Source of the DNA: Apiotrichum sp. Y4204
Lineage: Eukaryota > Basidiomycota > Tremellomycetes > Trichosporonales > Trichosporonaceae
NCBI GenBank assembly: GCA_025531455.1
Contig: JAMYHL010000126.1
Coordinates: forward strand, 1-64,000
Direction: 5' to 3'
Length of the DNA: 64,000 nucleotides
Of the stretch, positions 1 through 64,000 are shown piece after piece (within the stretch, counting starts at the first letter, position 1; every line of letters begins with the position of its first letter). The notes beneath the pieces are model-generated. The model saw nothing but the letters and a program-made list of their open reading frames with translations, was not told where the DNA came from and did no database searches. A program made the translations under genes and the position numbers.

Positions 1-1134
1 AACGTGCGCCGAAGATCACATGAACGTGCCTTGCCCGCACCAATCTGGGTCTTGTCAATTGCGCAGTGCGGGGCCCGGGGTCATTTCCGGCGATAGAATG
101 CGGAGCAGAGCTGCGGAGACGGGGCAGGCTCGGCGTCTTGTTGCGCGTGGGCTGTGCCGAAAGAGGATGCAGGTATCTTAATGCGGTCAAATTGCTGTTA
201 TCAGTGGTACAGGAATGGATCCAAGTGGAGTTCAGGGTGTACTATTAATAGCCACCGGCGAGCGTAATCGCGACCTTGACGCGAGGCTTTCATATGCTCT
301 CATGCTGTTTGTCCACATGGTTGCATTTGGACGTGCCTGTCTCTCAACATAGAACCCTGCCGAGACACTCGGAGTGCATGTGCCGTTGTGGTGCATGTGG
401 GCCTGACGTTGATCCGTGGTGACGACCATGTCCGCGTCGGTGCCGGCACGGAGGTAGGTCGTGTGCCCTGACATGCTCTCAAAGCTCTTTGGGAACGCAT
501 GTTGAAAGGGTACTAGGTCTGGACATGTAGCATACGCGACTAAACGTTTGCGCGTACCCGGTAAACGGTCGTCGGTGTTCGCCGTTGAACTTGTGACAAG
601 CTGCGGGAGGTCAGCATGAAACCGAACTCACAACTTCGTTCCCTCCTCCGTTCCAGCGTTCCACAGCCACTGGGCTTCACATTCCTTCCCGTCTCGGTCC
701 AGACCACGGAGCAGGTCACCTTTAACGAGCACGCGCAATTGAGAAGCTGGGCGTTCGTTAGTGCCGTCAATGTCTCATCCACTATCGTTCCGTGCACGGT
801 ACGTACAGTGCTTCAGGCTTTCAGGTGGTCTGGCCGACGTGCAAGGTGCAGGTAATCTGTGTCGAGGTCTCGAGGTCAGAGCTGGGGTTGCGGTGTGTGT
901 TTTGGGACTGGCGAAGGTGGTCTGGGATGACAAGGTGACCTCTGTCTGGATCGCATGCATTCATAACAACATACAGAAGAACGCCTGGAGGATAGAAACA
1001 ATGAATGGTTGGGTTGCAGACAGCTCGGTATGCGTGCAATGAGGGCGTGGTAGAATACATGGTGGTGGGACATCGCGCGGCGGACAAACAGTGATGGATA
1101 GGAGTGGGTAGGGACCGGAGAGGTGTAGAAGCAT
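1..1134. other. No gene supported
   Basis: Only short overlapping reading frames without splice-site support, recognisable domains or consistent codon use. It is downstream of the minus-strand gene that ends at 1135 and may include its 3' untranslated region. Confidence 0.5.
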
Positions 1135-2092
1135 TCACTTGTCTGTGAACGTCGAGTCGTCATGCAGTGTGAACGCCGAGGACGAGGTTGAGGGGCTGGT
1201 GTCGACGCCAGTAGTGTCCGTGGCTGTGCTCGCGGTGTCTGTGCTGCCGGGGGACCAGTGGGGAGAGTGACGGGTGGGACGTGGAGGGGTGGTCTTGTTT
1301 GGCTCGGGTGTTGTTGCAGGAGGGTCGATCTCGTTGCCAAAGGCATCGAGCCAGAGAACAGATGGAGTGAACTGCGGCTCGTCATCAACATTCAACTGGA
1401 CGAAACGACGCGGGGGTAAAGCTGCGAGGTTGGGCACGTAGCGATCGAGCAAGTCGTCATCGTACACGCCCGGCACGATCGGACCACCTCGACTGTCGAG
1501 AAGGCCGTTCCACTGCGTGTCCATTGCAGGAAGAATAAACTCGTGCACGTAGCGGTCGTCCTCTATGCAGGATAGCAGCCCGGTGGCGTCTGGGAAGCGG
1601 CCGCGGACTTGCTCGAGAGCCTGCGGTCAGCAAGATCGGAAAGACACAACACATACCGACTGGTGAACCACCTTGACGATTTCAGCAACAAGCTTGCGCC
1701 AGTCGTCGACGTTGGCAATCTGGAGATTCTGCGCAAGGCGGGCTTCACGGGTGTACGCATAGCTGGCGTCAACTGGCGTCTAATGCAGGCAACACTCACA
1801 TCTCTGTTGCCTTGTCGTACACGGCGACCGCAAAGTCCACCTCGTCAAGGTCCTCGGCCTGTCCTGTCTCCATGGCCGCAATCCACTTCCTGCTCGCTTC
1901 TCTACCGGCCCAAATGAGCTTGAGGCTCGAGCCGCGCGGGAACACGGGCCACGGAGAGCACACACCGACATAGTCGGTCCGTGGGAACGCACGCATGGCC
2001 TTTGTGATCGCCATCGGCTTGAACGGGTCGCGTCCGCATGGACGGGGACGCGAGGAGAGGGCAGCTCTCCGCGTAGCTGTTTGCGCTGCCAT
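1135..2092 (-). CDS. Hypothetical protein, 3 exons, 294 aa
   Basis: I do not recognise the family. Three exons join in frame: 2092-1800, 1762-1657 and 1620-1135, with introns of 37 and 36 nt (donors GTGAGT and GTATGT, acceptors CAG). The protein starts MAAQTATRRAALSS and has a compact region rich in W, D and E (for example LKLIWAGREASRKW and NVDDWRKLVAEIVKVV), which looks mainly helical. The last 70 residues are Pro/Thr/Ser-rich and likely disordered. There is no signal peptide or membrane segment. The ATG at 2092 is preceded by an (ATG)n/(ACG)n microsatellite in the putative 5' leader. Unspliced frames break at both introns, so the spliced model is favoured. Confidence 0.75.
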
Positions 2093-2792
2093 AGCTATAG
2101 CGGGCCGTGATCTGTACGCGTCGATGTAGAGTATGGACGTGGATGTGGATGGATGAAGAAGTGTGTTGTTGAAAGAATGATGATGATGATGATGGCGATG
2201 ACGACGACGACGAGATGTTTGGTGGCAACGGAATCAAAACTTTGGCAGAGAGGATGGCTGCACGTGGAAACACGTGGCATCGGGCCCAGCCGGTCCGGTG
2301 GAGAGTCCGGGGGCAGCCTGCTTGCGATGGTTCGATTCCCAGAGACGTCCCTTTTTGGCAAATGCATCCATTGTCCCTTGTCATGCATTCGACATTGCTT
2401 TGCATGCTTTGCATGATGCATGAGATCTCGGCATTGAATATATTGCATCAGAACAACAAGACATCCATCTCATTCATGTCGATGCATGACTGCAGCAACC
2501 ACGATGACAGACTCGGTTCAGGTATGCATCCCAAAGCCTATGCGAGTAGCACAGCAAGACGTCTCTCAGTGAGGTTCTATCTCGTCAGCTGCAGTCCATC
2601 AGTGCTTGAAAGACATCTGCTTCGGCACGGAACATCTGATATGCATTTCCACCACTCTCTTCCAACACAGGTCTTGAAATGACACGCACTACAAAGTGGC
2701 ACCACAGCGACAGAACCGTAACAGAAACAAGTCGATGGTCCTATGGAGCCATTGCAGCGTTTAGCCGTCAGACGTTCATGAAGCACGCGGCT
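2093..2792. other. Intergenic: microsatellite and small palindrome
   Basis: No gene is supported. A trinucleotide run (ATG then ACG/GAC units) occupies 2177-2213 just upstream of the minus-strand start at 2092. At 2260-2278 two CACGTG E-box palindromes are separated by GAAA and could form a hairpin. The T-arm-like string at about 2328-2340 has no matching acceptor stem, so it is not called a tRNA. Confidence 0.5.
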
Positions 2793-3572
2793 TCAGGAGT
2801 CGTATTCCCATGGCTGCTTTCCATACACCTTCCACAGTTGCCCAGCATCCGTAATGTTGCTGCTTGTCAGCCCAGCCTTCTATCAATCTCGCTACAGTTG
2901 TCCCACTTACCACGGCTGGAGCTTGAGAGGGTTGCCGAAGGAAACGCAGAGGTCTTTGGTCAGCAATCAAGGACGGCGATGGAGGACAGACAAAGACCGG
3001 TGAAACACAGTCGACGAGCGAACAGCTACTCCCCAACGAAAGCCTACTCCCCATCACTCACCCTTGTCGCGCAGGCTAAACGTCGAATTCGCCGCGTCGC
3101 CGGTGCCGTAAACAGTCCATACCCATGTCTGCTGCGGCACATTGCCGAGACACTCCCAGACCTTGAGGCCACGGCCCGCTGTGGGTTCTGTGGTTAGTGT
3201 GCAGTACTGTAGCACCACGACGTGCTCACCCAGACCCGAGTCCAGACACATGGGAACACCCCCCTTGGTCACAACGTAGATGGCAGTTACGAGTCCGTCG
3301 CAGCTCGTACGCTCCGTCCCGTTCCATCCCCAGCCTCCCAGGTAGATTTCACGGCGGTAGTTGGATCTGAAGTTGGATAGACCGCAGGAACACCCTCAGA
3401 CATACGTGTACACCGGCTCACCGCTGTTTGTAGGGTCAATGTTCGGCGGCAAACCGTACTGCTTGACGGCCCAGTATTCCCCCCAGTAGTTCCCGTAAGG
3501 ACCCAAACCCGCCCAGTCAATGCCGAAGGCGTTTGCAATGGTGAAAAAGAGTGCACTGTAAAGAAAAAGCAT
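2793..3572 (-). CDS. Secreted ricin-B-like (beta-trefoil) lectin-domain protein, 4 exons, 193 aa
   Basis: Exons 3572-3406, 3366-3062, 2953-2911 and 2859-2793 join in frame through introns of 39, 108 and 51 nt. The N-terminus MLFLYSALFFTIANA is a clear signal peptide. The rest has features of ricin-type beta-trefoil repeats: a CLDSGLG motif, LKVWECLGNVPQQTW (a QxW-like signature), then LCVSFGNPLKLQPC followed by AGQLWKVYG, a second degenerate CLD...QxW unit. Sequons NGT and NIT suggest N-glycosylation. The family usually binds galactose-type sugars in the cell wall or outside the cell. Here the sugar-binding Asp/Gln set is not obviously complete, so binding is uncertain. With about 175 mature residues, one trefoil domain is present. 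The third exon is only 43 nt, and reading straight through the GTGAGT at 3061 would truncate the domain. Confidence 0.8.
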
Positions 3573-4745
3573 GGTCAGTGTCGTATGTGAGGGCGACGGG
3601 GGTGTGGTCCATTGTCACTCCAGTTATATGTTCTACAGCCGTTCCCACTAAATACGGCTCACCATGCCGGTTCTCGGTAGCGAAGGTGGTCTTGCTGCTT
3701 GCGTCACCCGTTGTCGGCTTGGCGCGACGGAACGAGAGCGGTCGGCAACGGGTGACGAGAGAACGAACTCTCTATGGTCAAACCTTGTCCTTATACCACG
3801 TTCCCGATCATTCCTTCGAATCTTCGATGAGTTGAGTAAAGGATATGGAGGAGACGATTTAGATTGAATGTGTGGAGCGGTAGGAAGAAGGTTGCGTGGA
3901 ATGTCACTTGACTGTTGTCCTGCGAAAAGACTCGCGTGTGATCAGCTGATAAGTGTGGTAGAGTTGCTGTGTAGCGATTGGAACGCGTAGAGATTGAAAT
4001 AAGGTGATGACCGTCGTAGGAACTGAGAAACTGTCAGCGGGCTACAATGCGCAATGTAAGGTTGTCGCTCTCATGGCTTGGAGAACACAATACCTGTTCC
4101 GAACATAAAGGCGCATCTCTTGGCGCTCGTCTGCGGCCAAACATACGGCAAAACGCCCAATGCAGCTGGGAAAAGTCGGCTGTCTCCAAGGTCGACCTCT
4201 TGTTATGATCAGGTCGTATCAGTCAAGTGAGACCCATCAGTGGAAGTGCTATCTGATTCGTGAAGCTGCAATCGTACCAAACTCGAACGACCCATGGCCT
4301 CCATCTGTGAGTATCGCAGGTCGAACCGAGCGCAAGTGTGTGATGAACGAGCATCCCGTGTGGATGTTGCGCAATAGGACAGATGAGAGTGAAGAGAGGA
4401 TCAAGTGAGGATGAGAATGGCCACAATGTGAATGCCTCATTGACAGACATCTCTCGACATCTCTCTCTCTCTCATCCTCTCGGGTGGCACCGGAACAAGA
4501 CGTTTACGAGCTGCATCGGAACGAAACGGAAAAGGCCACGTGGGGTCGGCCGAGCCTGTCCGGGGTCTGCAGCGGGTGCTCGGCCGAGAGGCTTGTGGGC
4601 GTGGGGCAACTTACGTAACGCATTGATGGCCGGAGCGTCATCCCTCCGTGTTGTTGACATTCCATCTCATCTCTCTCCATATCTCTCTTCTCGACTTCTT
4701 GATCACATCTCCATCTCACTCTCTTCATCTCCATCTCTCTACAGC
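3573..4745. other. Intergenic, no gene seen
   Basis: Divergent spacer between the lectin-like gene (minus) and the 463-aa gene (plus). A CT-rich stretch (4450-4745, repeated CTCTCT/CATCTC) runs up to the ATG at 4746 and is typical of a basidiomycete pyrimidine-rich core promoter or 5' leader. An open frame continues upstream through it, but the codons there are low-complexity. Confidence 0.5.
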
Positions 4746-6137
4746 ATGGGAGACCCACTCCCACACGGTCCGGACACGTCATGGGCGCACTGGCTCAAGA
4801 ACGCACCCGATCCGGCGTATCCCGTGGCACTGCAGCGAGGCGAGGAGAAGAAGAAGGCAAAGGGCATTGTGGCCAGTGCGCTGCGTGCCATCATCAAGCA
4901 CAAGAGTGAAAGGGATGCGAACCCTGCCGCATCGTTTGTCCGTCTACGCCCAACACTCGATACCGCCTATCTCGCCCCGAACGAGCTGTGCGCTGCACTC
5001 GACGACCGACTGGGGGACACTTACTACCACATCAAGGAGATGACTACCGGTCACACCGCGCGTGCATGGCAAACACATCCCATCGCCTCAGAGGCAGACA
5101 TCGAGACTCGCTACGTCTGCACTTATCTCCCGTGCTTTTCTTCTCTCGCCGAAACCTCTCCTTTCGCCAACCTCGAAGCAAACACACTCTACCTGGCACG
5201 ACAAAAAGCAGTCCCCTACCGCCATTACGACAACTCGCAGCACATCGCCTATGCGGATGCGGTGAGCTGCGGTGCTCGGGGAGCTTTCTATGGGGCTCCT
5301 CACGAGTTCAAGTCGGACGCGAGGCTTACGGCTGCGCACTTTGACGCGCTGCATCGTGTAGGGGAACTCACAGTCGTTGGTCGACAAGAGTCTGCGGTGA
5401 GCCCAGAACCGTCCACAACCGCAGACGTGTTCGCAGACGCATCACGAGAGGGGCTTGCCACCGACAGTTCGACATCACCTGGTTCGATGCCGAGCATTCA
5501 GACTACAACGCAATCACGAGATGTTGCCACCGACTCCGTGGCTGCCGACATTGGTGCCCAGCCTGTCGATACAGCGACCGCGACACCACCTACGGATATA
5601 CTCGCCAAGCCGCACAAACGCGATCGAGACCATATCAAGTTCTACGTCGCCGCAGCCTTGGGGGACATTGGCGACGAGGTTGACAAGACACTCGCCGGAG
5701 GACTCGCAAAACTCGTCGAAGCTCTAAGCTACGCCTGGGCTGGTCCCACGCTGTATGCGTCGATCGGCAATTCAGGCCGGTGGGTTGCGACGCAGAATGC
5801 ATACGATCGCGAGCCCGTGGTGATGTGGGCGAAGAGTCTTGGTGCGGCCAAGGGCACAGGCGAGGGTGATGGGGACAAGGCCGAGAAACAGGAAACAGAC
5901 GAAACCGACGACGACGATGAGGACGACGACGACCCGATCACCCTCAGCTCCATCACGTATCTCACCGGCGACATACCCCCCAAAGCAGCGTCCCTATTTG
6001 CCTTCGCGGCTGGGAAGTGCTTTACCCACCTCGCCGGGACCGAGACCCCCATCTGGCCAGCCGCCCTGGCGGGCGTTGAGTCCACCCCTCGCAAGGACCG
6101 TTGCGATACATTCGGACTACGGGACAGGGGGGCCTAA
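4746..6137 (+). CDS. Hypothetical acidic protein, single exon, 463 aa
   Basis: Unrecognised. I chose the ATG at 4746 (MGDPLPHGPDTSWAHW) rather than the upstream in-frame ATG at 4383. The upstream codons are pyrimidine-rich leader, and the sequence after 4746 has normal codon use. Residues 1-200 and 290-463 look globular and are linked by a Ser/Thr/Ala-rich segment (about 215-290). A run of Asp/Glu (about 385-400) marks a disordered acidic loop inside the C-terminal half. There is no signal peptide, membrane segment or recognisable catalytic motif. Paired segments (GLAKLVEALSYAWAGPTLYA and SLFAFAAGKCFTHLAGTETP) may be helices of one fold. Confidence 0.75.
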   Translation: MGDPLPHGPDTSWAHWLKNAPDPAYPVALQRGEEKKKAKGIVASALRAIIKHKSERDANPAASFVRLRPTLDTAYLAPNELCAALDDRLGDTYYHIKEMTTGHTARAWQTHPIASEADIETRYVCTYLPCFSSLAETSPFANLEANTLYLARQKAVPYRHYDNSQHIAYADAVSCGARGAFYGAPHEFKSDARLTAAHFDALHRVGELTVVGRQESAVSPEPSTTADVFADASREGLATDSSTSPGSMPSIQTTTQSRDVATDSVAADIGAQPVDTATATPPTDILAKPHKRDRDHIKFYVAAALGDIGDEVDKTLAGGLAKLVEALSYAWAGPTLYASIGNSGRWVATQNAYDREPVVMWAKSLGAAKGTGEGDGDKAEKQETDETDDDDEDDDDPITLSSITYLTGDIPPKAASLFAFAAGKCFTHLAGTETPIWPAALAGVESTPRKDRCDTFGLRDRGA

Positions 6138-8304
6138 GTTGGACAATGACAAGCTCCTCACTGTCTCCATGTGCCCGTCGCGATCATTGCACCATCCATC
6201 GCCATTAGCTCTCCCTCCTACCGCTTGTGGTGCCAACGTTCCACTGCATTCCGTCCGTCATCCCCACCATCAATCATGCGCATGCCTTACGGTCATCACT
6301 ACCCTGACTGTTCTCTCTCCTCTGTGAGTGCGACATTGCACACGTACTGTATCATACGTTACACATACCTTTTGTAAGCATTAGGTCCTATCGGACATCC
6401 TGACCATTCGTACGGTTGTTTACTCATCTGCTAGACTGACCAAACTGATGGAGCCATCGGAGACAGCTTGTCACCCCACACATGGCATTCTATTGCTCTG
6501 TAGGTCAGACGACATTCAATCGGCCTGAGACGACATTCGATCGGCCTGTATCTGCCGGTCGAGGATTCGAGCCTATCCATGACCCTCTCTGGCACTGCGT
6601 CGTCAATAACAAAAGGAGGGAAACAGCTTGATCTCATCTGTCATCTCCAACTCTTCGACAAACATCCTGCCAAACAGTTCCACAGTACGGACCCTCTTAC
6701 CATGCCCAGATTGCGACCTCGCCACCAAGCACAGCGCGCCCACCAACGAGTTCGTCGCATTGGCATTGCACTGACGAGACACGGCAAATATTGACCGGTT
6801 GGCGAACGTACGGCCTCGATACATGTGCAACATCCTGGAGCACTCGCAGGACTGCCAAAGATAACGCTGATCACTCACTGCATCACACTCGGCATAGCAA
6901 TGCCTTGTCCGAAACGCAATCACGGCGCAGTCATCCAGGACGCATGCGCATGCATGGCATGGCTCGGCCTGAGTCCTGCTCGTCCTAGATGGATCCATTC
7001 TTTCATTGTGCTGTTGAGATGTGTTAGCATATCCTGCCTGTCTCACCCATTTCTATTGTTCATCCGCGGCCGTTTACTTTCGCGGTCGGTTTCGATTGTG
7101 TTGCCACTTCGCTCGCGGCATGCTATCGAGTGGCGACACGGTCCCGTGCATGCTCCAGGCTGATATGACCGGCAATAATACGCTAAAGTGAGGGGTGGCC
7201 AACGTACTTGCTGGGTCACTGGCCCTTCGGTTGGCGTGCACTGACATGCTATACCATGCCATCTCATGTCAATCGCGCAACGCCCAGGGACGGCACGCAC
7301 CCAGGCTGGCCGTCAGGACACAGCAGAGGGAGCCCGGCCGATTGCTGCACATGTGAGAGGCGACTCAATCACTGCGACTCAATCACTCCCGCTGTGGGAC
7401 CGAGTCTCGAAGTTGTGCTTCGCGTGACTTGGGATGACACGTAATGAATGAGACAGGGCCCTTACTCGCCGTCTGACATGGCATTGTTTACTTTGAGGTG
7501 CTAGCTGGCTCCAAGAGTGGAGCACTGCGGTACTCACTCATTCGTGCGTGTCTGCGAACGACGCCTTGGTTGCGTGCATTGTGGTCAAGGTTGCTAACAG
7601 AACCTTACAGACGCGTCGTGAAATGACATGGTGTGTATTCCCATTGTTCTGTTGTTTGCGTATGTGCATGTCTGAGGCAGCATCGTATGGTAAAGACAAT
7701 GACAACATGTTGTGTATCACATGGCGACACAAGTGTGTCACCACACACGCGACAGGTGGGTGTGACAATAACGAGTAGTGCGTATTGCCGCATGTCCAGT
7801 CGCATCGCGGCTGTGTACATACAGTACTTCAAGTAGTGCCAGGATGACTGGCAGCGTATGGCTGAGATGCGACACAGCAATCCTCGGCATTACCAGCACT
7901 GGGTCTCAGTCTGAAACGTTGTCATGTGCGCACCACGCTGGGTGACTTGTCAACCACTTTATCACTGACGGCCGGCCACGACGTGTGTCTCATATGCTGT
8001 TTCACATGTGGGTGTGTCTTCGCACCGAGCTCACTGTGCGCTCACAAGTCCAGTGGCAAAGTGTGTGTCTCGGGACACTGTTTTGATCATTGTTCTGTGC
8101 CATGCTCGCACCCATTGTCGCATCCACCGATGAGGGCTCGAAGATCATCCATCCACACCATGTCAGTGCATCAATGGTAACAAGGACATGATATATGAAC
8201 CCCTCCCCATGCATCCTTATCCAGCTTCTCACATCCACACCATCCTCATTCGCCACCTCCCGGCCAAGCGACTTCAAGCCAATCCAACCAAACCTACGCC
8301 TGCC
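6138..8304. other. Gene-free interval
   Basis: No convincing coding exon on either strand over about 2.1 kb. Small frames overlap on both strands without splice support. It contains the 21-bp direct repeat at 6508-6549 listed separately. The last 100 bases are presumably the promoter and leader of the BTB gene. Confidence 0.5.
6508..6549. repeat. Two tandem copies of a 21-bp unit
   Basis: GACGACATTCAATCGGCCTG is followed directly by the same unit with A to G at position 11. Function unknown. Confidence 0.8.
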
Positions 8305-8963
8305 ATGTCCAAACCTGAACTCACCACCCATCCCGACTGGACGACCGGTGACCTCGAGCTCATCAGCAGTGACTCTGTGCGTTTCCGTGCGGAGCGTCGT
8401 TATATCGTGGCAGCGAGGTAAGTAGCATATCAAGGACTTCTCCTAATCTCAGTGACGTCCTCGGGGGCATGATCGAGTCGCTTCCGGCCAACCCCGAGCC
8501 CATCGAGTTTACGGACAACAGCATCGAAACCGCAGAGTGCATTGCAATCTTCTTGTCACTGGCAACCGCGACCTTCTCCTCCACTTTCCGGGACACGGAC
8601 ACAATCATCGACGCAATCTCCTTCCTGCACAAGTGGGACTGCCGCACCGCCACAGCTTTACTTGTCGGACACATCGCGCTTGCTGCCCTCGGCCCTCTCC
8701 GTCCCACCCGTCTCTTCATTCTCGGGGCTTTCTTGGATAACCGGGAGCTTACTCTGGCGGCCTTGAACAAGTTCTTCGAAGCTTTTCCCGACCCCAAGTT
8801 TGTTGACCGGTTCCCCTTGCCTGACAAGTATAAGCTTGCACTCACGTTCGCGCACATGGTGTTTACACATCCGCCGACCGAAGGAGATGCGGCGAGGAGC
8901 TTTTATGCTCGCCGCGCGTTCCTTGAGATGATCGATGAGAGTTGGGTGTTTGGTGCCTACTAG
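8305..8963 (+). CDS. BTB/POZ domain protein, 2 exons, 207 aa
   Basis: Exon 1 is 8305-8417 and exon 2 is 8453-8963, joined through a 35-nt intron (GTAAGT...CAG). The ATG at 8305 (MSKPELTTHPDW) gives the usual fungal BTB start: DLELISSDSVRFRAERRYIVAARSD corresponds to the A1/B1 strands, with the 'F.v.r..l...S' signature in degenerate form. It is followed by MIESLPANPEPIEFTDNSIET and helices ending FLHKWDCRTATALLVGHI. A C-terminal helical extension ends DESWVFGAY. Small BTB-only proteins like this are expanded in Tremellomycetes. They are thought to dimerise or serve as Cullin-3 adaptors, but no partner domain is present here. Confidence 0.8.
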
Positions 8964-10482
8964 GCCTTGTTGGATGGGTTAACTTGGTAGCGGTGGATTG
9001 AGCTACAAGTCTGGTTGGGTGGTGTCGGGCTGGTCCCGTCTCCTAGCAGACATATGGACGATTTGTTTTGTAGACAGTAGACTTGGACACCTGACATTGA
9101 GTGTTGGGAGTTGAATTGCAGCATGAGTCGAGACGAGCATCAAAGCAAGACACATGAAAGATGGAACGAATGTCATGCCAGTACAGCTTTGCAATGCCAT
9201 GCCATCCCACCGTTGGTATGCCCTGCCCGTGGAAACCTATTGACCACCTTGACCTATTGGACCAACTGAATCGGACGGTTCAGACAAGGCTAGAAGGAGC
9301 CCCGGGACTGCTTAACACCTGGTGGGAAAGTTCCAGGAAGTAAGTGCTTGTGGGTTGTCTAAAGTCAACGGCGCGGTGGACGGAACTGATCTGCATTCAG
9401 CTTGGCTCATCATGTCCTTTGCTACATCCGCTACCTTGCAAGACGGACCGCTCCTGGCACAACGATCACCCACAATGTACAGTAGCTTGACCTGCGGTTA
9501 TCTGCCATAACCAAAAGCCAGAGTACTACACATCATGAATAGTATTTCCGCACCAGTATTACCAGTGGCCACTCCTTGACCGGTGAACACGTCATCTGTG
9601 ATTTTCGCTTAAGGTTGCTCTTCACTCGACTCTTGGACTGCAAAGCTGCACAAGCATTAATGCCTGTGGGTTTGACGCTTACCACGGTGGTGTGAACTCT
9701 CAGATTGTTTTCAGCTCTCCTTTATATGTAGAGGATTCACGGTGGCACCTTGGTCGTATCTGCACGTCAACGATCATATTGGCTGGGCAAGACTTTGCTA
9801 CAGCGTTTTGTGACATGGCTTTCAGCGCTGAGAGCCACAGTAAGGCTGAGTTCACGCTGAGACGACAGGTACTCAAAGGAAGACGCGGGTCTAGCGATGG
9901 GAGGGCATGTGGGGCGTGGGTGTGGGCCAATCGCTGGGCGAGATCGTGTAGTCTTTGTTGGAAATGACAGAACGGTGAAAACTAGATGCTATCTTTTGGA
10001 TGCATGTTGGGTGCGCATGAGACAAAAGACGATTTCACAACATGTTTCTGGTTCATGCGGGTAGTTTCAACGACTATTGCGCCGTACGGAACCTGTGGGA
10101 AGCTATTACTGGAACGGTATTCCAAGTCAAGCATCACCGAAACAGGTCTTGGGCGTAAGTCACCACCCCGCCAAGACCTGGCCAAAACGCAGAGACAAAC
10201 GTGAGTGGTATCACAGTAGAACAGACGCGTTGTGCTGCCTAGTCGGAAGGGATCGTGTGACAAGAATGGTCTTGGGAGCCCATTGACTATTCACTTCTGA
10301 AGGGGCTCGTCGAGTGCGTTTGTAGTCAAATGATATGAGTGATACATCTGTATAAGACCAATCTATCGCAACAAGGGACCGCCATACTACAACAACATGT
10401 ATCAAACAAGAGGCCACTTCCCAAAGCGTCAAACTTGCAGCAACTCGGCGGTCCTGCCTGACTCTGAGCTCTAACACCACAC
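8964..10482. other. Gene-free interval
   Basis: It lies between the 3' ends of two convergent genes. Nothing coding is supported. Composition is less GC-rich than the flanking genes. Confidence 0.5.
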
Positions 10483-13400
10483 TCAAGATCGACGCTCCAG
10501 ACTCCTTTTGGCCTCAGACTGTATGTGGGCGTCGTGCCTGCGCCGCCACTCATCAGAATGCTCGGGGAACATGGCCCGCAGGTTGTCGAGACCACGGTCT
10601 TCCTTGCGGTGGGCATCGATACCTGGGAGGGTGGCGAGATGGCTCGTCGACCGAACAGGAAGGAGATGAGCGGGAATATCGTGGACATTCATGGCTGTCG
10701 CTCGCGTTTTCACGCTTCGCATTTTGTTGTCGCCCCAAGGGTTGTGGTTTGAACGTAGGGACCGCGTCGTGTCGGCCTGAGTGTGTGTCGTGGGTGCCTC
10801 GGTATGCTGCAGCGAGGAAGTGCCGGCAGTGTCTGTGCTCACCGTCTGAATGTCAGCCGAGGGAATGGCCGAAAAGGGCGTTTTAATCGAGCGGCTGCCT
10901 TGAACAGAAAGAGCGCCGGACCCAATAGCACCTGAACTCCCATGCTGAAGTGAAGGATTACGACGCCGGGCTTGCGAGAAGGACCCTTGCCTCGCCATAA
11001 GCTCGAGTCGGCGCATGACAGCGCCTTCGGGTTCCGGCATGGTCACAGTCGTGTCATGAATATACTTGGAAGCGATCGAGTTGAGAAGGTTGATGCTGCT
11101 CGTTGTGGTGCTGAGAGTGTTGGCCAACTCGTCGAGCTTGGTGCCGTGCCCGGTGACAATGTCACGGAGTTTGGCGATGTACTTCTCGGTGGTGTGCTGA
11201 TCGGCTTGGAGGGCTGTGAGGGTGTTGCGGTCGGCAGCACGATCAATGTGGGTTTCGAGATGTCCCACACGCTCCCTGATGCCTTCAACTTCAGCTGTCG
11301 CGATATCAAACTTGCTGGCCAGGTCCTGGATGGCCTTGCGGTCATATCCGGCCGCGGTGTCGAGCTTGACAGTGAGGGTTTCCACGTCCTTACGAAGCGC
11401 CTCGATCTCTGCGGCCACGGCCGGACCGGTGGGCTCTGTCGACTCGTCGGCAAGGGCGATGTCCCTCATGAAGGAGTCTACCTCGTCGACAATGCTCGAC
11501 AGACCAGATTCGTTGGCCTCGCGGTGCTGGGCTTGCTTGCTGTTCGCGCCCTGGGCCTCCAGTATGTCTTCGTGCATTTGTTGGACCTTGCGAATGTCCT
11601 CACGCAGCTCATCACGGGTTCGAGTGCTAAGAGTTTGTGCCTCACGGAGTTGTTCGTCAATACGCCTAACGTCACGAGTGACTTGGCGTTGCTGCTCGAC
11701 GATGTGCTCGACATCTTTCCGTAACGTGTCGAAGTCCCTCTCGTGCACCGCAGTGACCAGTCGTCCCTCGAGTGTCGTCAAACCGGGGAACAGGCTTTTG
11801 AGCTGTGCAATGTCCTTCAGTGCAACGCGTCCAAGGGCTTCGAGGACATCAAGACGTGTATCCCGTACAGAGCCAGTCGGACTCTTGGCGTTCTCTGTAG
11901 ATTCAGGAAGACGCGTAACAGTTGATTTGACAACCTGTAGCTGCTTATCAGTGCAGTTGGCGCGATCGAGGGTACGTCCCAGGTTTGTGACCTGGCTAGG
12001 GAGCTTGCCCAAACGCCTTGGGATGTCGCTATCTCCCCTGAGTTCGTTGTTAATCTGGTCAACGCGCCCTACGGTGCTTTCAACGGTGTCTCGAACCTCG
12101 TTGACAGTAGCCTCAATCTTGTGTATGCACTGAATGGAGTCGCTGTGGATTGCGAGCTGGGTTTCGACCTGACTCACGCCATCGAGTGTGTGAGACGAGA
12201 TTGCAGGATCGTCCTCAACATTGTTCAGACGGTCACGGGTAGCTTTGAGGGCGACGACGTCGGTCTCAAGCACCTGGAGGCGCTCAGGGATGTTATTGAA
12301 AGCGCCGACTAGCGTCTTGAGATCCTCTTCGGTGCTCCTCACCCGTTCCGCAGTGCCGCTACACTCTTTGACGTGGAGACTGAGCTGCTCAAGCCGGTTT
12401 TCGAGAGTGCCCACTAGCCGACGGTCACCCTTGATCTCTTGGACGTCGTCTTGGAGGCCGGACAGCCGATCGAGAGCACCTTTCAGGATGTCGACATCGT
12501 TCGCCACCTTGCCCACGCGTTGAGCGGTGTCGTGCAACGCGTTGAGATCGGTTGCAAGGGGCTTCAGGTCTCTATCGATGTTGGTCAAGCACTTGACGCC
12601 GCGGAGTGATTCCTCAATCTTCTCCATGCGACCAAGATTACTCTTGTAGTCCTCGTCGACCTTGTCCTGTAGGCTCCTGACCTTATTCTGGTCGTTGCTC
12701 ACTCGATCCGAGACGTCCTTAAGCTTATCGGTGGACTCCTTGACTTCGTCGAGGCATTCAGCAACGGCGCCGAAGTCATTCACGCCCTTTTCGAGCTTGT
12801 CCGCGAGGTCAAGGGTGTATTCGTACCTCTCGACTTGCTTTTCGGTCTTGTCCATGCGTTCGACGGCGACTTTCAAAGTATTGCTGACAGCTTTGACATC
12901 CTGTTCGACCTGTTGCACGTGTTGCACTCCTCTTTCGAGACGGCTAACACGCTGGAGGGTATTGCTGAGTGTGTCTTGGATGTTCTTGACCTTGCACTCA
13001 TCGTCCTTAACGGTGTGGAGCGTCTCGATTAAAACGTCGTGAACGTCCGTAATGTCCTGCTGGAGGCTGTCCACCTTCCGCAACTTGCCATCCACTGTCT
13101 GAAGGCGATCGCGAGTGTCGTCCAGGTCGATGAGGCGCGTCTCTATCTTAGCCACAGCCTGAAGCGTATCGCTGTAACTTTGAAGATGAAGGTTAAAGCT
13201 CTCATGGATGTTCTTGAAGTCGTTCTCGACGACGGCGACACGACTTGCGGCACCGTTCGCGACTTTGAGGTCGTTCCCGAGCTGGTTCAAACGCTGAACA
13301 GACTCGCTGAAGCTCCTCATGTCCTTCAAAGATCAGCCATGCTTCCCTCATTGACTGTACTCACCCACTCAAGCTGCTTGTTCCTCGTATCCATCTGGGC

Positions 13401-16037
13401 AATGTTTGCGTTGACAGTCGTGAGATCCTCCCTGAGCTTGTCTGTGCGTCGGATGACTGCCTCTAGGTCTTGGGATGTCTTGGGAGTCAGCTACACGTTG
13501 ATGCAAGTACCCACCTGCTTGTGCTCTTTCTCCATCTTGTCCAGCCTCTCGACCGTGCCACCGAGCCCTTTGACCTCCTTTTGGAGCTCGCCCACGCGCT
13601 GGATCGAGCTCTTGATGATATGGTGCTCCTTCTGGATCAGCTTTTTGTGCTTTGCGACAAACCAACCTGGGTGAACTCCTCCAGTATCGTCACCCGATGT
13701 GCCATGCCATCTGACGCTTTCAACCTCTCTTCAACCGTGGACAGCCGCGCTGGAGTAACGGCAAAAGCCTGTATATCCTTTGCAAGAGTGCCAATGCACT
13801 CGGCATGCTCGTGCTCCGTCTGGGTATGGCACTCGAGCGCGGCCATGGTCGTGTCCGTGTCCTGTTTAGCGGCGTTGCAGATGGCCGTGACGACCTTGAG
13901 ATCTTTCTCGATTCCATCCATACGCTGCATGGCCGAGTGATGGACCTGAAGCCTTTTCTGGATCTGAGGTCAACCACCGTTGGGTCAGGAGGGAGATACT
14001 CACAAGTCCGAAGTCCCCCTCTATCCTCTCCATCCGCTTGACGGTGGCCGTAACCGTGTCCCTCGTCTCGGCCGCATCGGCAAGGGTGTTACCAAGCTTC
14101 TTGACGTCCTCTTCCGTCGTCTTCATGCGCGAGAAGATGTCGTCGTGTGTCTCCGTGACCTTCTGGACCTCGCCCTGAATGCTTTCGAGCTCATTCTCAG
14201 TTGTCTTTACACGCTCGACGATGTCGCCAACATCACCCTTCAGTTTGCAGACCTCCCTATCCATACGCAGGATAAAGCCGTTGACGTCCTAAGGGTCAGC
14301 CATGCTCTCTGCTTGAGGCTACTCACGCGCTCAATCTCCTCCATCTTGTCCTTCCGAGCGACAGTGCCACTGAGAGCCTTGAAGTCCTCCTGGATGTTGT
14401 CCACACGCTCCACTATATTGCTGATCGCCTTGAGAGTGCTTTCAGTCTTTGTTACCAGCTCCAGAGTAGTCCCGACATTGGTATCGTTGCCCTTCTGCAG
14501 GTCTTCTTGCATCTGGTTCATCCGCTGGCTCAAGCTGTTGACATCCTGAAATCAGCCTTGCACTGGTCAGAGCGACTCACCAGTGCGGACTTTTCCATCT
14601 TCTCACAGATGTCGCCGAAGTTCTTGGTTGCGAGCTTGAGGTCCTCGGACGGATTACGGGTATGCAGGACTTCAAGGCTCCTTTCCACATCTTTTAAGCG
14701 TTTGCTGATCGGTTTCAAGTCCACAGGCCTATGCTGGGCGTTCATGCGGTTAACAGCGGCGCGGAGCTCGTCGACCTCGTCCTCGATCCGGTCTACACGT
14801 TCGGTGAAGCTGTCTTGCACTGCACTGTGGTCGGTCGACAGGTCGGCATCTTGCCCGAGCTTGCTGATGAGCGAGTCGAGTCCAGTATCAACATTCCGCA
14901 AACGACGAAAGGCATCTCTCTTCCGCGGCGTGAACACGCTGTTCCGGTCGAGATCGCCTGTGGAAGCCTGGCGACTGACACGCTCAGGGGTGCCAGGGCT
15001 GGGATGGTCTTCAGAGTGCAAGACCTCAGCGACGTCTTTGGCCTGCTGGGCTTTGAGACTTGCAACCTCGGCCTCCATGTGGTCCATGCGTTGGAGAACA
15101 TCGCTGGCATTAACGGGGATCTAGACAGATACTCACCGAAGCGTGAATTTGTTCCTGTCGTCCATCATGTCCATCACCGTATGCTGGTTGCCACTGTCAT
15201 GCGTGTCGATCTTGTCCTGGACCCCGGCGAGGGCACGGAGCGGAGACGAAGTCCGCACGCCTATCGCGAAGCTGGAGTCGGCAAACGAGTCTTCCCACCC
15301 AACGGCGTCCAGCTCGTCCCCTAAACGCGGGGCGACCTGCAACCTCAGGCTGTCAACAGCTCTGAACAGAGCGACGTGGTCGGCAATCTGCGACGCGAGC
15401 GAGGCTTCCAGAGTGGCGATGCGCTCGGACATCGTAATGTGTGCTTCGTCTGAGCACCTGGTTCTTTCGTGGGTCTTCAGAGTCTTTGTGGCAGGCTCGT
15501 AGCTGTCGTAGCAGCTGTCGTCGTGAGTACGGTTGTCGGCGTTGTCACAAGTTCTTTCGTGAGGCGCGGGGGCGTCGGCTACGTGCAGCTCCGAAGGCGG
15601 CACAGTCTTCAAGTCGCACATATCACGGTCGGCGACGTCACCACGTGAGTTGAGGACTCCTGATGGGTGAGTTCTGATCCCATACGACTGCACTCACGAC
15701 TGTTCAGCGGAACATTCTTCATGGTCTGATCGCGCAAACTCATCTCAGACCAGGACGCATCACCGCTCTGCGAGTCCTCCATCCTTCTCGTGCCGTGCTC
15801 ATACCTCCTCCTAGCCCTCTCCCGCTCCCTTTCCTCCTGCTCCTTGTCGCGCCTAGCTTGCTCTCGCTCCTCAATGCGGGCCACTTCTCCTCTAACATCT
15901 TTTACGTCCCGAGAGCCGCGCTCTACTTGTTTCTTCAGGCTCGTAATCTCGGCGCGCAGCTGTTCCAGCTCATTGAGCTCCGAGGTTAGGCGGTAGTTGT
16001 CCCACTCAAGCTCGCGATTCCTCTCAGCAAGGTCCAT
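10483..16037 (-). CDS. Giant coiled-coil protein, 9 exons, 1752 aa
   Basis: Nine exons (16037-15698, 15659-15137, 15103-14581, 14545-14327, 14288-14004, 13963-13667, 13631-13515, 13478-13365, 13323-10483) are joined by introns of 33-41 nt. Their lengths total 5259 nt, an exact frame. The start MDLAERNRELEWDNYRL is already heptad-like. After a disordered patch around residues 85-200, almost everything to about residue 1560 is coiled coil. It is built from degenerate repeats of roughly 20-35 residues with a core like R(M/V)xxIExDxxxL (RVDNIQEDFKAL, RMERIEGDFGL, RMDGIEKDLKVV, RMEKIEESLRGV). The last ~190 residues are polar and disordered with basic patches. No motor, ATPase or membrane domain is seen. 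The family resembles spindle-pole, kinetochore, septal or cytoskeletal scaffolds only in shape; the exact role is unknown. Confidence 0.85.
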
Positions 16038-17092
16038 TGCCGCAGAGCACGTCTAGGCCTGATGGGAGGAGGAGGAGTTGGGTGGGGATGTGAGCGTGCC
16101 GTCGCTTGTTGAGTGATTGGAGCGTTCAGAAGGACGGTGAGTGTGGTCGATGCTGTCGGAACAGGTATGAGAAGGAGGACAGAGTGATGGAGTAATGAGT
16201 GAGAAGTTGGAAATAGAATGGAGGATGGGGGAGGATCATGATGGACTTGATGCGTGCTCATGATGGCTCAAGACGGCAGGATGGAGTTGTGCTGATGTAC
16301 ACACTGACTGTTGTTTACTGACGATGAGGAGTGATACTGGCACGCCGTTACAGCTCTGGCCTCAAGCTCCCCTGCAGAGGACCGTGATGGGCCGACTGAA
16401 TCGCGATCGCGGGGTGCCATGGCGGACTGCGGTGTGGCGAGAGCGGTGAGTGAAGAGAATGCATGCAGCACTGAGTGGATGTGGATGAGTGGATGGGATA
16501 CGTGTGAGGGGTGGAGTGCGAGCGTGTCTGAGGATGCGTGACGGGAATGCGAGATTGAGGATGCGGCAGTGGATAACAAGTGGACGAGTGAAGAGTGAAG
16601 AGTGAAGAGTCAAGAGTGATGATAGATGGGGGGGATGTTTGTTGTCGTGATGGCTCGTGTGTGTTTTGTTTTGTTTTGTTTTGTTTTGTTTTGTATGGTG
16701 CTCACACGCGACTGCTTTTTCTTTTTTTCTTTTTGCTTCCGTGCTCACCCGGGTGGGGCCGGACGAATCTGCCAGGCCGTGTCGGAGCATGCCGCCGTGC
16801 CACGTGTATGTACGTAATAGACCACCGTGATGTGATCGCCGTTGTTGTTGTTGTTGTTGTCGTCGTCTTTTTGTCCTGTTCCCCATCACCTTTGTACTCT
16901 TCACCATCACCTCCTCGACCACCGCTTGCTCCTCCCTCGACGCCATGTTCTCACGCCACACAGGGATCCTCCGGGCCGCGACACGCAAGGTGGATCGGAG
17001 CGCTGTACAGGCTGCGTAGCGTGCTGCAGACATAAAGACAAGACACATGCGTTCTTATCCTCCGTTCTCCATCCCCTCTCATTGCCAGCACA
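16038..17092. promoter_or_regulatory. Divergent promoter spacer with microsatellites
   Basis: It separates the coiled-coil giant (minus) from the next gene (plus). It holds a (TTTTG)n run at about 16664-16693 and a (GTT)n run at 16841-16860 followed by GTC triplets. A long in-frame extension upstream of 17093 crosses these repeats and is judged noncoding. Confidence 0.55.
16664..16693 (+). repeat. (TTTTG)n microsatellite
   Basis: About six to seven perfect TTTTG units. Confidence 0.9.
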
Positions 17093-18296
17093 ATGCCTCG
17101 CCGTCCCTCGCCCCCTCCACCACGCCGTCGGCCGAATCAACAACGCCAGTAAGTTTGGGCTATACGCCGTAGGCACTGACCCCAGCACGAAGCCGGACTC
17201 GTCGTCCCGTCGTAAGATTGTCGTCATAAGCGACGACGAGCCAGAGCCGAAACGTGCTAAGCGCGACTCGCGTATCAAGTCCGACTCGCGACAAAAGCGC
17301 GAATCACGGGTCAAGTCCGACTCCGAGGCCCCTGGCGAGATCTTCACTCCTCCTCCAGCCCGTCTCTCTCCCTCTGTCCATCCCTCACTTCCCCCTTCTG
17401 CCTCACCCACTCCCCCCGGCTCGCCCCCTCCAGAGTCCCTGTCGGCCGCTCAACTCGCAGAGGCTTTGGAAGCAGACGGTGCGCGGCTTATGTCCACTCG
17501 AGCCGCTGAGATCGATCGACATGCGGCTCATCCCGGGCTTGAAGAGCAGGTCAAATTGGAAGAGGCCGCGCACGACAAGGTGCAGAGCACCCTGGATGGC
17601 ATTGTGAGCGAGATCGATGGCATCATAGACGAGATCCGCGCACTCCAGAAGAAGAAGACCGCTCTTGAGAGCAAGGCGAGGGACGCGCAGGAGAATGTGG
17701 ACAACGCGTTCCTTAACTTACGTGCTGCCCGCGATCGCGTCGAGCGCAGTATCCGCCAGAAGGAACACAATGTTGCCAAGGAGAAGGATCTCAAGGAGCG
17801 CATTGCTGCCAAGCGCCGCGTGTTCGATGGTGCTGGCGAGCGCATGCGGCTTGTCATGGCTGGTCTTGGGATGGGGCCTGATGAGGCTGGAGATGGTTCG
17901 TCCGAGGCAGCTGCTTCTCTAACCTCAGCCTCCGATGCGGTTCTCAACACTCCCACCTCGGATGTCGCTGACACGTCTTTTGCTACGCCGACCTTGCCAA
18001 GCTCATCGGTGCACGCGACCTCGACCCCCAGGCAGTCACAATCCTCGCTGGCGTCCACTCCAGCTTCAAGTTCCACCTCAGCCCCAGCCTCAGCCAGCCC
18101 AGCTGGCCCGATTGCGACCTCATCCCTCGCTGACCCGTGCACCCCCAGGACTCAGACTGAAGAAGCCGATAACCCCTTTCTTGCCCCTTTGGCTGCCACG
18201 ACACCAAGCCAACCGTCGACTTCAGCCCAAGCCGTGGCGTCCGTCACCCCTCTACCGGTTCCGGTCAAGGGTACGAACCCCGAGTCCTCTGAGTGA
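17093..18296 (+). CDS. Nuclear-type coiled-coil protein with SUMO-interaction-like motif, 2 exons, 388 aa
   Basis: Exon 1 (17093-17148, MPRRPSPPPPRRRPNQQR) joins exon 2 (17186-18296) through a 37-nt intron ending CCCCAG. Just after the junction, RRKIVVISDDEPEPKRAKR combines a hydrophobic IVVIS core followed by acids (like a SUMO-interacting motif) with a basic nuclear-localisation-type cluster. Two short KSDSR/KRESR repeats follow, then a Pro-rich stretch. Residues about 150-265 form a coiled coil (LDGIVSEIDGIIDEIRALQK and following). The C-terminal third is Ser/Thr/Pro/Ala-rich and disordered. No catalytic domain. I do not recognise an orthologue; a chromatin or transcription-associated role is inference. 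Confidence 0.75.
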
Positions 18297-21200
18297 TCGT
18301 CATTCTGCCATCTAAGCCGTTCTGCCGTACCGCTCCTCGATCTATGCGATACCCCTCACACCTGTTCTCCTTCCGTCTCAATGCTTCTACGTTGGTCGAC
18401 TGCTCTCTGCAGCATACCCGCGCACCGCCGTGTTTCCGCATGGCTTCCAGTTTCGATATCCACAGTTCCCTCGTCTGCTCTCAATGCCATAGTCTGTCGT
18501 CCATAATACCAATGCCTGTGAATTCCCTCGCGGCCCGTGCACACTCTGGGTTCCTCTTCTCTTTGTTCTCTTCTGACACGCTTCCTGCCTTGGGCACCCA
18601 CTTTACCCCATTGCACACATCAGAAGCAGACTGTCGCCCTCCCAAATCAGAACTTCGTGCTCATGACTTCGACATCTGCAGAGCTACAGTAGATTGGACG
18701 GACACAAGAGGCTCCGTAGCTTGGACACCTGTCCTGAGATTGCTCTCTTGGCTGGCGACAGGTCAGCGTCCTCCCACTATGACAGACGTCTCTTTGTATG
18801 CGTTTGAATCTACAACAACCGCACGACCGGAATTTCCGTAGGAGACAAGACCGGTGTGTACGCTAGAGTCCGACACAGGGCAAAGTGCAAGGGCTCGAGC
18901 TCCAGGACATTCGGTGCCATGGTGGCTCAACCGTGCCCGCTGGGGGATGTGTGTGTAATGTGGCTGGGGTGGCGTTGCTTCTTATCCCCAACAGCTGACA
19001 GCCAATGAAGTTTGGGATACGCTTCAGAATGTATCCCGGCACATCTAAGCCCATTTGAACGTTTGACTCGAGCGTGCCCCGCTGAGCTGCTTTTGGGGTC
19101 ACGATCAAGCTCATTGTTGTTTGACACACTATGTGACCAGAGCAACTTGCTTCTCGATGGTCTTACCCGGAGCACACGGACGGTATCAGGACTTCCCGGT
19201 TCATTTGGGGGTCGGAATCGTACGTAGGCCTTGTCGTTGCAGTGCAAGGGCCAACGATGGAGGGCAGCCATGGACGCATAGCTGACTGTGAGTGCTGTAT
19301 CCCTGCGGTAAAAGATGTCAGAGTCCATTACGGTAGTGGGTGCAACCAACAGCGTTGACTGAGAGGATGATTGCTCAGCAAAGCCAGCTGCCCACAACGC
19401 GCCTCGGGTTGTCTCTCCCCCGGCAAGACAACTGCACTCTGAAGGAGTCTGTTAGCTTGAGCTGCATACTCTGAGACTTTCACGTGCCATTTCACGCTGC
19501 TTGTAGAGGTCCTCGGTGACCGATGACTGTTGTGTCTCGGCCCTCGAGTGGTGCTGCGACATGAGCCCGTTGCGAACGCTCCATATCAGGTCTCCGTCGG
19601 ACGCAATCTTGAACACGGAGCTCGGCGTCGAGCTGCACACGCCTTGCGAGCGCGACCACGGTTCGGATATACGGACGACTACCGCCGCGGGCCCGCGGAC
19701 CCGAGCAGTTTGCCTGAGACGCTTTGTAAGACACGCCATTCTCCGTTTGTTGTCAGATCGGTTGTCGACGTGTACGCGTTTCTGTTTGTCCTCGTCTCTT
19801 ATCCTCTCATTTCTCACATTCTCTCTTTCTCTCATTCTCATCGTCATCCATCTCTCATGTACAACTCACCGTTGCTGATCACAGACTGTGACTGTCTTGT
19901 TTACCACAAACCCGAACGGTCCGAGGATGGGATCGTGAGTTAACGAACAGTCTGCAGCCTTCGACTCCCTTCTCGACGACGTGTCTGCAACTTGGCCTCC
20001 GTTACACTCTGAGGCTCTCCTGACGTGCGTCGTCTCGGTCTGATCGGCAACAGCATTCAAGTTGACATGTCATCCCTTTTCGTCACATTTGTCTCCCCTC
20101 ACGTCGTCTTCGAAAGCTCAAAGCTTGCCACACGATCACCTCTTCTCCTCCCCTTCTCTTCCAATCACTGTAGTCATCTGTTTGACCTATCCTCCAACAT
20201 CTTCACCGTTGTATCGCAACCGCATCCCATCGCCATCAGAATCACGACAACGCCACCAGGCCCTGTCCTTGCATTGTCACTCCTCTTCACCAGGCTTGTC
20301 AGACTTCTAGTGCTGGCTGTGGACCCTGCTTAGCATCAACTCACACGGATAATTGCCTGACGGGAGCAACAGCAACGCTCTTCTGGTCTTATGCCGATCA
20401 AGCAAGTGCGAGATCTGACTCCGATGCCGTGTCATTACTCTGAATGGTTTGCCAAGGCTTGTCGCGACTCACTAACGTTGCATATGGAACATGACATGAA
20501 GGATGCCACAGCGTGACATCTTATTGACTGGCATGGTAGCTGGCAGGACAAGGCGGGCTGCACTAACTCGACATGGCCCCATGGCAGCTGTCCAATGCTA
20601 CTGGAAATGGCAGACCATGTTCATCGGAAGAGACATGGCATGCCACAAACCAGCATTCCAACCCGTGGAACGACCTGCCCAGCTACCTAGTTCGCATGGG
20701 AGACGCTGCACACCACAACAGACGCGACCATGGCTGTCTGTTGCACATGGCAACCTGTAAGACCGATAGCACCGCTCCACGCTGAGCGAACATGGCCAAA
20801 AGTGTAATCTTCCGCCCATACCTCTTGTCTTCTGTTATCCTCTCACCTTCGCTCGTTCCCAGCACCACACAGCGCCACGCGCAGCGGCAACTCCCGCGCA
20901 CGAGCTGCTATTCAACCGTGCACATGGTTGCACACTGTTCACACCGGACTTGGGACGGACCACAGAGGAAGGCCCACACTGGGCATTGCTCAAGCGTGCA
21001 GTCGTCGTTGACCGAAAGCCTGACATTGCTTTTACAGACACAGATCCTGATGGTTTGATAGATACAGGGTGTAGAGATTGACCTGCTACAGCCTGGCATG
21101 ACATGCCTCGTGTCGAGACTCTACCAACTTGGAATGACCGAAGCTAGAGTCGGTGGTCAACAGTCGCATACCACTCCACACAACTTGGAACGACACGGAT

Positions 21201-22381
21201 GATGTCTCAACTTCTTTGCAGGCATGACATGTCAGACGCCAACAGGGCAACACCCTATGACCTGACCGGTGGAACTGCTACCTGTGTACTCGATAAGCTC
21301 CACAGCATAACGAAAGCCAAGACGGCGTCATGGTAGGACAGATTATTCTTACGTACCGCTCTTTACTCAGAGGCACCTTGTTCTACGGCGCCAGAAACCG
21401 CCGCGCGGTCTCGATCAGGGAGTTGTCCATTGACGTGGCGTGGTAGACTCTGACAATTCAACCGTGTTGCAAGGTGGATAGGGCGGCATGCTTCTGGTTA
21501 ACGTCTCTATTGACACGTCGTGACATGGCATACCTATCAAGTGGCCATGTACTCAACTGAGATCAGAACGTTGGTCTGACAACCATCATCACACGATGGT
21601 TGGACTCCGAAGGTCTCATGGTACCGCCCAACGTCATACGGCTACGCAGAATCCCACGGCAAATGACGGTAATCTTATGTGGGAGAAGTTTCGAAGCACG
21701 CAGGCGATGAAGTCAGCAAAACATTGTGATCGTCCTGGCAAACCATTGCACACTACAAACCACTTCGCTTCATTGTGCGACATGCAGGCTTCCCCAATGC
21801 TCGACCTACCCGGAGCCATGTCATCTAGTATTGATGAGGATAGGGAACATCAGTCTGTAACTGGCAAAGCAATGTGGTCGGTTGATCATCGTGAATGGTC
21901 GAGCAACCGCATGGGATGACATGCTATCTGAAGCAGGGACGCAACGAGGCATACAGAGATGAACACAGGAGGGCATGGTAATGTGACCAACATGTCATGG
22001 CAGACTCAGCCGAACAGACATCTGCGGCCATGGCAGACAAGACCACCCCAACTGACGTGACAACCTCAACTATGTTTGCACACACCACTGTATTCTTCCC
22101 GCAACGCCGTGAGAGGTCTGTAATACAAGCAATGTAAGGCGGAACAGTGGAAGAAGCCAACGACTGCAGTGGCCGCACATCATTTCACGGCCCGGACACG
22201 CAACCCTCGGCAGTTCATAGCCTCATGAACGCAAGTCTCCGTGTTATTTTAGCAACCTCACCCGCTGCTACTCGTCCCGTCTCTCTAAGGTCCCCTTCCT
22301 CTCTCCTTGGTCTTCCCGATGCCCTACTTGGCCCTCTGGTCTCTCCTCTTTTCAATGCACTCCATTTTCCCCGACACCGCC
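18297..22381. other. Gene-poor interval
   Basis: About 4 kb with no strongly supported protein gene. The weak 95-aa frame at 19452-19739 is listed separately. The DNA from 20.3 kb on has many short GACATG/CATGTC and GGCATGAC words on both strands and no long exon. It could be a decayed element or simply spacer. Confidence 0.45.
19452..19739 (-). CDS. Possible small protein, 95 aa
   Basis: The frame from the ATG at 19739 (MACLTKRLRQTARVRG) includes a natural-looking stretch, VFKIASDGDLIWSVRNGL, then an amphipathic tail (TEDLYKQREMARESLRV). No domain is recognised and the opposite strand also has an open frame, so this may be chance. It may also be one exon of a larger gene. Confidence 0.25.
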   Translation of the reverse strand: MACLTKRLRQTARVRGPAAVVVRISEPWSRSQGVCSSTPSSVFKIASDGDLIWSVRNGLMSQHHSRAETQQSSVTEDLYKQREMARESLRVCSSS

Positions 22382-22460
22382 TTCCTGATCGTATAACGGC
22401 CAGTATGCTCGCTTGTCACGCAGCTCGCGGGAGATCGGAGTTCGATTCTCCGTCAGGAAG
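22382..22460 (+). tRNA. tRNA-Asp(GTC) with 7-nt intron
   Basis: Found by folding. Acceptor stem TTCCTGA/TCAGGAA with discriminator G; D-arm GTATAACGGCCAGTATG (B-box and A-box type residues in place); anticodon stem CTCGC/GCGGG; anticodon GTC at 22415-22417; variable AGAT; T-arm CGGAG-TTCGATT-CTCCG. Without the intron the tRNA is 72 nt, the same length and layout as yeast tRNA-Asp. The 7 extra bases CGCAGCT (22419-22425) lie right after position 37, the canonical nuclear tRNA intron site cut by the splicing endonuclease. A T5 terminator follows. Confidence 0.93.
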
Positions 22461-25400
22461 AAGCGCCTCGACGAGGAGCACCGTTTTTGGAGAAACAGAA
22501 TGAGGAGACAGCGCAGATGGTCGTCTGCGTGCTTTTTAGCCTTCGGACGGGCTGCCATGCACGAGGACGAGCGTCAGTGTGGTCATGTCCGCTATTGCAA
22601 GCGTCGTCGGTGTGCCATGTCCAACGTCGAAGATGATCGAGGTTGCTGTAGCGTCCTGTCGTGCTACTGCATTGTTACTGCAATTTCCCGTCGTACTCCT
22701 GCAATGGCGCTTTGGACATGAAACATGGACTGAGCGATTTATATCTCAGTCGCGTTCGGGATGGAACCTTGACGCCCAGCGGTCAGCCCGAAGAAATGAA
22801 TTGACAGTCGTAGTATCTGACAACAACAATGCAAGTCAATGACGCCGACTCACAGAACAGTCGCATACATGTCAATGTGCACTTTGGCAACACGTTGCGA
22901 ACGTGAAAAGTAACCTTCACGCGGAAGTTTCACTCGGAGGTGGCTGCAGACTGAGGTGCCACATTCAGTTCAGAACAAGAATGCGTCGTCGAAGGATGCT
23001 CCACAAACTACTTTCCGCCACCCCGCACGACGCAATTATAACTCTCACATGACTCTTACATGGCAAAGAATGTTTTGGAAGGGAATTGTCGCATGCAGAC
23101 TTCAGGTCGGCTCAGTCACGGTGTTAATGAGGACGTGGCTCAACAACGAATGTGCAACACCAGTCGATTAACGGGGCAATTGACATCCAGCCGTCGTCTT
23201 CCGCACAGCCTTCTGACAGTTTGAACTATTCGTAGTGCCTTGGGCCGCCATAAAAGCCACCAGAGGCGGCTGTTAGAGCCGTTTGTCGTTGTAACGACAA
23301 GATGCACATCTGATTTTAAGACGGTCATATCCAAAGAATTGCGCACTGCTCTACCGCTGAATCCCCCATGCCGCATGCAACAAAATGGCCATCTATGGCA
23401 TCTGTGCACCCGACATCCTTAAATTATAGCTCAATTGCGTCGGGCAAGTGGTGGATGATGCTGTGTTGGTCGATCTGTGTGGCGCCACATTGTGTTCCCA
23501 GGTCGAAGGACCGTTGACGAGTTGCAACCCTCTTCAAACTGCCGTGAGATCGTGCCCAGTTCTTCACTGAGCCGTGTTAGTGATTTTTAGAGCAGTGCAT
23601 TACGTTCAAGCTGTGTCGGTAGAGCAACTTCGTTGCCAGCGCGGACGATCGAGCTGGGGGAGATCGACACAAACCGATGACCGTCTACCCGCATGCATCA
23701 AAACCAATGTGGACTGGCTTTTATGAGTCAAAGAAGGCTATGTGAATGTATATTGTCGTATGCGGGAGCGATGCATCACTTTGAGACTTGAGAGAGCAGT
23801 GCCGTCGCGTAGAAGTCTTGTCCATTTCGATTAACTCTCAGTCGCAATTGTCGCAGTCCTCCTCTTGTGTCCCTCTTCGTTGTCATTCTCAGCTTGACCT
23901 TGTGCATCAGTGGTGTAAGCAGTGAACAGGTGTCAGGTATTCCTCTCTGTGCCCGGTGGTTGAAAAGCATTGCCGCTGGAGCCTGCGGCGTTTGTGTTAC
24001 CATGTTTTGCGCTTGCTCGTCCTCCTTCACGATACCGTCAAAGTAAAGGGGCTGGTGTGCCATGTCATAGGCTTGAGAGTATTCCTTGCCACGCCCAGCT
24101 GTGTCGTACGGTAATTGACATGTCCTTATGTACTTGCGGCTATGACGATGTTGCCCAATGTCAAGACAGGCTTGATGCTGTATTAGCGTTCATACCTGAA
24201 GGGGTGCGAAAGACGATGTTGTAACATCACGGATGTACATACTTCACGCAGTCACATGTGGATGTAAGACCGGGGACAACCCCCTCACGTAAGACATCTT
24301 ATAATGTCTTGTACCACGGATCAGACAACGACGGTGCTGACGGAGTGTCCCACTCGTGCGCCATTCCAACAGACAAGTCACCTCGGGCCACAACCTTCCT
24401 CTCCAGTCCAGATCCACATTGCTCTCGATATGCAGGGTAAGGTGATCACTACCAGCCAGCCAAGTATCGGTTGTGAAGTCTACTCATCATCACCGTCAAG
24501 GATGACAGCGTTTGATATGCCCTGCCTTGAGCGTGTCGCACTGCCACCGCACATACTTACTGTGCCAAGAGCAAAGTATGATCACGATGCGATGAACAAC
24601 GTCATGGGGACAGTGCCCTGCTAGTACCAGTGGAGCAAAATGGCCAATGCACTTAGACCGCGCGATCGCACATGATTCCCAGCCAAATGACAAGTCTCGA
24701 AGGCCTGAAAATTAGATTTGCCATGCCTGAGCCGCTTTTTTAGCTCTGCCTCGCAATGCCGTTGACTTGCCGTGTCCCCTGATCGTTATGATACCATGTC
24801 TGAGCGCTCAACTGCTCATATTGGCAAGGATCCGACCTTTGCGCGGCCGCACAATGCGGTTTTCTGCAGCACACTTTGGACGGAGATGGCTGTGAGGCCG
24901 GACTGCCGACGTCGTTTCCCCAACTCTGGTTCGACTGAGCAGCGAAGACACAACGGCTTGCTTGACGTCTGACTGGCAAGTTGCTCGCTCTGATCACACA
25001 GTCAGCTAGCTACGCAGCAGTGGGCTGTCGCTGTGGAAAAGTATGTCTATTCCAAAGATTCGTCTAGATTGTGGGATCACTGTCCGATGAACAACCTATG
25101 GTTTCAGCACTCCGACGCACGTGTATTTACATCTTAGCGCTGCGGTGGACTGCAGCCGAGATCGTGGACGTTACGAAGCAAAGGTGAGCAGTGCATGAGC
25201 CTCTATGGTCTGTATACCTTCAGTCCTGTGAGTAGAGCACCCTCCTGCAAGCGCTGCAGCAGCAGCAACAGACAACATTTCAGGCCGCAATCCCCCATCT
25301 GATGTGGCCACATCTCATCCTCATCCTTATCTTATCGCGTCAATCACGATGGGGAACAAGGAGCATGGTATCCACGTGGTGTTACGTCAGCTCTGCCCAC

Positions 25401-25519
25401 CGGTAACCCCGGCCCGGCCATGTCCGCCAAGACCAGTAAACTCCACAAACTCCACTCGGCCCGGGATTGTTTCTCTTTTCCGATCGCATCTTGTTCATCT
25501 TGCATCCACTCCATCCACC
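22461..25519. other. Gene-poor interval
   Basis: Nothing coding is supported in 3 kb after the tRNA, apart from what is probably the promoter of the enoyl-CoA hydratase gene in the last ~200 bases. Confidence 0.45.
22484..22488 (+). terminator. Pol III terminator
   Basis: TTTTT, 23 bp after the tRNA 3' end. Confidence 0.8.
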
Positions 25520-26631
25520 ATGTTCTCAACTCCCCCTCCGTCACACGAGACGCTGCGCGTGTCCTTCCCGGCTCCGCACGTACTGCACGTTGCGCTCGAC
25601 AGGCCTGACAAGTTCAACGCCCTGCGCGCCGAGGACAGCTTTGCGCTCGACGCCCTGTGGAACTGGTACGAGTCTGAGCCGAGCCTCCGGTGCGCGATTC
25701 TCGGCACAACGAGCAACCGCGCGTGGTGTGCCGGTGGGGATCTCAAGGAGCTGGTGAGTGGGATATACCTTCTGGGCAAGACGTGCTGCTCGAGCCCAAT
25801 TGGCCCGGTAGTGTTTCGACAAGAGGTGGTACTACGGCTACTGCCCTACTTTTCTGTCCAACGTCCTCTCGTCATTTGTCATTCCACTGACAGTAGAGCA
25901 AACGCGATGGCCCGAATAGCGGACTGTACAAGTGGCCCGATACCGGTCTCGCGGGCCTGAGCAAACGCCGCATTCGGAAACCCATCATCGCAGCACTCCG
26001 CGGCTTGGTCATAGGCGGCGCGCTCGAGATGATGACGAACCTTGACGTCGTTGTCGCCGGTACCGGCGCGGTTCTTTCTCTTCCCGAGGCAAAACGTGGA
26101 GTTGCGACTGGCGGCGGAGGACTTCCGCGGCTTGTGTATCTCATTGGCCGCCAGAAGGGTGAGTCCGTCCTAGCGGCTGTGTTCTATACTCACTGCAGCC
26201 GCGGAGCTCCTCATGACGGGACGCGATGTCTATGCCGACGAGGCACTGCGTCTTGGTCTTGTCAACGTCATAGTCCCCGATGACAAGGTCGAGGCTCGCG
26301 CTCTGCAGATGGCATGTCAGACCGCGGCCAATTCGCCTGATTCCGTGCAGCTTGCACTCTACGGTGAGTGGTAAACAGTCTGCGTCCGCTGTTTCCATGT
26401 CCCTGTGAGACCTTCGACTACTCGCAGCAAACGTCTCCAAATGCCTGAAAAGGTCATCATCTAACGCCAGGCCTACGGCTTACAGAAGAGGAGATGGGGT
26501 ACGACCGCCTCATGGCACGGTACACCACCTCCGACCGGTTCCGCGCACTCACTACCGGCCCCAACCTGCGAGAAGGGCTTGCGGCTTTTGTTGAGAAGCG
26601 CGCACCTCGTTGGGTTGACGCAAAACTGTAG
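25520..26631 (+). CDS. Enoyl-CoA hydratase/isomerase (crotonase) family protein, 4 exons, 273 aa
   Basis: Exons 25520-25753, 25897-26158, 26199-26363 and 26471-26631 join in frame through introns of 143, 40 and 107 nt. The crotonase fold is clear: HVALDRPDKFNALRAED near the start; WCAGGDLKEL, the first oxyanion-hole segment; then IAALRGLVIGGALEM, the second; GATGGGGLPRL-type strand/turn; ELLMTGRDVYADEALRLGLV; and a C-terminal EGLAAFVEKRAP-type end (ending WVDAKL, usual for fungal members). It would hydrate or isomerise acyl-CoA intermediates, for example in beta-oxidation or branched-chain amino-acid breakdown. No mitochondrial or PTS1 signal is obvious. The first intron is longer than the local norm; an unseen small exon there is possible. 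The substrate is unknown. Confidence 0.85.
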
Positions 26632-27069
26632 GAGGAGGGATGGATAGATGTCGGGCTGCATCTCTCATGGCATTCACCCATGCCCAGAGATTCACCATGT
26701 TGGTTGCGCTCTGCTGACCCCAAAGATAGTATGCAGACGTGTACAAACTCTCCTGGAAGAGCGAGGTCTAGGATGAGCCAGTGAGTTGTCATTTGGTGCA
26801 AGTTGTGAGCACGGCACAAGCTGTACGGCCACACGTTTCAGCAGCGATGTCCCGAGCATCGGAAACCTCGAATCCCTTATATCCAGTGTTTCTCACTGCG
26901 TGCGTGTGCTAATCAAACCCGCTTGCGTAATGTACATTGCACATCTAGTTTTGCCTCGTCCGTCGGTGGTATAAAGTACTCGCAGTGAACAGTCTGGTGT
27001 GGTCAGTCCCATTGTTCCAGAGGGATCGGAAAAAACCAAGCCAAACCCTCATCTAAAGGATGACCTCAT
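26632..27069. promoter_or_regulatory. Spacer with TATA-like box
   Basis: TATAAAG occurs at about 26971. No signal-peptide exon for the following RNase-like remnant could be found, which is part of the case for it being a pseudogene. Confidence 0.4.
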
Positions 27070-27524
27070 CACATTAAGTCCAGACGATGCTCTGATGGAA
27101 CTCTTTACTCGAGAGCCCAGGTCCAGGCCGCATTGCAGAAGGCCCGGAGAACAGCGGAAACGAGTCGACTCGATGAGTAACACGTCTCAATGCGCCATGC
27201 CCGGGGCCCCCAGCGTGTGGGTCGGCAGGTGTGTCGTCGTTCAACAGAGCTGACAACCTGATTTCCCTCAGATGTACAACGGTAAAGGAACAGTCACAAA
27301 GGGCAAAGGTCTTCACGGAGACGGGATGGGAGTTTCCCATTTTCAAACCTCACATGGGCTCCAAGGGAGCGGATCGTGTCCTGTACACCAAGAAGAACAA
27401 GAACTCTCTTCTGGTGATGGAACACGACGGCCCGAGCTATGCAAAGTGCTTTGAGGTGAAAAAGGATGGTGAGACAACGGGGAGCAGCTGTACCCAGCAA
27501 ACCTTTGCTCCGTTCTACGAGTAG
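27070..27524 (+). pseudogene. RNase T1-like (guanyl-specific ribonuclease fold) gene, apparently decayed
   Basis: Several segments match the RNase T1/N1 family and the intact paralogue at 30.4-31.8 kb. An N-terminal part CSDGTLYSRAQVQAAL is at about 27084-27140. Then, in a continuous frame, come GWEFPIF (catalytic Glu region), GADRVLYTKKNKN (catalytic Arg region) and VMEHDG (catalytic His region), ending in a stop at 27524. The segment that should carry the first catalytic His appears as FPQMYNG in a different frame (27262-27282), offset by one base from the Glu segment, with Gln where His is expected. No signal-peptide exon is visible upstream. A spliced frame avoiding the stop exists but omits this site. 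I read it as a frameshifted or catalytically dead copy; a sequencing error remains possible. Confidence 0.6.
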
Positions 27525-27791
27525 ATGCTGCGGTTTGTGCCTTTGTACTTGACAGCTTCGTGCAGACCCCAATGCACGCATGTACTGCAGAGGGGGGAGG
27601 ATTCGAGTACTGTTTCGTCAGCACGCTGCTCTGCACAACGGGGCACAGTATTGTACTGGATGCTATACAGCATTAAGGTATAAGCTCTCGTAAGTCCTAA
27701 ATACAGCGTTCTGCTTGCCCTGCCCAACAAGGCTTTCTACTCCAGACGGATCCTTAGCAGCACTACGTTTCCCGTAATCGAGTGCATTCTC

Positions 27792-29808
27792 TTACTCCTG
27801 CGGCTCAAACGACGTGAACCGCAGGATCATGCTGTCGGGGTCCATCCAGTCGTCTGCACCAAGCCCCGATTCGTCGCCCCATGCCCACTCGGGCTTGTAC
27901 TGGGCTTCCAGTAGATATCCCCCAAAGAAAAACTTTTCTGTCTGTCGGCCGTGGCTAGGCGGCGTGGCGATAACGCAGCCGCGGATTGTCGGACGGGGGA
28001 TGTCTGGCGTGATGGGCGGCAGGTCAATGTCCAGCAGAAGCACGCTGTGGGGTTTGTAGTCTTCAAAGGCCAGCGTGTCGTATACAATGCTCATGGTCGA
28101 CACGGGCTCGGGGGCCCGGACCAGAATGGATCGCGCAGCAATGTACGCGTCTCGTTGCTCTCGGGGAATGGCGTACGCGCCGTCCATCACCACCTGCATG
28201 TGGGGAATGATGAGGAAGCCGTTCCCAACACCGAAAACGCCGGCGCCGCGTTGACTGACCAACCAGCTGAGGTCAGAAGGTGATGGTGCAAGCAATGACT
28301 CACTTGTAGACCAGGCATTGGCTTTCTCCCAGCCAGGCTCTATCCGACGCGAGGTCTTCAAGAAATTGGTCGTACTCCATGCTGTCCTTATCGACAGGAG
28401 TGAGCTCGACTCGGCGAGTACCCTCGGTAATTGGTGGTGGCTCATATTTGTAGAAAAACGACGCGGCATCGTACTCAGGAGACCGCTGCATCAAACGCAC
28501 AACCATCTCTCCCGTGGCCCGCGAATACACATCGACCGGTCCACATTTCCAAGACATGTCAGCAGTGGCAAACACGTATCTCTCCGTGAACACAACCTTT
28601 GTGGGTGTCAGTGAGTTCAGAGCAGCGGGCCGCTACTCACACCGCGGAGATAAGGATACGGTGGAGTCGACACGTCCCATCTCTCCTTTGTCAACGTTTG
28701 TGCCGTCAGGTGTTCCCACTGGATGGATTGGTCGTACACACGCGACACACCCAGATGCTCTCCGCAGTTATCGACGTCGCCTTCGAACTTGCAATTGGTG
28801 GGCGTGAAATCAAACTTCTGATTGAGAAACGACCCAAACTTCTGCAGGTAGCGATCGCGCGGGAGAGAAGCGTCCAGCCCGTGGCAAAGGTGGTTGAACG
28901 CCCGACCCGAAATGTATGCCTCGAATCTCTCGTCGAAACCCTCCCCGCCAAACAGCCCGACATTTGGTTTCGTTCTATAGCGGACGTCTACCAAGGGTAG
29001 TTTGGCAATGTAGCGCACGCTGCCACTCGTGCGCTCGACACAGATCAGCAGCGGCTCTTCCGAATCTCTCGTTCTGGCGGTGAAGAGCAACGCGTCGTCA
29101 CCAGGGTCCTCGCCAAGAAGCCGCAGATAACGATACCCATACGGAATGTGCAGAGGTACAGTGAAGGTCGATACCACGCGGTAAGCAGCGAGGTTGGCGC
29201 GGGTCTTCACATGTCGTATGTCTTTTCGGTAAGCATGAGAGCGCTGAACACTGCTTACATTCTTTCCGCCAGTCGGGCCTGTCCAGCCGCGTGCCCCACT
29301 GATACACAAGATCGGTGGCCAACGGGAGCTCGATTTCCTTCACCTCTCCATTGTCGTCAAAGATACCGGCCCGGATGGGATCATCGTCGGCCAGCTTGTC
29401 TACCACGTCGCGCCGAAACTCGTCCGCCCACCGGCCGCGAAGTGCCATAGCGTCTGCGGTAAGCATAGTTGTCTTCTCCGGCAACTCACATCGAGTGGCC
29501 GTATCTATCGGTGGACCCGAGACGCCGCGACCGTCGCCTTCAGGCATGTCCTGTGACGGCCGCGGACGAAATGGCCCTGGCCTACCATCAAGAGCCAGAA
29601 GACGCCATTTCGTAGTGGCGTCGATGTCCTCCAGCTGAAGAAACAGGCTGCGCCACAGGGAGCTCCCGTCGTGGACCAAACTGCGCCAGGCTGAGCAGAC
29701 GCGCTCTGCTGCCAAAACCGTGTGTACATCTACGTGCGCCAAGATGATGAGAAGGATGTCGGGCGGGAGATACCCGAACTTGTCGTAGGGAGCGTGGGAT
29801 TCTGGCAT
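27792..29808 (-). CDS. F-box protein, 4 exons, 632 aa
   Basis: Exons 29808-29259, 29221-28641, 28596-28304 and 28266-27792 join in frame through introns of 37, 44 and 37 nt. Residues about 9-55 are a typical F-box: YLPPDILLIILAHVDVHTVL then VCSAWRSLVHDGSSLWRSLF. This would bind Skp1 in an SCF ubiquitin ligase. The remaining ~570 residues contain many beta-strand-like segments (YRYLRLLGEDPGDDALLFTA, LILICVERTSG-type, VLLLDIDLPP) reminiscent of a degenerate WD40-like or other beta domain, but no clear repeat is assigned. The substrate is unknown. It lies between the decayed and intact RNase T1-like genes. Confidence 0.85.
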
Positions 29809-30429
29809 AGTGGTAGTGAGGAAGTGTCAAGAGGAAAGCAAAGAAAGAAGTAGAAAGACGATGGACTGGGACCTCATTTGGGACACGTTGACGACGCGAA
29901 GGGTCGCAGGATGGAACATGAAACGAGAAAGTGCTGTTTAGCCTTGTCTCGCCCGGTGACTCGGGACATTGCGGAGCTCACGACAGCAGCAGCCAGCAGC
30001 AGCAGCAGCAACAGGAGCAGCAGCAGGAGCACTCTTCCCGTCTACGGAGCATTCGGGGAGCCAAAGTCCCTCACCATGCCGTAACATTGCAGGGCCGCGA
30101 CGACAGAATAAGGTTTGAGATCAGGATCTGGGCTTTTTGTTTGGGGTGTGCCCACAGCAACTGAGCTGCTCGCGCAACGCCCCGCTTACCGCCTCATTGT
30201 CGCAGAGGCCCAGAGGGTCCCTGGGGAGCGCAGCATGGCGGTGACGACCCGCGACAGACTTCCGCGCGTTGAGAAAAACAACCCCATGCCCCTTTGCTTG
30301 GTACCCGCAGTTTTGCGCTGCTTCTGGACTGGATGCCGGGATGTGACATCTATGCATTGCGGGTACTGACGGACACATACTGTACAGACATGTACTGTAT
30401 AGAGACAAGTCGACCAGTGACAGCTCCAC
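29809..30429. other. Spacer with CAG repeats
   Basis: Intergenic, between two minus-strand genes. A (CAG)n-rich run with CAA/GAG interruptions lies at about 29984-30031. No gene seen. Confidence 0.6.
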
Positions 30430-31776
30430 TCAAGCCTTGGCGGAAGGAGAACCGTCATTCGACCTGCGATTCTTTCTGTTGGGCACGATTTTTATGGATC
30501 CCATCTTTGGCGCGGGAGCCTCGGATACGCGTGGTGGTCTTTCCTCACACGCAAGAAAGTTCATAGACTCATGCTCCATGACCATGATGAAGTTCTTGTT
30601 GCGACTAGTGTATAGGACACGGTAGGATCCGGGCCAATGTGTCGCACGTGTCTCTCCATCTCGCATGATGGGGTATTCTATTCCGGGTGTGGTGGCGGGT
30701 TTTCGGTCCCTCCTGCCGGTGCCACTCTGACCGTTGTACCAGTGAGGGTAGTCTGGCTGTTAATGCGCGTGGTAAGACACCAATACTCACTCGGGTATTC
30801 CTCCATTTCCTTCTTGGCGCCTTCGATCATAGCCGCACGAATATTGCGAGCAGGTATTATTGTACCGCCGCAGCTCCAATCGTTGATGTGGTCGTAGGGA
30901 CCCGCTGCTGTCACAGAACTGCCCGACCTATGAGCTCCGGTTCCCGTTGTTGCTGTCTTGGGCTGGGTGCATGGGGCTGCACCACTACCAGTGCCACCAC
31001 CACCACCACCAGCACGGCCGGAGCGGGCCTCGACATGGGGTGCACGAGGACAGAGAGGAGCGACCTTCTTGGTGCCCTTCCGGGCTTTGGTCCCCTTGAC
31101 CTCTTTGCCCAACCTGCCTGCCTTGCCTCCCTTGCGCCTGCCTGTGCCCCGCAGAGCTCCAGTGCCTTTGCCGTTGCCTTTGCCCGCCCGCGTGCGCCCA
31201 CCACTGCCTCTACCCCCCTTCTTCTTGTTGGTGCCGGTTTTGGCCGCGCCCTTGGCAAGCTTGCGGCCGCTGTCGCCTCGACCCTTGCCCCTCGTCGCTA
31301 CCGTGCCGCTTGCTTTGCCGTTGGCCTTGCTGTTTCGGGCTGGGCTCTTGCCCTTCCTGGTACCCTTTCTGACGCGCTTTTTGCCCTTGGCTACGGCTCG
31401 CCCCTTTCCCTTGCCCCTTGCCGTGCCTCGAGCCGGAGCGGGGCGGCCTGCAGTCCGGCCTCTACCTTTCTTGGACGCCCTGCCAGCCCTGTTAGCAGGA
31501 CGTTTGGTCCGGGCAAGGCGATGACGTGTGGCACGCCGGTCCGTCGCCCTGGGGGTAATGTGGACGTCGGCGATCGCGAGGTCTGGGATTGCGAGATCAT
31601 TCGCGTGTTGAACAGCGGCAGTGTTGACGGTGTCTGTAGCAGACGTAGAAATGTCGTGGTCGTCGGAATTCAGGGTAGCAGGAGCCGCGAGCACGGATGA
31701 GACGACTGTGTAGGCCGCTAGTAGCTGCGATTAGCCCACTGGGAGGAGAGCTGTATCTTACGTGGAACAATCGCAT
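30430..31776 (-). CDS. Secreted RNase T1-like protein with long Lys/Arg/Gly-rich region, 3 exons, 423 aa
   Basis: Exons 31776-31762, 31724-30791 and 30752-30430 join in frame (introns 37 and 38 nt). The first exon is only 15 nt. Splicing it on gives MRLFHLLAAYTVVSSVLA, a good signal peptide absent from the unspliced frame. Residues about 62-227 are extremely basic and low-complexity (K/R/G/A/T; repeated GKGxG and KKG words), with dibasic KR sites that Kex2 could cut. A Gly-rich linker follows. Residues about 286-390 match the fungal guanyl-specific RNase family: C290; Y318-P-H320; E342 in IEYPI; R361 in GSYRVLY; H377 in MVMEHES; C385. These align with RNase T1 Tyr38, His40, Glu58, Arg77, His92 and the outer disulfide. 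Likely an active secreted RNase, possibly a ribotoxin-like effector; target unknown. The basic middle is unusual for the family. Confidence 0.8.
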
Positions 31777-33835
31777 AATGGGACGGTACCAAGTCAGAGA
31801 GTGAGCCAGTCAGGCTGTTAGAGGTCACTAGGGACGGTCGGCTGTCAGAGTTTGCTGGTCAGAGCGTGTTAGATGGGGTAAATGGTGTGATGTGCTGGTT
31901 AAATGTTGTCCAATGCTGGCGGATGGGAATCGCTGTGGTGAATGTGGTTCTCGTCCATTTATACCCTTCATTCGGGAGACAGTGTCATGAATGGTCTACA
32001 GCCGTGAGGTGTGGACTCTTCGCAAGCGGAAACGAACAAGTTCAGCTGTGGGCACCGCCGCCGAACTCTAAGTCAGCACAAACGGACTGGCAGTTAGCAC
32101 GCTAGCTGCAAAGTGAACTCCCTTGGCGCACAAACCGTGCTCAATGCATGAGATGTGCACAGCTGTGGGCAAGAATGTGCGCATCTATGAGCAGAACAGC
32201 GGGGCAACAAGGGGATTGATAAGTAAGGTCGGGCAGAAGCCGAAGCCGTCCCAAGGTTCTATGCGTCACAGTGGTAGACTTCTGTATGGGCCTGTCCGCT
32301 TCGAGTGGCCAAGAACCAAACCTTTACGAGTCGCTTGTACACAGCATACAAAGTCGTCTCTCTCTGGCCTGGCAATGAAGGGCTCCAAGTTTCAGCGGCA
32401 GAAAGCGAAGAGTGCCTCGGCCCCCCTCTGTTTCTGTTGCAAGCTGCACTGGCACTTCCCCGGACTCGTTTCACTGCTGGTCGGTCGCACGTTCCGTTTC
32501 ATCGCCTGCCGCACATTGGGTTCCCGACTGCCGTAAGAAAAACGTAACATGTACTCTGCCGGAAATGCTTGCTCACGTCGAGCACCGTCTGCTGCGCACC
32601 TCCCAGAGCACAGCTGTTCATATGTGCGTTTTCCACCAACTGGAGTCAAAACCTTCGTCAACCGTGTCCAGTTCACAGCAGTGTTTCAGTGTCGCTCCCA
32701 CTTGTTTTTCTCCTCAACAGCCCTTCGTGTCAGGTGGGTCTCGCTCTTACATCCAGACCTCCCGGCCGCTGAGACAGAGATTGAGCTGTGGCTCCGGATT
32801 CCTACATCACCCTCGCCAGACATCATCCCACACCATGCCACGAATGAACGCGCTGGCTTCGCATTTGTGCTAAAACTGCCTTCGGTATGTCATGTCTCTT
32901 CAGCGAAAGACGTTCTTGCGGATGGTATTGTCCACTCAGCGTTGCACTTACTTGGTCGGCTTTGCTCCTTCTGGGGCACAGGGCAGTGCAGCGATGGCAA
33001 ACGTGATGAGACTCGGACTATGATTTGTCGTTTTGCAATATGTGGCTCGGTGTGCCAGAGCCAACAAGCTGTACATGTGTCAAACACTGAACTTGACAAT
33101 TGCGAAATTCTCTAATCTCTTCTAAGCAGCGGAAACTAGAAGCTCCAAACACATGGACCAGGCATGTGTGTATTGTGGTGCGCGTAGATCGAGCCGGTGA
33201 GATTGGACGTCTTTCAAGCATTGTCGGTCCCAACCATCCTTGGACACTGTCGTCATATAACCTTTTCGTTTGCATCTCACGGCATCGTGGTCCGTAAGGT
33301 TGAGTCGAGATTGAAAGCACACAGATGTCGTACTTGGCGTCAGAACCGCCAACTCTACGTTGTCTGCACAGCAACAGGTACTGGTACAGTACCACCCCCA
33401 GTCTGATTAAGTGCACTTCATGGCTCAAGTGGCTCCGGGAAGATCGACGGGCGTGGAACGAAGAAAAAACAAGCCTTTTGTCGTCCAACCCCTCTCTAGT
33501 GGTGCTGACAACTGATCGAGTGAGCTGTTAAACCGCGCATAAACACACCAGTCCGGCAGAAAGGTTACTGCTATTCACGATGCCGCCATTGAACACATGG
33601 GCTGCTGGACCCGTCAGCGCGTTTTGGCTGTGCAAGTCTATTCAACATTCGCATGTGCAGTGAGACTATATGGCAGGCGTATTCCTATATACAATAGAGC
33701 GGGTATGAGTCGAAAGATGATTGAAATGAGTCGATGAATCGGGGTGTTTCGACGTGCCGTCGGCGAACGACACACGTTCGCATTGAAGTGTTTGATGTGT
33801 AACGATGCTGAGGATACTGGGGATAGACAAGTTGC
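31777..33835. other. Gene-free interval
   Basis: About 2 kb upstream of the RNase T1-like gene. Short frames only, with no domain or splice support. Confidence 0.5.
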
Positions 33836-34510
33836 CTAATCGTCGATTTCCATCGCCTCGTCGTCGTCGTCCTCGTCCTCGGACTCGGACTCGTCAAGGA
33901 AACCAAGGTCAAGGAAAGGAGGGCGGTAGTCGGGGCGGTCGGAAGAAGGCCAAAGCTTGGGGCTGGAGGGGGGCGAGGTGACCTTGACACTGATGCCCGC
34001 GGCCTTGACAGGCTCGGAGCGAGTGGCCGCAGACTGAACGTTGCGAGTGCTGCTTTCCAGCGACAAAGGCTTGCTATCGTTAAGCGAGACACTATCAAGA
34101 ATGGTGTTGATGTCCGCTACGTCAACCTGCCGACGGAGAACAAGACGCCGGGTGCCGGCACGAGAAGCCTTGAACGACTCGAGAAGCTCTTTGGACGACT
34201 TGGCAGCGGGTGCGCTTGCACTCGAGACGCGCTTGCGATCCTTATTCTTGGAAAGGTTCTTGGGCAGCATGCTGAGCATGCTCCTGGGAAGGGTTTTTTT
34301 GCGAGCCGTCCTCAGGGGGGCCAAAGGTGTGGCGGTTGCGTGGCCGGTGATTGGAGCGAAGGGGTTGACAGTGGTCTGCTGCTCGTTCTTCAGATACTTG
34401 AACGGAGTGTACTTTGACGTAGGAGTTGGCCCGTTGGCCATGGCGTTGGGGGACCACTCCTTCTCGGCGAGGGGCTTGGCGAACGCGGGGTCGAGGTTCT
34501 CCTTGGGCAT
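33836..34510 (-). CDS. Small disordered protein with N-terminal KEN box, 224 aa
   Basis: I chose the ATG at 34510 (MPKENLDPAFAKPLAEKEW). An in-frame upstream extension passes through a low-complexity His/Pro/Ser-rich leader. Residues 3-5 form a KEN motif, a recognition signal of the anaphase-promoting complex; RSML (in LPRSMLSML) could act as a D-box-like RxxL. The middle is basic and Ser/Ala-rich. The C-terminus is PPFLDLGFLDE followed by a highly acidic tail ending AMEIDD. Such layout (KEN, basic region, acidic C-terminus) recalls APC/C substrates such as securin, but similarity is only in layout and I cannot confirm it. Single exon. Confidence 0.65.
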   Translation of the reverse strand: MPKENLDPAFAKPLAEKEWSPNAMANGPTPTSKYTPFKYLKNEQQTTVNPFAPITGHATATPLAPLRTARKKTLPRSMLSMLPKNLSKNKDRKRVSSASAPAAKSSKELLESFKASRAGTRRLVLRRQVDVADINTILDSVSLNDSKPLSLESSTRNVQSAATRSEPVKAAGISVKVTSPPSSPKLWPSSDRPDYRPPFLDLGFLDESESEDEDDDDEAMEIDD

Positions 34511-36745
34511 CGCGAAGGATACGGGACTGCTGAGAGATACTGTCTTGAACGCGATGATTATCAGGTGCGGCGACGGGAATGGATGCAGTGAGGGATGGTG
34601 AAGTGGATGGATGGGTCGAAATGAATGAGAAAGGAAAGGAGAGTGAGGATGAAGATGAGAGAGAAAGGCAATCACGGCAAGCAAATAAACACTCACGACC
34701 GTGTGTAAGTAATCTTGCCGGAGGACCTTGAGCAGCGGGTGTACCCCACGGCTGTTCGCAGATATGGGGGATGGGGGATGAGGGATGAAGGTTGTGGTGT
34801 GTATGTTTATGCCACATTGTGTGTGTTTGGCGCGACGCGTCCAGTTTTTGGGTGCGACGCGTCGAGACATTGAGAGCATTGTGACGGCTCACGCATCGTC
34901 TTGATCGGTGCAGTCTACAGCTGGTGCGAGGGAAAGACCTGACCAGCGCATGGTTTGGATACTGAAACATAGACCGGGGTGCGAAGGACACAAGACATGC
35001 CATGGGGGCTCCACGTATAGATATAAAAGGCAAGACAGGTATTGTTGAGCCGTACAAAGCACTTCAAATGATACTGTAACTCCATCACCAATCCACGAAT
35101 GGAACGACTGCGTGTATCGGGGTCGACTGCATGCGAGTAAACAGCTGCAAATTGCATCGGAGAGAAGAAACATACCCGGCGCAAGGCAAATGCAAGTCTC
35201 ATTAGACGGTGAGAGATGATCCCGAACAAAGACGTCTTGACAAGCGTCTGTCCTTTAGCTCAGTCATTCAAAGATTGAACAAATGTGTTCCTACGACCCA
35301 TCAAAGTACTGTATACTGTGCGCGCTTCTGTTGCAGCACACTGTCTCGCCGTTTAGATGACTGAATCCGACCATCTTGCCTCGGGGCCTTTAATTTCCGC
35401 GTGAATGTTTCAGTTCCACTCACTGCTCATTGTTCTTTCGCACCCAAGTATACTCAGAAACACAGCCAACACCACCGAGCTGTGTCCTCGCCACTGCAGC
35501 ATTCTCTGTGAGACATCTGTTGTTTCACAGTGACGCAGTGCAACGTTAAAGAGGGACCCCGAAGGTTATTGCTTTACATCACAGCTAAAGGGCTGCAACA
35601 CTCTTTGACACCAAACACTAGATTATGGGACGCAGCATCAGTCATGGATCAGCGACACGTTGAGTGTTGTCTCCTCGCACCGCCATTAGACTGACACCTC
35701 CACCCTCAGAAACGTTAGCCATCCGATGGGCAACCGCGCGATCAATCTTTCGTGTCAAACACGCATCAGTCAGACCCTGCAGTTAACCGCGTGATGATAC
35801 CGGCAGGGCTAGTGGTCAAGGTGGTTCTTCGACCGTTAAAGGGCAGTCATGTCGCAACGAGTACCAAGGAAAAGGTCCGCATTGAAGCAAACAAACCATA
35901 CTCTGCCATCTCAGACATGCCCGAAACGATGTTAGCATGTCAGGACTCGTCCCTGACGCGCCATACTGCATTCGACTATACTTCGACCTTCACGCGCACC
36001 TCTAGTCTTTGTTGGGGCTTGGGGATGGTCAGGTACGCATCCAGACGCGTTCGAATCACCACCGATGTAGGTTTTCTTCCGCCTGCATGTCGTTCTCGGC
36101 CTTGGCCGGATAGGTTCTGCTCTCATCCGAACTCCTCGACACCCGAGTCTTTTGGTGAGTGTCCACCTTCGTATTGCTGCATTTCTCATGTCGTACGGTC
36201 TCTGCAAGGAAGCTCGACCCACTTGTTGTTGGACGTGTGAGAGCAGTCGAGAGAGCACGTGCCCGGAGACGACAGATTTCAACAATGTCGTTCCAGCTGC
36301 CGGACAAGAAGAGTAGGTTACTCATAAGCTCCCTATAGCGCCATTGCAGGATATTGAACTGATGGCCACAGTCGTCCAGAGGATAGCTGCCGTCATTATG
36401 TCTACCGCAGCTGAGGTGGCCTGGTCCATTCCATTCCATTCCATTCCATTCCATTCCAAGAGGACAATGTTGAGAACACAACCTGCCATAACGACCCCTC
36501 GATCGCTGATGTTGACAGCGATCAGTAAGACAACGCGGTCAAGCACACAGTATCAGTGAACCACAGTCATCAGGCCTCCTTGATCGTTGATAACGTCACT
36601 CATGTGATGCATCGCTCGATTGGGGCACCTACTGCGCTATCAGTATCTGGATGCTACTATGGAGAATGGGGTTTGATGCGTTAATCTGATCCTGTCATCA
36701 CAAGCTAGATACACACAATGGCGTCCACGTCGTCGCACAAGTCTC
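34511..36745. other. Gene-free interval
   Basis: About 2.2 kb with no supported gene. The proximal part (34.5-34.9 kb) is pyrimidine-rich on the minus strand, probably leader or promoter of the KEN-box gene. A (CCATT)n run is listed separately. Confidence 0.5.
36425..36458 (+). repeat. (CCATT)n microsatellite
   Basis: Six to seven CCATT units in an otherwise unique spacer. Confidence 0.9.
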
Positions 36746-39036
36746 CTACTTGTCATGTCGCTTGCGTTTGTTGCCGCGGCGAAGAAGCTGTACAACCTTC
36801 TCTTCAGCGTCGGGCTGGGTGTACCCAGGAAGGCTGTGCGTAGCAGTTGCGTCGAGACGTGCGGTGAAAGCACTTTTCCGTAGCTGGGTGAAGCGCATGC
36901 CGCAGTCGATGGTATCGCGGACGACGAGGGAGTAGACTTCCGTAGGCCGCGTCTGGCCCATGCGGTGAATACGACCGATAATCTGAGCGCGGGCAGCGTC
37001 CGTCCAAGGGTGATCGAGGAAGAAGAGCACGTTCGCACGGTGAAGGTCGATGCTGGTCGACGAGCAGCGCGAGATAATGAGGATGCGCGACTCCTTCTCT
37101 CCGTCGTATGACCATTGACTAACGTCCTTTTGGAACATCTTGCAGACTGCGTTGCGGTCATCCGCGCTTAAACCACTGTTCACATACGTCGCGGGCAAAC
37201 CGGCATCGTCTAGCTGCTTCAAGATGCTGCCGAGAGTCACTGGGCAGACCCACGTAAGATAGATGAGAAATTTGCTCTGCTGCTCGGGTGGGAGATGAGC
37301 TTCCTGATGCACGCGTGGCTTGAGCATCTTGATCAGTTTGACGACCTTCGCCGGGGTGAAGCCATGTTGATTTAGCTTAACGAGACCCACGCGGGAATAA
37401 TACTCGAATGACTTGGGGAGGACGTGATTTGTCCGGCCCTTATTGGCACGACGGGCAGCACGGAAGCTGACGAGGTAGTTCTTGACTTGCTGTGGATCCA
37501 TCTCGTACAGCCTGGAACCGAGCCGGACCACGGCCTCGTAGCTCTCCCTCTGAGCGCGGTTCAGCACGATCGGTACCTCCTGGATAGTGATCTCGGGGAT
37601 ATTCAGAATCGGGCGGCCAAGGAACTGCCCAGTGGATGTGCGGCGGATGATATTGTGCTGCGTAAGCTGCAGCAGAGGCTGCAGTACAAGGTTCACGACC
37701 TTGGATTCCAGTCTCATCCACTTGTCCTTGATGGGCCGCGTCTGGGGCGTGTCGTCCACAAAGTCGATGAAATCCCATTGGTCATGGAGGTCCACGTCTT
37801 GGACATCGTTGTCGTCACCGTCAACTGCGTCCCCCAACGGTTGAATGATGCCCTTGAGGTCCTTCTGTAGAGTTTGCCGCTGGTTCTCCAGGTAGTTATA
37901 GAACCGGACAATTTGGAGGAGCTCGGGGTGCAGCTTCTTATATTGTACCTCGATCTTCCTCTCCATGGAGTGAGAAAGCGTAAACTGGGACAATGGGGCC
38001 TGGCCAAGATTCTGCTTGCCCTTGAGTTTGAACCCGATCAGACGTGTAATATTGAGCAGGTCAAGTGGCCCGTTCCAAATCGGCGTGGCCGTAACGGCGA
38101 ACACTTGATTGCCCTTGGCGGCGAGCTTGCTGCCCCAGCGGAAAAACTCGGTCTCGGGGTTGCGTGCGGTGTGCGCTTCGTCAAAGAAGATGTGGCTCCA
38201 TCGCGTTCCAAAGACACTGTTGTCAATGGCGCCCTCATGCTCCTGCTGGAGAGCGGTAACGAGTTTAGCCTCGGGGTCGAGCGACGTCCAGGAGAAGAGA
38301 ATCACATGGGTTCGCTTCCTGTCTTGGATGGACTTGTAGAAGGCATGCCGCTGAGCCCAGTTCTTCTGCGGCCTCACTTTGATCACGCGGAACCGGTCCT
38401 TGTCGAGAATCTGGGCCAGTTCGGTGTACAGTTGGTCCATCATGCCGTACTCGGAGACAATCAGCACGGGGAGGAGACCGTCCGTACTCGTCTTTGTCGC
38501 AATCCGCAAGCGCTGGTTGACGCCGCGTTCAGGTATCCTATCGCGTGAGCATGCGTTGACATTAGTAGCTGGACGCACTCAGTGAAGTTGCCGGCCAGGA
38601 CACTGGTATGAGTTTTTTGGCACACGCCGCTCTTGCTTGCCAAAGGTCCATTCTGCTTGATCCACAGAGCAAACCCAACGATCATGGCCATCTCCGTTGT
38701 CTTCCCGAGCCCCGTCGCATCAGCCAGAATGAACCGGTCTGCCTTCTGGATCTTGCTATCAGTGCTGTACAGCTGTGAGAAGTACTGTACAACGACTTGG
38801 AGCTGGTGCGGCTCCGGTTGGCGGGTAAGGAAGGGGAACACGCACGCAGAACGGATGCGATGCTCCTCGGGGTGCAGGTACGAGTTGTCTGGTCCGAGTG
38901 CATGTGCCCTTTCTCGGTCGATGTTGGGAGCCTTGATCCGGACTGAGCGTGGCTGGAGAGATTCGAGGCCGAGGTAGCTTAGCATATCCCACGAGTCCCA
39001 CTTTGACGCCGGGACCTCGGCCCACGGGGTCGGCAT
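36746..39036 (-). CDS. SNF2-family DNA-dependent ATPase, 2 exons, 749 aa
   Basis: Exon 1 (39036-38579) and exon 2 (38537-36746) join through a 41-nt intron containing a TACTAAT-like branch site and ending GATAG. The helicase superfamily-2 motifs are in order: Walker A ADATGLGKTTE (residues about 106-115), motif II HIFFDEAHTARN (DEAH at about 272-275), motif III VFAVTATPIWN, then the C-terminal lobe with RILIISRCSSTSIDLHRAN and motif VI AQIIGRIHRMGQTRP. The C-terminus is a basic tail, RRGNKRKRHDK. It would couple ATP hydrolysis to DNA translocation or nucleosome/protein remodelling in the nucleus. There are no accessory RING, bromo or chromo domains, so it is not a canonical Swi2/Snf2 or Rad5 subunit; the precise subfamily is not assigned. 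Confidence 0.9.
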
Positions 39037-40711
39037 TGTGGGTCGGGGAGCGGGAAGGTCTAAGTTAGCGAGAACAGAGGCGCGTAACTTACTTTGTGGT
39101 GACGGCCAAGAAGTTGAGATGAGTGGAAAGATAGCAAACTACGCTGGAAGATGGAAGAATGATGGGTTGGATGATGAAGAGAAAGCGAAGGTGAGAAGGA
39201 GAGAAGGAGATGCAGCTCGACGTCGTGCAAGCACCCCAGCACAATGCCATCAGCCATATTCCGTCGGCATATTGTTCTTTCCCATGATGTCAGCCATCGG
39301 GAACCATGTCGAGTATGCTGAGGCGATGGGCGCAGAGTTCACATGCGCCCGTTGTTCCGACAGCCTCAAAGTGCAAAGAACTGTGCTCACAGTACTGTAT
39401 AGTGCTAGTCGTCAGCTGTCCGATTGGTTTTGGTGTTGACGTAAGGGCAACTGTGAGTCCTATCCCATGGAATTCCGTCTCTGCTGCCTTGCCGGCATGG
39501 GCCCATTGCTATTGTTAGCCTTCACTGCCTGACATCGGATGGCGTTAAGATCGTAACCTTCGGATCGACAGGCCACAACACGATGCACCATCAATGGACA
39601 TACGTTTGGCACGCAGCGCATCAGTATCCCTCACGAAACCAAAAGTCAGTCGCACTTCTCCGCATCAAACTGCCAGTGGCCACAACAAGCTTATCGGTGT
39701 TCGTGGTGAGAGCCGTCTTTTGCCGGTCATCGAGACACTGGTGCTGACTGACATGGCTTCCGGAGTTCTCGCCGACCTGCTGTGCTGGCTTGTCCTTTAT
39801 GCCTCCCGTTGCGCCGCAGCGATTGCCCGAGGACGACAGTGGCATGTGAGGGCACTGTCGACGAAGGCTCCGCATAAGAGGCAGGCCGGGCATCAGATAT
39901 GGTCGACCCAGGGGCAAAAGCAACAGACATGCACCTCGTCGACCCGACGTCGCCTGCGGTGTCTCGTCCCGATCGTGCACTGCAGAAGCACTCCATATCA
40001 CAGATCGTGATTTGTTACCTTTGCATGACCTGACAGCACGATGGCCGGATGGCGAAGGTCGTAAAGGAGATTACCCGTGACTGCGTTTGGCTGTATTGGT
40101 CGGTCCTTGCCGAGAGGGGCATGAGGAGTGTGGCGATGAGTAAAGTGAGCATCGATCAGTGGACTGTGTCTGTGGACGGGGAGTACATGTTAGTTGTCGC
40201 TCTGGATGGGATGGCTGCCATGGTACTATCCTGCTGTGAACCCAGCCGGGGCAAGAGTCCGGCACATCGTGCGCTGGATCAGATCCGGTACACGCGGCTG
40301 AGTGAGCCATGACCCGTATGCAGGGTTTGTTTCCCGAGATTTGGTACGCCGCAGGAAAGGAATGAAGCTAGAAGCCGGGTCAGATCCGGGACTGGGCTCT
40401 CGTTGACGTATGACTCAAACGCGATGACGACGCGCAACTGTGGCACGCGCGTGTCCCAGTTGGGGAGTGAGGAACTGCCAAGCCCATGTGTGTCGTTTTC
40501 CCGCATCTCGGCCCGACTGGCAGGCAGGTGGCCGATGGATGCCGAGCCTGTCTGATGTGGATGTGGTGCAAGCTTCCCTGTGCGGTAGCGTTCTGTCGAT
40601 GGATCGCGAATGCATCTGCATCTGTTCCCCATATCTGAATCAGATCTAACCGCCAGAGGCCCAACAGGGTCCATCTCGAGATACTTGTCTCGATGTCCCA
40701 CCTCACGTCCT
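39037..40711. other. Gene-free interval
   Basis: No coding exon supported. It contains the upstream region of the SNF2 gene and the 3' flank of the next minus-strand gene. Confidence 0.5.
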
Positions 40712-41804
40712 CTACTCCTTGACCACGACCCTCACCCCCGATCCACGCCCGTCCAACCCGGCATCAACCCCGCTAACGACGCGAGCGACATCCAAGAAGG
40801 TCATTTCCTTACCCTGGCTCCTCGCCCGCTCGCGGATCGCGGAACATGCTTGGACACTCGCTTTCTCCAGCTCCTCGAACCTCTTTGTCCCGACGTACGC
40901 AATCTTCAGTTCCGTGGGGTCCTCCTTAGAGTCCGGTGGGGAGAAGACGTCGGCTTTGCCGTCCCATTCTCCGAGGACACCCATGTCGGCACGCAGGATG
41001 CCGAGGTAGACGAGCACGCTGATGGAGAGGGGGAGGGGCGACGCGTCGGCCACGGCTGCAGGGTCCGGCAGGGGGTAGGTCTTCTTCGGGCCAAACACGT
41101 GTGTGAGGTCTTGCAAGAGACGCAATGGGGCAGCGGGCAGCGTGACGGGGTCGGAGTGCTTGAGGAGAGGGAGGAGCTGCGCGACCTGAGGGTTAGCCAT
41201 GCGGAGAGGTAAAGAGTGGACTCACGCGGTGGCAAAAGTCCTTTGCGTAGGCTTTGGCCGGGTCGGACTCTTTCGCAGTGTGCTCGGCGCTTACGGTGAG
41301 CAGGCCTGCGACCTCCTCTCCGATACAGCTCTCCGAGACGCCCTCGCCGAGGGCTGAGAAGAGGCCGCAGAGGCCGGACACGGCGGATACTGCCGGTGGG
41401 TAGCGTTCCCCGACTGTGATCGGCAGACTCTCATGCTGGCGCTCGCGCATGATGGTGATGCCAAACGACTCTGCGACGGTGGCTTCTGTGAGCTTGTCAC
41501 TCGCCCATGCGCGGGCAGACAAAAGGTTGTCCCCGTCCCATCCTGGTTCCGATGCGAGGTAGAGTGCGAGGCATCCGCGGAGTGCAACGTCTGATGCGCG
41601 TGTGCGGAGCTCGGCGAGCAGCTGAGTGTGGGCCGGCTGTGCGAGGACGGTGTAGGTGAGATGGAGGATGGTGAGAAAGTTGAGCTGGTGCAGGTCGCTT
41701 GGCCATGCGAGGGGGAGGGTGGTGGGGAGGTTTGTTGGTGGAGTGGATGCGAGATAGTCTGCTGGCAGAGCTGCCAAGAACCTGTCGATGGCGCCGTCGT
41801 TCAT
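40712..41804 (-). CDS. Probable queuosine-salvage (DUF2419-type) protein, 2 exons, 350 aa
   Basis: Exons 41804-41226 and 41185-40712 join in frame through a 40-nt intron. The length (350 aa) fits the queuosine 5'-phosphate N-glycosylase family (about 340 aa). Layout also fits: LHQLNFLTILHLTYTVL near residues 40-55 (family: LNF-type helix), a middle region with ESLPITVGERYPPAVSAVSG, a PLPISVLVYLGIL-type segment in the C-terminal third, and a final helix ELEKASVQACSAIRERA. The enzyme frees queuine from queuosine 5'-phosphate for reuse in tRNA. The assignment rests on recollected family pattern, not an alignment, and a conserved catalytic Asp could not be verified. It could be another helical family. 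Confidence 0.6.
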
Positions 41805-42859
41805 GATGGATGGATGAAGAGTGCAAGACGAGATGTGTGATGGTGGGTGTCGACGACGACGAGTGAGAAATGAAGAGGGAGATGGAGATGCGATGAGATG
41901 GAATGGCAGGGAGTGACGTCATAGAAAGAGCTCTGCTCGCTGTCTTTGTATGCATCCCACACCCCCAGTGCCCTACTGCGTCTCTCTCCTCGTTATCTCT
42001 ATCGTTATCTCACTCTGTTATCTCGTGCATACATACAGAGCTTTGTACACAACATCCACAGCAAGAAGAGGATGAAATGCAATGCATTCGTGGGTGGCGT
42101 TTGCAGAAGAAACAGTGAAAAGCAATGGCTGGGATGGATTGATTGCACTCAAATGGGGGCATACGTGGAGCAGTGGGCCAATGGCTGTGACGTCATTCTT
42201 TCTCTCTCTCCCTTTCCCCGTTCCGATCCGATCCGGATGGGGGGAACAAGAGACGGTTTTGGTATCGAGAACAGTGACGATTATGTAATCAAATCCAATA
42301 CACCGCCAGTGTCCCCATCATTGCAGAACAGCGGGATACCCCCTTTGGAGAGAGAATGGTAGGTAGTGTGCTTCGCGTGTAATTACGTCATCAGCTCAAT
42401 TGCGGGTCTCATTCAAAAGTGGATCCTTGACAGCACACGGCACCTCGTCGGCTTCACCCGCCGCCCGCACGAGTGCGTTGCCTACTCCACGCCACTCGCC
42501 CTGCGAAGTGGAGATGTGCGTGTATTGAGTGATTATGTAATACCACGTTTTCAAACAAGCGCCACTCCCCGCTCCCCGTCATTCAATTCAGTCTCAATTG
42601 AATTCAGTGCAGGAAATGGGAAGTCACGTGACTGATTTTTATCCTCTCCCCTGCGATCTTCCATGTGCCTGATCGGGAAAAAAGAAAGATCATCTCGTTA
42701 TCATCATCATCATCATCAACATCTCCTCTCCATCCCATCCATCCCATCCCATCCCATCCCATTCTCTGTTCACTCACGTCTCGAGCATCGCATCTACCGC
42801 GTCTTCCACTTGCGGCCACTGTGCGCTAGCCCTCGGAGCCTTGGGCACACACTCTCCCA
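41805..42859. promoter_or_regulatory. Divergent promoter spacer
   Basis: It separates the Q-salvage-like gene (minus) and the GT18 gene (plus). It contains a (CATCAT)n stretch and an (ATCCC)n run at about 42731-42763. No gene seen. Confidence 0.5.
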
Positions 42860-44691
42860 ATGGTCGTCGCCCACCTCCGTCGCCTCCTCGGCGCGAGGCA
42901 CACCCTCTGGCTAGGCACATTCACCGTCGTCGTCATCTCCCTCTTTGCGTGGGCGAGCGCACGGAGAGGAGAGGAGAAGAGCACAGCAGCAGGCACCAGC
43001 TCGTGGTGGACCGACATGCTCCCGGCAAAGAACAGCCCGGCCCTCGACGAGCTCACGCGCGTGCCAGACCCTCTGACCGAAGCACATGCACAGGTGTGGG
43101 GCAACTACAAGTGGTACTCGGACACCAAACTGCGTGCACTGGCTGCATGCATGGCGCGTGGCGACTGCCATCGGAATGCGCACAAGGTGGGTCGTGGAGG
43201 AGCGAGACGGGCAGGACATGCAGGACATGCAGGACACGTAGGGCGACGCGTGGAGATGTGATCGTCCTGGGGATGTGCGCGACGGGCACGACATTCAAGC
43301 ACTAGTACTCACCTCAGGTACTCATCATCAACGTCTGGCACTGCCACAACGCGTTCTTCTCCGACTACTGGGGTGGCGAAGGGACCTGGTGCAATGCAAT
43401 GGTGAGTTCTGAATTGTGCAAGAGTCCTTTCCATTCCCCCGGCTCACAACAGCGCCGCTCGCTCGAGAAGCAAGGGTACACCGTGCTGTACACATACTAC
43501 GACATGGAGTACGTCGAGCACATCTACCGCCAGATCCCCGACCTCGTCGTCGCCATCTTCCTCGACGACGACCACCTCAGCACCAAGATCAAGGAGCACT
43601 ACAAGACGAAGAACCGTCCGGACGGCATCCCGGCGTGGAAGGTGGGATACTGCTCGGGTTCCACGCTGATACCCCAGTTCTTCCGGTTCAGCTACTATGC
43701 CGCAGACTCGAGCACGCTCGTCGGCGACGCGTGGAGTGTCACCTGCGAGCCAGAGTGGCACCAGCCAGGCCACGACTACAGGAGTGAGCCCTGTCCATAT
43801 CTACCTGACTCACGCCAGACTTTACCTTTCTTGGGTACGCGATGGAGCCCGATCTTGCGCACACGACGTTCATCCCGCATTCGGAACGGCCGCACCGTGC
43901 GTACGTTCTCGGAAAACACCAAACGTTCTTCTACACAACACACGGCGCACGCGTCGCCTGGCCGTTGGACTTCTACGCCCGTGCCCGGACACACATGCGC
44001 ACGATATACCCCGACTTTGAGTTTGTCGGCTCATTCAAGGATGAACGCGGTGAAGGAGACATTGCAAAGGAGGGCCCGTTACCTATCCCATCGGGTATTC
44101 GTAACCTCCCCCGTCTGAACGCCACCGCCTTCGACCACGAACTCTCCCAGGCGCGCGTCCTCGTTGGTATAGGATACCCCACGGCTAGCCCTAGCCCGTA
44201 TCGGGCCCTCGCGCACGGCGTTCCCTTCCTCAGTCCAGTGAGTGCTCCTCCTCTATTGTGCTGATCCCAGTTTGCTGTTCGCCATGACGGCACACCAGAA
44301 GACCCACATACCTGGTCGGACAGTCAGCACGATTCGCTGCGCTTCGAACAGCCACCGTGAGTGAAATATATGTGTGTCGCTGATCGCAGGCTGGTGTACA
44401 ATGTCCAGGAGGGCGACTACGAGGGCTTCATTGCCGCATTGGAGGCCGCGATGAGCACCCCAATCGACCCGTGAGTCAAACTGGACACAACCCCCACTCA
44501 ACCCCGTCCCTTCATCACCGTCACTGACCCACAGTTTCGTCTATCCCCGCATGACGGCAGCCGCATTCGATGCACGCATGCGCACGTTCATGGACACGGA
44601 CTGGCGCACCGAGGCTGCACGCATCCTGGACTTGAGATTGAAGGGCGAGGAGAGCCAGCGCACGCCGTTCGTCGAGGTGTTTGAACTCTGA
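42860..44691 (+). CDS. GT18-family (MGAT5-like) glycosyltransferase, 7 exons, 494 aa
   Basis: Exons 42860-43186, 43318-43401, 43453-43783, 43819-44237, 44271-44356, 44390-44470 and 44535-44691 total an exact frame; introns are 33-64 nt except the first (131 nt). Residues about 14-31 (TLWLGTFTVVVISLFAWA) form a single transmembrane anchor, so this is a type II Golgi-type protein. The lumenal domain has the family hallmarks: VLIINVWHCHNAFF, GYTVLYTYYDMEYVEHIY, NFTFLGYAMEPDL and near the end VLVGIGYPTASPSPYRALAHG with GVPFLSP, the nucleotide-sugar-binding segment of alpha-1,6-mannosylglycoprotein beta-1,6-GlcNAc transferases. A sequon NFT is created by splicing. The acceptor in this fungus is unknown; a cell-wall or N-glycan function is inferred. 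Confidence 0.85.
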
Positions 44692-45448
44692 GGTGTAGAG
44701 GCGAGGTGGATCTTGGTCTTGACTATCGCAATCCTGTGTACTGTGTCTGGCCGCGTAGTTGTATGTGCTAAGGGTTGCTGACCCGCAAACCACACCGATG
44801 TTTAAACAACAGCACTTCTCGGTTGGGTGGCTGGCAGCTGTCTGAGATGTTGCCACACACTGCCAGCACGCACTTTGGCACTGAGTCTGGCCCACTGTGC
44901 AGCCTATATGGGGCCCACATGTTAAGCTTTGCGACCTGCTCCATCTCCTTGATTGACGTCATTGATGACACCAAATCCTAACCTCTGCACTCGGTGGGTT
45001 CACACAGTTGGGCTAGCCGTGTTACAGGCACAGGACCATCTCGCTATCCCACTACTACCCGAGCTTTCCCATGAAAGTTCTGTGTTTTGGAGCAGACTAT
45101 TGGGGCTAGAAGGCCGAGTCCTTGATCGAGTCCTTGATCACCGCGATTGCTCACTGCCTTGTGGACGCCATAGGAATAACATCGGCCAGTCTGTGGATTC
45201 AAATGGTCTGACAACTCGTGATCATTCAGGCTCTCAGGGCTGCTGTGGTACATGTCTGCGGAGCACGGGAGCACACATACGTGGCACGTGGTGTCTAGCA
45301 GGACTGGCGTGAAGACTAGTGGCCGGCGGGCGTGCATCTCTGGCGGGCACTAGGATGTCCTCCTATAGCGCAGCCTGTCAATCACAATTCTGCATCTCAA
45401 CACAACGGCGATATATTTCCTGGACACTGGAATACCGACTCTGCCATG
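44692..45448. other. Convergent spacer, no gene seen
   Basis: Between the 3' ends of the GT18 gene and a possible minus-strand secreted protein gene. Confidence 0.5.
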
Positions 45449-46327
45449 TTACACTCCGGTCATGAACGCCGGGACCGCAAGGAGCAGAAACATGGCAATC
45501 TGGATCTTCACGCTCCGCCCACCACTGTCCTGCCCCTGGCCCCAGCACGTCACGTTCGGCAGAAGATCTTTGAGACCTTGCTGTGTGTTGTTGATTCTCG
45601 AGGCGCAGAACACAGCGTTGACGCCGTTCGCGCAGTTGCCCCACAACGTAATCTTGCCGTCGAGGGAAAGGCAGTTGCCAACGCTCTCGAGCATGTTGGG
45701 CAACAGGCAGCCGGCGGTAGGCGGTTCGGTACAGTCTGGCGACATTGCCTTTGGTAAGTACGGACCGTACAGCTGATCGCCGCTCACTGTGGAGTTAAAA
45801 TCACAATCTGTGAGGCTGTCTGGACGATAACATGCTGAGCTTTATGTGCGTCCCGAACGTTGACGACGAAACGGCCACCCGGATATAATTTGCTGACCTG
45901 CCCTCCTCGGCGGTGGTTACCGCATGTACCATGCCAACGACCTCCCCATCTTGTGGACACCTGACACGGAATGTAACGTAGTACCGTATCACATGGTCCG
46001 AGACAGTGTCGCGCCACAATCCCAATTAGCTTAGAGTTCAATTGAATGTCGCACGCGTCACCAGCGACATGCAACAAAACTGAAGTTCGTTGGGACAACG
46101 CTTACAGCCATTCTTGGAACCAAAGCGACCGACCCCAACCAAGTGCAAGCTGCGTGCCGGCTGAGAACGCTGTACCGTGCCCCTACAAAAGCTCTTTCTG
46201 ACATACTGAGGGATGCGGCGGGATACAGTTCCTTGGCAAGGGAACGGCAGAATGCTCGTCAGGAGGACTGCTCGGCCACATGCCGCGAGCGCCTGCTCCG
46301 TGATGATACATACACAGATGTTGGCCA
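45449..46327 (-). CDS. Possible secreted Cys-rich protein, multi-exon, splicing unresolved
   Basis: Protein-like segments on the minus strand suggest a gene whose exact exons I could not fix. From 46327 an ATG plus a first splice yields MANIFLLTSILPFPC, a plausible signal peptide. A long frame (about 46030-45784) carries RHCLGPCD, PCQVSTRWGGRWHGTCG and GGRFVVNVRDAHKAQHVIVQ. A last frame to 45449 has SPDCTEPPTAGCLLP, LWGNCANGVNAVFCASR and NNTQQGLKDLLPNVTCW, then ends in a hydrophobic tail (AMFLLLAVPAFMTGV) like a GPI-anchor signal. Paired cysteines and a C-terminal hydrophobic segment argue for an extracellular, possibly GPI-anchored protein. The junction near 45784 does not close in frame with any obvious donor/acceptor. 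Confidence 0.4.
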
Positions 46328-46837
46328 TAAGAGGCAATAGTAATGGAGGAAATCTTAGCGGAAGGAACACTTTCGACTTACCGACGCCCAGGAGGCCTCA
46401 GCCCGCTCTCCTATTGCTGGACATCTGGTCCAATACTCGGATCGTGTTTGATATCGCAACGGTTCAGAATGCGGCAACGGACATGTGATTTCTACCGCTT
46501 GTCCCCAGTGAAGGTTTCAGGTACTCAGATCACACTGGGTCACTCTGGAGATCCTTGGACTCTTTTCCGAGAATGGAGAACCCGGTGCCGATCACTCAAG
46601 ATTCCCGAGAAACGGTTCAGAACTCCCCGTTAGCCCAATTACATCTGCGCCGACTAGCCTCCGACACTGCAACGTGGTAGGCTGATACTTTCTGCCCAAA
46701 GCAGCTTTTGTCGGCGGTGATCAACTTGAGCCATCCATTTCTGACAACAGTAACGAGAAACAAGCCCCTTCTCATGACCTAACGTTCTGTTGTCTTGAAG
46801 ACAGTTTCAACACGTTCGCCGGACGCCTCTGAGCATC

Positions 46838-47471
46838 TCAGACGAGTTTGAGAGCACCGCTAGATTCTTCTGCACGCTTTCTCCGAAGAAGACCTCGACG
46901 CAGCGTTTCACATGCCTCCGTGATGGGGTGTACCCAGGCTAGATCATTTGGAACGTTCTTCACCTCAGCTTTATTCGGCACACCGATCGTGAGGTGTTCG
47001 TCATGACCGTACCACGTTGTACGATGACCCCACTTGTCGTGAGAAATGAACTCACTCGTCGTGAGGGGTTCGACATGTCGCCTCACAATGGTCCTTACTC
47101 CTTCTGAGGGCGGTACGACACGCTCAACATGCGACACTTTGTTGATGGGTCCGGAAGGAAGCCTGAGCTCCTTCTCACTGATCGTCGTGCTCTGCGTTGC
47201 TCGACGATGTGGCTTCACCGTCGCCAGGGGAACAGTAGTACCCCCTTTCAACAGCTCTTGATCTTACTCTCTTGATCTTACTAGGGTCCCCGAAACGGTT
47301 GCTCGCATTGGGCGAGACCTTTGTAGGCCCAAGAGCCTGTTGACCATCGCCGTCGGATGACATAGTTTGGCGCCACTGGGCCGACGCTGCCATTCCAGCC
47401 TCGAAGAGGAAATCATCTTTTCGTATCAAAGATCTTTCCTCGTTTGAGGTACTGATGACAGATTGCCTCAA
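46838..47471 (-). CDS. Hypothetical protein, 5' end unresolved
   Basis: Two exons join in frame: the upstream one ends at 47268 (donor GTAAGATC) and the last is 47191-46838, with a 76-nt intron. The donor lies in a 14-bp tandem duplication (AGTAAGATCAAGAG twice). The protein includes RKDDFLFEAGMAASAQW and, after the junction, a basic region then GHRTTWYGHDEHLTIGVP and a basic C-terminus. No domain is recognised. The true start is unclear: an intron with a GCTAAC branch site and CTTCTTAG acceptor near 47490 hints at a further 5' exon toward 47600. Confidence 0.45.
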
Positions 47472-47746
47472 CTTCTTGGTTCTAAGAAGTCACTCATGTT
47501 AGCTGTGTCTGCGCTCGGCAAACAGCTTACAGCTCGCACACGGGGCCCAGCGAGTGACGACGGCAGGGAGCAAAGTCAACCGTGTCCGCCGCTCACCGAG
47601 ATCTCTCCTTGCCGACATGGCTGCGAATGTCTATAAACACAGACCGAGATTGGGAGTTCTTTCCTATCAAAATCCACTGCCTTCGTCTACCTCCCATCAC
47701 AGCACCTCAGTCATTCTTCGACCCGCGACTCTTATTAACAGTCAAT

Positions 47747-48770
47747 ATGATCCCCCCCTTCCTTATTCTTCAACTTCTTTCGATTACTACCACGGTATTC
47801 AGTGTGCCAACTCCAAACGTTCTCACCGAGCTACCTGACCACTTCTGGACGGGACACAAAGTCACATACGTCATTCTCCACAAACGCAGCGACAACTTCG
47901 CTGGTCCACAACTGTACGCCTGGGCGGTCGAGGCCGATCACGGCGAGGTCCTCCAGTTTTCAAACGGCACCACCTTCCGCCGCATCGGAGCTCTAGTCAA
48001 ACGCCAGTACCCTGGCGCCTGCCAGAACGTCGAAGTAACAGAGGACGAGGTTGTCAAAACCGAGAAGTACTGGGGAGCTTGCACCTCAGCCTCGACGTGC
48101 GGCTGGTGCGGCGATTCTTGGTCGTCTCCAATACTCCAAGTCATCTTCGCGAACCCTGTCTGTGGGCATCACAGCTGGCATGGCCAACGCTGCGGAGGAC
48201 AGAATCAACGCCAAACGGGACTCAACTTCGGATATCAGTGGAAGGAGGAGAAAACATGGTCCGACACCTTCGAGTGCAGGATTCCCGCCCGCTCATGGAG
48301 GTCGACACTTTGCTTTTGCTCTTTCTTCCCACTGGTTCCAAAGGGGTAGCAACTGTCTGGCCCAATGACTTGCTGACGATCTGACATTCTTGACAAGTCT
48401 GCACGGCTCTCGGGACCACGGCACACATGTGGCCCATGCACACCCATCGTCTCCTGCGATGGTGCTGTTAGTCCCCACCTTGGCTGTACTGACGGGGTCT
48501 CGCAACATTCGTGGACGCGTCTACATGGGCAGGGCCGAAACGAAGCACCGAACCGGCACTGACACCTGTATCAACGAAAGCTGGAGCGAATGGGAGACCG
48601 GCACTAGCGAGTGGCCCATCTTCAAGGAAGCACAGGGCGGTTTGGAGCTTGGTTGCACCAATGGCCCCAAAGCCGACTGTCCCAACAATGGTTTGAAGGG
48701 GCCTGAGGACGAACCACACACGCTTCGGCCAACCGAGAGCACTCATCCGCCCGAAGCAGGACCAGCGTAA
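47747..48770 (+). CDS. Secreted Cys-rich protein, probably 2 exons, about 323 aa
   Basis: The ATG at 47747 starts MIPPFLILQLLSITTTVFS, a signal peptide. The first exon (to 48345) contains many cysteines and aromatics: TCGWCGDSWSSP, CGHHSWHGQRCGG, GLNFGYQWKEEKTWSDTFEC and a possible KR processing site (LVKRQYPGAC). If the frame is simply read on, it stops at 48349 (200 aa). A weak donor (GTAGCA) at 48346 and an acceptor at 48397 would join a second in-frame exon (48398-48770) with TDTCINESWSEWE and LELGCTNGPKADC, giving 323 aa. The Cys spacing suggests several disulfides. I recognise no named family. Confidence 0.5.
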
Positions 48771-48774
48771 AAGC

Positions 48775-48890
48775 AAAACTGTAAAGTTTTGTGAAGTAAA
48801 GGAAAGCCGAGTAAAACAAGGTGCGGTGAAAAGAAAACGGGCTGTAAAGTACAGTAAAGTGAAGAAAAGGAAAGTGAAGTAGGAGTCAAC
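48775..48890 (+). repeat. Purine-rich GTAAAG/GTGAAG degenerate repeats
   Basis: Repeated GTAAAG, GTGAAG and AAAGTGAAG words give a strongly purine-biased plus strand just after the stop of the Cys-rich gene. It may be an A-rich 3' region or a triplex-prone tract. Confidence 0.6.
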
Positions 48891-49517
48891 TAAAAATCAC
48901 AAACCCACCAAAGTAGTTCCCGTGAAGTGAATTACAACCCCAACAATCTGGATGAGGGACGAAGACCGTGACCGTCGCAGACCGCAGGTATCGCTCCACG
49001 ATGCCCACACGACCCTTGGAACTGTTTTGCCTTCTCAAGTTATGTCTTAACCCGGACCAGTCCATGTCTTCGCCACTGCGTACTGACGACTGGAAAGCTG
49101 CCCATCAACCAGACGAAGTTCACGGGCCACCGGCGCTTGTGGCGTGCCTCACTACTCCTCATATAATTTCGCCGCTGAGAGCCGTCGGAATGCTCCCATT
49201 CAAAGCCAAAATGACGGTACATAGTCATTGGCATCTGCCACAGTTTTCTACAGCGCCTTGAAAAGGGCCGACACGATTGAACAGAACTGACCAATGTGTG
49301 GCGGACAATGACCACCAGCGACTTACGTATGGGTCCAGATCTGAAGACATGTATAACTCCCCCACCCCACACCCCTTCCCCGGGCCCCCAAGTCAAGTCG
49401 CTACGAGGCCGTACGAGTTTGAGATCGTTCTGCAGTGTGATGCAACGTTAAGTGAGGGCAGAGCAACGAGGTACCAGGCGGACTAACACGATCTTCCTTG
49501 CAGGGACTACACGTAAG

Positions 49518-49562
49518 GCAGACCAACGTTGGGAAGACCAACGTTGGGCAGACCAACGTCGG
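49518..49562 (+). repeat. Three tandem 15-bp units
   Basis: GCAGACCAACGTTGG, GAAGACCAACGTTGG and GCAGACCAACGTCGG stand head to tail. Each holds an AACGTT or near palindrome. Confidence 0.85.
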
Positions 49563-50784
49563 TAACGAATGCCATGTCCATCGATGCTCATACTTTGGTT
49601 CGGCACCGAACGAATTGCTGATCTCCATTCGTCAACCGTCCCAATCGATAAACAGCTTTGTTAAAACAGATTAGTATGCTGCCAGGCTGTCGTAGACACA
49701 GTGACTCACCGGCAGGGTAGAGGCCGCCAAGGTTTGACGGGGTCGAAGTCCCATGAATGGACCCACAAGTCGACTGCTTTGAATTGCTGAATTGAGTTGA
49801 AAATGAGCTTCACAGGGAGCAATCACCAATCTCGATCGGAATGGCAAGTCGGTGAGTCCGGTACGAGATAATGCCACAAGAGATCTCAACGCGGGGAAAG
49901 CGGACAGAAACATGGTCAGTATAACCGTCAAAGGTGACAGTCGTCGCATGCCAAGATTGGTGACATGGCAGGGAAACGCATGACATGGCATGGCAAAACT
50001 TATGGTTAGCCTGACATGACTTACCAAGCAGGGGAAAGATTACAGTGCATGTCTCAAATGGACACGATACTGGCATAGGCGAGCAAAGGCAAAGCTAGTG
50101 ATGCAATGTGAGAATTATGACTCGCACAGTTACAAAAGCCGAACAGTCATTTGAGTCCCATCCACGGCAGACTATTGGATTCCCGCGGCGGGCTAGGAGT
50201 GCCAAAGGCGCAATCTACAGATAAGTCGCGTATCGGACTTCAACGTTGAAGAGCAGCTATAGAAACCGGTACAGTGTGCTACGTCAGCGGAACCGGTTGT
50301 CACTTTTCAGAGGATTATCACATTACATGGTGGCTAGTAACCACACGGCAAGACATTACCTTCTCCGTGGCAATCCAATGGATTACAATGAAGTCAAAGA
50401 AGTCAAAATCGGTATCTCTGAAAGCTGCATCCCCATTTGAGGCAATGGGCTAACATTGACCCTCGACAACTTCGCCCAGTGTTTTCTCAACCGCTTGAAG
50501 GTCGTTGACTTGTACAACGGTTGAGATCGCCCACACGGAAAAGAGTAAGCGGATGTCAATACGTGCCAATGCAAATCAAGCATGGGCAGATCTCCCTTCC
50601 TGGCAGTAATCCCCTGCTGAGGGTATTGCAAAGCGCGGTCGCAGGACGAACAGCGGTTTGTGCGTTGGACTCTTCGGTTGTACGGCGGCAAGTAACATAT
50701 GAAGCACAAGACTATGTATACAGCAAACACCGCCAATCTCACTAATGTGCACTCTTTTACGTGCCACATTGGCGACCTCGGGTA

Positions 50785-52573
50785 TCATCTGTTCATTCCT
50801 CTGAAAGACAACTCGAGCAAAATCTCCAGCGAGCGGCTGCGGCCATCGCTCGTTTTTCCGTCCTCGTAGGAGATGGCAATTCCGTTGGTTCCAACCCTCT
50901 CAACAAATATCCACTCTTCAAGGTTTGTCAGCGCGACAAACTTGGGTTTGTGGTGAAAAAGCTGTGCAACGACCTGTATCCCAGTTAGCTTTGAACGAAC
51001 ATGTCGGGCAGCCAACCTGTTCCATAACCTTGACGTCTTTGGATCGTTTGCTTTTGGACGCTAGCTTATCGCTGCTGCGGCGTAACCTAGGCACGGTCCC
51101 CTCCATCTCGACGAAATAATCGCCGGCATTGTCTCTCATGTCGGCAATGGCGGCGCTCGGTAAGGCGTTTTTCGTTTTGAGCTCAATGATGATGGGCATG
51201 TTGGTGCCGTCCGTTGTAAACACGTAATCTGTCACCGGCTGTCGTCGCGTGTTGGCTGGATACCAGTCCAGACTATTTGGAAGGCCTACAATGGCGTCCA
51301 AGACGACATCGACTGTCGCGAGGGCTTCACTGTTTATCACATTTGACAGACCGAGCTCTCCATGAACTGGTTTTCGCTGCACTCTCGTCTTCTTGCTCTT
51401 CACGGCTTCAATCAACTTTACCGCTGTTTCCGCCTCAGAGGGCTCGCGAACCGCGTGGATGAAATGTTCGACATCCCGGACCGAAAAATCGCCAGCCTGC
51501 GATGTGAAACCCGTGACGATACCTGTGCTTTTCATAGTGTTGTCGTCCATGTCGACGGTAGACTTTGATTCTTTGACGTACTGGACATTAATTGCCATGT
51601 CGAATCCCTTTACTGCAGCTATTAGTTCCGCGGTTGCCGCTGTCGAGGGGTGCGCATCTATGTCCATAGGGCAGGTCTCGGAACCGCTTGACCGCTTTGA
51701 ACGACATCTGTCGGACGCCTTGATTCCTTTTTGCTTCGGCCCTGTTAGATTTCGATGGACAGAGGCCGGCCGCTTCTGTTTGGTCTTCTTGTTCGGCTTG
51801 ATCGAAGAGGTAGGCCGTCGATTCTTGGACTTTTTTTTCGACTTGTTGGCGGAGCTAGGTCGCTTTTTTGTAGTCTTTTTCTTTGGCTTGATTCTAGGTC
51901 GCCGATTCTTAGCTTTCGCCTGGGCCTTAGTCGCAGAGGGAGGTCGCTCCGTTTCGGACTTGATCGAGGGGGCAGGTTTATGCTTCTTGGGCTTCCATGT
52001 CGGCTTAATTGCGGAAGTGGGCCGTTTCTTTCCGCCTTTCCTCTTTGGATTGTTCACCGATGTGTGTCGCAGCTTGGTCTTCGGTGCGGTAGCCTTCTTT
52101 TTTCGATTAGTGACATTGTTGGGTCCGCCTGCGGGGCTCTTTCTCTGCTTCGTGACCTTCTTCTTAGCAGCGACCTTCTTTGATTTGAAATGCGGCTGCA
52201 GGTTGGCTTCCTTCTTCTTTGTTGGCTTTGTGGTAGATAGCCTTGTACCGGTCCTTGCTCGCTGTCTGTCGTCCTTCTTCTTGCTGGCAGCCTTCTTCCT
52301 CCGGTTTCGTGGTGTGGTCGTCGCACGTTTGGCGAGATTCCCGTCCGATTCCGTTTCAGTGGTCTGGTCAGGTTCGCGAATATGGGATGTCGGCTGCATC
52401 TGATGGTGTCCTCTGTCCTCTGGCATAGAGGGTAAGTGGTTGGTGAGTGGAACGGTAACGACGACGTCAACGGTAGGGGTGGAAGTATGGGCGTGAGTGG
52501 TATTGACGGCTCGGCTGAGCACCGTGGTGGCCAGCACCAGGGAGACCACCAAGCTGAGGGCAGGAACGCGCAT
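50785..52573 (-). CDS. Secreted protein with Lys-rich repeats and C-terminal PD-(D/E)XK-like nuclease domain, 2 exons, 581 aa
   Basis: Exon 1 (52573-51017) and exon 2 (50973-50785) join through a 43-nt intron (donor GTTGGC, acceptor ACAG). Residues 1-20 (MRVPALSLVVSLVLATTVLS) are a signal peptide. A dibasic K82-R83 (GNLAKRA) looks like a Kex2 site. Residues about 86-285 are very Lys/Arg-rich with degenerate ~20-residue repeats (KKRPTSAIKP, KKRPSSANKS, NRRPTSSIKP, QKRPASVHRN). The C-terminal domain (about 310-581) ends in a core typical of PD-(D/E)XK nucleases: an Asp (D449 or D455), then IIIELKTK (E464-x-K466), then, after the splice, QVVAQLFHHKPKFVALTNLEEWIFV, the 'Q...LTN...W' helix-strand common in this superfamily. 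DNA or RNA cleavage outside or in another cell is inference. The active site is not proven. Confidence 0.75.
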
Positions 52574-53119
52574 CGTCGTCGGTCAAGATGGGTTGGTGAA
52601 TGAAGATTCCTAAGAATGAACGGTGCTTTATACAACAATGAAGAACAGCAAATCGGACTTCTCAGCGCACAGAGTATCGTCTAACCACCTGTCGTATCAT
52701 GCCAGCATAGCATAGCACAGCATAGCACAGCAGTGATATGTAAAGGCGAGAACAGCGATGAAGAGAGCGGTGAAAAAGAACAGGAACATGTTCTTCCGAA
52801 CAAACAAACAAACAAAATGCGATGCACACCCCCTGGCGATGAAACGGCCGTGCCTTGTGGATCCCCTGTCCCGCGCTTCCCGCCCGGCCGACGATCCCTG
52901 ATTTCCCATTACGTAAGAGCACAGTCTCCCCAACAACAACACGACACAACACTACCCAAACATCCGTCTCGCGCAATATCTCTCTCTCTTCGATCTCTTT
53001 CAGTTCCACGTCTCTTCTTGACTCTTCTTCATCTCTCATCTCATCCATTCCCATCCATATCCTACGCACGGCAAATCCTCTTCCTCCCTCGCATCAAACG
53101 ACACCTCACGCACGACAAG
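52574..53119. promoter_or_regulatory. Divergent spacer between nuclease-like and kinase-like genes
   Basis: It contains AGCATAGCATAGCACAGC repeats at about 52705-52732 and a pyrimidine-rich tract (52980-53060, CTCTCTCTTCG-type) before the ATG at 53120. No gene is supported. Confidence 0.5.
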
Positions 53120-54248
53120 ATGGCATCTGAGACCAGCCCCATAGGCAGCACCGTGCATCCGCAGACCGACGCAAGTGCACCACCACTTTCACCGCCCGCT
53201 TCGAACCCCGTAGATATCATTGCAGCGTTACAAGCGGTACGGTCCGGTTTACTTTTCGCGGTGCCGTAGCTGACACTTATTCAGGTCGATACGATCAGAC
53301 TCGACATGAGGGAGGCCGCGCGCGTTGTGCTACCCCGGCGGACCGAGTTCTGCACTCCGGAAGACTACACATCCATCATGACTCTCTCGCGCATTACGGT
53401 CACATCCGACATGAAGCTCAAACTGAAGAGCTCGGAGGTACCGTCCTGCACAGATGACGATACCACAGCTCACGGCCAAACCGAAACTAAGCCCTCCGAC
53501 GATTCGGTAGCTACTGAACCTCCCACAATCGTCATCAGGGAAGAACCCACTCGCACTTCTCATCCTGGAGATATCAATGACGAGCGCTGGGGCCCTGCGT
53601 TTGACATTTTCGATGCCACACTCCGTATCGAGGGAGTCGAACACCCCGGCCTAATGGTCAAACTAGTGGACCTTCGATGCCTTCCAGAAGCTGGCAAGAT
53701 TCCGACCAAAGAATCCGTGACGATGGACCTGGCCGAGGAGGTACACACTTTCACTGTCGCCTCTGCGGCTCAAGGCCTGTGCCTGCCACGTCTTGCCGGA
53801 CTGTTCCGCTACTCCACTCACTTGTACTGTCTGGTGTTTGATGATGCCGGTCGCGAACTGATAAACTGGTACAATGATCCCAATAACGAGGTTGGAACCC
53901 AGAGCCTCCGGTGAGTTGTAGCCAGCTCCTTGCCGTTGTATCCTTATCTGTTATATGGTGAGCTAACAAGAAAGGGATGAGCTAGCGGCGGCCCTTACGA
54001 CAATTCACCACGCCGGAGTTCTCCCTTCGTTTGATGACAACTCGATATTGACCGTCATTCGCCGTGGACCGGACGGCCGCATCAAGTTCTGCAATCTGTA
54101 CAAGGCAGACAGACGGGACAAGTTGAACGCCGAGTGGCTTCGAAAGATACATGGGGAATGTCCGATTACCAAGGAATTGGCAGACGATACGTGGACAAGC
54201 TTTCTGGAGCCCAGCATCGAAGCGTTGTTGTTGGAATTCTCGTCCTGA
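53120..54248 (+). CDS. Kinase-like (probable pseudokinase) protein, 3 exons, 338 aa
   Basis: Exons 53120-53236, 53285-53910 and 53975-54248 join in frame; introns are 48 and 64 nt, the second with a GCTAAC branch site. The N-terminal third is a disordered, acidic, Ser/Thr-rich region. The C-terminal half resembles the small fungal kinase-like proteins near FunK1: LVDLRCLP, then LAGLFRYSTHLYCLVFDDAGREL (hinge-like), LAAALTTIHHAGVLPSFDDNSIL where the catalytic loop (normally HGD...N) would be, and GRIKFCNLYKADR where DFG would be. The HRD Asp and DFG Asp are missing, so catalytic activity is unlikely. A binding or regulatory role is inference. Confidence 0.6.
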
Positions 54249-55606
54249 TGTTAGGGGTATCATACTTGTCATGAACACGATGTCCACGCTTAACCAACCA
54301 GGGTCGGAACTAGCAGTTGCGGCCGGCCGCCGTCCGTGCCAGTCCGTGACTGGACGTTACAAGCTCCTAGCTGTGAGGAGGCCGGGGCAGCAGCTCGCAA
54401 CGTCACGACATGCTAACGCCCGTCCTATACATTGGTGACCGACATGACCGTTTGTTATGGGGGATATAGAGGTTCGTCACGACGGCCCACCGCAACGGCT
54501 CAGCTCAACGGGCTCCGGTCAACTCCTGGTGAGAAGGCCCTGACCCGTGGGAATTGGAAAGCGGACGCACGTCCAGCTTTTCCACCTATGTCATATCTCG
54601 CCTACCGCGAACGCAACAGGAAGGCTCCAGACGACACGCCTTGGTTTCTCCCGCCGCTGCTTGCCGAGGTAGCGACAGCAGACTGGAGGCCACGCGGTTA
54701 TGGGTCTTGGAGATTCAGAGCCGGAGGTTTCTTTTTAACTAACAACAACTCACAGTGCCTGCTCGAGTCTGTGAACTGCTGGGGCCACATATCAGGAGAA
54801 CAGTCGGCACGCAGCGTGCACTTCCTCAACAAAGCCGATCTCTGGTTCTTCGGGTCGCTCTCCCGTATCACAGCGGCCGTGGTTGATGCTGGCGTTGGCT
54901 GAGTAGAGCCAGACACGCCGCACGCTGACAGGGCCGATGGTATCGCCCGTCGAGATCATACGGTGATGCTGCTGATCATCTGCCAGGCCGTCCACAATCG
55001 GCGGTGCTCGCCGTGCCGGTCCCGACGGTCTTGGCCTGTTCAGCCATTTTGTTCGCCGCCGTTTGAGTTTGTTGCCGGCATATCTTGGCGATTGGGGTCT
55101 GCGGCGGGTGGCAGGCATAAAGCCGAGGACGCACCACAGTGGTCAGATTGGACACCCGATGCAAGAATGCGTGATCGACACAGCTCACTGGCCCGTGTGG
55201 GTGATAGACGGGGACCAGGAAGTCTGAAGGGTAGCCGCATCTCACCGGCCCTGACAGCTGTCTAGCAGTTGATCTACTGTGTGCGAGGTGACTGCCAGAG
55301 TAAGGGCAGCTTCATGGCCCGCAGATGATGGGATGGACTTGGAACATTTCCATGTATGATCACAGACTTTTCAGACTTGGTGAAATCATTTGACTTGCAT
55401 TTTAGCGGCAGTTGCTGATAGAGCTTTTCTGCCATGGGCGCTGGCTCCAGAACCACCAGACCTGCATCCAGAATTGTTTCCGCACTTGTGCAAGTGATCC
55501 TTTTTCACTTGCATGATCACTCTTGCTGTAAGACCCTTACATTCCAGCACACAATACTACGCACACGCGACTGGATACACACGGGCTCCACGAGGTTATG
55601 TCCGGA
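54249..55606. other. Gene-free interval
   Basis: Open frames exist at 54432-54902 (plus) and 54792-55118 (minus) but neither has splice, domain or codon support strong enough to call. This is the last normal-looking unique sequence before the repeat region. Confidence 0.45.
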
Positions 55607-55626
55607 TAAGGGTTAGGGGGTTAGAT
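55607..55626 (+). repeat. Short telomere-like tract (TTAGGGGG-type)
   Basis: AAGGGTTAGGGGGTTAGATG contains one full TTAGGGGG unit and flanking partial units, matching the TTAGGGGG-type telomere repeat known from Cryptococcus. It sits where unique sequence gives way to repeats. A G-rich stretch (GGGGGGTTGGGGGTTTTGG) follows. Confidence 0.55.
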
Positions 55627-55789
55627 GGTGATCTGGGGGGTTGGGGGTTTTGGAAATATTGCCTCCTGGGAATCAAGCTGCGCATGGCCAGATAGCCCCC
55701 ATTGGGGGCTACAAGAAACACCAAACCCCCAGGGAAAGGGTGCTCAGACGCCAGAGATATTCCTCAAAAACATGTTTGGTGACAGGGAC

Positions 55790-56165
55790 TTAGCCAAAAA
55801 AGGTGACATTTTGGGGGTGTGACATTTTTTGGGTGACATGTCACCACAACTTAGAAAGATTTTTTTGAAGAGTGACATTTTGGCTGGGGACGGACAGATG
55901 TCACCCATGGGTGTGACATTATTGGACTGGAGGGTGACAAATGTCACACCATATGTCACACCCCTGGTGACATTTTGGCTGAGATGTCACACCTCTGGTG
56001 ACATTTGGTGACATAAATGTCACACCTGGTGACATTTGTCTGTGCAAGTGTCACACTTGGTGACATTTGGTGGTGCAAGTGTCACAGTGGGTGACAGTTG
56101 GTGTCACACCTGGTGACATCTGCTCATACAAATGTCACACTGTGGTGACATATGTCCACTTCTAT
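55790..56165. repeat. TGACA/TGTCA short-period array
   Basis: Dozens of GTGACATTT, TGTCACACC and TGACATGTCA words, often as inverted pairs (GGTGACAT...ATGTCACACC), so the array is rich in small hairpins. No coding potential. Confidence 0.8.
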
Positions 56166-56169
56166 AGTA

Positions 56170-57130
56170 GTTCTATCGTCCCCCGGCATGCCGGGGGACA
56201 GTGTTTCCCCGGGCAAAACTACACCGTGGGAATGTCCCCCGGGCATCGACCCTACCGAATTTATGTCTCCCGGGGCAGCCATGTCCCCCCGGGGGACCCT
56301 GTCCCCCGGGCAGGCAACCACCATCGTTGTTCACCACCGTACATGTCTCCTCGGATACCCAGTCCGTTTGCCATGGTCAGCAGCCACCACCACGATGTCC
56401 CCCCCGGCATCCAGCCTTAGTTTCAATCTCCACCACCCGTGTCCCCCACAGTCACCAGCCATTGTCCCCCGGCAGCTGCCAGTGTCTCCCGCGGTCACCA
56501 GCCATTGTCCCCCCGTGCTTACCTCTACCTGCATCCATCTCACCATAACTCACATCCCCGTGCTGGTGTCAAAATTTCACCTCCATATCCTGGGCACTCA
56601 CCGGTTCTGTCAACAAGGCTCTCTCTGTCAACACGGCACTGTGCGCGCCCACTGCCCATCCTCCTCACTCATTCACCACTTCGGCATCACCGGTAAAATC
56701 ATCATCAATCATCATTTTCACCTTCCCCGCATGTTATTAACAGTCTCGGCAGTGTACCTATCACAATGTTTCCCGGATACTGCCTGTCCGCTCTATCCCG
56801 ATACCACAGTCTGCTTAATACCTTTACACTACATCTGTTGACTTCCCCACTGTCGCCCATGCACTCACTGACCAGTTTACACTGCATACAATCGCGATTG
56901 CTTAGCTGCCAGCCGTGGTTGCTCCTTCTTTCCATGACTTGGGTTTCCAGGTTGGCCTAGATGTATTCCCCCCTGTGGGCTGGATCTCCCCCCGGGTCCC
57001 CCGGTGGTTTGATTGTGTCCCCCGCGTAGGATAAGAGTCTCCCCCGGTGGCCTAAGTGTGTTTCTAGAGCAGCCAAGTCTGTCCCCCTGGTTACTTGGGT
57101 GTGTCCCCCGGGGGTCTCCCTCCTGGCACA
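56170..57130. repeat. CCCCCGGG-rich region with palindromes
   Basis: GTCCCCCGG, TCTCCCCCGG and CCCCCGGGG recur. At 56178-56199 the 11-mer GTCCCCCGGCA is followed directly by its exact reverse complement, a perfect 22-bp palindrome. Between 56.4 and 56.9 kb the DNA is more ordinary and pyrimidine-rich. Confidence 0.7.
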
Positions 57131-57469
57131 GGTGTGCCTTTCGCATTAGTCAGTTTTTGTTTCCACCTGGCCGTGGAGACCTTCCTGTCTGTCCTAGCTG
57201 ATATACCAAGACACTTAAACATCAACCTGACTGTAAAGGCTGTCTTATTGACTGTCCGACTGTTATCTGAACGTTACCTGACGCGGTCCGTGCCCCAAAT
57301 GCGCCCTTTTTGACCGTTGGTTGTGCATCTTCGCAGCCATTCAAGTGCCTCAATGTGTCACAAAGGAATCTGTCCCCGTGTGGCTTGACTTGTTCTCTCT
57401 CACCCCTGGGTCAGGCAGTTTCCCCCCGCTGTGCCAGTAGTGTTTGCCTGCGGCACTGGTGTGCTCTCC

Positions 57470-58563
57470 GGCTCTCCTGGCCGTGACATTCGCCTGGTCA
57501 GATTGTGTCCCCTGGCTTGTCAGGTTGTCTCCCTTGCCTGGTCAAGCTGTCACCCCCGACTCTCTTGGCTTTGTCCCCCGGCTGGCCTCGCTGTGTCCCC
57601 GGCTGGACTACTTGTCTCCCTCGCCTGTCCCCCGGCTCTCCTGCGCCTAACCCTAGGCTGGACTAGCTGTCTCCCTCGCCTGGTCACACTGTGGCCCCCG
57701 GCTCTCCTGAGCGAGTCACCCAGCTGGAGCAGTTGTATCCCACGGCTGGCCTGGCTGTGTCCCCTGGGTCTCCTGGCTGTGTCCCCCGGCTGGCCTCGCT
57801 ATGTCCCCTGGCTGGCCTGGCTGGACTACTTCTCTCCCTCGCCTGGTCAAGGTGTGTCCTCCGGGTCTCCTGGCTGTGTCCCCCGGCTGGCCTCGCTTTG
57901 TCCCCTGGCTGGCCTCGCTGTGTCCCCGGCTGGACTACTTGTCTCCCTCGCCTGGTCAGGCTGTGACCCCCGGCTCTTCTGAGCGTGTCACCTGGCTGGA
58001 CCAGTTGTCTCCCTCGGCTGGCCTGGCTGTGTCCCCCAACTCTCCTGGATGTGACCCCCGGCTGGTCAAGATGCCTCCCTCGCCTGAACTAGCTGTCTCC
58101 CTCGCCTGGTCAGGCTGTGTCCCCNNNNNNNNNNNNNNNNNNNNNNNNNNNNNNNNNNNNNNNNNNNNNNNNNNNNNNNNNNNNNNNNNNNNNNNNNNNN
58201 NNNNCCTGGTCAGGCTGTGTCCCCCGGCTCTGCTGACCGTGTCCCCCGGCTGGACCAGTGGTCTCCCTCGGCTGGCCTGGCTGTGTCCCCCGGGTCTCCT
58301 GGCCGTGTCCCCCGGCTGGCCTGAGCGAGTCACCCGGCTGGAGCAGTTGTCTCCCCCGGCTGGCCTGGCTGGACTACTTCTCTCCCTCGCCTGGTCAAGG
58401 TGTGTCCCCCTGCTCTCCTGGATGTGACCCCCGGCTGGTCAGGATGCCTCCCTCGCCTGAACTAGCTGTCTCCCTCGCCTGGTCAGGCTGTGTCCCCCGG
58501 CTCTGCTGACCGTGTCCCCCGGCTGGACCAGTGGTCTCCCTCGGCTGGCCTGGCTGTGTCCCC
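57470..58563 (+). repeat. 22-bp minisatellite with higher-order structure
   Basis: Unit consensus about CTGGCTGTGTCCCCCGGC plus TGGC, 22 bp, diverged and with occasional 21- or 23-bp units. Larger blocks recur: for example the stretch running from CTGGATGTGACCCCCGGC through CCTGAACTAGCTGTCTCC to the CAGGCTGTGTCCCC unit occurs at about 58048-58124 and again at about 58419-58495. The open frames on the plus strand here have no stop because of the repeat and are not called as genes. Confidence 0.85.
58125..58204. other. Assembly gap of 80 N
   Basis: Exactly 80 N within the minisatellite, flanked by near-identical repeat blocks. The true array length is unknown. Confidence 0.99.
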
Positions 58564-58800
58564 CTTAGGGGTTATAAGGGGGTCTGCAGCCCGGGGGGTG
58601 GGGAAGGAACGTGAATTGCGTAAATATTTTTGCACGGGTGCGTAGCCCCGCATCTCAAACGCTTAACTCCAGAGCGGGGGAGCTGGGGCTTGCATATTGG
58701 CGGAGCTATTCACGTTCAAAGTGGCCGAGACATGGAATCAGGGGGTTCTGCAAAGTTTGGACAACTTAGCAAAAGAACTTAGAGTATTTTTTTTTTTTTG
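58555..58800. other. Island between repeat arrays, with telomere-like word and T12 run
   Basis: CCCCCTTAGGGGTTATAAGG ends the minisatellite, again containing TTAGGGG. About 200 bp of unique sequence with a T12 run (58788-58799) follow before the next array. No gene. Confidence 0.5.
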
Positions 58801-58939
58801 CCTGCACGTAACGGCATGTCCAATATGACATCATGTCATGCTGAAGCCACATGGTATTCGGGTGGCATATGCATGGGATTACCATGGTTTCTGCATGATA
58901 TCTGCACGGTTTGCACATGTGTGGGCCATGTCCGATGGC

Positions 58940-59410
58940 TTGCTCACTGTGTCCACAGGTGGACATCTGCACGCTGTTGTCCGATATTTTGGACACCTTG
59001 CTCACCATGTCCACTGCCTTGCTCACCATCACTGACCCCTTGCTCACTGTTGTCCGCTTGATTGGACGCGTGCTCACTGTGTCTGATGTGTCCGCTCACT
59101 GGTCCGATATTTTGGACACTTTGCTCACCATGTCCAATGCCTTGCTCACCATCACTGACCCCTTGCTCACTGTTGTCCGCTGGATTGGACACATCCCCAC
59201 TGTTGTCCGATGCACTGGACAGCCTGCTCACTGCTGTCTGACAGATTGGACACCTTGGTCACTGTGTCCGATGCCTTGCTCACTGTTGTCCGATATTTTG
59301 GACACCTTGCTCACTGTGTCCGATGTGTGTGCTCACTGTTGTCCGATCATTGGACACCTTGCTCACTGTGTCCAGCTGGGTGGACATGGCTGCTCACTGT
59401 TGTCCACTGT
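58940..59410 (+). repeat. TGTCC array with ~120-bp higher-order repeat
   Basis: TTGCTCACTGTTGTCCG / TTGGACA words recur. A block starting CCGATATTTTGGACAC and running through CTTGCTCACCATCACTGACC occurs at about 58981-59060 and 59103-59190. The long plus-strand frame here is a by-product of the repeat. Confidence 0.8.
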
Positions 59411-59689
59411 GGGACATTTCTGTGTCACTATGGGCATTCCTTGTGGGTCATCTGCTGCTGTTGTGTCAGTCTTCCAGGCATGTTTAAAGATGTTTTGAGC
59501 AACAATGACTGAACTGTCTGGTGATGACTGGCAGGTGTTGGTTCATATCCTTTGTGATTGATTTGTGCTGATCTGTGTGGTAAGCCCACCTGGAATACCC
59601 AGTGGTATCAAAGAACTGCAGTGCATATGGACACCATGGCAAAGCCATGGTCAGACAGGTAAGGACATGACAAGACACAGTCAGGTAGG

Positions 59690-59900
59690 ATAGGACAGAA
59701 TCAGACTCATTGGGACATTATCTGACATAGCTGTGTCCAACAGACATGATCTGACAAGATCGGACAAGATCAGACATGCTCAGACATTATTGGACATGAT
59801 CGGACATGATCGGACACAATCGGACAGCACCGGACACCATTGGACACAATGGACATAATCAGACAACCCAGGACAAGGTGGACACAGTGGACATGTGTTG
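59690..59900 (+). repeat. GGACA array with 10-bp spacing
   Basis: GGACATGATC, GGACACAATC, GGACAGCACC and similar 9-10-bp units stand head to tail. Confidence 0.85.
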
Positions 59901-60239
59901 CTCCATGCCATTGCCTCCTCCCTTCATTGTGTACTCTTTTGCTGACTTTTACCCACACTGTGGCCTCTAAAAACACAGAATTTGTGAGGATCTAGGGGGA
60001 GACATCCTTTGACATGGTGGCATGTTGTACATATATTCCACAGAGTGTTGTCCTGTTGTGTGTGCATCATGTGCAACCTGGGCATGGAACTTATGCAAAG
60101 TGGATATTTTTCCAAGGCAAACTGTCAGGCAGGCCATGAAAAGCACATCCCTATGACTGGGGAGTGGCCAGGAAATATTTCTAATTTTCTCATCATTTAT
60201 CTTTGGGCATAATTTTCTGAAGCAGTGTCACACACTTCA

Positions 60240-60460
60240 TATATGGACGAAAGTGGACACGTCCAGTGTCCGATGAGGTGATTGGACATGTCAGAGCATT
60301 GACGGCCACAGTCAGACAACACAGGACATCGAACGTCAGACGTCAGGCATTGGACATTGGACGCCTGAACGTTTGACATCTGACATTGGACACTGGACGT
60401 CTGACATTGGACACCGGACACCTGGCATCGGACACATAGCACTGGACACTGGACAGCTGG
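60240..60460 (+). repeat. GGACA/TGACA array
   Basis: GGACATTGGACGCC, GGACACTGGACGTC and GGACACCGGACACC type units in near-helical spacing, just upstream of a plus-strand gene. Confidence 0.75.
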
Positions 60461-60599
60461 CCCTCTGCCAGCATATTTGTCCAGCTGGTTTCCTCCACTC
60501 ACTTTTGCTTTTACCCAATCCACCTCAATTTTTTTTTCTTGCATCCACCTCAGAATCCATCATGTCTGGCAGGTTTCTTGCTCATCTGCTCCTGCTGAC

Positions 60600-61334
60600 T
60601 GCCCAGTGCCCTCCTCCAACAACTCCTTGGCCTCCCCTGCCCCTGAGACCATCAACAACAAGGACTTGTTCCACTACCTGCAGTCCATCCTGGTGAGTGC
60701 ATCCACCAACTGGCAGGCCACTGACACCAGAAATGTGTGCATGACCTGGATGGATGCCTCAAGGTGTACTCCACCCTGGCCAGAAGCAGCCTGACCAGGT
60801 TCCAGCATGTGGTGGAGCTGCACCACAGGCCTGATGTCCTTGTGGTTGTGTGTGAGACCACATTCATGAAGGTCCAGGGCTCCCTGGACACCCTGATCAC
60901 CACTGTGGCAGAGAAGACTGCCTTCCCTATGGGTTACCTGTCCACCATCCCCTCTTCCTACCCTGCTGGACAGGCCAAGCACAACATCAAGTCAGCCCTG
61001 CAGGTAAGTTAACATTGGACAGTGGACGAGTTGGACATCGGACGAGCTGGACATCGGACAAGGAGGACATCGGACGTGTTGGACGTTGGACACATTGGAT
61101 GTCTGACAGAGTGGACATCAGGCTGACTGGACACAGACTGCCCTGGATGACCTGTCTGACCAGGTCAGCAACTACACAGTGATGGTCAACTGGGCCCTCA
61201 ACCAGTGCAGGACCCCCAGCCTGTCCTCCCAGAACCTCCTCCCCCTCATGTTTGAGCAGCTGGAGTGGCAGCAGGTGCAGTACCAGAGCTTCATGACTGC
61301 TATAAGGGTCAAGATCTCTGAGTGTCTGGGTTGA
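60600..61334 (+). CDS. Hypothetical protein of the repeat region, at least 3 exons
   Basis: Three exons join in frame: one ending at 60692 (INNKDLFHYLQSIL), 60731-61003 and 61137-61334, with introns of 38 and 133 nt. The 5' end is uncertain; an ATG at 60562 may start an earlier exon. Readable segments are LKVYSTLARSSLTRFQHVV, DVLVVVCETTFMKVQGSL and MFEQLEWQQVQYQSFMTAI, which look helical; no named domain is recognised. The second intron is three times the local norm and is filled with GGACA repeats. The gene converges on the OTU-protease gene. It may belong to the same selfish element, by position only. Confidence 0.6.
61004..61136 (+). repeat. GGACA repeats inside an intron
   Basis: After GTAAGT the intron consists of alternating 9- and 7-bp GGAC units (GGACGAGTT GGACATC and so on, 16-bp period), then ends CTGACTGGACACAG. 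Confidence 0.85.
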
Positions 61335-61612
61335 TACTGGACTATGCAGATATGTGCTGGACAATTGGTGACATGAGTGGACATGAGCAGTGGCTGTCAC
61401 AATGTCTGATGACTGGACTGCATGCAAGGACATGTCAGACAGCTGTCCGATGTCCTGTCCGCATGGTGTCCCATATTCTGTCCGGACAGTGTCCTATGTC
61501 CTGTCCGGACAGTGTCCGATGATGTGTCCACTCTGTAGACAAGGACATGGACACTTGGGGGTATACTATGTTACATACAAGGACTATCACCTATGGACAA
61601 ATATAATGGACA
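61335..61612. other. Convergent spacer with mixed TGTCC/GGACA words
   Basis: Includes the inverted motif GTCCGGACAGTGTCC at about 61477-61505. No gene. Confidence 0.6.
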
Positions 61613-62020
61613 CTACCTGAGAAGCTGGCTGTCCAGGACCAAGTTCTCATAGTGGTTGTTGTGCAAGTACAACATGAATGAGAACTGGGGACTGTCCCTT
61701 TGTCCAGCCTCACCCCAGGACAACTGTCCCCTGTCTGACCTCTTGAGGACAAGGACATGTGCCTTGTATGTCCTGCACAAGGCCTCCAGTGACAAGTTGT
61801 CCCCCCATATGCCCTGGTTGGCCATCCTGCCCACATACCTGAGGAAGTCCTGGTTGGCAGTGAGGAAGGGCTGGAAGTGGTCCTCATTGTTGAGCATAAA
61901 CCTGCAGGAGTTGATCCTGACATCCCTGTGATGTCCATGCTGTCCAATGGCCCTGGCAAAGGCAGAGAATTGACAGTTGCCATCCTTGGGTGTCCAATTG
62001 GTGCTGAAGGTGGGGGGATT
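61613..62020 (-). CDS. OTU-type cysteine protease domain (C-terminal exon of the element gene)
   Basis: A continuous minus-strand frame carries the full OTU signature: KDGNCQFSAFARAIG with the catalytic Asp-Gly-Asn-Cys at 61984-61973, then MLNNEDHFQPFL, NQGIWGDNLSLEAL, YKAHVLVLKRSD and LHNNHYENL, whose His codon is at 61654-61652, 110 codons after the Asp. The frame stops at 61613. The exon starts at a GAG or CAG acceptor near 62010-62025, after an intron of repeat-rich DNA. OTU proteases remove ubiquitin or process polyproteins, and are carried by several transposon and virus-like lineages. A second upstream exon (about 62160-62215, SFAPTQIELMNLQPQEMA) probably joins it. Confidence 0.75.
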   Translation of the reverse strand, partial: NPPTFSTNWTPKDGNCQFSAFARAIGQHGHHRDVRINSCRFMLNNEDHFQPFLTANQDFLRYVGRMANQGIWGDNLSLEALCRTYKAHVLVLKRSDRGQLSWGEAGQRDSPQFSFMLYLHNNHYENLVLDSQLLR

Positions 62021-62339
62021 GGACTCAACTGGTTGGACAAATTGGACGCGGACATCGGACAGGGTGGACAGGGGCTGGTGGACAGCCTGGACATGTCAGT
62101 GAAGGACAGAGGGACACCAGTGGACATGTGTGCACATGTCCTTATCAAAACTTACTGCCATCTCCTGGGGCTGCAGGTTCATGAGCTCAATCTGGGTGGG
62201 AGCAAAGGACTGAAGTCAGAGGGCTTCCCAGAGGTTTTCCACTCACCACTCTCTTCTTGGCAGAGGCCCTGATGGACACTTGCTCATCTGTCCCTACTTC
62301 TGTCCTGGTGGGCCTGGACATCTGCTGTCAAGGTGTCAG

Positions 62340-64000
62340 TTATTGGACAATGTCCGCGTTTGTCCGATGTCCACTCACAGTGTGTCCAGTTTGTCCACCA
62401 GAGGACATTCCCAAGTCTGCCTTGGACACATGTCCATGGTCCACCAGCTGGGCAATCCACTGCATGGCATCTGCATGGGACAGATGGTGCCTGCAGGACT
62501 TGTGTCCACACCTGAGCCTGAATGGCTGCCACCCACAGACTTGGTACTTGTGGGTCTCCTGCCCACTACCCACCTGACAGGGGATGTACCCAATCTGACT
62601 CTTGGTCCTGAGGATGTCCAGCAGTTCCTTGAGTCTGGGCCTGTCAGGAAAGGTCCTGTTGAGGTGGGCCAGGATGAGCTCCCTGTCTGTCTGCCTGGGG
62701 AGGACAATGTCCACCTGTCCTTGTCCAATTTGTCCAATGTGTCCACTCTGTGTCCTTGTCCACCATGCAGAGGGACACATGGACTTGGTGGGGTTGGGCT
62801 TCCTGCCAGCATTCCAGCCCAAGGAGCAGAGGACATCAGCAGTCCCTTGCCTTTGCATGGGGGTGACACTGGCACTGTTGTCTCCTGTCAGGAATCCCTT
62901 GTCCACTGCCCTGTGGTACACCCACAGGGCATTGGCCAGCATTGTCCTTTTGGACAGGACTTTTATGGTGAGCTGGTACTTGGACATGTCCACCTGAGTG
63001 GACACCCTCCTGGACTTGTCCTGTCTGGGGGCAGGTGTCCACCCATGCCCAACTGGGTCCATCCAGAACCTGATGTCCAGGAAGGGCAGACTGTCCACAA
63101 TTGTCCTGGCCCTTTGCAGGGTGGTGGCTTGCACAGTGACCTCCATCCTGAAGCCACCCATGTCATGTCCTTGGACAGTGGACAGCTTCTGGATCATGGC
63201 CATGCAAGCCCTAAGTCTTCTCTTAGCACCCCTGACAGTGTAAACAATGTCACCCTGCAGCCTGCTGTTGATGGACTTGATGACATGGACAAGTCTGGGG
63301 TAGATCTTGACCTTGTAGTGCTGTCCTTGGTGGACAATGTCCACAGAGACAGACCCATAGTCCAGGGAGCCAGGGACAAGCATGGGGTAGGTGTGGATAC
63401 CCCTGACCTTTCCCATGGCTGGGGCAAAGAGGAAGATGTAGGGGGACTTGCAGGTGACACCAATGTCCCATGTGTTGGTATGGGACATGGGGTGGACAAG
63501 CTGGGCAGGCTCTGTCCCAAGGAAGTAGTTGTCCAGAGGGAGCTTTTGTCCATATGTCCGCAAGTGGACGATCGGACATTGGACAATGTTCAGACAGTGG
63601 ACAAAGACAGAGACAGGGACAAAGGTGTTGCCATAAGTGGACACCCATTTGTACTCTGCTGGCTCCACTGACCTCCATTCCTTGAGCTCCTTGAAGAACC
63701 CATCCTTGTACTTGGAAGGGATCCATAGTTGGTGGTTGGCCTCTGCCAGCAGAAGCCAGTCAGAGATGTCCAGGTTGTTGTCCACCAACTTGGGCTGTCT
63801 GATGGGGACATGGTGGGACAGTCTGACAACTGCCAGGGAGGACCCAAACTGTCTGAGGTAGAAGTCTGGGTCAATGGTGATCTCCCATTTGTCCACATCC
63901 CTGGTGGCTGCCTTCACAGTGTCCATGACCCTCTGGGTGTGCCTGGAGGTAAGGGAGGACAGGGTGTAGAATTTGGACATGAAGGGCAGTCTGGTGATGT
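62340..64000 (-). CDS. Large protein of unidentified selfish element, 5' partial
   Basis: An open minus-strand frame of at least 546 codons runs off the right edge of the window (5' end missing). Well-formed segments include WEITIDPDFYLRQFGSSLAVV, LLLAEANHQLWIPSKYKDGF, MGKVRGIHTYPMLVPGS, AKRRLRACMAMIQKLS, GGFRMEVTVQATTLQRAR, DRELILAHLNRTFPDRP and a Cys/His cluster RCGHKSCRHHLSHADAM. GGACA-type repeats interrupt it at about 63545-63610, 62705-62765 and 62335-62400. These may be introns or in-frame insertions, so the exon structure is not final. I do not recognise a transposase, integrase, polymerase or capsid. It lies upstream of, and likely joins, the OTU exon. Confidence 0.6.
   Translation of the reverse strand, partial: ITRLPFMSKFYTLSSLTSRHTQRVMDTVKAATRDVDKWEITIDPDFYLRQFGSSLAVVRLSHHVPIRQPKLVDNNLDISDWLLLAEANHQLWIPSKYKDGFFKELKEWRSVEPAEYKWVSTYGNTFVPVSVFVHCLNIVQCPIVHLRTYGQKLPLDNYFLGTEPAQLVHPMSHTNTWDIGVTCKSPYIFLFAPAMGKVRGIHTYPMLVPGSLDYGSVSVDIVHQGQHYKVKIYPRLVHVIKSINSRLQGDIVYTVRGAKRRLRACMAMIQKLSTVQGHDMGGFRMEVTVQATTLQRARTIVDSLPFLDIRFWMDPVGHGWTPAPRQDKSRRVSTQVDMSKYQLTIKVLSKRTMLANALWVYHRAVDKGFLTGDNSASVTPMQRQGTADVLCSLGWNAGRKPNPTKSMCPSAWWTRTQSGHIGQIGQGQVDIVLPRQTDRELILAHLNRTFPDRPRLKELLDILRTKSQIGYIPCQVGSGQETHKYQVCGWQPFRLRCGHKSCRHHLSHADAMQWIAQLVDHGHVSKADLGMSSGGQTGHTVSGHRTNADIVQ

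What the first reader, a model, noticed from the sequence alone, without database searches (positions are those of the whole stretch)
50785..52573. Second secreted protein with the same plan but an unrelated nuclease fold
Signal peptide, Kex2-like KR at 82-83, ~200 residues of degenerate Lys-rich repeats, then a C-terminal domain with IELKTK and Q...LTN...W, typical of PD-(D/E)XK nucleases. PD-(D/E)XK domains are normally intracellular, so export is surprising. Sharing the layout with the RNase T1-like gene suggests a modular 'basic carrier + interchangeable nuclease' class, similar in principle to polymorphic toxins. I know of no described fungal system of this form.
Basis: partly seen in the sequence, partly recalled or inferred. 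Interest (0 to 1): 0.88.

Follow-up and report, generated by a model that had tools for sequence, protein, structure and literature searches.

The report
Fungal secreted nuclease with guardian gene
A fungus-like genome carries a large family of seemingly exported, strongly basic nuclease-type proteins, nearly every one sitting head-to-head with a kinase-like gene that lacks an export signal, which looks like a poison-and-protector pair and resembles a split, exported version of known fungal spore-killer genes.

Summary
The minus-strand gene 52573-50785 (519-codon exon, 43-nt intron, 62-codon exon) has a signal-peptide-like start, a K-free pro-region ending at KR 82-83, 217 residues of net charge +72, and a PD-(D/E)XK domain.

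It is one of 15 loci found in its genome. E, D, ExK and Q are invariant in 12 aligned members only about 20% identical. The predicted fold matches type IIG restriction nucleases. The long basic segment lies before the nuclease in 11 loci and after it in 4; the RNase T1-like family shows both orders too.

New: a divergent gene lacking an export signal accompanies 14 of the 15 loci; the 15th is at a contig end. Its N-lobe folds as a protein kinase, but the DFG aspartate is lost. Basic-tailed T1 genes sit beside F-box genes at 8 of 8 loci. Some nuclease heads differ far more between haplotype-like copies than tails and flanks.

Best reading: exported nuclease toxins with linked self-protection, like a split, exported SPOK. 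Toxicity, secretion and protection are inferred. Against it: one partner gene does not co-diverge with its nuclease.

The parts
51017..52573 (-). Exon 1 of the secreted-type nuclease gene, residues 1-519
50974..51016 (-). 43-nt intron (GT..AG, GCTAAC branch-like site); donor-like GT at the same codon in 7 of 7 members inspected
50785..50973 (-). Exon 2, 62 codons plus stop; holds the LTN...W strand region and the final helix
52514..52573 (-). Signal-peptide-like N-terminus, residues 1-20
   Evidence: hydropathy only; no SignalP
52325..52513 (-). Pro-region, residues 21-83, no K before the terminal KR 82-83
51674..52324 (-). Lys/Arg-rich degenerate repeat segment, residues 84-300, net charge +72
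51017..51634 (-). Exon 1 part of the PD-(D/E)XK domain (residues 314-519); E406, D449, E464, K466, Q519 invariant in 12 of 12
52574..53119 (.). Divergent intergenic region between nuclease and partner gene
53120..54245 (+). Linked partner gene without signal-peptide-like start, kinase fold with degenerate catalytic loops; exons inferred 53120-53236, 53285 to before 53912, then within 53967-54245
30430..31776 (-). RNase T1-like gene of the same plan: signal-peptide-like start (short first exon, inferred), basic region, T1-like C-terminus
29098..29808 (-). F-box gene next to the T1-like gene; relatives at 8 of 8 tailed-T1 loci

Best explanation
The gene is the toxin half of a two-gene killer locus. 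A precursor enters the secretory pathway, is cut at KR, and releases a basic segment joined to a PD-(D/E)XK nuclease. The basic segment brings the enzyme to anionic cell surfaces and nucleic acid and perhaps into the nucleus of the target cell, where the nuclease cuts DNA. The divergently transcribed kinase-fold partner, which has no export signal, stays inside the producer and its kin and protects them, by binding rather than by phosphorylation since its DFG aspartate is lost. T1-type RNases with F-box partners are a second, parallel set. Shown: gene structure, sequence features, family size, invariant catalytic residues, predicted folds, linkage, uneven divergence between haplotype-like copies. 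Inferred: export, processing, DNA cleavage, toxicity, uptake, protection.
Against: Between C142 and C57 the partner gene is 98.1% identical while the nuclease head falls to 70-76% in DNA, so partner and head do not co-diverge there; this is the only pair for which I had both partners. In L004/L005 the head is hardly diverged (dS 0.02), and L003/L006 is diverged throughout. dN is below dS in 19 of 19 comparisons, so there is no direct sign of positive selection. Only 10 of 15 copies have signal peptide and nuclease in one uninterrupted frame; some may be pseudogenes. No expression, secretion or activity data. The kinase assignment rests on a model with pTM 0.64 and no Pfam hit. F-box relatives also occur at about ten places without a known T1 gene. 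Linkage could also reflect duplication of a two-gene unit or shared regulation.
Confidence: 0.5

Rival explanations
1. Host-directed effectors: exported nucleases that enter the cells of a plant or animal host, the basic segment serving as uptake and nuclear-localisation signal; the linked gene has no protective role.
For: Multigene, fast-changing, exported families are typical of effectors (recalled); CRN effectors carry REase domains and act in the host nucleus (passages); secreted RNases of Colletotrichum cause plant cell death and harm microbes (passages).
Against: A kinase-fold gene without export signal at 14 of 15 loci and F-box genes at 8 of 8 tailed T1 loci are not expected. LxLFLAK and HVLVVVP motifs are absent from the window protein. 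Host and lifestyle unknown.
Confidence: 0.2
2. A meiotic driver or spore killer: the same pair acts between sister spores, destroying those that do not inherit the partner gene.
For: SPOK uses a nuclease for killing and a kinase domain for resistance; large divergence between haplotype-like copies at several loci; partner hits without a nuclease found, while remnant nucleases lack a partner hit; the flanks of the window locus have no second long copy in an assembly where several other loci occur twice.
Against: SPOK is one intracellular protein; here the nuclease has a signal-peptide-like start and a long basic segment. Both copies carry the pair in the five haplotype-like locus pairs seen (C142/C57 twice, C136/C173, C99/C93, C79/C165).
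Confidence: 0.15
3. Nutritional or housekeeping extracellular nucleases, tethered to wall or nucleic acid by the basic segment; the linked genes are regulators.
For: RNase T1 enzymes are ordinary secreted fungal RNases (recalled); two companion genes match PF00545 and one matches RNase Po1 at 1.5e-5.
Against: Two unrelated folds with the same basic plan, 15 loci plus 9 tailed T1 genes, partners without export signal, strongly diverged heads at several loci.
Confidence: 0.1
4. The basic segment is a non-adaptive, expanding low-complexity repeat in a secreted protein family, and the pairing only reflects duplication of a gene block.
For: Tails are repeat-like and differ between loci; neighbours often move with duplicates.
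Against: Similar charge in two unrelated families and at either end; the pair is kept between copies only about 20% identical.
Confidence: 0.05

Closest known systems
SPOK spore killers of Podospora (PMC6660238, PMC9972908; passages seen)
   Same: PD-(D/E)XK nuclease part, with HsdR among its relatives in profile or fold comparison; a kinase-fold part tied to it; fungal; killer-protector logic (inferred here)
   Different: SPOK is one intracellular protein with an active-site aspartate needed for resistance; here two divergent genes, an exported-looking basic nuclease, and a kinase fold that lost its DFG aspartate. Sequence relation not tested.
Bacterial polymorphic toxin systems (PMC3482391, listing and abstract start)
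   Same: Exported modular proteins with exchangeable nuclease domains and a linked protective gene (protection inferred here)
   Different: Eukaryote; basic segment in place of a bacterial export carrier; segment may lie on either side of the nuclease
CRN (Crinkler) effectors (PMC5289972, passages)
   Same: Modular proteins with restriction-endonuclease-type domains, some joined to kinase domains
   Different: No LxLFLAK or HVLVVVP motif in the window protein; hydrophobic signal-peptide-like start; kinase fold in a separate gene
F-box antidotes (KSS) of Caenorhabditis tropicalis (PMC12680543, abstract and outline)
   Same: An F-box gene linked to a toxin-like gene, as in the T1 loci
   Different: Toxins there derive from a tRNA synthetase subunit; protection here untested
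Secreted cytotoxic fungal RNases: CfRibo1/2 (PMC11323725, passages) and Zt6 (PMC5724701, listing and abstract start)
   Same: Signal peptide plus ribonuclease domain; antimicrobial or cytotoxic
   Different: No long basic tail or linked F-box gene in the passages I saw; says nothing about the PD-(D/E)XK family

Membership tests
PD-(D/E)XK nuclease superfamily | E ... D ... (D/E)xK catalytic residues | tested here: met
   E406, D449, E464, K466 invariant in 12 of 12 aligned members. In a 15-row alignment with partial rows D, E and K stay invariant; the first E sits in 13 of 15, L002 and L031 having N there and E in the next column
PD-(D/E)XK nuclease superfamily | alpha-beta-beta-beta-alpha-beta core | tested here: met
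PD-(D/E)XK nuclease superfamily | membership in a curated family | tested here: not met
   No Pfam hit up to E 10 for 7 members; NCBIfam and PADLOC gave only weak hits. This concerns known subfamilies, not the superfamily
PD-(D/E)XK nuclease superfamily | nuclease activity | not testable with these tools
   needs protein
SPOK spore killers | nuclease and kinase in one protein | tested here: not met
   Separate divergent genes at 14 of 15 loci
SPOK spore killers | catalytic aspartates in the kinase part | tested here: not met
   By eye on A7: DFG Asp absent in 6 of 6 rows; HRD Asp kept in 3 of 6
SPOK spore killers | biased transmission in crosses | not testable with these tools
   needs crosses
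CRN effectors | LxLFLAK or HVLVVVP N-terminal motifs | tested here: not met
   absent in the window protein; other members not tested
Polymorphic toxin systems | exchangeable toxin domains on a shared carrier | tested here: inconclusive
   Two nuclease folds share the plan and heads diverge more than the rest in 7 of 7 pairs measured, but tails of different loci were not shown to be homologous
Polymorphic toxin systems | adjacent immunity gene | tested here: inconclusive
   Adjacent gene present; protection untested
RNase T1 family (companion genes) | PF00545 match | tested here: met
   L052 E 2.5e-8 and L053 E 4.5e-10; L054 and the two pieces of the window T1-like gene had no PF00545 match
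Protein kinase fold (partner gene) | kinase N-lobe with Lys and alpha-C Glu | tested here: met
Yeast killer toxins (zymocin, PaT type) | chitin-binding carrier subunit on a linear plasmid | not tested
   recalled only

The most novel reading that the evidence does not exclude
This fungus carries the first eukaryotic toxin-immunity arsenal of the polymorphic kind: exported, polybasic nucleases of two unrelated folds, each fold tied to its own type of intracellular protector (a pseudokinase for the DNA-type nuclease, an F-box protein for the RNase), with nuclease heads held as deeply diverged alleles at the same loci.
Probability: 0.35. Interest if true: 0.95.

Novelty: new variant of a known kind. 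Interest (0 to 1): 0.86.

Why it matters
If true, conflict between fungal cells uses exported nuclease toxins with linked protectors, as bacteria do, and the nuclease-plus-kinase logic of SPOK exists as an exported two-gene form. It makes testable how a secreted nuclease crosses into a target cell and how a catalytically dead kinase fold or an F-box protein could neutralise it. Even without the toxin reading, a nuclease family without a Pfam match and a two-gene linkage at 14 of 15 loci is an unexplained, checkable pattern.

Tried and rejected

Literature: 10 searches. In those listings I saw no paper describing exported polybasic PD-(D/E)XK proteins with a linked kinase-fold gene; listings were capped at 10 to 15 rows and the library lacks most subscription journals.

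Full report
1. The gene. The window is bases 1-64000 of contig C31 of a 48.9-Mb assembly of 182 contigs. Small GT-AG introns, an F-box gene, and three pairs of RNA polymerase second-largest-subunit genes (three genes, for Pol I, II and III, are expected in a haploid eukaryote, recalled) fit a fungus whose two haplotypes are both assembled; this is inference. The gene runs on the minus strand: exon 1 52573-51017, a 43-nt intron, exon 2 to the stop at 50785. I kept the two exons apart throughout. The plan is a hydrophobic start, a 63-residue pro-region with no K before its terminal KR, 217 residues of net charge +72, and a nearly neutral C-terminal domain. In the window only this gene and the T1-like gene have such K density among six-frame segments of 90 aa or more.

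2. A family. Searches of the own genome with four members give 15 loci: C31, C99, C79, C136, C173, C165, C142 (two), C57 (two), C20, C130, C152, C93 and C115. Two more are remnants with several stops (C172:650k, C93:436k). The searches score only the best candidates, so this is a lower bound. All 15 have an M-R start with a hydrophobic stretch (I picked the starts by eye; 6 of 49 mechanical window ORFs start M-R). In 10 of 15 the signal peptide and nuclease lie in one uninterrupted frame; in C57:531k, C20, C152, C115 and C93 they are split by a stop or a frame change, which may be introns or damage. C79 shows two stops in its exon 2 frame. The long basic segment precedes the nuclease in 11 loci and follows it in 4 (C142:203k, C57:531k, C20, C152).

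4. The companion family. The window's other basic gene, 31776-30430, belongs to a second family. Its 84-aa C-terminus finds an 88% copy on C80 and weak matches elsewhere. Relatives L052 and L053 match PF00545 (E 2.5e-8 and 4.5e-10; L054 does not) and L052 matches RNase Po1 and T1 (best 1.5e-5). The tie between L052 and the window gene is weak: E 0.003 one way, 0.067 the other, with the C80 copy at 0.005. In this family five genes have the basic segment first (C31, C80, two on C98, C112), four have it last (C165, C48, C79:758k, C24), and C79:785k and a neighbour at 27177-27521 show none. So two unrelated nuclease families show the same plan in both orders, with net charges of +19 to +98 in the 21 genes measured beside the window's +72. 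The one tail searched was not recognisable at other loci.

5. Linked genes. Comparing flanks showed a divergent gene beside the window nuclease with relatives beside the C142, C57 and C152 nucleases, and an F-box gene beside the T1 genes. Searching the genome with the first (window 53306-53911) gave 21 hits: 17 lie beside 14 of the 15 nuclease loci, always divergent, three loci having two; 4 hits (C124, C138, C127, C1) have no nuclease found near. The 15th nuclease, C20, starts 1.6 kb from the contig end. The two nuclease remnants have no such neighbour among the hits. The F-box search gave relatives 0.5-1.6 kb from T1 genes at 8 of 8 basic-tailed loci, and also at about ten other places (F-box-like E 2.5e-12 for the window gene).

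7. Uneven divergence between haplotype-like copies. C142 and C57 are 92.5-100% identical in 36 of 40 200-bp steps of an 8-kb stretch; the other four, all in or beside the nuclease gene, are 87, 84, 76 and 70%, the last two over the centre of the nuclease domain. C79 and C24 are 78-100% identical outside, 60-78% over a 1-kb block with the T1 head and its promoter side, and 85-99% over the tail. Synonymous divergence of head against basic segment: L007/L009 0.35 against 0.08; L057/L058 1.37 against 0.10; L010/L012 1.18 against 0.14; L022/L024 0.28 against 0.08; L052/L053 0.31 against 0.16. Against the whole N-terminal part: L002 with L031/L032 2.05 against 0.47; L003/L006 1.22 against 0.97, that is, diverged throughout. 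The L004/L005 head is hardly diverged (0.02). dN is below dS in 19 of 19 comparisons. Old alleles, exchange of heads, or homogenised tails could each produce this. The window nuclease has no close second copy to compare, nor do its flanks apart from short repeats, two 0.2-kb matches on C124 and C138 and one 0.1-kb match on C120.

8. Reading. A nuclease with a partner lacking an export signal, partners found without a nuclease while nucleases without a partner are remnants (or at a contig end), and a second pair type with an F-box gene all point to toxin and protector. In SPOK the nuclease domain kills and the kinase domain protects (PMC6660238, passages), with DNA as target (PMC9972908, passages); F-box proteins protect in C. 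tropicalis (PMC12680543, abstract). The main result against this is that the C142/C57 partner is 98.1% identical while the nuclease head is not, so a partner specific to each head is not supported there. Export rests on hydropathy alone.

Noticed in passing
window 27177-27521 (+), also C80:2912-3004: A second T1-like open frame without a basic tail, on the other side of the F-box gene from the tailed T1 gene.
   Followed up: partly
L058 (C24), L050, L051 and L054 (C98, C112): The Glu of the E-x-P-[IL] motif of T1-like heads reads A or T in these copies while Arg and His are kept; L060 has Arg in place of the His (by eye; motif roles recalled).
   Followed up: no
G000, PF00562 hits: Three RNA polymerase second-largest-subunit genes each occur as a near-equal pair, so the assembly probably holds two haplotypes.
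   Followed up: partly
L012 (C152:110k) tail: The basic tail is an almost regular AKKGxAKKG repeat resembling histone H1 tails (resemblance recalled).
   Followed up: no
window about 55376-55600: Short repeats downstream of the partner gene match many places, among them the first bases of several contigs (C7, C9, C82, C155), possibly subtelomeric.
   Followed up: no
window 48296-48511; C124 and C138: A 0.2-kb stretch near the window nuclease matches C124 and C138 (83-85%), the same contigs that hold the closest partner-gene relatives, though tens of kb away from them.
   Followed up: no
window 36746-39036 (-): Open frame 36746-38443 with Helicase_C and SNF2-type matches and a further open frame upstream to 39036; possible helicase gene with introns.
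   Followed up: no
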